A stretch of 22,945 nt of DNA from a virus, in IMG/VR virus record IMGVR_UViG_3300023184_000543, positions 1-22,945 of that record; one strand, written 5' to 3'. A model generated the notes under the pieces. That model worked only from the letters and a program-made list of their open reading frames with translations. It made no database searches and had not been told where the DNA came from. A program made the position numbers and the translations under genes. Shown one piece after another: positions 1 through 22,945 of this stretch. The first letter of the stretch is position 1. Every line of letters starts with the position of its first letter.

Positions 1-13
1 CTGTTTGTTTCAT
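1..13 (-). CDS. 5' end of a gene continuing off the left edge
   Basis: An ATG at 11-13 (minus strand) begins MKQT and runs out of the window. It is preceded by the same leader, ACAATTTAAAAAGAAATAAT, found before four genes near 9.3-10.7 kb, which is the reason for calling a start here. Nothing can be said of the product. Confidence 0.5.
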
Positions 14-24
14 ATTATTTCTTT

Positions 25-339
25 TTAAATTGTTTTTTCAGCTACATCATATTTAGTTTCTGGATAAAATTCAACACAATACACTCTAAACTTGTCTTTA
101 TATGTTTCACCATTCCAATCATCACCATTTTTACAACATTCATATTCATAATAACCTTCATAATCATTTGGATACTTTGTATTATGTGGAGTAAATCCTA
201 AACATCTACCTGTATTTCTTTCATCAGCACCACAATAGTCATCTAGTGCTAATTTTAAATTATCAAATGAATCAGCTGATATGATTGGAAATCTATCTTC
301 ATAATCACAAGCAAGATATGTTACTTTAATGTATGTCAT
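25..339 (-). CDS. Hypothetical acidic phage protein, 104 aa
   Basis: I do not recognise this protein. It is rich in Tyr, Asp and Glu, with a Cys pair (ECCKNG) and no membrane segment or signal peptide, so a small soluble protein is likely. The start at 339 has the A-rich leader ACAATTTAAAAAATAATT. The stop lies inside the conserved leader of the next gene at 11-33, but in a different reading frame from that used by the other genes carrying this leader. It is the last complete gene of the minus-strand accessory arm in this window. Confidence 0.75.
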   Translation of the reverse strand: MTYIKVTYLACDYEDRFPIISADSFDNLKLALDDYCGADERNTGRCLGFTPHNTKYPNDYEGYYEYECCKNGDDWNGETYKDKFRVYCVEFYPETKYDVAEKTI

Positions 340-430
340 AATTATTTTTTAAATTGTGATTTTAGCTATTATATTAGCTATTTATTAGTGTTTATTATGT
401 TTTTAGTTAATCTATTAGATATTTATAATG

Positions 431-441
431 TGTCATATAAT
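431..441. repeat. TGTCATATAAT boundary repeat, copy 1
   Basis: This exact 11-mer occurs here, at 1350-1360 (inverted) and at 3041-3051; a 10/11 inverted copy lies at 3066-3076. All copies lie between genes at the ends of the units that carry the two GIY-YIG genes. Confidence 0.6.
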
Positions 442-462
442 GTTAAAAACACCTTATTTTTA

Positions 463-1191
463 TTATAATGCTTTAGTTAATCTTTTTTTAGCTCTTTTAT
501 TATAAACTATTTTGTTTATAAAAGCTTTATTTCTATAAAATTTGTCACACCATGTTTTTATAAACTTTTCATCACAATTACATCTAGTTATAAACTGCTC
601 AAATGTATCAGGATAATCACCTAAAAATTCATTAGAATTATCCATATAAAATTTAAATAATTCTTGTATATCATTTTTTACAAAGAATATCATTCTAATT
701 ACAGTATCTAATGTAATATTAGTTTCTCCTTCTTTTAATCTATAGGCTGTTTTTCTACTTACATTAAGCATGTGACCTATTGTTTCATGAGAAAAACCTG
801 TGGAAATTTTTAACATTTTAAAAACTTCTCCTGGGTTTAATAAAGTTAATAGAGCATTATCAATATGTTTATAATCTAATATAGATGGTTTACTTATACA
901 TTCTTTTACATGTTCACCGCCATTAAATAGTTCGCCATATAACTCTGAATAATAAGTTATGTAATACTTTTCTTTTTCTGCTAATTGATTTAATAAAATA
1001 TCTTCTTCAATAATATCTATATAAGGAGCTGTTCCTAATTTTGAAAGCTCTTTTACCCATTCATTAACAAGTTGGTTATGAGATTTTAATAAATGTTGCA
1101 AAGGTCTTTCATGACCTATTGTAGTTTTACCAATATATTTGTATACATCATTTCTTGGGTCTCTAAGACCATAAATTAAATTTGTTTTCAT
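463..1191 (-). CDS. GIY-YIG homing endonuclease with helix-turn-helix, 242 aa
   Basis: Predicted nicking or cutting homing endonuclease. The N-terminal catalytic domain shows the paired motif LIYGLRD (residues 5-11) and KYIGK (18-22), an Arg downstream (ERPLQHL), the metal-binding Glu region AEKEKYYITYY, and the terminal Asn in ELFNGGEH. A helix-turn-helix follows at about residues 125-165 (TIGHMLNVSRKTAYRLKEG) and probably sets DNA specificity. The reading frame is open to an ATG at 1218, but a host-type promoter occupies 1196-1227, so the start at 1191 is preferred; the mRNA would then be nearly leaderless. The gene is flanked by inverted TGTCATATAAT repeats. Confidence 0.88.
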   Translation of the reverse strand: MKTNLIYGLRDPRNDVYKYIGKTTIGHERPLQHLLKSHNQLVNEWVKELSKLGTAPYIDIIEEDILLNQLAEKEKYYITYYSELYGELFNGGEHVKECISKPSILDYKHIDNALLTLLNPGEVFKMLKISTGFSHETIGHMLNVSRKTAYRLKEGETNITLDTVIRMIFFVKNDIQELFKFYMDNSNEFLGDYPDTFEQFITRCNCDEKFIKTWCDKFYRNKAFINKIVYNKRAKKRLTKAL

Positions 1192-1195
1192 TACA

Positions 1196-1227
1196 CAAAA
1201 GTATATTATATTACTCATTATATCAAA
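1196..1227 (-). promoter_or_regulatory. Bacteroidota-type promoter for the GIY-YIG gene
   Basis: On the minus strand TTTG (1224-1227) is followed after exactly 20 nt by TACTTTTG (1196-1203), matching the TTTG-N19-21-TAnnTTTG consensus of the Bacteroidota primary sigma factor. The ATG at 1191 lies 4 nt beyond the -7 element, so transcription would begin at or next to the start codon. Confidence 0.6.
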
Positions 1228-1349
1228 TATTACTATACTTTTTTTAATTTAGTTTCTTTTAAAGACCATTATTTGCATTATTGTAATAGTAAATACATAT
1301 ATTATTGTATGTCTATTTTATGTCTATTTTATTATATTTGTTTTTGTTA

Positions 1350-1360
1350 ATTATATGACA
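1350..1360. repeat. TGTCATATAAT boundary repeat, copy 2 (inverted)
   Basis: ATTATATGACA on the plus strand is the exact reverse complement of the copies at 431 and 3041. It sits between the stop of the gene at 1367 and the promoter of the GIY-YIG gene. Confidence 0.6.
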
Positions 1361-1366
1361 AGTTAT

Positions 1367-1897
1367 TTAATCCCACCAAGATTCAAGATGAATGTTTAAT
1401 AATTCAAATAATATTCTTTTTGCTTTTTGATGTACTTCATAAGACATCTTTAGTGCTGTGGATTTACTATTTTTACAATGATTTTTTTTAATAACTCTTT
1501 TATAAGTTGAATAATGTTTAACAACATATTCTTCAAAATTATTAGAAATATCTGTTATATGCATCACTTTACAATCAGGATGATCTGGACTATCTCTAAA
1601 TTCAAATCTATCTTTAAAATAATTCATATATTCTAATTGATAATATTCTGATTGAATTTTTTCTATAAGTCTTATACACAATCTTATTCTAGATGCATCA
1701 TATTGTGCTTTTGTATGTTCATAACTTTTACTAATATATTCTGCTTGATTTGATAGTTTAAATTTTAATATCTCTAAAATATAATAATCACCATAATCTC
1801 TATCTTTCCATATAATTGGAAACCAACGGATTAGATTTTTAATTCTAGTTTTAAAACATATTATTTCCCACTTGATATTAGTTATGATTTTTTTCAT
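1367..1897 (-). CDS. Conserved phage hypothetical protein, WFPIIWKDRD family, 176 aa
   Basis: The N-terminal part, with RWFPIIWKDRDYGDYYILEI followed by LKFKL, resembles a family often seen in phages of several hosts; no function is known to me. The middle is helical and charged (SYEHTKAQYDASRIRLCIRL), and the C-terminus is basic and helical. There is no catalytic signature. It overlaps the upstream gene by 4 nt (ATGA), so it is translationally coupled to the HTH protein and lies in the same unit as the GIY-YIG gene at 2127. Confidence 0.8.
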   Translation of the reverse strand: MKKIITNIKWEIICFKTRIKNLIRWFPIIWKDRDYGDYYILEILKFKLSNQAEYISKSYEHTKAQYDASRIRLCIRLIEKIQSEYYQLEYMNYFKDRFEFRDSPDHPDCKVMHITDISNNFEEYVVKHYSTYKRVIKKNHCKNSKSTALKMSYEVHQKAKRILFELLNIHLESWWD

Positions 1898-2130
1898 TTT
1901 TTAGTTTTTAGTCCTGTTATCCAACAATCTAATTCATCTACATTAAAGATTTTTCCATTACATACATTTAAAGAATTCTCAGTTTCTTCTCTTAAATTCA
2001 TTTCATCTGCTATAACAGTGATGGTTCTTGAATTGATTTTAAGTTGTTCTGCTAATTTGTATAATGGTGTAGTGTAATAGTTTTCAGCTATTATTTTTTT
2101 TGTTTCTTCTGATGGTTTTATTTTTCTCAT
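1894..2130 (-). CDS. Small helix-turn-helix protein, 78 aa
   Basis: A probable DNA-binding helix-turn-helix lies at residues 20-48 (YKLAEQLKINSRTITVIADE), with the usual pattern of a short turn between two helices and polar residues in the recognition helix. The rest (FNVDELDCWITG) may help dimerise. It overlaps the downstream gene by 4 nt and the upstream GIY-YIG gene by 4 nt, so the three are probably co-transcribed. It could regulate the unit or direct the nuclease; the sequence cannot separate these. Confidence 0.75.
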   Translation of the reverse strand: MRKIKPSEETKKIIAENYYTTPLYKLAEQLKINSRTITVIADEMNLREETENSLNVCNGKIFNVDELDCWITGLKTKK

Positions 2131-3038
2131 GTTAATCTATTTTTTGATAATTCTAATTCTTTTGCTTCTGATGGGTATTTTTTCCATATATATCCATATG
2201 CTTGTTTTTGTTTACCAACAAAGCAATTTTTAATAGCTGTTCTACTAGATAATTTTAAATCTTTTACAACTGTTTGTAAATTGTCATACACTTTTATCAA
2301 AGTACCATCTAAAGAATATTGAGCTATTTGATTTTTATGATAAAAATTACAAATATCATCATAAGACCATATATAACCTCCAGCTGTTTTTCTTTGCTTG
2401 TTTGCTACTTTATAAATAGAAGTAGTATCTATATTTGTAATATTACTAGCCTTAATAACAGATTCATAAGTATTTATACAATTACATTGTTTATCATATT
2501 GATATACAAAATGCTTACGTTTATTATAAAGATTTACTGTAATTTTTTGTAAATAGTCTTCTGTATACCACTTCCAAACATAATTACCAGCTTTAATAGA
2601 TTCTCCATTTAAATTAGCATATATATTTTTATCATTAATTTTTAATATATATGTAGTTTCTGATACACTATTCCAAATATGCATAAAATTACCTTCTAAA
2701 TCATACTGAATAATTTTTTTAGGATCTCCATTTTTATATTCACCACCAGAAGATATATTAGCTAATAAACCTGTATTATGACATATTCTACCATACTTTT
2801 TAATTAAATTTATTTCAGCTTGCATACATTCATCTTGATTATCATAAATTTTTATGATATCTACTATAATTTGTTTTTTATTTTTAAGCCAAATTTTGTT
2901 CCATATAGAGTTTCTTTTACCAGGTCCAAATTCATATGCTCTAGAATATCTACCTGGAATATCTGAACCAATACCTACATAAAATACATTATTAGTATCT
3001 GGTCTTGTATGAGTATAAAGATAAAATTGTTTGTTCAT
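2127..3038 (-). CDS. GIY-YIG homing endonuclease with three NUMOD-like repeats, 303 aa
   Basis: The N-terminal nuclease domain has FYLYTHTRPDT and VFYVGIGS as the GIY and YIG strands, an Arg-rich stretch (GRYSRAYEFGPGKRN), the Glu helix AEINLIKKYGR, and the Asn motif NISSGGE. Three repeats of about 50 residues follow, each running from (I/V)xQYxxxG/C to a GY(I/V)W or NYVWKW end: near IIQYDLEGNFMHIW, FVYQYDKQCNCINTY and IAQYSLDGTLIKVY. These resemble the NUMOD1 modules that bind DNA in homing endonucleases. The frame is open to 3077, but the A-rich start at 3038 begins exactly before the nuclease fold. It overlaps the next gene by 4 nt. Confidence 0.88.
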   Translation of the reverse strand: MNKQFYLYTHTRPDTNNVFYVGIGSDIPGRYSRAYEFGPGKRNSIWNKIWLKNKKQIIVDIIKIYDNQDECMQAEINLIKKYGRICHNTGLLANISSGGEYKNGDPKKIIQYDLEGNFMHIWNSVSETTYILKINDKNIYANLNGESIKAGNYVWKWYTEDYLQKITVNLYNKRKHFVYQYDKQCNCINTYESVIKASNITNIDTTSIYKVANKQRKTAGGYIWSYDDICNFYHKNQIAQYSLDGTLIKVYDNLQTVVKDLKLSSRTAIKNCFVGKQKQAYGYIWKKYPSEAKELELSKNRLT

Positions 3039-3040
3039 AA

Positions 3041-3076
3041 TGTCATATAATTTACTGTACAACATAATATATGACA
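3041..3076. repeat. Inverted repeat TGTCATATA...TATATGACA upstream of GIY-YIG gene
   Basis: TGTCATATA (3041-3049) and TATATGACA (3068-3076) form a 9-bp inverted repeat with an 18-nt spacer just upstream of the start at 3038. The left arm belongs to an 11-mer also found at 431 and 1350. It could be an operator, a promoter-linked element or a nuclease site. Confidence 0.55.
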
Positions 3077-3095
3077 AATACTACATACTACAAAA

Positions 3096-3509
3096 TTATT
3101 CTATAAGTTTTAATCCCATTTCTATAGCATCTTCTATTGACAAATGATCATGAATATAGTTATGACAATTTCTACAAACTGCTTTATATGTATCAACTTG
3201 TAAATAATATTTACTTCTGTTTTTACCAGAATAAAGATGATGAATGTCAGTTGCTTCTGCTGTGCATATTCCAGGTAATTTAGCTTCACAAAAAGGATGA
3301 GATTCTAAATAGAGTTTCCTCAACTTAGAATACTCAATATCTTTTTGCTTTTTTTTATCACTAACCCTATTGATAAAAGTTTTTGTAACAGTTTGTTTTG
3401 GAGGAATTAATATATAAGTGCAATATTTACAGTATTTCTTACCATCTATACACTTGTATATTAGTTTTTCCTCTTTACAACCATTACATATTTTCTTTTT
3501 TACTACCAT
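3096..3509 (-). CDS. HNH endonuclease with N-terminal zinc finger, 137 aa
   Basis: The N-terminus has two CxxC pairs (CNGC and CKYC) forming a zinc ribbon. The C-terminal half is a classic HNH domain: Cys pairs (FCEAKLPGIC and CRNC), the His pair in TDIHHLYSG, then CHNYIHDH with the final Asn and His. This is the size and layout of free-standing phage HNH endonucleases, which act as homing enzymes or packaging helpers; here a homing role is more likely because the gene is far from the terminase. The start codon overlaps the end of the upstream gene by 7 nt. Confidence 0.88.
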   Translation of the reverse strand: MVVKKKICNGCKEEKLIYKCIDGKKYCKYCTYILIPPKQTVTKTFINRVSDKKKQKDIEYSKLRKLYLESHPFCEAKLPGICTAEATDIHHLYSGKNRSKYYLQVDTYKAVCRNCHNYIHDHLSIEDAIEMGLKLIE

Positions 3510-3670
3510 TCTAAACCACCGTTACAACTATTAACTTTATACATAATAATAAATTGTGCATTAGGATGAGTGACAAAAAATATGTTTAATGCATCAATTG
3601 CATTTTCAGCAGGTATTGTTATTCCTGTAGGTAATTCTGGTTGAGTGGCTTTGTAAACTATATGATACAT
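3503..3670 (-). CDS. Small conserved phage protein, YHIVYKATQPELP type, 55 aa
   Basis: The short globular protein begins MYHIVYKATQPELPTGITIP, followed by an alpha-beta stretch (AIDALNIFFVTHPNAQFIIM) that recalls small ribbon proteins of Bacteroidota phages; no function is known. The frame is open to 3709, but that would overlap the previous gene by 34 nt. The ATG at 3670 lies 5 nt after that gene's stop with an A-rich leader (ACTAAAATAAACAAC), so it is preferred. It overlaps the HNH gene by 7 nt. Confidence 0.72.
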   Translation of the reverse strand: MYHIVYKATQPELPTGITIPAENAIDALNIFFVTHPNAQFIIMYKVNSCNGGLEW

Positions 3671-3675
3671 GTTGT

Positions 3676-4197
3676 TTATTTTAGTTGGTAAAAATTGTTT
3701 GGAAGACAAGTTAATTCTATCATTTTATCAATGACATTTTGATGACTTATTCCTAAATCTTTAAAACTACTATAGTTTAGCAATCCATCACAATAATAAT
3801 CAGAATTGCTACTTATGCTAGATATTAATTTAGAATTAGGAAATAACTTAGATAGTAAACCATTTACTTTGAGCTGAGTTATTTGTTGTTTCCAACGGTT
3901 AATAAGTTTTTGTGTAATTTCATGTTTATGCCTAATATTCAATTTTTCTCTATATGATATGTTTTTTAATTCTTTATCACTAAGAGCTTCCACACCATAT
4001 AATGCAAGTCTATACATTTTAATTTGTGTTGGATTTAAGTTTACAGCTTCATCCTGATAGTTTTTTGAAGAAAAATTCTTTTCAATTTGATTTGACATTT
4101 CTTTTTTTTCATAATGAATAAAGAAATGTTTTTTAGTGTCTGTATAATTTACACAGATTCCATTAGGTATTGCTGTTACTACTTTGTTTGTTTGCAT
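3676..4197 (-). CDS. Hypothetical protein, 173 aa
   Basis: I do not recognise this protein. The first 30 residues are beta-like and partly hydrophobic; the middle, with LNPTQIKMYRLALYGVEALS and ELKNISYREKLNIRHKHEIT, is helical and basic, which would suit a nucleic-acid-binding or structural role. The Thr-Gln-Ile-Lys helix followed by LSDKEL loosely resembles a transcription-factor-type HTH, but I would not rely on it. An alternative start is Met34, which also has an A-rich leader. The terminator at 4252-4284 lies upstream, so this gene probably begins its own unit. Confidence 0.7.
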   Translation of the reverse strand: MQTNKVVTAIPNGICVNYTDTKKHFFIHYEKKEMSNQIEKNFSSKNYQDEAVNLNPTQIKMYRLALYGVEALSDKELKNISYREKLNIRHKHEITQKLINRWKQQITQLKVNGLLSKLFPNSKLISSISSNSDYYCDGLLNYSSFKDLGISHQNVIDKMIELTCLPNNFYQLK

Positions 4198-4251
4198 AGT
4201 TTAAATAAATTTAAAGTTAATAAATAATATATATAATTTTGTTAATAAAAT

Positions 4252-4284
4252 ACAAAGAGCCTCATATTAAATGAGACTCCTTGT
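4252..4284 (-). terminator. Rho-independent-type terminator hairpin after gene 4310
   Basis: On the minus strand ACAAGGAGTCTCAT and ATGAGGCTCTTTGT form a 14-bp stem (two G-U pairs) with a 5-nt loop, followed by the U-rich ATTTTATT. It is perfect only when read on the minus strand, matching the direction of the gene ending at 4310. Confidence 0.75.
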
Positions 4285-4309
4285 AAGTTTTTGGGTGTGT
4301 CTAACTAGA

Positions 4310-4783
4310 TTAGAATGTTACAGTTTCAGATGGAGCTGTATTAGTCATAAGATCTTTTACAAGAGCTAATGCTTCTCTGATTTCATCTGTATTAGTGTGA
4401 TGAATCAATGTATCTTGATCAAGACTGCTTGTACTATAACGTGTTCTACGGTAGATGGGTTGATCATCTACACGGCAATAAACACCTGTAGATCCTGCCA
4501 TTTTCATTTCACGTTCTGCTTTTGCAGGATCAAATGGTTGTAATGATTCTTCTACAATAATTCTACCATCTAATTCTTGATTAGCTTTAAAATCAAAGTT
4601 TTGCAAATCTTCAATTTTTCCAAAGATTAATGCTGATCTTTTCTCATTCTTAACCCAATTGTTAAGACCAATTGTTCTAAGATGTTGTTCAATCCTTATA
4701 TATCCAATTTCTGGATTTAAAGATTGTGTGATGACATTTCCTAGGTCATCTGCTACCACTGTTACTTTTTGATTGTTTATCAT
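4310..4783 (-). CDS. Hypothetical protein, 157 aa
   Basis: The protein is soluble, with a mixed alpha-beta N-terminus (KVTVVADDLGNVITQS, then IRIEQHLRTIGLNNWVKNEK) and a Ser/Thr-rich region (RRTRYSTSSLDQDTLIHHT) before a C-terminal helix. I do not recognise a family and see no catalytic motif. It stands alone between two hairpin terminators (4252-4284 and 4811-4841), so it is either read through from upstream or has its own promoter that does not resemble the host consensus. Its base composition is slightly richer in G and C than its neighbours, which would suit strong expression. Confidence 0.75.
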   Translation of the reverse strand: MINNQKVTVVADDLGNVITQSLNPEIGYIRIEQHLRTIGLNNWVKNEKRSALIFGKIEDLQNFDFKANQELDGRIIVEESLQPFDPAKAEREMKMAGSTGVYCRVDDQPIYRRTRYSTSSLDQDTLIHHTNTDEIREALALVKDLMTNTAPSETVTF

Positions 4784-4810
4784 GTTTTTAATTTTTAAGA
4801 TTTAATTAAT

Positions 4811-4841
4811 AAAAAAAGGGTGGACATTACATCCACCCTTT
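4811..4841 (-). terminator. Terminator hairpin after gene 4861
   Basis: GGGTGGA (4818-4824) and TCCACCC (4832-4838) form a perfect 7-bp GC-rich stem with a 7-nt loop. On the minus strand the stem is followed by seven T residues. A flanking AAA/TTT extends the stem. Confidence 0.88.
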
Positions 4842-4860
4842 ACACTTTACATTTTTTTTG

Positions 4861-5115
4861 TTAGTCATCTAACATAGACCTATCTAAATCAAGGTCACTT
4901 AGTTTTTGAACACTATCAGTTTCTAATAAATCAGGAGTTATATCATCATCCACTTCTATAGTCACTTTATTTTGAAAAGATGATTTAAAAAATGGATTAT
5001 TTATATTTTCTCCTACATTATATGCTACTAAATATTCAATATCATCATCAGTCATTTCAAGAAACTGCTCTAATGATATTTCTATTACTTTTCCAGTTGA
5101 TAATTGGTAAATCAT
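4861..5115 (-). CDS. Conserved acidic phage protein, 84 aa
   Basis: The N-terminal half, MIYQLSTGKVIEISLEQFLE followed by MTDDDIEYLVAYNVGE and a NPFF segment, resembles a small protein common in Bacteroidota phages; its function is unknown. The C-terminal half is strongly acidic (IEVDDDITPDLLETDSVQKL, then DLDLDRSMLDD), a feature of DNA mimics and of proteins that bind basic partners, although this is only inference. The start at 5115 has a Thr/Asn-coding-free A-rich leader (CTATACAACCAAA). A strong terminator follows. Confidence 0.8.
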   Translation of the reverse strand: MIYQLSTGKVIEISLEQFLEMTDDDIEYLVAYNVGENINNPFFKSSFQNKVTIEVDDDITPDLLETDSVQKLSDLDLDRSMLDD

Positions 5116-5191
5116 TTTGGTTGTATAGTGTAAATATACAATTAACTAGAGATTAACACACTCATCTTATATAATAAACTGGATAATAGAG

Positions 5192-5356
5192 CTATGATTT
5201 GTGTCCGTAAAACTTTTTCTTCCAATAAGCATTAGTTTTATTGATTATTTCTTGTTTTTCTTGAAGTTTATTTTTTAATTTTTTATTTTCTTCTTCTAAG
5301 AAACTCAACTTTTTTCTAATACTTGGCACTATTCTTTGAATAAATAAGTCAAACAT
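5192..5356 (-). CDS. Small coiled-coil protein, 54 aa
   Basis: This short gene begins MFDLFIQRIVPSIRKKL and continues with a continuous charged helix (SFLEEENKKLKNKLQEKQEI) that has leucines at heptad spacing, like a leucine zipper, ending in a basic tail (WKKKFYGHKS). The start is 5 nt downstream of the stop at 5362, so it is the last gene of the AAA+ ATPase operon. A role as an oligomerising partner or adaptor of the ATPase or of the 251-aa protein is possible, but unproven. It ends in TAG. Confidence 0.72.
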   Translation of the reverse strand: MFDLFIQRIVPSIRKKLSFLEEENKKLKNKLQEKQEIINKTNAYWKKKFYGHKS

Positions 5357-5361
5357 TTATA

Positions 5362-6117
5362 TTATAGATTTATATTAAACAATTTGTTAAGTTGTTCTAC
5401 CACTTCAGGTGCTTGATTTTTAATAATATTTTTATTAACATGTACACGTGCTTGTTTAGCTATAGCATCATAACTAATAACTTTAGATAGATCACCATAA
5501 GCATTACGTTTTTCAGATACAGGAATGTTATTATAAAAATCCATCACTCTTTGATTGTGTTTTTCAATATCAGATAAAATCTGTTCTTTAGATTTAGATG
5601 TTTTATAAGAATAAGTATCAATGAATTGAATTGTACGACTATTTACATGAACATTAAATTCACCATTAACTTCTGATATATCCTGTATTGTACCACTAAT
5701 AGTTAATCTAAGATTACCTGAAAGAGCTAATATTTTAATACTATTTCTAAGAGATATTTTTATTTTATCATTTGTGCCTTCTTCAACATGAATATCTTTA
5801 ACATCTAATTTTATGCTATCAACAATACCATTAAAACTATGATAAATAGTATTATTTTCTACACCTAATGATTCATTATAATGTTTTGATGCTTTTATTT
5901 TTTTCATAAACTGAGCATCTATTTTAGAATAATCTTGATAAGCATCTAAATCAAAGTTAGGTACTGATTCTATAGATTGCATAATTCTATCATATGCTTC
6001 TGTAGATATAATTTCTACAATATCATTTTGATTAATACTGCTTTTAATTCCAGATTGTTCTAATTGTGCTGCTGTTAATGTTGCAACATCTTGTGTTGTT
6101 GTTTTAGTTTTTGACAT
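5362..6117 (-). CDS. Hypothetical protein of the AAA+ operon, 251 aa
   Basis: I do not recognise this protein. It has a low-complexity Thr/Gln-rich start, an acidic segment (SVPNFDLDAYQDYSKIDAQF), a beta-rich middle (NSIKILALSGNLRLTISGTI, then FNVHVNSRTIQFIDTY) and a helical C-terminus (APEVVEQLNKLFNINL). The beta-rich core could be a barrel or a jelly-roll. It lies directly between the AAA+ ATPase (gap 25 nt) and the small coiled-coil gene (gap 5 nt). That fixed spacing suggests a shared complex, perhaps substrate and remodeller. Confidence 0.78.
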   Translation of the reverse strand: MSKTKTTTQDVATLTAAQLEQSGIKSSINQNDIVEIISTEAYDRIMQSIESVPNFDLDAYQDYSKIDAQFMKKIKASKHYNESLGVENNTIYHSFNGIVDSIKLDVKDIHVEEGTNDKIKISLRNSIKILALSGNLRLTISGTIQDISEVNGEFNVHVNSRTIQFIDTYSYKTSKSKEQILSDIEKHNQRVMDFYNNIPVSEKRNAYGDLSKVISYDAIAKQARVHVNKNIIKNQAPEVVEQLNKLFNINL

Positions 6118-6142
6118 TTTTTTAATTTTTTTTGATTTTAAT

Positions 6143-7306
6143 TTAACATAATAAATTTTGTCTATAATTCAAATGTGTAATAGCAACAGGTCTCATCTGC
6201 ACCATAACATATACTTTTAAATCAGGATTACTAGATTGAGTGGTATAATAAGAAACACCATCTATTACAGTAATATTTTCTTCATAATCATCAAGACTAG
6301 AAATCTTTTCTATATAATCATTACCCTTTTCAGATTTTTTATTAACTTTATTATATCCTACTCCTATCTTAAGCATGTTGTTAGGATATTTTTGAACTAT
6401 TTTTCCAACATATTCTTGATTATGATAAATATGATTACCTTCTCTAAGATCTTTAAAAGTTTCTAAATTTATATTTTCTGCAAATAGTTCTTTAGTAATA
6501 ACACCATCTTTAACTAAAACTAAATCTGTTGGATTAGTATTTGAATAATCACCATATGAACTTTTAACATTAAAGAAATCTATAAATTTGCTTGGTGCTT
6601 CATCATGGATATTTACTTCTTGTATAATAGACTTAACTAAATCCACAGTAATAATTGCTAAATTAGAAATAGACTGAATACAATCTTCTTTATGAGATGT
6701 ATTAACTAACATATCATCAATTATTTCTTCTACAACATCAGAAGTTAAATCTTCATATGTTTTTACATAACGAATTCTACCTGGACGTTGTAACATATTT
6801 CTATTAATAAATAAATCATTAGTAGTTAATAGAAACACATGCTTATAAGCTGTTTTAAATATACCATCCATAACAGTGAGAACATCACCATCTTCTTTGT
6901 ATATTTTTTCATACTCATCTATAAATATCACAACATTTTGTTGTAATTCAGATATAAATGTTGGAAGATAATCATACTTACCATCAACTACAATAACAGG
7001 AAGATTAAGAGTGTTGCATATTAATTTAGCTGACACACTCTTACCACTTCCTTTTACTCCATTTAATAATATTCCTAAATTATCTTTTACGGAATTATAA
7101 GTGGTTTTAACACGTTGTACAAAATCTTTTTCCAGTCCATAAATTTTATGATTAAATTTAAAATCTTCATCCACTTTACATAAGTATATTTTTCCTGTCA
7201 TAGGTTGTGTTTTGATGTTATATATACCTACAGGTAAAACATCAATTTGGCTACTAACTTCACCATAATGGTACTCATTACCATTTTGAAACCAGCTTGT
7301 CTTCAT
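6143..7306 (-). CDS. BCS1-like AAA+ ATPase, 387 aa
   Basis: A single AAA+ module is clear: Walker A GVKGSGKS (83-90), Walker B VVIFIDE (125-131), sensor 1 TTN (161-163), and candidate arginine fingers in LQRPGRIRY (R174, R177). The spacing and the LxRPGRI motif resemble the BCS1/FtsH-like clade. About 80 residues precede the ATPase core, and a C-terminal region of about 150 residues (from NPTDLVLVKD on) has no motif I know and may bind the substrate. Such ATPases remodel or unfold protein complexes. The leader TTAAACTAAAAAA before the ATG is nearly the same as that of the membrane protein just upstream. Confidence 0.9.
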   Translation of the reverse strand: MKTSWFQNGNEYHYGEVSSQIDVLPVGIYNIKTQPMTGKIYLCKVDEDFKFNHKIYGLEKDFVQRVKTTYNSVKDNLGILLNGVKGSGKSVSAKLICNTLNLPVIVVDGKYDYLPTFISELQQNVVIFIDEYEKIYKEDGDVLTVMDGIFKTAYKHVFLLTTNDLFINRNMLQRPGRIRYVKTYEDLTSDVVEEIIDDMLVNTSHKEDCIQSISNLAIITVDLVKSIIQEVNIHDEAPSKFIDFFNVKSSYGDYSNTNPTDLVLVKDGVITKELFAENINLETFKDLREGNHIYHNQEYVGKIVQKYPNNMLKIGVGYNKVNKKSEKGNDYIEKISSLDDYEENITVIDGVSYYTTQSSNPDLKVYVMVQMRPVAITHLNYRQNLLC

Positions 7307-7315
7307 TTTTTTAGT

Positions 7316-7516
7316 TTAATCTTTTTTTAAATTATCAATCATAGTCCAATAACCAATTCCTGCTGGTATAATTAGTAATAAACTACTAATTATAACACAT
7401 ATAATTTTTGTTATTGCAGTGGTATTTGGAGACATTTCTACATGATATGCAGATAAACCAAAAGTAATAGCTAAAGTTATTAATGCTAATTGGTAAATAA
7501 ATTTTAAATTTTTCAT
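7316..7516 (-). CDS. Small two-helix membrane protein, 66 aa
   Basis: Two hydrophobic segments are evident: residues 9-25 (QLALITLAITFGLSAY) and 35-59 (ITKIICVIISSLLLIIPAGI), joined by a short polar loop and followed by a basic tail (DNLKKD). It would sit in the host inner membrane. Its stop is 9 nt before the ATPase start, so the two are probably co-translated, which may mean the ATPase acts near the membrane. No family is recognised; small membrane proteins of this kind in phages often serve in superinfection exclusion or lysis, but nothing here decides that. Confidence 0.75.
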   Translation of the reverse strand: MKNLKFIYQLALITLAITFGLSAYHVEMSPNTTAITKIICVIISSLLLIIPAGIGYWTMIDNLKKD

Positions 7517-7615
7517 TTTTTTAGTTTAAATTGTTAATAATATAAACATTAAGGGTTTATTATTCTGCCTGTTTTAAAGGTTGGGGATGCATTTACCTCC
7601 ATTAATATTTATTAT

Positions 7616-8149
7616 TTAGTCTTCATCAGCATTAAACAATTTGTCTAAATCTGCATTATCTGGATTATCCAACACTTTTACTTTGATATCATTGTAAAAT
7701 TTATCAAAATCTCCGTTAGCATCTCTTACATATTCTGATAACATTCTGATAGGAGTGAGTTTAACTTCTAAAGCAAGTTTCTTAAGTGCTTTAATCATTT
7801 CATTTTCTTCTTCACCATTCTCTTTAGTTAAAAGTTCATCTACTTTTTCTTTATCATTTATATATGCATATGCACCAAGAAGATTCTCAGTGATTTCATT
7901 AAAATATAATAAAGAAAAAACTGTCATTTCATCAGTTTTCATCAATGGCATTAAAGTTTCTAAACATCCACTTAATGTTGTCATACTGTGAGGTGCTTCA
8001 TCTTGATTATCAAATAGTTGTGTAGCTAATATCTTAGGACTCAAACTACTGAACATTAATGCTAGTTTAGCATAAATTAAGTCATCTTTACTCATTCCTA
8101 ATGAATTACTTAGGTTTTTTGCTGAATGGTTAAAATTAATAGTTAACAT
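7616..8149 (-). CDS. Hypothetical acidic helical protein, 177 aa
   Basis: The protein is almost wholly helical and acidic, with a hydrophobic core region (GMSKDDLIYAKLALMFSSLS) and an Asp-rich end (DNPDNADLDKLFNADED). No motif is recognised. Base composition is somewhat less AT-rich than in the surroundings. The 99 nt downstream contain a weak G-rich hairpin (near 7577-7601) but no clear terminator, so transcription may continue into the membrane protein and the AAA+ operon. Confidence 0.75.
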   Translation of the reverse strand: MLTINFNHSAKNLSNSLGMSKDDLIYAKLALMFSSLSPKILATQLFDNQDEAPHSMTTLSGCLETLMPLMKTDEMTVFSLLYFNEITENLLGAYAYINDKEKVDELLTKENGEEENEMIKALKKLALEVKLTPIRMLSEYVRDANGDFDKFYNDIKVKVLDNPDNADLDKLFNADED

Positions 8150-8287
8150 ATTGTTATTGGGGTTTATATATGATTGTAATGTAATTTTTAATGGGTAACT
8201 TTAAATTGTATTTAAAAACACAACAGTACTCAGTAAATATATTTTCTTTTTTTTGCTTCTTTTTTTTCTTTGTTGAAGACTAAACAA

Positions 8288-8521
8288 TTATTTTTTCTGT
8301 CTTTTGTGTCTTGTTGATTGTGCAACTTCATTAGACACAATTTTGGATTGAAGAATATCAATTTCTTTTTGAATTCTTTTTTTATCTACATCAGTTAATT
8401 CAACAGCACCATTTTTGGTGTTTTTATGTTGAAGGTGAAATGTTTCTTGTAGATTATTTAATGCTACAATTCTGCGACTATTAAGTCCACAAAAATTCTG
8501 TCTGTGATTTTTTTGCTTCAT
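8288..8521 (-). CDS. Small basic protein, 77 aa
   Basis: Basic at both ends (MKQKNHRQNFCGLNSRRIVA and STRHKRQKK), with a central helix containing heptad-like Leu/Ile (KKRIQKEIDILQSKI). This suggests a nucleic-acid-binding or scaffolding protein, but no family is recognised. The leader ATTAAAAAAAAACAAGT before the ATG is A-rich. The 138 nt downstream of the stop are poly-purine on the minus strand (AAAGAAAAAAAAGAAGC) and hold no gene. Confidence 0.7.
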   Translation of the reverse strand: MKQKNHRQNFCGLNSRRIVALNNLQETFHLQHKNTKNGAVELTDVDKKRIQKEIDILQSKIVSNEVAQSTRHKRQKK

Positions 8522-8593
8522 ACTTGTTTTTTTTTAATTGTTATTTATTTTATTTATTTTAATAGTTTAATAATCTTTACTGCATCAATAGTG

Positions 8594-8783
8594 CTAATGT
8601 TGATAGAACTCTTTATCTTCAAACCATCTTTCACAAGACATCCAACCATCACTATATGCTCCATCTATCTGTTCCTTCTCCATTTGTTTGGCTTCTTTAT
8701 ATGCTTCTAACATATCATTACCAATAAAGTATTGCATTCTTTCAAGTTCACTAAAAAAATTCAACTGCTGTTTGTTTACTCAT
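8594..8783 (-). pseudogene. Frameshifted small phage protein, MEKEQI family, about 62 aa
   Basis: Translation from the ATG at 8783 gives MSKQTAVEFF and stops at TAG directly after a run of seven T residues (minus strand of 8753-8759). With one T fewer, the frame continues as SELERMQYFIGNDMLEAYKE, AKQMEKEQIDGAYSDGWMSC and ERWFEDKEFYQH, a form typical of small proteins in Bacteroidota phages. The next codon after TAG is TGA, so simple readthrough cannot restore it. It is either a real broken gene, a homopolymer error in the assembly, or a slippage site. The ATG overlaps the upstream stop by 8 nt. Confidence 0.7.
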
Positions 8784-9000
8784 AATCTCTTTTTATTTTT
8801 TCTATAATTGCTTCTGTTATAAATCTACCAACTTCATCTTGAAAATCAGCTGCTTCTGTTTCTGTCTTAAACTCATTCTGAATCCTACCCCACCCTCTAA
8901 CACATGCAACCAACTGATCATCGCCATCACTTTCCCTATTCCAAATGTTTGCGCCATTTTCATCATAGAAAACATCTGATAACCATTGTTTTATATTCAT
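8776..9000 (-). CDS. Conserved phage hypothetical protein, RGWGRIQNEF family, 74 aa
   Basis: The centre, with VRGWGRIQNEFKTETEAADF followed by QDEVGRFITEAI, matches a small family I associate with Bacteroidota phages and prophages; its function is unknown. The N-terminus (MNIKQWLSDVFYDENG) is acidic and aromatic. No membrane segment is present. It overlaps the upstream gene by 4 nt (ATGA) and the frameshifted gene downstream by 8 nt, so it belongs to one run of coupled small genes extending from about 11.6 kb. Confidence 0.82.
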   Translation of the reverse strand: MNIKQWLSDVFYDENGANIWNRESDGDDQLVACVRGWGRIQNEFKTETEAADFQDEVGRFITEAIIEKIKRDYE

Positions 9001-9110
9001 TTGTATTTGTTTATAAGGGTTTGTAAATCTGCAACGAATACCACTTCATCTAAGCCATCTGTATACTTTTCTTGACTTATTAATAACTCCAACTCTTCAA
9101 CGGGTATCAT
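8997..9110 (-). CDS. Small conserved phage peptide, 37 aa
   Basis: MIPVEELELLISQEKYTDGL followed by DEVVFVADLQTLINKYK is a plausible small protein with an N-terminal and a C-terminal helix. The frame is open upstream to 9281, but that part overlaps the well-supported gene 9097-9342 on the same strand in another frame, so I take the ATG at 9110, which overlaps that gene's stop by 14 nt. It ends with a 4-nt overlap into the next gene. Confidence 0.6.
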   Translation of the reverse strand: MIPVEELELLISQEKYTDGLDEVVFVADLQTLINKYK

Positions 9111-9342
9111 CTTCGGGGGTTGGTAGGAAGAATGAGGAGATATTAACTGTTGGTAAAATTGTTCTATTATCACCATACCATACACCTTCTTCAAATCCAT
9201 AATATTTAGAATGCCCTCTTGTCTCAATATGTTCTTCACTTGCAGCATTAAGTACATTATGTAAGTCTTCAAGGCTACCATTGTTTATTACCATTATTTC
9301 TCCGTTCCTAAGTTTTTCTACTAATTCTTGATTTATATTCAT
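9097..9342 (-). CDS. Conserved phage hypothetical protein, LPTVNISSFF family, 81 aa
   Basis: The layout LVEKLRNGEIMVINNGSLED near the start and RTILPTVNISSFFLP near the end belongs to a small protein family frequent in Bacteroidota phages; the function is unknown. The frame is open 8 codons further, but those codons are the conserved leader plus the coding end of the previous gene. The ATG at 9342 follows the leader ACAATTTAAAAAGAAATAAT exactly, one nucleotide after the upstream stop. Confidence 0.8.
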   Translation of the reverse strand: MNINQELVEKLRNGEIMVINNGSLEDLHNVLNAASEEHIETRGHSKYYGFEEGVWYGDNRTILPTVNISSFFLPTPEDDTR

Positions 9343-9362
9343 ATTATTTCTTTTTAAATTGT
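9340..9362 (-). repeat. Conserved start-associated leader, copy 2
   Basis: ACAATTTAAAAAGAAATAAT followed by ATG. Other copies: 11-33, 10265-10287 (one mismatch), 10521-10543 and 10704-10726, always ending in a start codon. Here it also codes for the end (QFKKK-stop) of the upstream gene. Confidence 0.85.
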
Positions 9363-9607
9363 TCAAATAATTCTTTTGTTGTATAGTATTTCATATCTAA
9401 ACCAATCCAATTATCTTTAGATGCAGTTTGAAAATCTTTGATTCTAATCCATTCAGCAAACTCAATAGCCTCACTATACATTCTTTCAGCTTGCCATTTA
9501 GCACCTGCTATAAAAGCAATTTCTGTTTGTTGTTTTTCTGCTTCACTTAAATATATTCCACCCCAAACATATATTTCAGCAGCTTCTTCTAATTCTTTTT
9601 TATTCAT
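9344..9607 (-). CDS. GAKWQxERMYSE-domain protein, paralog 1, 87 aa
   Basis: This is one of three related proteins in a row. The shared plan is an N-terminal LEEAAEIY helix, the core FIAGAKWQAERMYSE (about residues 31-46), and the C-terminal end LFEQFKKK. The family is common in Bacteroidota phages and prophages and has no known function; the core looks like an amphipathic helix with aromatic and basic residues. In this copy the usual EEEV after the core is replaced by AIEFAEWIRIKDF. The start overlaps the upstream zinc-ribbon gene by 8 nt. Confidence 0.82.
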   Translation of the reverse strand: MNKKELEEAAEIYVWGGIYLSEAEKQQTEIAFIAGAKWQAERMYSEAIEFAEWIRIKDFQTASKDNWIGLDMKYYTTKELFEQFKKK

Positions 9608-9791
9608 AATCTTCTTTATCTATAACATTAGTTTCACTTTTACAATCAAAGCACCATTCTAAAGTAGTACCTGAATCAGCAGAATAAATTTCTTCTGTAT
9701 TTACATTAACCCATTTACATCTAGCAACTTCTTCTGAACCACATTCTTTACACACTTGTAAATAAGTACTGAGTGTTTCTTGTTTATTCAT
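9600..9791 (-). CDS. Small zinc-ribbon protein, 63 aa
   Basis: Two Cys pairs, CKEC (residues 14-17) and CFDC (47-50), frame an antiparallel stretch (VARCKWVNVNTEEIYSADSG), forming a zinc ribbon. The form is familiar from small Bacteroidota phage proteins annotated only as hypothetical. Zinc ribbons of this size commonly bind nucleic acid or contact RNA polymerase, which here is inference. The gene is separated by 2 nt from the upstream stop and overlaps the downstream start by 8 nt. Confidence 0.8.
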   Translation of the reverse strand: MNKQETLSTYLQVCKECGSEEVARCKWVNVNTEEIYSADSGTTLEWCFDCKSETNVIDKEDYE

Positions 9792-9793
9792 AT

Positions 9794-10267
9794 CTATCTT
9801 TTTATGTACCTATTTAATTGTGACCATACTTCCCAAGCTCTACTATTAAAATCAGGTCTTTCTAAGCTCCAACCTGTTTCCTTAAAAGGATTAGAACAAC
9901 AATAATCTACTGTTTTATGAGGAGTTTTTACTCTAACTCTAAAATCTATCATATTACCTGTAAAAGATACTTTTTCAACTTCATAAAGAATTACTTCTCT
10001 TCTCCAGTCAAAACTGAGTAAGCATTTTAAAACAAAATCTTCTTCTTTGTTTTTAATACCCAATCTAAGCCTATTAAATTCTAACTCTTTTTGTTGTTTT
10101 TTGTTAGTAGGCTCAATAAACATAAAATTATATACAGGAAAATCTTCAAGAGTAGTTTCTTGTTTAGCTTTTTCATAATAACCTTCACCATAATTAGTTC
10201 TTGGATGATTATCTTCTATACTATCAGGAGATGGGTCTTCATTTTCAAATTCTAAATTATTATTCAT
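9794..10267 (-). CDS. Hypothetical protein, 157 aa
   Basis: I do not recognise this protein. It has an acidic disordered start (FENEDPSPDSIEDNHPRTNY), then an alpha-beta fold with a basic WRREVILYEVEKVSFTGNMI strand region, two adjacent Cys (DYCCSNPFKETGW) and a C-terminal Trp-rich helix (RAWEVWSQLNRYIKR). The ATG at 10267 directly follows the conserved leader (10265-10287, one T to C change) and is one nucleotide after the upstream stop; a longer frame to 10327 would merely read through that leader. Confidence 0.75.
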   Translation of the reverse strand: MNNNLEFENEDPSPDSIEDNHPRTNYGEGYYEKAKQETTLEDFPVYNFMFIEPTNKKQQKELEFNRLRLGIKNKEEDFVLKCLLSFDWRREVILYEVEKVSFTGNMIDFRVRVKTPHKTVDYCCSNPFKETGWSLERPDFNSRAWEVWSQLNRYIKR

Positions 10268-10287
10268 ATTATTTCTTTTTGAATTGT
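10265..10287 (-). repeat. Conserved start-associated leader, copy 3
   Basis: ACAATTCAAAAAGAAATAAT then ATG. It differs from the other copies at one base, a synonymous Phe codon change (TTT to TTC) in the overlapping end of the upstream gene. Confidence 0.82.
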
Positions 10288-10523
10288 TCAAACCAGATTT
10301 TGTTTTCTTCCATATCATTTTTATCAATATATTGATATATGAAAGTTTCTAAATATTTAGTATGGTGCTCTAATATTTCTAACACTTCTTCCTCACTATA
10401 CATTCTTTCTATTTGCCATTTAGCACCTGTTATAAAACCTAATTCAACATTAGTTTTTTCCATAAAATGTTTAGTGCCATCTTTTGTATAATTTTCAGCA
10501 GCTTCTTCAAGTGTTTCTTTCAT
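10269..10523 (-). CDS. GAKWQxERMYSE-domain protein, paralog 2, 84 aa
   Basis: The protein has the same plan as the gene at 9344: MKETLEEAAENYTKDG at the start, FITGAKWQIERMYSEEEV in the middle and WFEQFKKK at the end. The middle helix after the core (LEILEHHTKYLETFIYQYID) differs from the sister copies, so only the start, core and end are conserved. The start follows the conserved leader at 10521-10543. The function is unknown. Confidence 0.85.
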   Translation of the reverse strand: MKETLEEAAENYTKDGTKHFMEKTNVELGFITGAKWQIERMYSEEEVLEILEHHTKYLETFIYQYIDKNDMEENKIWFEQFKKK

Positions 10524-10543
10524 ATTATTTCTTTTTAAATTGT
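10521..10543 (-). repeat. Conserved start-associated leader, copy 4 (non-coding context)
   Basis: This copy is identical to copies 2 and 5 but lies after the stop of a small membrane protein, so it is not translated as part of that gene. The reading KQFKKK-stop is still present in the DNA, like a remnant of a paralog's end. It runs into the 12-bp palindrome TTGTTTAAACAA. Confidence 0.82.
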
Positions 10544-10553
10544 TTAAACAATA

Positions 10554-10706
10554 TTAATGTATTTTAGTGAATCTAAACCATCCTATAAGAAACATAAACA
10601 TCATTGGTACAGAAGGGCATTCTCTCATAATAGAATAACCATTGATACTAACTAATACTATTATACCTAACCAAAAGGGATAATACTTTAAAAACTTTTG
10701 CTTCAT
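10554..10706 (-). CDS. Small two-helix membrane protein, 50 aa
   Basis: This short gene encodes MKQKFLKYYPFWLGIIVLVS followed by INGYSIMREC, and then PSVPMMFMFLIGWFRFTKIH. There are two hydrophobic segments (FWLGIIVLVSING and MMFMFLIGWF) with positively charged ends, so both ends probably face the cytoplasm. It starts one nucleotide after the upstream stop, with the conserved leader at 10704-10726. It appears inserted between two members of the ERMYSE family. No family is recognised. Confidence 0.72.
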   Translation of the reverse strand: MKQKFLKYYPFWLGIIVLVSINGYSIMRECPSVPMMFMFLIGWFRFTKIH

Positions 10707-10726
10707 ATTATTTCTTTTTAAATTGT
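10704..10726 (-). repeat. Conserved start-associated leader, copy 5
   Basis: ACAATTTAAAAAGAAATAAT then ATG, here also coding for the QFKKK end of the 303-aa upstream gene. Confidence 0.85.
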
Positions 10727-11619
10727 TCAAACATTTTAATTGTAAAGTCTTTTATTCTGGTATATGGGATGTTAACTTTATCATTTATAGTTCTTTGTAT
10801 AAACATACCTTCTTCACAAGAGAGTTTAATTATTTCTTTGACTTCTTCCTCACTATACATTCTTTCAGCCATGTATTTAGCACCATTGATAAATGCTTTT
10901 CTTTTTTTAAAGCAATCAACATCTCTATTATAATGCCATTCAGGTTTATCTAAAGGATTTGAAGGAAATTCTCTATAAAAATTTATGGCAGCTTCTTCAA
11001 GTGTTTCTTGTTTAGGTTCTTCTAATGGACTACAATCACAATAGCTTGTATGACCACAATAACACTTAATCTGTTTAGGATCTAATGCACCCTTCAAAGA
11101 CATATAGTTTTTGGCTCTTTGTTTAGCTTCTTCTTGTGGAATGATTGGTTTGTACTTATAAATTGTTATTGTACTATAACTACTTCCAGGTTTATTATTA
11201 ATCTGTTCTTCTTCAACCTCAACTTCCTCACAACTTGGATTATTAACAAACCATTCTAAAAACTCATCATCAATACTCTGAACACCATCTTCAATTAAGT
11301 CTTGGTCTGTTGTTAGAATGATTTTACATCCTTCATCTATATAAATAAAACCCGAAGATAAAATTAAAACTTTACCATTTTTAGGGTCTATTTTACATTC
11401 TATAACTTTGTCAATATGATTAATCCAAGTTTTATCTCTATCATTTGCTATAATGTAAAAATCTTTATCTCCTTCTTTAATTTCTTCATCAGAAGTGATG
11501 TAGATGTTTTGACTACTAATAGTATTTTTACCAAAATTCAAGTCACATAAAACTAAACCTGAATTTCCTAAATGTAACCTACTTGGTTTATCTGTTGGTA
11601 TAATGTGTATATTTTTCAT
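10708..11619 (-). CDS. Two-part phage protein: KNIHIIPTDKPSRL domain fused to ERMYSE domain, 303 aa
   Basis: Residues 1 to about 165 are a family often seen in Bacteroidota phages, with MKNIHIIPTDKPSRLHLG, YITSDEEIKEGD, IILTTDQDLIEDGVQSIDDE and FLEWFVNNPSCEEVEV. A Cys-rich linker (CYCGHTSYCDC) could bind zinc. The last 100 residues repeat the family seen at 9344 and 10269: ETLEEAAINFY, FINGAKYMAERMYSEEEVKE and MFEQFKKK. It is therefore a fusion of two phage modules. Neither has a known function. It is the first gene of the cluster, following a terminator. Confidence 0.87.
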   Translation of the reverse strand: MKNIHIIPTDKPSRLHLGNSGLVLCDLNFGKNTISSQNIYITSDEEIKEGDKDFYIIANDRDKTWINHIDKVIECKIDPKNGKVLILSSGFIYIDEGCKIILTTDQDLIEDGVQSIDDEFLEWFVNNPSCEEVEVEEEQINNKPGSSYSTITIYKYKPIIPQEEAKQRAKNYMSLKGALDPKQIKCYCGHTSYCDCSPLEEPKQETLEEAAINFYREFPSNPLDKPEWHYNRDVDCFKKRKAFINGAKYMAERMYSEEEVKEIIKLSCEEGMFIQRTINDKVNIPYTRIKDFTIKMFEQFKKK

Positions 11620-11645
11620 AATTTTTTATTTTTATAATATTTGTA

Positions 11646-11681
11646 AAAAAGAGGAAGAATGTGTATATTCTCCCTCTTTTT
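11646..11681 (-). terminator. Terminator hairpin after the ParB-like gene
   Basis: On the minus strand AAAAAGAGGGAGAAT and ATTCTTCCTCTTTTT pair over 15 bp (one G-U) around a 6-nt loop; the stem's right arm ends in the U tract. Confidence 0.88.
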
Positions 11682-11688
11682 ATGATTA

Positions 11689-12522
11689 TTAATTCATACG
11701 CTTGAGAAAATCTGCAAGTGTATCTTTATCTATTGTAACAAACTTCAGTTGTGGAGCATGTTTTTTAAGAACTGCACAAAATTTAACATGATCATAATCC
11801 TTTTTAGAATTTAAATAATCAACATAAGCTGAAACAAACAATTTATTACTCATTCTATCCATACGTGGAATAATTTTAAGAACATCAGTGATGTAATCAA
11901 GTGTAATTATTGCTTGTTTTTCATTTAAAACATTAAATAAACCTGTTTTAATTATTTTACTCATATTTTCACCATTATGATGACTAACAGCACCACGGTG
12001 TAAAATACTTGAAAGTTGTTGAATTTCAAGATCATAAGTATTAAAATGATTCATTAGTATTTTATAATCAGGAACAATATAAGTCCAAGCTTGAATATAA
12101 TCTAACAAAGTCCAAGATTTACTAGAACTATTTAACAATGCTATCACTTCTACAAGATCTGCATCATTATTTATTGTGATTTCTACATATGGAAAATCCA
12201 AATTATTACGTAAAAGTGCGTGATACAAATGTTGACCATCTATAATGTATGTTCCTTCTTTACCTAAATAAGTAAAGTTAGCTACTACAATAGGTCTAAT
12301 AACACCCATTCTATTAATACTTTTTGCAAGAGCTGTAACTTGTGCTGGAATAATTCTTCTATTCAAAGCAACAAGAAAATCAAATCCTTTACCATCTTTA
12401 GGCATCACTTTAAGATTTAATAAATTTACTTGTCTAACTTTTTTAACAATTTGCTTTGGTGTTTCTACCTCTATTGTTGTTGTTTTTGCTGTTTTTTTTG
12501 CTGTTTTTGCTGTTGTTTTCAT
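11689..12522 (-). CDS. ParB/sulfiredoxin-fold DNA-binding protein, 277 aa
   Basis: After a Lys/Thr/Ala-rich tail (MKTTAKTAKKTAKTTTIE) comes a ParB-like N-terminal domain: NRRIIPAQVTALAKSINRMG (about 54-73), VIRPIVVANF, and the signature YIIDGQHLYHALL (about 92-104). The DGQH motif is typical of the ParB/Srx superfamily, whose members bind DNA, use CTP or act as nucleases. A helical region (SKSWTLLDYIQAW onward) may be a DNA-reading domain. It may partition, organise or silence phage DNA. No ParA is seen here. A 15-bp tandem repeat lies directly upstream. Confidence 0.82.
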   Translation of the reverse strand: MKTTAKTAKKTAKTTTIEVETPKQIVKKVRQVNLLNLKVMPKDGKGFDFLVALNRRIIPAQVTALAKSINRMGVIRPIVVANFTYLGKEGTYIIDGQHLYHALLRNNLDFPYVEITINNDADLVEVIALLNSSSKSWTLLDYIQAWTYIVPDYKILMNHFNTYDLEIQQLSSILHRGAVSHHNGENMSKIIKTGLFNVLNEKQAIITLDYITDVLKIIPRMDRMSNKLFVSAYVDYLNSKKDYDHVKFCAVLKKHAPQLKFVTIDKDTLADFLKRMN

Positions 12523-12537
12523 TTTTTTTAATTTTTA

Positions 12538-12572
12538 ATTGTGAAACTTTTTATTGTGAAACTTTTTATTGT
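12538..12572. repeat. 15-bp tandem repeat upstream of the ParB-like gene
   Basis: ATTGTGAAACTTTTT is present twice in tandem (12538-12552, 12553-12567), followed by a partial third copy ATTGT. It lies 16 nt upstream of the start codon and could be an operator or binding site for the protein itself. Confidence 0.8.
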
Positions 12573-12593
12573 ATTGTTATATAATGTAATTAA

Positions 12594-12627
12594 AAAAAGG
12601 GATTTGATGCTATCTCCTCCCCTTTTT
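12594..12627 (-). terminator. Probable terminator after gene 12661
   Basis: AAAAAGGG (12594-12601) pairs with CCCTTTTT (12620-12627) around an 18-nt loop; on the minus strand it ends in a run of seven T residues. The long loop makes it weaker than the others. Confidence 0.6.
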
Positions 12628-12660
12628 CTCTCTCTCACATTTTAAAACAAAAACAAAATC

Positions 12661-12822
12661 TTAAATACTATATTTAACTTTATACATAATGCTTTTTCCT
12701 ACATTTTGACATGACATGATAGTCATATCTCTAAATTTCTTGGTGATGTAAGCAAACCAAGATTGAAATTCTCTTGCTGATTTAAATAGCAAGTTTTTGA
12801 TTGAAAACTTTTGTTTTTTCAT
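12661..12822 (-). CDS. Small basic hypothetical protein, 53 aa
   Basis: The basic peptide starts MKKQKFSIKNLLFKSAREFQ and has a Trp/Tyr-containing middle (SWFAYITKKFRDM). It may be a small nucleic-acid- or membrane-associated protein; no family is recognised. The start at 12822 has the leader TTAAAAACAAAACA that recurs before other genes of this arm. An open extension to 12900 would cross the copy of the tRNA 3' end at 12867-12882 and is rejected. Confidence 0.6.
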   Translation of the reverse strand: MKKQKFSIKNLLFKSAREFQSWFAYITKKFRDMTIMSCQNVGKSIMYKVKYSI

Positions 12823-12866
12823 TGTTTTGTTTTTAATTGTTAATTTAAATTGTTTATAATGTTTTG

Positions 12867-12882
12867 TAGTCAGGACAGGATT
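12867..12882. repeat. Distal copy of the tRNA 3' end
   Basis: The plus strand reads TAGTCAGGACAGGATT, against TAGTCAGGACAAGGATT at the tRNA 3' end (13358-13374): identical except for one missing A. Read as tRNA, this copy would give a T stem without the bulge. The stop codon of the PD-(D/E)XK gene lies partly inside it (12881-12883). Confidence 0.8.
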
Positions 12883-13261
12883 ATATTTTATATTTCTCAT
12901 AAGTATTTCTTTGTGATTTCCTATGAGGATATAGTTTTACAGTCTTACCTTTAATTTCTTTTACTGGTATTTTATACCAAGCATTTTCTGGTATAACATA
13001 AATTGCTACATAATCAATATCTTTTTCTGTATACTGATATTTTGAATCACTACCAGAACAAACAAGACAATTATAACAATCCATACCAGAAGAAGTTTCT
13101 TTTCTTGATGTAGATTTAATTTGCACTCTTTCAAGATTAGTTTTTGTATCTACAATTAAATCATATTTAGCATTATCCCCAAAAGGTTTTGATACAATAT
13201 AACCTAATTCATGATTTAATAACATAAATCTTAATTCAGCAGAATCTCCTTGATGTTTCAT
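12881..13261 (-). CDS. PD-(D/E)XK endonuclease, group I intron/homing type, 126 aa
   Basis: The fold's core is visible: QGDSAELRFMLLNHELGYIV (an early Glu on helix 1), KYDLIVD (the catalytic Asp) and RVQIKST (the QxK form of the (D/E)XK motif), followed by a Cys-bearing insertion (CYNCLVCSG) and DIDYVAIYVIP. This size and order resemble the PD-(D/E)XK homing endonucleases such as I-Ssp6803I, which is encoded in a tRNA intron. Here the gene lies directly downstream of a tRNA and ends inside a copy of that tRNA's 3' end. No intron is seen in the tRNA. A Holliday-junction or restriction-like role is a less likely alternative. Confidence 0.8.
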   Translation of the reverse strand: MKHQGDSAELRFMLLNHELGYIVSKPFGDNAKYDLIVDTKTNLERVQIKSTSRKETSSGMDCYNCLVCSGSDSKYQYTEKDIDYVAIYVIPENAWYKIPVKEIKGKTVKLYPHRKSQRNTYEKYKI

Positions 13262-13300
13262 AATTTATTTTTAACATTATATATCAAAAATTGTACCAAA

Positions 13301-13342
13301 TCAGGACAGATGGTAAACCTGTCAAATTAATGACAGGTTTAC
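13301..13342. repeat. Hairpin and degenerate third tRNA 3'-end copy
   Basis: GTAAACCTGTC (13313-13323) and GACAGGTTTAC (13332-13342) form a perfect 11-bp stem with an 8-nt loop. On the minus strand the stem's second arm leads into ACAGG-TTTACCA-TCTGT-CCTGATT, which mimics a T arm plus acceptor end. No U tract follows on either strand. Confidence 0.65.
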
Positions 13343-13358
13343 AATTATCTATCCATTT

Positions 13359-13429
13359 AGTCAGGACAAGGATTCGAACCTGCATCTCTTTGATACAATC
13401 AAAGGCGTTACCAATTACGCTACCTGACT
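13359..13429 (-). tRNA. Atypical tRNA-Thr (anticodon UGU)
   Basis: The 71-nt cloverleaf has acceptor AGTCAGG/CCTGACT (7 bp), a D arm with TAATTGGTAA, an anticodon stem CTTTG/CAAAG with loop ATTGTAT (anticodon TGT, U33 present), and the T arm GCAGG-TTCGAAT-CC(T)TGT. Three points are odd: no base at position 26, a bulged T in the T stem, and no encoded CCA (discriminator A, then AATGG). It lies 9 nt after the gene at 13439. A phage Thr tRNA reading ACA would suit AT-rich codon use. It may be weakened in function or rescued by the mobile element beside it. Confidence 0.8.
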
Positions 13430-13438
13430 TAGTATCAT

Positions 13439-14374
13439 CTAATCATTCCATTGAATGTAAAGATAATCAGTGGTGTTGTGTTCATTACGGTGAACAGGAT
13501 AAGATCTTGGATTTTTTTTACAGAATTTTATCACCCACTCAAATGCTGCAAAAGACCAGTCTTTGTTAGCAGTAGGTAATTTAACAAGTATATGATCATC
13601 TTCAATCTTTACATTACAACCTGAATAATTAGGATTACCTGTTTTGTCTACAGCTAATTCAATAGCTGATTTAGTAACAGGAAAACATTCAGGATGATTA
13701 GCTTTGATTGTTGGTTTCCACGCATCACAAGCTATATTGTGTAGTCCAATAATAGATGCTACTGTTGTAGTGCCATCTATTGTAAAATTGTCATTGATAA
13801 ATTCTCTTTGAGATGCTGTAGCTGCTTCATAATACTCATTTAGTAAAGTGCGGCTGATTTTAATTGTTTTGTTTGTGTCCACTGGTTTTGTTTTTGAAAT
13901 TAATTTAAATTGTTCTAATGTAATGGGTGTATATTCTGGATGACTTCCTAAAAAACCATCTAAATCATTACAAAAATACATACTAGAATCACTAGGGTGT
14001 GTTGATAGTAATGTATATCCTTCATGAATTGGACAACCATTCCAACCTACAATATTTTCTTTCCACCAAGGATAAAGAATATCTTTATTCTCTTCTGTCA
14101 TTTGAATACACCATTTCTTTGGAATATCATTGAGTAGTTCTAATGCTTTAAGATTAATAATGATTTCACATTCTCCTAAATCTACTCCTGCTAGTATATT
14201 ATCACAACCAGTATGTTCTTTAATACTCACAATAACACCTGTCATACCATTTGCTGCACCACAACTCTTCCATTTGCTAAGACCCATTATGCCAGCCATT
14301 TCTTCATAAGTGCTATAAATGCTACCATCATTAGTAATTCTTACTCTGTCTCCAATTTTTAATTTTGTTTCCAT
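13439..14374 (-). CDS. KOW-like N-terminal domain protein, 311 aa
   Basis: The first 75 residues look like a small beta-barrel of KOW or SH3 type: LKIGDRVRITNDG, NGMTGVIVSIKEHTG and ILAGVDLGECEII. Next comes a region with several Trp and Cys (KKWCIQMTEENKDILYPWWK, WNGCPIHEGY) that recurs in phage proteins of unknown role. The last part, with FAAFEWVIKFCKKNP, is alpha-beta. A nucleic-acid-binding function is plausible from the barrel only. The gene ends in TAG and is followed after 9 nt by the tRNA, so they may share a transcript. Confidence 0.75.
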   Translation of the reverse strand: METKLKIGDRVRITNDGSIYSTYEEMAGIMGLSKWKSCGAANGMTGVIVSIKEHTGCDNILAGVDLGECEIIINLKALELLNDIPKKWCIQMTEENKDILYPWWKENIVGWNGCPIHEGYTLLSTHPSDSSMYFCNDLDGFLGSHPEYTPITLEQFKLISKTKPVDTNKTIKISRTLLNEYYEAATASQREFINDNFTIDGTTTVASIIGLHNIACDAWKPTIKANHPECFPVTKSAIELAVDKTGNPNYSGCNVKIEDDHILVKLPTANKDWSFAAFEWVIKFCKKNPRSYPVHRNEHNTTDYLYIQWND

Positions 14375-14407
14375 TGTTTTATTTTTTTTGTTTTAAAAGT
14401 TTATAAA

Positions 14408-14434
14408 GAGAGGATGGTTTCACACCACCCCCTC
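14408..14434 (-). terminator. Terminator-like hairpin after gene 14442
   Basis: On the minus strand GAGGGGGTGGT and ACCATCCTCTC pair over 11 bp with two G-U pairs around GTGAA. The following TTTATAAAC is only moderately U-rich. Confidence 0.7.
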
Positions 14435-14441
14435 ATAATGA

Positions 14442-14675
14442 TTATTTAATTCTACTATTCTTTTTTTCCATATCACACATACGTGCAATAGGAATCCAAA
14501 TGTAACACAAAAGAATTGCATATACTTGACCTGTACTACAAAGAAGTTCTCTGTAGTTTATATCACCTATGAATGCAACTACTCCTGTAAGGATTAAGTA
14601 GCTAAGAAAAGCAATTGAAAGATACTCTATAAGGTATCTCATGTTGGAATATCTCATTGTTTTGTTTTTTCTCAT
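14442..14675 (-). CDS. Two-helix membrane protein with duplicated start region, 77 aa
   Basis: Two membrane segments are clear, at about residues 17-37 (LSIAFLSYLILTGVVAFIG) and 46-62 (GQVYAILLCYIWIPIA), followed by a charged tail (MEKKNSRIK). The start at 14675 overlaps the upstream stop (ATGA). An equal alternative is 14657, because the leader AAAACAAAACAATGAGA is present twice in tandem, 18 nt apart; both ATGs are in frame and give proteins of 77 or 71 aa. No family is recognised; it may act in the host inner membrane. Confidence 0.75.
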   Translation of the reverse strand: MRKNKTMRYSNMRYLIEYLSIAFLSYLILTGVVAFIGDINYRELLCSTGQVYAILLCYIWIPIARMCDMEKKNSRIK

Positions 14676-14685
14676 TGTTTTGTTT
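14653..14685 (-). repeat. Tandem duplicated leader with two in-frame start codons
   Basis: AAAACAAAACAATGAGA occurs twice, 18 nt apart, each containing an ATG in the same frame (14675 and 14657). The unit resembles the leaders at 12822 and, more loosely, 14374 and 15510. Confidence 0.75.
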
Positions 14686-14827
14686 TTAAAAGGTAAACTA
14701 ATAAGGCAATTGATATTAAGGTGCATGATTCACAAGCAATCATTAGATTGATGTTTCTTGTGATCATTGAGTACATCATTCCTATCATAAATAAGAATAG
14801 TGCAAGAAGTAAAAGGTTTTGTTTCAT
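14672..14827 (-). CDS. Small two-helix membrane protein, 51 aa
   Basis: The gene encodes MKQNLLLLALFLFMIGMMYS, then MITRNINLMIACE and SCTLISIALLVYLLKTKQ. There are two hydrophobic helices with a short loop (ITRNINL) and a basic C-terminus. Its stop TGA overlaps the next start (ATGA), so the two membrane proteins are translationally coupled and may interact. The leader CACATTAAAAACAAAAAAC is shared with the gene at 15162. No family is recognised; holin-like or exclusion roles are possible but unsupported. Confidence 0.72.
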   Translation of the reverse strand: MKQNLLLLALFLFMIGMMYSMITRNINLMIACESCTLISIALLVYLLKTKQ

Positions 14828-14838
14828 GTTTTTTGTTT

Positions 14839-15162
14839 TTAATGTGAAATAAAAGAAAATCCTACGTTGCAGTCTATACCATCTTCATCAGAATCATCAA
14901 TTTTCATCCAATTTATTAAGATGGTGATTTGATTTTTATCTTTGATATATTGTTCATAATCATTTTTAGTTTCATCACTAGCATCATTTACAGATAGATC
15001 ATCAACATTAAACGTGTAAGTTTTACCAACTTCAAATTTAACTTTATCATAATCATCTATGTCAAAAATACTAGTTATTTCTTCTTCAGGATTATATGTT
15101 TTTGAATTAAAAAACCAATACATATCAAATTTAAGACTGCCGAATAATTGAGTAAAATTCAT
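14839..15162 (-). CDS. Hypothetical acidic protein, 107 aa
   Basis: The protein starts MNFTQLFGSLKFDMYWFFNS and continues with an acidic, beta-rich part (VKFEVGKTYTFNVDDLSVND) and a C-terminal WMKIDDSDEDGIDCNVGFSF. It may be a small barrel; no family is recognised. The start at 15162 is chosen because the leader before it, CACATTAAAAACAAAAAAC, is the same as that before the gene at 14827. The frame is open to 15243. The last codons of this gene (TCACAT before TAA) form part of the second leader copy. Confidence 0.68.
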   Translation of the reverse strand: MNFTQLFGSLKFDMYWFFNSKTYNPEEEITSIFDIDDYDKVKFEVGKTYTFNVDDLSVNDASDETKNDYEQYIKDKNQITILINWMKIDDSDEDGIDCNVGFSFISH

Positions 15163-15309
15163 GTTTTTTGTTTTTAATGTGAATAAAAGTGGTGGATTTA
15201 ACAATGTCTTTATATAGACATAAAACAAACAACTTGCATTCATACACCCTAAATACTTATAGGTTTTATGTAAACTCCAATTATCTTAGAAGATTTTGCA
15301 AGATGTTAT

Positions 15310-15510
15310 TTAATATTGTTTACTAATAACAAGATCATCTAACATAGTAGACATTCCTTTAAGTGCTAATGAAGCACATATTTTAGTAGGAAATACACCA
15401 TATACAAATCCATCAGTTCCAATAATGCAATATTGCAAAATCTTACCTTTAGATGTTATAGTTTCTTGTGTAGGAGCAGGTACTCCTAATAAATCATAAT
15501 ATTTTTCCAT
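15310..15510 (-). CDS. Hypothetical protein, 66 aa
   Basis: A small soluble protein, MEKYYDLLGVPAPTQETITS followed by a beta hairpin (ILQYCIIGTDGFVYGVFP) and a C-terminal helix (ICASLALKGMSTMLDDL). No family is recognised. The start at 15510 has the leader TTTAAAACA. An open extension to 15546 lacks such a leader. This is the first gene of the minus-strand arm, facing the control region. Confidence 0.7.
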   Translation of the reverse strand: MEKYYDLLGVPAPTQETITSKGKILQYCIIGTDGFVYGVFPTKICASLALKGMSTMLDDLVISKQY

Positions 15511-15568
15511 TGTTTTAAATTTTATTTGTGACCTGTATATATACAACGCACTAGACCTAACACTGTTT

Positions 15569-15591
15569 ATAGTCTTCTAGTAGACTTATAG
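15569..15591. repeat. Imperfect palindrome in the control region
   Basis: TATAGTCTTCTAGTAGACTT is nearly self-complementary around CTAG, with two mismatches. It lies upstream of the first minus-strand gene and might be an operator; the evidence is weak. Confidence 0.3.
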
Positions 15592-15723
15592 CCATATCAT
15601 CCGCAAAATTTTTTGGGAATGTAAACTATTTAATAACATTAAGAAAGAGAGAGTGTGTTGTTTGCCACATACAAACATACACATAAACCACTGATAATCA
15701 ATGAGTTATGAAAAAAAATAACA

Positions 15724-15757
15724 AATGTTCCACAAATCACATTAATGTTCCACAAAT
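15724..15757. repeat. 14-bp direct repeat, 20-bp spacing, upstream of HNH gene
   Basis: AATGTTCCACAAAT occurs at 15724-15737 and at 15744-15757. The 20-bp period places both copies on nearly the same DNA face. The second copy covers the place where the -33 box of the promoter at 15772 should be. Confidence 0.85.
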
Positions 15758-15771
15758 ACAATTATATGTTA

Positions 15772-15779
15772 TATATTTG
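15772..15779 (+). promoter_or_regulatory. Bacteroidota -7 element for the HNH gene
   Basis: TATATTTG matches TAnnTTTG. There is no TTTG at -33; instead a 14-bp direct repeat fills that position. The start codon (15784) lies 4 nt beyond the element, the same spacing as at the GIY-YIG gene 463. Confidence 0.5.
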
Positions 15780-15783
15780 TATT

Positions 15784-16131
15784 ATGAGAAAGAGATTAAA
15801 AGATGAAAAAAAGAAAACATGTTCTAAATGTAATAATCTATTAGAAGATAATAGAGTAAACAAATATAGATATTGTCTTTTCTGCCACAATGAGTATATG
15901 AAAAACAACAGAAAGAAACATTCTGAGTTATCTGATGAGCAAAGACTTAAAGCAAACTGTAGATCATATCTTAATACATATTTAAAAAGAGGTGTTATTA
16001 ACAAACAACCTTGTATTAAATGTAATAGTATAAATACAGAAGCACATCACAAAGATTATACTAAACCTTTAGATGTTGTATGGATGTGTAGAGAATGTCA
16101 TTTATCTCATCATAAACAATATATGAACTGA
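15784..16131 (+). CDS. HNH endonuclease with zinc finger, 115 aa
   Basis: The protein has an N-terminal CxxC pair set (CSKC, CLFC) and a C-terminal HNH domain with CIKC, the motif EAHHKDYTKPLDVVWMCREC and the closing HLSHHKQ. This is a common form of free-standing phage HNH protein. It is the only plus-strand gene among minus-strand neighbours to its left and right, which suggests insertion as a self-contained unit with its own promoter and terminator. The start at 15784 follows the -7 box by 4 nt; an open extension to 15745 would begin upstream of that box. A 9-bp tandem repeat (GAACTGAGT) surrounds the stop. Confidence 0.88.
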   Translation: MRKRLKDEKKKTCSKCNNLLEDNRVNKYRYCLFCHNEYMKNNRKKHSELSDEQRLKANCRSYLNTYLKRGVINKQPCIKCNSINTEAHHKDYTKPLDVVWMCRECHLSHHKQYMN

Positions 16132-16148
16132 GTGAACTGAGTGAACTG
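16125..16148. repeat. 9-bp tandem repeat at the end of the HNH gene
   Basis: GAACTGAGT is repeated 2.7 times in tandem and gives TGA stops in more than one frame at the end of the HNH gene. Confidence 0.7.
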
Positions 16149-16157
16149 TGAACAATT

Positions 16158-16194
16158 AAAAAAAACACACACAGTATTACTACCGTGTGTGTTT
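16158..16194 (-). terminator. Terminator shared by the HNH and OB-fold-like genes
   Basis: AAACACACAC (16163-16172) and GTGTGTGTTT (16185-16194) form a perfect 10-bp stem around a 12-nt loop. On the minus strand it ends in eight T residues, ideal for the gene at 16206; on the plus strand it can also serve the HNH gene. Confidence 0.88.
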
Positions 16195-16205
16195 GTGTTG
16201 GGATA

Positions 16206-16508
16206 TTAGAATCCCAACAAGGCAAGTATTTCACTTGCATCAGTCACAGTTTGACCTGTGCTAATTTCAAAGAACGGACGTTTTGTGCCGTCTTCCTGCT
16301 CAACAATACTTGCAATACATTGCACAGTTTGTCCAACAGAAATTGCACTCTTATTTTCACCCAAAGTTCTTTGGGCAAAATAAGTCTTCCCTTTCCAATC
16401 TCCTTCAACAAATTCAACGGTGCAAACTAAATAGTCTTTACCGTTAGATTTTGTTTTTACAACGTCTGCAATGTTTGTAATTACGGCTTTGATTGATGTG
16501 TTTTTCAT
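16206..16508 (-). CDS. OB-fold / SSB-like protein, 100 aa
   Basis: The beta-rich small protein has strands and turns that fit an OB fold: SIKAVITNIADVVKTKSNGK, YLVCTVEFVEGDWKGKTYFA, RTLGENKSAISVGQTVQCIA and RPFFEIST, ending in a short tail (SEILALLGF). A role in binding single-stranded DNA during replication or recombination is likely but not proven. Its composition and codons are clearly richer in G and C than its neighbours (for example GGACGTTTTGTGCCGTC inside the gene). It is monocistronic, with a strong terminator. The leader carries a direct repeat TATAAGTTT twice (16512-16529). Confidence 0.65.
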   Translation of the reverse strand: MKNTSIKAVITNIADVVKTKSNGKDYLVCTVEFVEGDWKGKTYFAQRTLGENKSAISVGQTVQCIASIVEQEDGTKRPFFEISTGQTVTDASEILALLGF

Positions 16509-16677
16509 AATTATAAGTTTTATAAGTTTTAATTGGGGGCAATATCACCACCAAATCAGAGTAGGGGTTCTTTGATGAAATACCCATCACACACTCAATT
16601 ACACATTAAATTTTTAATTAAAAAAAATTTTTTGTATAACACCATTGAACACATTATAAAATATTGTATATTATATT

Positions 16678-16740
16678 ATGGAACCAATATTATCTTCTAT
16701 ATGCTGTCCTGAATGTGAAGGCAGTGTTTGTTTATGTTAA
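16678..16740 (+). CDS. Possible Cys-rich micro-ORF, 20 aa
   Basis: ATG to TAA encodes MEPILSSICCPECEGSVCLC: five Cys in the last twelve residues, in a CCxxC...CxC pattern that could bind metal. It lies upstream of the late promoter and points the same way. A TTTG at 16631-16634 with TATAAAAT 20 nt later is a poor promoter match. It may be a leader peptide, a small metal-binding peptide, or chance. Confidence 0.25.
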   Translation: MEPILSSICCPECEGSVCLC

Positions 16741-16769
16741 TACATATATTAATGTATTTTAAAAATAAA

Positions 16770-16801
16770 TTTGGAAAGTTTAAACTTTCTAGATATATTT
16801 G
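16770..16801 (+). promoter_or_regulatory. Late-operon promoter (TTTG-N20-TATATTTG)
   Basis: TTTG (16770-16773) and TATATTTG (16794-16801) with a 20-nt spacer match the Bacteroidota consensus exactly. The first gene starts 20 nt downstream. No other host-type promoter is seen on the plus strand up to TerL, so this one probably drives the whole operon. Confidence 0.8.
16774..16789. promoter_or_regulatory. 16-bp perfect palindrome between -33 and -7 (probable operator)
   Basis: GAAAGTTTAAACTTTC is fully self-complementary and begins directly after the -33 TTTG. A dimeric protein bound here would block RNA polymerase, so it is a probable operator of the late operon. Confidence 0.75.
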
Positions 16802-16821
16802 CATTCTAAATAATTAATAGA

Positions 16822-17220
16822 ATGAAATCAAACAAACAAACAACAGAAACAATGGAAGCAGCACAAGAAGCTCCTAGTAAAGAAAAGGTAATGGAATGGA
16901 TGCTAGATCAAATAGCATTTAAGAAAGTTCAATTAGAATTGCAGGAGGTTGATACAAAGATTGCTGTTAGTAGATCAGAGTATATGAAAGCTATGTATAC
17001 AATAGCACAGATATCTTCTCCACAGGATTCTCCTACATTAAAGCAACACACTCTTACAGAAGAAGATATATCTGCTAATCCTGAGTTAGTTGAGCAAGGA
17101 TTTAAAGTGGGGGATGTTGTTGGTATTCCTCCTCATACAGAAGAAGAGGAAATTGAGTTTACACCAGAATCCACCACAAATTCTGCTCCATTACAAACTA
17201 CAAGAGGATTAAAAAAATAA
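16822..17220 (+). CDS. Conserved phage protein, late operon gene 1, 132 aa
   Basis: A helical, partly coiled-coil N-terminal half (EKVMEWMLDQIAFKKVQLEL, then QEVDTKIAVSRSEYMKAMYT) is followed by a Pro/Glu/Thr-rich flexible tail (PPHTEEEEIEFTPESTTNSA). I associate this form with proteins near the packaging genes of crAss-like and related Bacteroidota phages; its function is unknown to me. It is the first gene after the late promoter and is 4 nt from the next. Confidence 0.8.
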   Translation: MKSNKQTTETMEAAQEAPSKEKVMEWMLDQIAFKKVQLELQEVDTKIAVSRSEYMKAMYTIAQISSPQDSPTLKQHTLTEEDISANPELVEQGFKVGDVVGIPPHTEEEEIEFTPESTTNSAPLQTTRGLKK

Positions 17221-17224
17221 TAAT

Positions 17225-17593
17225 ATGGCAGAGGTAAATCAAGTTGTAAAAAAGACTAAGGTTGATAAATGGGACATTATTAAGTTCCAGCTCACTACAT
17301 ATTGTTTTTTTAATAAGCTATCTCTTTCTAATGCAGATCTTGATTGTATTATATTGTTAGCAATGTCTGATGATTTAGATGAATTAAACACTATATGTAT
17401 TAAGGTTTGTGATATGAAGATATTTAAAACTCCACAGAGTGTTAGAAATTCATTAAACAAAATGGAGAAGAAAGGTATTTTAGTTAAGAGTGGGAAGGGT
17501 AAGAAGAAGCTTGTTATTAATCCTGATATTGGACTTATTAAAGAGGGTAATATATTATTGAATTATAATCTATTATGTATTGAGACCAATTAA
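17225..17593 (+). CDS. Winged-helix-like protein, 122 aa
   Basis: The second half fits a winged helix: a recognition-type helix (KTPQSVRNSLNKMEKKGILV) followed by a basic hairpin (KSGKGKKKLVINPDIG) that would be the wing. The first half is helical with a Leu-rich run (LSNADLDCIILLAMSDDLDE). It may be a late regulator or a DNA-binding packaging factor. It overlaps the IHF-like gene by 14 nt. The DNA-binding assignment rests only on pattern. Confidence 0.72.
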   Translation: MAEVNQVVKKTKVDKWDIIKFQLTTYCFFNKLSLSNADLDCIILLAMSDDLDELNTICIKVCDMKIFKTPQSVRNSLNKMEKKGILVKSGKGKKKLVINPDIGLIKEGNILLNYNLLCIETN

Positions 17594-17969
17594 GTCTAAA
17601 GATCTTATTGTATCCACCGCACTTAAGAACAATCTTCCAGTGGAAGTGGTGACAGAAATAATTGCTGTTTATTGGAAAGATGTTAGAACTGCTTTGTCTA
17701 CATTAGCATTTCCTAAAGTGCATGTAAGTAATTTAGGGGATTTTGTTGTAAAGTATTGGCTTATTGAAAAGCAGAAAGAAAACATCCACAGAATTATGAA
17801 TGGATTAAAGCCAGGAATTAGAGGGGATGCATTACGTTTAAGTTTAGAAAGTAAGTTAATTCTTATAGATGAGATGGAAGAAAAAAGATTAGGTGAAGAA
17901 CAAAGAAAAGATTTTATTAAATCACACAAAAAATCAATATCAAATGTTAAATCAAATATTTCAAAATAG
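17580..17969 (+). CDS. IHF/HU-like DNA-bending protein, 129 aa, TTG start
   Basis: The core has the order of the HU/IHF family: two helices (KDLIVSTALKNNLPVEVVTE, then IIAVYWKDVRTALS), then the strand and turn FPKVHVSNLGDFVVKYW, which corresponds to the HU sequence V-x-I-x-G-F-G-x-F. The long flexible DNA-binding arm is replaced by a helical region, and the C-terminus is basic (KSHKKSISNVKSNISK). IHF-like proteins next to packaging genes are typical of crAss-like phages. No ATG is available in frame; TTG at 17580 is the likely start, inside the preceding gene's end. It overlaps the next gene by 26 nt. Confidence 0.78.
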   Translation: MRPIKSKDLIVSTALKNNLPVEVVTEIIAVYWKDVRTALSTLAFPKVHVSNLGDFVVKYWLIEKQKENIHRIMNGLKPGIRGDALRLSLESKLILIDEMEEKRLGEEQRKDFIKSHKKSISNVKSNISK

Positions 17970-18258
17970 AAAACAGATTTTAGAAGGAATAAAAAATAAC
18001 ATTTTTAAAAAAGATCATGTTGAGGTTATTGCAAATGGTAGATTAAACATTTGTAAATCTTGTGATAATTATACTACGGGAGATGCTGGTTGCATAGTGG
18101 TAGGAACCAGCCCCTGCTGTAATAAATTAACAGGTGGTTGTGGATGTAGTTTGTCATTAAAAACAAGAGCATTAAGTTCAGGATGTCCTCTTCCTATTCC
18201 TAAATGGAAAGCTATTTTAACAGAAAAAGAAGAAGATATATTAAACCAACAATTATAA
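17944..18258 (+). CDS. Cys-rich zinc-binding phage protein, 104 aa
   Basis: After a basic N-terminal helix (QNRKQILEGIKNNIFKKDHV) comes a Cys cluster: ICKSCDNYTTGDAGC, SPCCNKL and GGCGCSL, then a final SGCPLP. Eight Cys in CxxC, CC and CxC groups suggest one or two zinc sites. This form is common in Bacteroidota phages near the terminase; its function is unknown. The start at 17944 is chosen over 17893 because of better leader and smaller overlap. The next gene starts 2 nt after its stop. Confidence 0.82.
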   Translation: MLNQIFQNRKQILEGIKNNIFKKDHVEVIANGRLNICKSCDNYTTGDAGCIVVGTSPCCNKLTGGCGCSLSLKTRALSSGCPLPIPKWKAILTEKEEDILNQQL

Positions 18259-18260
18259 TT

Positions 18261-19100
18261 ATGGCATTACAATTTAAACCAGAGTTTCATAAATATACTT
18301 CTATAGATGAAGAAGAAGCTATAGAATGGACTTCAGTGACAAGTTTTATTTCTAAATTTAAAGCTCCATTTGATGCAGATAAAATTGCAGCAAAAGTAAC
18401 AAAGTCCAAAAAGTCCAAATGGTATGGAATGGATGTTGAAGAGATAAAGAATATTTGGAAAAATGAATCTAAAAGAGCTACAGATTTAGGAACATGGTAT
18501 CACAACCAAAGAGAGTCTGATCTTTGTGGATTGAATTCAATAAGAAGAGAAGGGGTGGATGTTTCTATATATATTCCTAATGTAGATTTAGATGGTACTA
18601 AAACAGCACCAGATCAAAAGTTAGTAGAAGGTATTTATCCTGAACATATGGTTTATTTAAAATCTGCTCAATTATGTGGTCAATCTGATTATGTAGAAGT
18701 GGTTAATAAGAAGGTTAATATTATAGATTATAAAACTAATAAAGAAATAAAATTAGAATCTTTTACATCATGGGATGGTGTTAGTCAGAAAATGTTACCT
18801 CCACTTCAACATTTAGATGATTGTAATTTTAATCATTATGCACTACAATTGAGTGTTTATATGTATATTATTATTAAGCACAATCCATTATATAAACCTG
18901 GAACATTAACACTTCAGCATGTTATATTTGAAAAATCTGGTGAGGATAAGTATGGTAATCCAGTGACAGCAATAGACAATGATGGTAATCCTATTGTAAA
19001 AGAAGTTGTACAATACACTGTACCTTATTTAAAAGATGAAGTAGTAACACTTATTAAATATTTAAAAGATGAACAAAATAAATGTAAAAACAATCATTAA
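18261..19100 (+). CDS. RecB/Cas4-like PD-(D/E)XK nuclease, 279 aa
   Basis: Motifs in order: GTWYHNQRES with His81 (motif I of the RecB-like family), LCGQSDYVEVVN with Asp143, NIIDYKTNK with Asp156 and Lys158 (the D/E-x-K pair), and the closing YALQLSVYMYII (motif QxxxY). This is a full-length member of the PD-(D/E)XK exonuclease group that includes lambda exonuclease-like and Cas4-like enzymes; it probably processes DNA ends for recombination or packaging. The start at 18261 sits 2 nt after the upstream stop with an A-rich leader (AATTATAATT). Confidence 0.88.
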   Translation: MALQFKPEFHKYTSIDEEEAIEWTSVTSFISKFKAPFDADKIAAKVTKSKKSKWYGMDVEEIKNIWKNESKRATDLGTWYHNQRESDLCGLNSIRREGVDVSIYIPNVDLDGTKTAPDQKLVEGIYPEHMVYLKSAQLCGQSDYVEVVNKKVNIIDYKTNKEIKLESFTSWDGVSQKMLPPLQHLDDCNFNHYALQLSVYMYIIIKHNPLYKPGTLTLQHVIFEKSGEDKYGNPVTAIDNDGNPIVKEVVQYTVPYLKDEVVTLIKYLKDEQNKCKNNH

Positions 19101-19311
19101 AAATGATTATCAATGGACTATTGAACAAGACCATCCTAACATGTCTTTAAAAGATATGAAAGAGAAATATCTTAACACTTTTGTTACAGATGGTGTAGAT
19201 GATTTACATGTAACCCAAATGAAATTCACTCCTACAGGAATTACAAATGGACATTATGTAATAGATTTGATAGATGATGAACAACAAGCTTCTCAATTTT
19301 TAAAAATATGA
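19069..19311 (+). CDS. Hypothetical small protein, 80 aa
   Basis: Soluble, with alternating short helices and strands (INVKTIIKNDYQWTIEQDHP, then MSLKDMKEKYLNTFVTDGVD) and a beta hairpin (MKFTPTGITNGHYVIDLIDD). No family is recognised. The start at 19069 overlaps the nuclease gene by 32 nt, which is long for this operon; a later start at Met25 (19141) is possible but would lose the first strand. It overlaps the next gene by 4 nt (ATGA). Confidence 0.75.
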   Translation: MNKINVKTIIKNDYQWTIEQDHPNMSLKDMKEKYLNTFVTDGVDDLHVTQMKFTPTGITNGHYVIDLIDDEQQASQFLKI

Positions 19312-19502
19312 CAATAAATAATAAATTTAATATAGGTGATCATGTATATGTAATCACTGATAAAGAACAAGATATGGGAATTATCACTGGTATACTTATT
19401 AATCCAAGAGACATTGTATACTTTGTATCAAGAGATAGTGATGTAGGTAGATTCTATGATTTTGAATTGAGTAAAGATGAAAATAAAATACTAAGATTAT
19501 GA
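19308..19502 (+). CDS. KOW/SH3-like small protein, 64 aa
   Basis: FNIGDHVYVITDKEQDMGII followed by TGILINPRDIVYFVSR forms a compact barrel pattern of the KOW kind, in which a GD turn precedes a strand and a second strand returns. The C-terminus is short and charged. This fold often binds RNA or DNA, or a protein partner; nothing here decides which. It is coupled on both sides by 4-nt overlaps. Confidence 0.72.
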   Translation: MTINNKFNIGDHVYVITDKEQDMGIITGILINPRDIVYFVSRDSDVGRFYDFELSKDENKILRL

Positions 19503-20011
19503 TAAGGCTTTTTGATGTACTAAATGGGGAGATAATTCCTACAGAGCATTGTTATACAATGTTATGTTATAAGAAAATAATGGATGCCTATCCTGATGAA
19601 TATTTAAATATATATGCCTATTTATTTTACCTATCATGTCCCAATCCAGAATTTAATCCTTTTTTTGATGTTCCAGAAAATGACAAAGAAGAATTAATTA
19701 GAAGAGAGGTTGGAGGTGAATTTGATTCAGATGATGAGCTTATACAAAATGCATTAGATGTAACTAAATCTTTATATGACACTCCTACAGTGAGAGCTTA
19801 TATGGGTATTAAAGGAATGTTAGACAAACTTGCAAAGTATATGGAGAACACTGCAATTACAGATGGGAGGGATGGTAATATTACAGCACTAATAAATGCA
19901 GCCAAAAACTTTGAATCTGTAAGACAATCATTTAAAGGTGTATTAAAAGATTTACAAGATGAACAACAAGCTACAGTAAGAGGGGCTCAACGTCTCAGCT
20001 ATGATCAATAA
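19499..20011 (+). CDS. Acidic helical protein of the packaging operon (possible small terminase-like), 170 aa
   Basis: The protein is mainly helical. Its N-terminal part is acidic and aromatic (CYTMLCYKKIMDAYPDEYLN), and the middle and end form amphipathic helices (YDTPTVRAYMGIKGMLDKLA, then ITALINAAKNFESVRQSFKG). It is three genes upstream of TerL. Position and helical character would suit a small terminase subunit, but I see no DNA-binding helix-turn-helix, so this remains a guess. The intergenic stretch after it (26 nt, AAATTAAAAACAAAAACAAAC) is A-rich. Confidence 0.72.
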   Translation: MIRLFDVLNGEIIPTEHCYTMLCYKKIMDAYPDEYLNIYAYLFYLSCPNPEFNPFFDVPENDKEELIRREVGGEFDSDDELIQNALDVTKSLYDTPTVRAYMGIKGMLDKLAKYMENTAITDGRDGNITALINAAKNFESVRQSFKGVLKDLQDEQQATVRGAQRLSYDQ

Positions 20012-20037
20012 TAAATAAATTAAAAACAAAAACAAAC

Positions 20038-20319
20038 ATGAAAAAATTAATTGGAACAAGAGTTTTGATTACAAAACCAGTAAAACCAGAATCAACAATT
20101 GTAATCTCTCCTGAAATGGAAGATGCATTGGAAAGAGAAATGATGAAAAAATGGACACATTTAGAAGTGTATGCTATTGGCTCAGAAGTAACTTCTGTTA
20201 GTGTAGGAGATAGTGTATATGTACCTTCTTATTCTTTACAATCAGCAGATTTAATTGAATTAGATGATTTGTCAACAAAAATGATGATTTCTGAAAGAGA
20301 CATTGCAATAATATGGTAG
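20038..20319 (+). CDS. GroES-like (Cpn10) co-chaperonin, 93 aa
   Basis: The whole length lines up in order with GroES: IGTRVLITKP (strand 1), the loop that varies, THLEVYAIGSEVTSVSVGDS (like GroES GEVLAVG...VGD), VYVPSYS and MMISERDIAIIW (like GroES MSESDILAIV). The mobile loop region (PESTIVISPEMEDALEREMM) differs and lacks the usual GGI motif. Phage co-chaperonins such as T4 gp31 help the host GroEL fold large capsid proteins, which would fit its place just before TerL and the expected capsid genes. The name rests on my reading of the alignment. Confidence 0.72.
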   Translation: MKKLIGTRVLITKPVKPESTIVISPEMEDALEREMMKKWTHLEVYAIGSEVTSVSVGDSVYVPSYSLQSADLIELDDLSTKMMISERDIAIIW

Positions 20320-20501
20320 TAAAAGATGAATATTTACAACAATGGATGTTTCACTTCAACCCTTACACTAGAGTATGGAGTGGATTTCATAGAGACAACT
20401 ATGTCAAATATCTTAACGGAGTGGGAGGATCCAACATTTACTCAGCTCCCAGTATGGACAAACTCCTTAGATACATAAAATCAAAACATGCAACAACATA
20501 A
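20313..20501 (+). CDS. Conserved small phage protein, 62 aa
   Basis: The aromatic, basic protein begins MVVKDEYLQQWMFHFNPYTR, followed by VWSGFHRDNYVKYLNG and a C-terminal helix (MDKLLRYIKSKHATT). I have a sense of this form next to terminase genes in Bacteroidota phages; the function is unknown. It overlaps the GroES-like gene by 7 nt and TerL by 14 nt, so it is locked into the packaging operon. Confidence 0.75.
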   Translation: MVVKDEYLQQWMFHFNPYTRVWSGFHRDNYVKYLNGVGGSNIYSAPSMDKLLRYIKSKHATT

Positions 20502-22945
20502 AATAGAAAATAATTATTATATTCAAATCCCTACATTTGAAAACAACATTTGGACAACCACAGTTTTTAATACAAGAGATGAATATAAAGAATTTGTAAA
20601 TTCTATTTTTATTGATGCAGGTCCTGATAAAGGATATGGGTTTGATGAAATGAGTTTTGAATTTAATAGTGAAGCTAGAAAATTTCAAAAACAAGGATAT
20701 TATACTAATGTACCTTTTAGGTCAAAGGATTATGTATTGTATTGGGATGACCAAAAAAACAAATGTAAGAATGGTGTAATCTTTAAGAATAAAGGTAAAA
20801 CATGGTATCTCACTAGAGATTATTATATGTGGTTGAATTTTCTTCCTATTTATGATAAGGAAGAAAAAAGATTTGACTTTGCTAAAGTGAGGGATGCTCA
20901 ATATCATATGGCATTATATGAATGGAAGGCAGAACTTAATTATAAACATTGTCCTATATTAAAAAAACGTCAGATAGCTAGTTCCTATTTTCATATGGGT
21001 AAACTAATAAATGCTTATTGGTTTGAAGAAGGATCTGTAAATAAAATAGGAGCTAGTCTTAAAGACTACATTTCTGAGAAAGGATCTTGGAGGATGTTAA
21101 ATGAATATAGGAATTTCTTAAATGAGCACACTGCATGGTATAGACCATCAGAACCAGATAAGATATTTTCATGGCAACAAAGGATTAAAGTGAGAATTGG
21201 TGGTCGTGATACATACAAAGGAAATAAATCCATCATCACTGGTACATCATTTGAGAAAGATCCAACTAATGGTGTTGGAGGGCCCTGTCATACAAAAGAC
21301 ACTTTAATATGTATGAGTGATGGGTCATTAAAAAAAATTCAAGAAATTAAAATAAATGATTTAGTATGTGGTTTTGATGGCTACCCTAAAAAAGTATTAA
21401 AGTTATTTAATGGATCATCTGATATTTATAGAGTAGAACAGAGTAAAGGAATCACTTATAATGTAACAGGAGAACATAAATTATTATTATGGGAAAAAAA
21501 TAAAAATGATTATAGGATTATTAAAACTGAAGAGTTTAATAATTTATCAAAAGACAGGAAAAGATTTTTAAAAGGAATAAAGTTTAAAGGTTTAATTGGT
21601 GAAGAAAAAAATCTTTCTATAGATCCTTATTATTTAGGATTGTATTTAGGTGACGGTTGTAAATATGATTTTACTATTTTAGTAAATAAAACAAAAGATA
21701 TAGAAATATGGGAATGGCTTGAAAAAAAATCTTTAGAGTTAAATATTCCTTTGTGTAAAAAAAATAAAAATTTATATAGAACAGATTATAATGATTCTAT
21801 GTGGGAAGGACATTTTGGTACAAGAAACCTTACTAAAAGAGAAAGAGATGATTCTTATAAAACAAAAATGTTAGAATTAGGACTGAAAAATAAACATATT
21901 CCTGATGTTTATTTTCAATCATCTAAACAACAAAGATTAAATCTTTTAGCTGGTATTTTGGATACAGACGGTTATTTAAATCATAAAAAAAATCGTTTTG
22001 AAATAACATTACATAATGAACAACTTGCTAATGATTTACAACATTTATGTATTTTAACAGGATTTGATGCTCATAAACACATTGTTGAATCTGATAATAT
22101 AAAATCAACTGTAGTAAATAGTATAACTAAAGGATGGAGAATAAATATTACGGGTAATATAACAGATATTCCTACTAAAATTAAAAGGAAACAAGCATTA
22201 AAAAACGGTATTAAAAATAAAAACAGATATAGTAATATTACTGTAACACTTAATGGTATTGATGAATATTTTGGTTTTGAATGTGAAGATAATTTATATG
22301 TTTTAGAAGATGGTACTACCACTCATAATTGTACTTATTTCTTTCATGAGGAAGCAGGTATTGCTCCTAAGATGATGGACACATATGAGTTTATGAGACC
22401 TGCCTTACAATCTGGTATGGTGACTACAGGAACATTTATTGCTGCTGGATCTGTGGGTGATTTAGATCAATGTATTCCTCTAAAAGAAATGATCTTGTAT
22501 CCCCACAAATTTAGCATGCAAGCTGTCACTACAGATTTATTAGATGGTAATAAGACAATAGGTGAAACAGGACTTTTTATTCCTGAACAATGGAGTATGC
22601 CACCTTATATAGATGCATTTGGAAATTCTTTAGTGAATGAAGCTTTAGAAGCAATTTATGAAGAACGTAAACAATGGAAAAAAGATCTTAGTCCAGAACA
22701 ATACCAGCTACGTATATCTCAAAAACCAACTAACATTGAAGAAGCTTTTGCTACAAGAAAAGAATCTGTATTTCCACCACATTTAATATCACATCAACTT
22801 AAACGTATAGAAGATGGAGAATATCCAGTTGAATATGTTACATTATCTATAGGAGAAGACAATGGTAAAATCATTGCTACAAAAACTAATAAGAGTCCAA
22901 TAAAGAAATTCCCTATAGATAAAACTATGGAAGATAAGTCTGGAG
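20488..22945 (+). CDS. terL: Terminase large subunit (TerL) interrupted by an intein, 3' end outside window
   Basis: The motor of DNA packaging. The N-terminal extein (266 aa) has the crAss-like TerL features LTRDYYMWLNFLPIY and KKRQIASSYFHMGK (Walker A-like), with WFEEGS and GASLKDYISEKGSW after it. The C-extein starts CTYFFHEEAG, whose FHEE is Walker B plus the catalytic Glu, and continues APKMMDTYEFMRPAL and TTGTFIAAGSVGDLDQ (coupling motif region). No stop occurs before the window ends, so the nuclease domain lies outside. The 348-aa intein at 21286-22329 must splice out for activity. The start overlaps the previous gene by 14 nt. Confidence 0.92.
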   Translation, partial: MQQHKIENNYYIQIPTFENNIWTTTVFNTRDEYKEFVNSIFIDAGPDKGYGFDEMSFEFNSEARKFQKQGYYTNVPFRSKDYVLYWDDQKNKCKNGVIFKNKGKTWYLTRDYYMWLNFLPIYDKEEKRFDFAKVRDAQYHMALYEWKAELNYKHCPILKKRQIASSYFHMGKLINAYWFEEGSVNKIGASLKDYISEKGSWRMLNEYRNFLNEHTAWYRPSEPDKIFSWQQRIKVRIGGRDTYKGNKSIITGTSFEKDPTNGVGGPCHTKDTLICMSDGSLKKIQEIKINDLVCGFDGYPKKVLKLFNGSSDIYRVEQSKGITYNVTGEHKLLLWEKNKNDYRIIKTEEFNNLSKDRKRFLKGIKFKGLIGEEKNLSIDPYYLGLYLGDGCKYDFTILVNKTKDIEIWEWLEKKSLELNIPLCKKNKNLYRTDYNDSMWEGHFGTRNLTKRERDDSYKTKMLELGLKNKHIPDVYFQSSKQQRLNLLAGILDTDGYLNHKKNRFEITLHNEQLANDLQHLCILTGFDAHKHIVESDNIKSTVVNSITKGWRINITGNITDIPTKIKRKQALKNGIKNKNRYSNITVTLNGIDEYFGFECEDNLYVLEDGTTTHNCTYFFHEEAGIAPKMMDTYEFMRPALQSGMVTTGTFIAAGSVGDLDQCIPLKEMILYPHKFSMQAVTTDLLDGNKTIGETGLFIPEQWSMPPYIDAFGNSLVNEALEAIYEERKQWKKDLSPEQYQLRISQKPTNIEEAFATRKESVFPPHLISHQLKRIEDGEYPVEYVTLSIGEDNGKIIATKTNKSPIKKFPIDKTMEDKSG
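21286..22329 (+). mobile_element. LAGLIDADG (DOD) intein in TerL, 348 aa
   Basis: Splicing and endonuclease blocks are intact. Block A begins CHTKDTLICMSDGSLKKIQE. Block B is ITYNVTGEHKLLLW (TxxH). Endonuclease blocks C and E are LGLYLGDGC and LLAGILDTDGYL, each with its acidic residue, and block D is NKHIPDVYF. Block F is EYFGFECEDNLYVL, and block G ends EDGTTTHN followed by Cys+1. It starts with Cys and ends in His-Asn, so it is a class 1 intein. The joined host sequence is GVGGP-CTYFFHEEAG, so it sits right before Walker B. Its length is that of a full-size intein. Confidence 0.93.

Follow-up and report, generated by a model that had tools for sequence, protein, structure and literature searches.

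What is the 23-nucleotide sequence that stands in front of five genes of a single phage, and why has it been kept there? The window, by which is meant the whole stretch of DNA that was analysed, is a complete IMG/VR record of 22,945 bases with a G+C content of 27.6% and of phage origin. An initial annotation had noted the 23-mer ACAATTTAAAAAGAAATAATATG at 11-33, 9340-9362, 10265-10287, 10521-10543 and 10704-10726, in four exact copies and one changed copy, and had proposed that its conservation acts on the DNA or RNA and not only on a peptide.

The leader in the window

All five copies were recovered at these positions on the minus strand, and not one match occurred in 100 dinucleotide shuffles. 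The changed copy (10265-10287) carries a single T>C exchange that is synonymous in the QFKKK frame. The leader, given as ACAATTTAAAAAGAAATAAT, is without a Shine-Dalgarno core. The reading frames are also as first described: the copies at 9340, 10265 and 10704 encode the tail QFKKK* of the upstream gene, the copy at 10521 lies behind a stop codon, and the copy at 11-33 is read in another frame by a 104-aa ORF (25-339) that ends in AEKTI*. In the coding copies the conserved unit is longer than the 23-mer, its 5' side reaching TGGTTTGA. This longer unit is designated block B.

11-33, minus strand: leader, 3' part of block B; exact match, precedes a truncated gene (MKQT..), out of frame as ..KTI*
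9344-9367, minus strand: block B copy (TTTGAACAATTTAAAAAGAAATAA), in-frame FEQFKKK*; the ATG that closes leader 9340-9362 starts gene 9097-9342
10269-10292, minus strand: WFEQFKKK* copy of block B, one synonymous change; its leader 10265-10287 precedes gene 9794-10267
10525-10548, minus strand: block B copy read by no ORF, with a QFKKK-frame stop 7 codons upstream; its leader 10521-10543 precedes gene 10269-10523
10708-10731, minus strand: block B copy, in-frame FEQFKKK*; leader 10704-10726 before gene 10554-10706

An RNA structure as the basis of the leader was ruled out, as the five copies fold no better than shuffled sequences (fold z-scores -0.8 to 1.4) and an Rfam scan of the window yielded no match at the leaders. 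Elsewhere in the window, a tRNA gene (13359-13429, minus strand) exceeded its Rfam gathering score, and a Pistol ribozyme (15527-15586, minus strand) scored 37.6 bits against a gathering score of 34.5. The ribozyme, a self-cleaving RNA in a phage genome, lies just 5' of or overlaps the start of a 78-aa ORF (15310-15546).

The leader is the end of a mosaic gene family

The leader is not an independent element but the 3' constant block of a mosaic gene family. Genes of this family have the layout N-V1-A-V2-B, in which three nearly fixed DNA blocks of about 17 (N), 41 (A) and 24 nt (B) surround two freely variable segments, V1 and V2. Block N encodes ETLEEA, block A encodes GAKWQAERMYSEE and block B, TGGTTTGAACAATTTAAAAAGAAATAA-n-ATG, encodes WFEQFKKK*. 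An alignment of 33 member proteins reads MxKETLEEAAE, variable, GAKWQAERMYSEE, variable, EWFEQFKKK, with FKKK as the most conserved peptide. The window contains the following family features in addition to the block B copies.

9344-9607, minus strand: mosaic-family gene, 87 aa, MNKKELEEAAE..GAKWQAERMYSE..FEQFKKK (ORF and alignment)
9368-9464, minus strand: V2 exchangeable segment; 66 nt are 92-95% identical to segments of three contigs whose N-terminal parts and next genes are different
9465-9505, minus strand: block A copy encoding GAKWQAERMYSE.., 4 mismatches to the consensus
10269-10523, minus strand: mosaic-family gene, 84 aa, MKETLEEAAE..GAKWQIERMYSEEEV..WFEQFKKK (ORF and alignment)
10293-10386, minus strand: V2 exchangeable segment; 66 nt are identical to L068/L115, which differ in their other parts and in the next gene
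10387-10427, minus strand: block A copy, 3 mismatches to the consensus
10501-10517, minus strand: block N copy (GAAACACTTGAAGAAGC, ETLEEA), from DNA comparison
10708-11619, minus strand: longer mosaic-family gene, 303 aa, with a MKNIHIIPTDKPSRL N-terminal part fused to an ETLEEA / GAKY..ERMYSEEEV / FEQFKKK module
10844-10884, minus strand: block A copy, 5 mismatches to the consensus
10991-11007, minus strand: block N copy within the 303-aa gene, from DNA comparison

The proteins resemble little that is catalogued. Against the INPHARED phages, megablast of the window and tblastn of the three family proteins gave no match, a consensus family protein gave only E=0.1 matches, to Flavobacterium elemo phages, and blastn with a 40-nt block-B query gave matches at chance level only. 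Scans of family members against Pfam and NCBIfam revealed no fitting family, and the PHROGs scan only a marginal match to a PHROG of unknown function. The predicted structure of the family protein consists of four helices (mean pLDDT 65) and had no match in a viral fold library.

That the blocks are conserved as DNA is evident from their codons. A scan for WFEQFKKK* that allowed every synonymous codon returned, among the matches listed, nearly one DNA sequence, TGG TTT GAA CAA TTT AAA AAG AAA TAA. The second lysine of the tail is AAG in 87 of 93 of these matches, compared with 14% of all lysine codons in gene bodies; in a sample picked by block A it is AAG in 76 of the 78 matches listed. The KKK codon fixation is partly ordinary: internal KKK, used for comparison, is AAA-AAG-AAR in about 39% of cases and AAAAAGAAA in 36%, and the last lysine codon of the tail shows no fixation above background. 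Block A was scanned by its ERMYSEEE motif regardless of the tail, and among the matches listed its serine is AGT in 119 of 122 (41% across the family) and the glutamate that follows is GAG in 109 of 124 (16% across the family). The leucine of ETLEEA in block N is CTT in 107 of the 123 matches listed, as against 18% across the family. Since ERMYSEEE and ETLEEA are as fixed as the tail, the family has three constant blocks, of which the leader is the 3' part of the last. It also follows that codon fixation by itself does not indicate a start-site function, because the internal block A and the start block N are fixed to the same degree. The initial interpretation holds in part. Conservation does concern the DNA or RNA besides the peptide, but the leader is not free-standing: it forms the 3' end of genes that belong to a shuffled family, and most of its copies encode the tail.

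The extent of this coding was determined by scanning IMG/VR with the 20-mer that remains when ATG is removed from the 23-mer. The scan listed 112 DNA stretches, or 105 copies after removal of duplicates. Whether the sequence always ends in ATG had been posed as a check; among the matches listed most copies do so but not all, 85 of the 105 standing 0-4 nt before an ATG. Of these 85, 72 encode QFKKK* or lie in a frame open to the contig end. The remaining 13 fall outside a QFKKK* reading by an ORF of at least 35 aa: three are out of frame (..TI*) and ten are unread, with shorter in-frame ORFs at four of the ten. Copies of this kind include 11-33 and 10521 in the window and those in L101, L096, L131, L107, L054 and L019. 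The initial annotation had reasoned that duplication alone would suffice if the copies occurred only behind genes ending in EQFKKK; these 13 copies occur elsewhere.

The base between stop codon and ATG is not fixed. Among the 257 relatives listed, 141 have a spacing of 1 nt, 39 of 2 nt, 21 of 3 nt and 16 of 4 nt, and 219 leaders lie at most 4 nt from an ATG. For 170 of the 223 listed leaders that have an ATG close by, the gene that follows belongs to no recognised family. Leaders in arrays whose peptide is altered (FERNKKK, FEKIKKK) retain AAAAAGAAATAA-n-ATG. A 90% identical relative of gene 25-339 in L212 keeps ..AEKTI* together with ACAATTTAAAAACAAATAACATG / AAACAAATAACATG and is followed by a different gene; several more distant homologs of the 25-339 gene are without the leader. 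The out-of-frame copies could be inherited remnants without a present function.

Exchange of segments at blocks A and B

Variation in the family consists of the replacement of whole segments rather than of scattered changes. The ends of overlapping-homology segments, which conserved blocks lengthen, were replaced as a measure by stricter pair tests, in which genes with at least 80% identity in the 66 nt before the tail were compared outwards. In the downstream direction, identity ended no more than 6 nt after the stop codon, that is at block B, in 49 of 54 V2-sharing pairs. In the upstream direction it ended inside block A in 30 of the 31 V2-sharing pairs in which block A could be located. The reciprocal test gave a corresponding result: 21 of 23 pairs with V1 at least 80% identical have an unrelated V2, and all 21 lose identity 6-50 nt into block A. 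Pairs within one cluster are not independent, and the safer figures are the cluster counts, according to which more than one context occurs downstream in 28 of 31 V2 clusters and upstream in 26. As a control, other tight same-strand junctions on these contigs were examined. Homology extended at least 60 nt onward at 40.5% of these junctions compared with 2.7% at block B. In the pair-test version of the control it continued at least 60 nt into the next gene in 30 of 63 pairs at other junctions and in 0 of 16 at block B, and it covered the whole gene in 37 of 63 and 0 of 16, respectively.

The phages that carry the family are otherwise distinct. Six terminase proteins of carrier genomes show mutual identities of 46-94%, and the window has 865 nt in total in common with three carrier genomes, which were compared over 160, 116 and 100 kb. 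Every shared piece lies within 1-34, 9332-9522 or 10247-11638 of the window. From the breaks at A and B, together with this restriction of DNA sharing between the window and the carriers to one locus, it was concluded that A and B are exchange joints. The earlier guess of cassette exchange is thereby borne out.

The family also forms tandem arrays; one example, at 73.5-74.3 kb of record G018, contains four block-B junctions in succession. All carriers are virus contigs from metagenomes except for the contig L245 of a Flavobacterium metagenome-assembled genome (MAG), a clear relative. The architecture of the 303-aa gene also occurs on a Flavobacterium MAG contig. A scan of bacterial genomes for FEQFKKK* was of no further use, in that most matches were an unrelated Prochlorococcus sequence and L245 was the only clear relative. 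The MAG contig and the start context discussed below suggest that the hosts are probably Flavobacterium-like bacteria.

Some observations concern other parts of these genomes. In the window, the frame of the terminase large subunit (about 21285-22330, plus strand) is, as judged by eye, seemingly interrupted by an intein-like insert from CHTKDTLICMSDG.. to near ..TTTHNC, and a gene resembling a GIY-YIG homing endonuclease with NUMOD1 lies at 2127-3077 (minus strand). Several copies that resemble the MKNIHIIPTDKPSRL part of the 303-aa gene stand in tandem at 2944-5666 and 7578-7908 of L251 (record G004), and this DNA is also common to the window, G018, G019 and G001; the copies make up a second family shuffled at the same locus. 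Further short stretches shared by phages otherwise unrelated in DNA lie away from the block-B arrays, at about 21.5-22.1 kb in L252 (G004), at about 10.3-10.6 and 45.2-45.7 kb in L265/L267 (G019) and at about 83-84.8 kb in L270 (G001). They are perhaps another mosaic family.

Block B as a probable translation start region

The position of block B suggests a further role. In Flavobacterium johnsoniae, adenines at -3, -6, -12 and -13 are reported to raise translation, in the absence of a Shine-Dalgarno sequence (PMC6847099). Among the 223 leaders listed, A occupies -12 and -13 in 221 (99% at each position), -6 in 198 (89%) and -3 in 182 (82%). For comparison, 569 other starts of genes in the window and three carrier genomes were used, which favor A at -14 to -11 and at -7 to -2, and T at -1. 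The window leader scores at the 89th percentile of the 569 starts, and a higher score is reached by only 0.8% of all ATGs. As block B stands 1-4 nt before the ATG and is rich in A at the four positions, it is most likely also the translation start region of the downstream gene. Such a role would explain the persistence of the leader behind upstream genes that have become truncated or frame-shifted or have given way to others. The suggestion that the leader guides translation gains support from the agreement with the phages' own start context and with the rules for Bacteroidota.

Related A-rich leaders, for example ACAATTAAAAACAAAACAATG and TTAAAAACAAAAACAAACATG, were seen by eye at 12821-12842 (minus strand), 14805-14830 (minus strand) and 20020-20040 (plus strand) of the window. 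Leaders of this type fit the general start context of the 569 starts.

Alternative explanations

Plain gene duplication followed by purifying selection on the C-terminal WFEQFKKK would make the leader simply the coding end of paralogues. The tail encoded by 72 of the 85 ATG-adjacent copies, the prominence of FKKK in the alignment and an AT-rich codon bias that favors most of the tail codons speak for this account, which is nevertheless unlikely. It does not accommodate the out-of-frame and unread copies, nor the preference for AAG at the second lysine that exceeds that of internal KKK, and it is largely refuted by the breaks in identity, which in both directions lie within the gene at block A and not at the gene ends. 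The opposite view, that only the leader functions, as a phage-specific signal for translation or regulation that resembles a start-associated sequence (SAS) and may be recognised by a factor of the phage, and that the peptide is a by-product, is slightly less probable still. It would account for the position directly before the ATG of diverse genes, for retention in several frames and for the fit to the start context. Arguing against it is the equally fixed DNA of the internal blocks A and N, which do not lie at a downstream start. Moreover, many genes of the same genomes start without the leader, among them the 569 starts of the window and three genomes, as do several homologs of the 25-339 gene.

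It might also be suspected that metagenome assemblers joined unrelated contigs at short repeats. All carriers but the one MAG contig are indeed metagenomic virus contigs, and the blocks, at 24-45 nt, are short enough to mislead small k-mers. However, the same junction, ..EEVIKFIEQFKKK followed by MSKQTAVEWL, was found in five metagenomes (L006, L039, L052, L057, L060), the family is present on the Flavobacterium MAG contig, and the four successive block-B junctions of the array lie inside one long contig. The identical junction and the arrays within long contigs make chimeric joins unlikely, and we regard an artefact as very improbable. The best explanation, to which we assign a probability of about 0.74, is that block B is the 3' joint of a shuffled gene family that is swapped by homology, and that it is very probably the start region of the next gene as well.

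Relation to known systems

The closest known systems are the shuffling of esaG genes through homology blocks and the PeSLs of T4-like phages. In the esaG/tipC immunity-gene arrays of Firmicutes, tandem paralogues recombine at homology blocks (PMC9484751). As in those arrays, tandem paralogues with conserved nucleotide blocks that alternate with variable segments were found here, and the mosaic breakpoints lie in the blocks, in 30/31 and 21/21 cases in A and in 49/54 at B. The esaG/tipC genes are chromosomal immunity genes of bacterial type VII secretion systems (T7SS), whereas the blocks described here are common to phages unrelated in DNA and the last block would, unlike theirs, also form the start region of the next gene. 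A Pfam search of the three family members in the window gave no match above the cut-off. PeSLs (promoter early stem-loops) are short regulatory sequences between small genes of T4-like phages and are said to mediate modular shuffling (Arbiol 2010 and Comeau 2014, cited in PMC4503421). A shared element at the edges of shuffled modules is likewise present here. As summarised in that source, PeSLs combine an intergenic early promoter with a stem-loop, in contrast to a joint that lies in the coding end of a gene and is without a stable hairpin; the second joint, inside the gene, would be another difference from PeSLs as described there.

The initial annotation had drawn a comparison with the SAS of cluster K mycobacteriophages, a 13-bp asymmetric sequence, 5'-GGGATAGGAGCCC, that contains a Shine-Dalgarno core and in about half of the cases carries inverted-repeat extensions (PMC3203893). 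The likeness is confined to position, both being short repeats of one orientation shortly before the ATG of genes of different families. The leader differs in sequence from GGGATAGGAGCCC and is without the Shine-Dalgarno core, and in place of inverted repeats the variable V2 coding segment lies upstream of it; at the five copies no fold is better than those of shuffles. It is therefore not a member of that family. With the Kozak-like regions of Bacteroidota (PMC6847099) the leader shares the A at -3, -6, -12 and -13 and the missing Shine-Dalgarno sequence, but those regions reflect a general base preference and the leader is a constant sequence of 20 nt that belongs to a mosaic family. Phage proteins that are otherwise unrelated may also have fragments in common; such domain mosaicism has been described mainly for receptor-binding proteins, endolysins and polymerases (PMC10684548). 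The proteins studied here, in contrast, are small and unannotated and are joined by constant sequences at the DNA level. A literature search found no paper with WFEQFKKK. What distinguishes the present case is that genes are shuffled through homology blocks across phages unrelated in DNA, with a joint that also serves as a protein tail and probably as the start region of the next gene.

A model of segment exchange and its implications

Block B is best read as a protein tail, a translation start region and a recombination joint together. We infer that homologous recombination is the process, that the identity of the blocks is due to their role as exchange sites and that the sequence drives translation. 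According to this model, homology-dependent recombination in A and B would swap V2 between co-infecting phages or paralogues, and V1 would be swapped between block N (or the gene start) and block A. Each incoming V2 would bring the same tail and become joined to whichever gene lies downstream. The identity of the blocks might be kept because each exchange copies them or because selection preserves them as exchange sites. Host or varied phage recombinases may supply the enzyme. Rad52-like phage recombinases act on short homology (PMC3945230). Among the carriers searched, none of RecT, Erf and Rad52 was found above the cut-off as a common recombinase; RecA-like genes are present in 6 of 17 carriers.

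More tentatively, and at somewhat less than even odds, the locus may be a site of combinatorial diversity common to Bacteroidota phages unrelated in DNA, in which N, A and B are kept as exchange sites, new small accessory proteins are assembled by drawing V1 and V2 segments from a shared pool, and the last joint keeps both the segment and the next gene translated. The assembled proteins are perhaps factors of host takeover or counter-defence.

Descriptions of phage mosaicism usually concern entire genes or large modules, and it has long been asked what determines the joints. In this family, which is abundant among virus contigs in public collections, the joints are short, defined sequences that lie inside or at the end of small genes. 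Because they are shared by phages with almost no other DNA in common, the exchange of segments is directly accessible to counting and testing. Three constraints, those of a peptide, a start region and a homology, seem to be satisfied by the last joint at the same time. If this is correct, a joint that combines a tail with a ready-made start would keep acquired segments translatable and the next gene expressed.

Follow-up and report, generated by a model that had tools for sequence, protein, structure and literature searches.

A conserved direct-repeat element ahead of the packaging operon, a candidate late promoter of an uncultured Crassvirales lineage

In an uncultured lineage of Crassvirales, the packaging operon is preceded by a conserved DNA element, in which two repeats of the type TTTAAAY lie in the same orientation and at a fixed distance from each other, ahead of a -7 box of the host type. 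The element probably acts as a promoter and has a dedicated site. A more far-reaching reading, which we regard as evenly balanced, is that it represents the late promoter of this presumably mostly aquatic lineage, which would be used by the host polymerase and carry a two-part activator site with OrfB, the product of the second operon gene, as the likeliest binder. The analysis started from a virus fragment of 22,945 bases, called the window in the following, which is the whole stretch of DNA that was analysed. An earlier note on the window had proposed a palindromic operator; the site is now read instead as a probable late promoter of an uncultured crassviral lineage, in which the conserved part is a direct repeat.

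Crassvirales rank with the most abundant phages of the gut. According to the available parts of PMC10136315, they carry a virion RNA polymerase, to which the early genes are attributed, and the late genes are probably transcribed by the host RNAP; the same division was given for crAss001 in the available parts of PMC8375218. In these parts of the two papers neither a late promoter nor a late regulator of Crassvirales is named, and our literature search on crassviral late promoters and on the motif of the element found no paper on either among the entries listed. The primary-sigma promoter of Bacteroidetes consists of TTTG and TAHHTTTG, and in F. johnsoniae transcription starts 4-5 nt past the -7 box (available part of PMC6847099).

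A match to this promoter, TTTG-N20-TATATTTG, spans positions 16770-16801 of the window, with TTTG at 16770-16773 and a spacer of 20 nt, and a further 20 nt separate the end of TATATTTG from the ATG of the packaging operon at 16822. The perfect 16-bp palindrome GAAAGTTTAAACTTTC lies in the spacer exactly where the earlier note had placed it. The proposed search of the rest of the genome, done on the 22,945-base record, found no other exact copy. The operon runs rightward in the order orfA, orfB, orfC, a small ORF, a PD-(D/E)XK exonuclease and, farther on, the large terminase, with leftward genes on the opposite side of the element. Labels such as SSB and IHF/HU were assigned by eye. The features are:

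16766 to 16773, plus strand: T1, the upstream repeat TAAATTTG (TAAAT at about -40 to -36), overlapping the -33 TTTG; based on the T1 phase and the TTTG counts
16774 to 16789, no strand: perfect 16-bp palindrome GAAAGTTTAAACTTTC, found without mismatch in 3 of the 42 unique seeded elements
16778 to 16787, plus strand: T2, the conserved repeat RTTTAAACTT (about -28 to -19); based on the counts in unique seeded elements
16794 to 16801, plus strand: -7 box TATATTTG of the Bacteroidetes primary sigma (host) type, by the TAHHTTTG consensus (available part of PMC6847099)
16806 to 16807, plus strand: putative transcription start, 4-5 nt past the -7 box by the F. johnsoniae rule (available part of PMC6847099)
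16822 to 17220, plus strand: orfA, first operon gene, 132 aa
17225 to 17593, plus strand: orfB, second operon gene, predicted winged-helix protein of 122 aa and candidate binder; based on an AlphaFold model, a structure match and invariant helix residues
17580 to 17969, plus strand: orfC, called IHF/HU-like by eye alone, without a match in Pfam or PHROG
18204 to 19100, plus strand: PD-(D/E)XK-type exonuclease (phrog_298, 2.2e-23), matching exonucleases of named Crassvirales
20488 to 22944, plus strand: large terminase with intein (phrog_6681; Hom_end_hint and LAGLIDADG), truncated by the end of the window

Taken alone, the palindrome lacks significance, and so does the promoter match. Two perfect palindromes of at least 16 bp were seen in the window, the other one being TATCAATATATTGATA at 10322, compared with a shuffle mean of 1.15 (n=40), and 12 of the 40 shuffles reached two; since about one is expected by length in such AT-rich DNA, a perfect 16-bp palindrome is unremarkable. 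The pattern TTTG-N18..22-TANNTTTG occurs three times, with 1.97 expected. A looser 38-bp dyad with the same centre as the palindrome, in which 16 of 19 pairs agree, is the best of the window, and 9 of 300 shuffles reach it. Hence, the significance of the site comes from the comparison with relatives, in which the surrounding element is kept wherever the upstream sequence suffices, whereas the palindrome is not.

Some other features of the window deserve mention. Directly upstream of the element lies a Cys-rich micro-ORF, MEPILSSICCPECEGSVCLC (16678-16740, plus strand), and similar micro-ORFs of 20-24 aa (CPxCEG..CLC) occupy the same place in L006/L008/L009, L011 and L020/L022; the product is possibly a zinc-binding microprotein. 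The block AAAGAACCCCTACTCTG (16555-16571, minus strand) is found upstream of a leftward 100-aa gene, its core GAACCCCTACTCTG recurs unchanged in L003 and L011, and it might serve as an early promoter or as a signal in a leader. Furthermore, a 34-nt leader with start codon (the reverse complement of TTCATATTATTTCTTTTTAAATTGTT) is repeated before several leftward ORFs at 9331-10728 and also occurs at 2-35 and 8510-8543.

For the comparison, an exonuclease-seeded search of IMG/VR gave 80 loci, 70 of which have at least 250 nt upstream of orfB. The 42 unique seeded elements provide the unbiased counts, since further loci were fetched by a pattern for the right half of the element. A larger set comprises 112 unique elements: 177 loci with orfB were reduced to 171 with 250 nt upstream and to 118 unique elements, from which L023, L027, L066, L082 and L177 (score below 11) and L185 (best match misplaced) were dropped. 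Several of the loci overlap, being pieces of one contig. It must be mentioned that T2 and the -7 box served for finding and aligning the elements, which makes their own conservation partly a matter of construction, while the score took no account of T1, of the purine that precedes T2, of the TT that follows TTTAAAC or of the closing TG in the -7 box.

The element stands at the front of the operon in 66 of the 70 seeded loci, and the four loci without it (L023, L027, L066 and L082) offer just 296-381 nt of upstream sequence. Apart from L026, all 66 score at least 12, a value reached by 0 of 210 Markov-shuffled regions. In the relatives, T1 reads TAAA[CT], T2 reads [AG]TTTAAACTT and lies 15 bp downstream of T1, and the -7 box lies about 15 bp past T2. 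Among the 42 unique seeded elements TTTAAAC is present in 41 and TTTAAACTT in 36, both belonging to T2 and thus to the alignment anchor; the T1 sequence TAAA[CT] was found in 41 and the purine before T2 in all 42. According to the F. johnsoniae numbering scheme (T-12 to G-5; available part of PMC6847099), T2 covers about -28 to -19 and T1, as TTTAAAY, about -42 to -36.

The palindrome behaves differently. In the 42 unique seeded elements the perfect symmetry extends over 6 bp in 23 cases, 8 bp in nine, 10 bp in six, 14 bp in one and 16 bp in three, and the exact 16-mer was found in the species of the window and in L006-L009, with 72% exonuclease identity. The sister locus L011, which falls inside the clade of the window, retains GTTTAAAC and lacks the palindrome arms. 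In general, the left arm varies freely and GTTTAAACTT is retained together with the -7 box. Mapped on an exonuclease tree with 103 rows, the symmetry of 14-16 bp requires three changes. Moreover, dyad pairs beyond TTTAAA are about as frequent in the 112 unique elements as independent columns predict. The pairing over all 112 is slightly elevated (0.445 versus 0.415 when columns are shuffled, with 6 of 2000 shuffles as high), which we read as relatedness, because 193 of 2000 shuffles were as high for the outer pairs of 45 cluster representatives (0.471 versus 0.446). By eye, the outer bases of L011 are altered on both sides and 7 of 8 pairs are still symmetric, a single case that was not counted. 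Dyad symmetry shared by orthologous sites, as in a dimeric palindromic operator, was thus not found among these elements, and the palindrome was rejected as the conserved operator unit; it is the variant of the T2 left flank in the lineage of the window. The earlier note had itself named a palindrome lost from relatives that keep the promoter as the outcome that would speak against a regulator site there, and this is what was found. Its broader proposal of a regulatory site in the promoter spacer holds insofar as a conserved element is located there, yet the conserved unit is the direct repeat. A conserved direct repeat may hence pass for a palindrome in one genome.

The symmetry also bears on the assumption of a hairpin promoter for the virion RNA polymerase, as known from phage N4, which we consider most improbable. 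The window strand does fold into an 11-bp hairpin (z -4.1) and Crassvirales carry a virion polymerase (available part of PMC10136315), but the symmetry is lost in most relatives, and the late genes are attributed to the host RNAP in the same source. A conserved stem of the N4 type was not found in the aligned elements, the long symmetry being confined to the palindromic lineages.

What is conserved instead is the phase of the two repeats. TAAAY occurs exactly 13 nt ahead of TTTAAAC in 103 of the 112 unique elements, in the same orientation and with the repeats 15 bp apart; over the range searched, TAAAY was seen at no other phase to T2, and it was undetected in the other nine. Correspondingly, the base agreement of T1 and T2 across the 112 elements is 0.864 at a shift of 15 bp, compared with 0.551 at 14 and 0.560 at 16. 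TAHHTTTG was found 14-17 nt from the start of T2 in 105 of 112 elements (14 nt in two, 15 nt in 82, 16 nt in 13 and 17 nt in eight), and not found within the searched distance in seven; the full TAnnTTTG is present in 97 of 112. The T1-T2 spacing is therefore held tighter than the distance of either repeat to the -7 box. As the phase of T1 and T2 is constant while the position of the -7 box varies, the arrangement points to one factor spanning both repeats, apart from the sigma contact.

The second peculiarity is the missing -33 box. The TTTG at -33, which the earlier note had included in its promoter match, turned out to be lineage-specific, present in 17 of the 112 unique elements including the window and absent in 95. 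A good -7 box without -33 box, as seen in most elements, would be the layout of an activator-dependent promoter, and the clade of the window, which has the -33 TTTG, may depend less on the factor. A hairpin of 11 bp with a subsequent T run, resembling a terminator, ends just before T1 in L053 and L079. In L017 and L020 hairpin and T run are located farther upstream, and the window has a weak one only.

An additional blind scan used the pattern TTTAAACTT-N5..8-TATATTTG, which does not include T1, and returned at least 120 stretches, of which 80 were examined. Among these listed matches, 59 of 80 sites precede the operon genes. Where the locus contains orfB, 54 of 59 sites have T1, four lack it and one is unreadable; where orfB is missing, T1 was found at 0 of 16 sites, and where less than 400 nt of downstream sequence is available, at four of five, again among the matches listed. 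This distribution speaks against the view that T1 and T2 are just AT-rich upstream contacts of the host RNA polymerase, in which case the promoter would be constitutive and its timing set elsewhere. In favour of such contacts, AT-rich motifs near -18 and -28 are stronger than any -33 motif in F. johnsoniae promoters, as stated in the available part of PMC6847099, and they overlap T2; in addition, no Sigma70_r2 or r4_2 Pfam match was found in six records, where a divergent sigma could escape both models. But the column with the highest information is the C of TTTAAAC (2.65 bits, in an alignment anchored on T2), which is no AT-rich signal, and the T1-T2 phase is rigid although the distance from T2 to the -7 box is not. 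Hence, we regard this explanation as unlikely.

If a phage protein binds the two repeats as one unit, the best candidate within the window is OrfB. The earlier note had listed HTH, winged-helix and ParB-like proteins as candidates, among which the winged-helix protein, i.e. OrfB, remains the best and the ParB-like one is disfavoured. In blastp of the window ORFs, orfB is the sole regulator-like one common to G001, G004, G005 and G006, four relatives whose records are possibly incomplete. The ParB-like protein was found in G004 and G005 and not in the element-bearing G001 and G006, and for the remaining two HTH-like ORFs (463-1218 and 1894-2130 of the window) none of the four gave a match.

OrfB is predicted to have a winged-helix fold with recognition helix and wing. 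Its AlphaFold model (pLDDT 89.5) contains a helix at residues 70-82 followed by strands at 86-89 and 95-98, and the alignment of 83 sequences (window plus 82 homologues) shows Q22, L45, C58, Q71, R74, N75 and K79 as invariant, of which Q71, R74, N75 and K79 are all placed in this helix by the model. The top structural match of the model is the Zur-DNA complex 4mtd (Z 11.4, rmsd 2.4, 89 residues aligned), and BlaI, MecI, Fur and MarR types follow. In a Foldseek comparison with solved structures the best E-value was 0.019 and none was below 0.001; at the sequence level, there was no Pfam match above cut-off, and the best PDB profile match was MecI with an E-value of 0.092. The invariant contact-type residues and the adjoining invariant DNA element fit a protein-operator pair by association only, because the operon moves as one. 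Other binders, orfC or genes beyond the window, are possible, and our confidence in OrfB as the binder stays slightly short of even.

Regarding the direction of control, we rather favour activation. Alternatively, the late operon could be held off by a dimeric repressor or autorepressor bound to T2 or to the palindrome: a protein in the spacer would block the polymerase, RTTTAAAY itself is nearly symmetric, and the nearest folds of OrfB include the repressors Zur, BlaI and MecI. However, the palindrome is not conserved, and a repressor needs neither a fixed phase of T1 nor the loss of the -33 box, which leaves repression with a low probability in our view. Only the absence of a -33 box and the constancy of the geometry distinguish activator from repressor, and the distance from T2 to the -7 box varies by 3 nt.

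The copy number of the element agrees with one site in each genome. A single copy of the core TTTAAAC-N7..9-TANNTTTG is present in each of G001 (109 kb), G004 (118 kb), G006 (104 kb), G002 and the window, with 0 to 0.2 expected. In G005 the core pattern gives 0 sites, and the combined profile of T1, T2 and -7 box gives one clear site far above the next. No second full element above shuffle level was found by this profile in G004, G005 and G006. For the window and G001 the second-best match is the site itself read in reverse. The next one reaches 1.5 in the window, where shuffles go up to -1.4, and 6.0 in G001, where they go up to 4.4; both values are far below the 5% training score of 16.9. 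A T1T2-only match without -7 box was noticed at 93956 of G001 (L092:13956), with a score of 19.5 versus shuffled maxima of 12.0-17.2.

A single-copy core (G001, G004, G006 and window) next to the terminase operon might also be a replication origin, a pac site or another DNA signal without promoter function, particularly as it adjoins the turn of the GC skew in G001 and the window. These two have the element where the late arm begins; in G001 it is found at 99.6 kb with the skew minimum at 100.5 kb, near the arm junction. But element and minimum are 18-19 kb apart in G004 (77.5 and 95.6 kb) and G006 (73.3 and 92.5 kb). This distance disfavours a reading as origin or arm switch, and the suggestion of the earlier note that the site is the main switch between the two arms is less likely, since the element is not always at the junction. 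Moreover, its host-type -7 box and near-constant place upstream of the operon, in L053 and L079 directly past the terminator-like hairpin, argue against a mere DNA signal, which we consider very unlikely.

The relatives of the window are Crassvirales. G004 encodes the crassviral major capsid protein (PF23898, 1.6e-31), the muzzle (PF25731, 1.4e-20), the portal (phrog_6547) and the terminase (phrog_6681), the last of which is also found in the window. The exonuclease shares at most 28% identity with named gut Crassvirales among the crassviral matches listed, indicating distant kin, and tblastn with OrfB against 50,697 phage records gave zero matches. The core element is absent from five named crassviral or crass-like records (phi14:2, R. 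jaberico, crAss001, cr8_1 and MT835470), hence it is no rule for the whole order. Two genes at the start of the late arm of Rudgehvirus jaberico were considered as OrfB and failed the OrfB profile. A D.DGD search in the ORFs of three relatives returned one 169-aa ORF only, and the virion polymerase was not located there. Among GTDB contigs, three loci (L237, L238 and L239) encode OrfB relatives, and both contigs having upstream sequence carry the element, T1 reading CAAAC in L237. The three contigs have been assigned to MAGs of other phyla, with the labels Campylobacteraceae and Pseudomonadales, probably through mis-binning of phage. The habitat of the lineage is presumably mostly aquatic.

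Taking these lines together, the late promoter could work as follows. The host RNA polymerase with its primary sigma factor would use the -7 box TATATTTG, while T1 (TTTAAAY) and T2 (RTTTAAACTT) would cover the -33 region in place of TTTG, or overlapping TTTG in the clade of the window. A phage protein would bind T1 and T2 as one unit and recruit the polymerase, and the packaging operon would be turned on as this protein accumulates. With OrfB, encoded second in the operon, as the likeliest binder, positive autoregulation would result. As a tentative and somewhat doubtful extension, OrfB might be the late-gene activator of the lineage, which binds TTTAAAY-N8-RTTTAAACTT at about one site per genome, replaces the -33 sigma contact and passes transcription from the virion polymerase to the host polymerase. 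If true, this would be the first promoter and regulator pair proposed for the late switch of Crassvirales, as far as the literature was searched. An element with single-copy core and one adjoining DNA-binding candidate reduces the question of the late switch to one protein and a 60-bp probe.

Compared with known systems, the closest late modules are those of crAss001 and phi14:2, which also contain terminase and virion proteins and are attributed to the host RNAP in the available parts of the publications mentioned above, whereas both records lack the core TTTAAAC-N7..9-TANNTTTG. The -7 box matches the primary-sigma promoter of Bacteroidetes, to which the window adds TTTG at the 20-nt spacer; in contrast to that promoter, most relatives are without TTTG and a rigid TTTAAAY/TTTAAACTT pair fills the upstream region. 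The middle promoters of phage T4 likewise combine a good -10/-7 box with a site for a phage protein, MotA, which replaces the -35 box. MotA uses one box near -30, whereas two phased repeats are present here. Finally, the CII-activated promoters of phage lambda, also read by the host polymerase, show two same-direction repeats astride the -35/-33 region, and T1 and T2 are arranged in the same manner, in one orientation, 15 bp apart and astride -33. The repeats of the CII promoters read TTGC and are spaced by 10 bp, while those described here read TTTAAAY with a spacing of 15 bp, and their candidate binder is a predicted winged helix.
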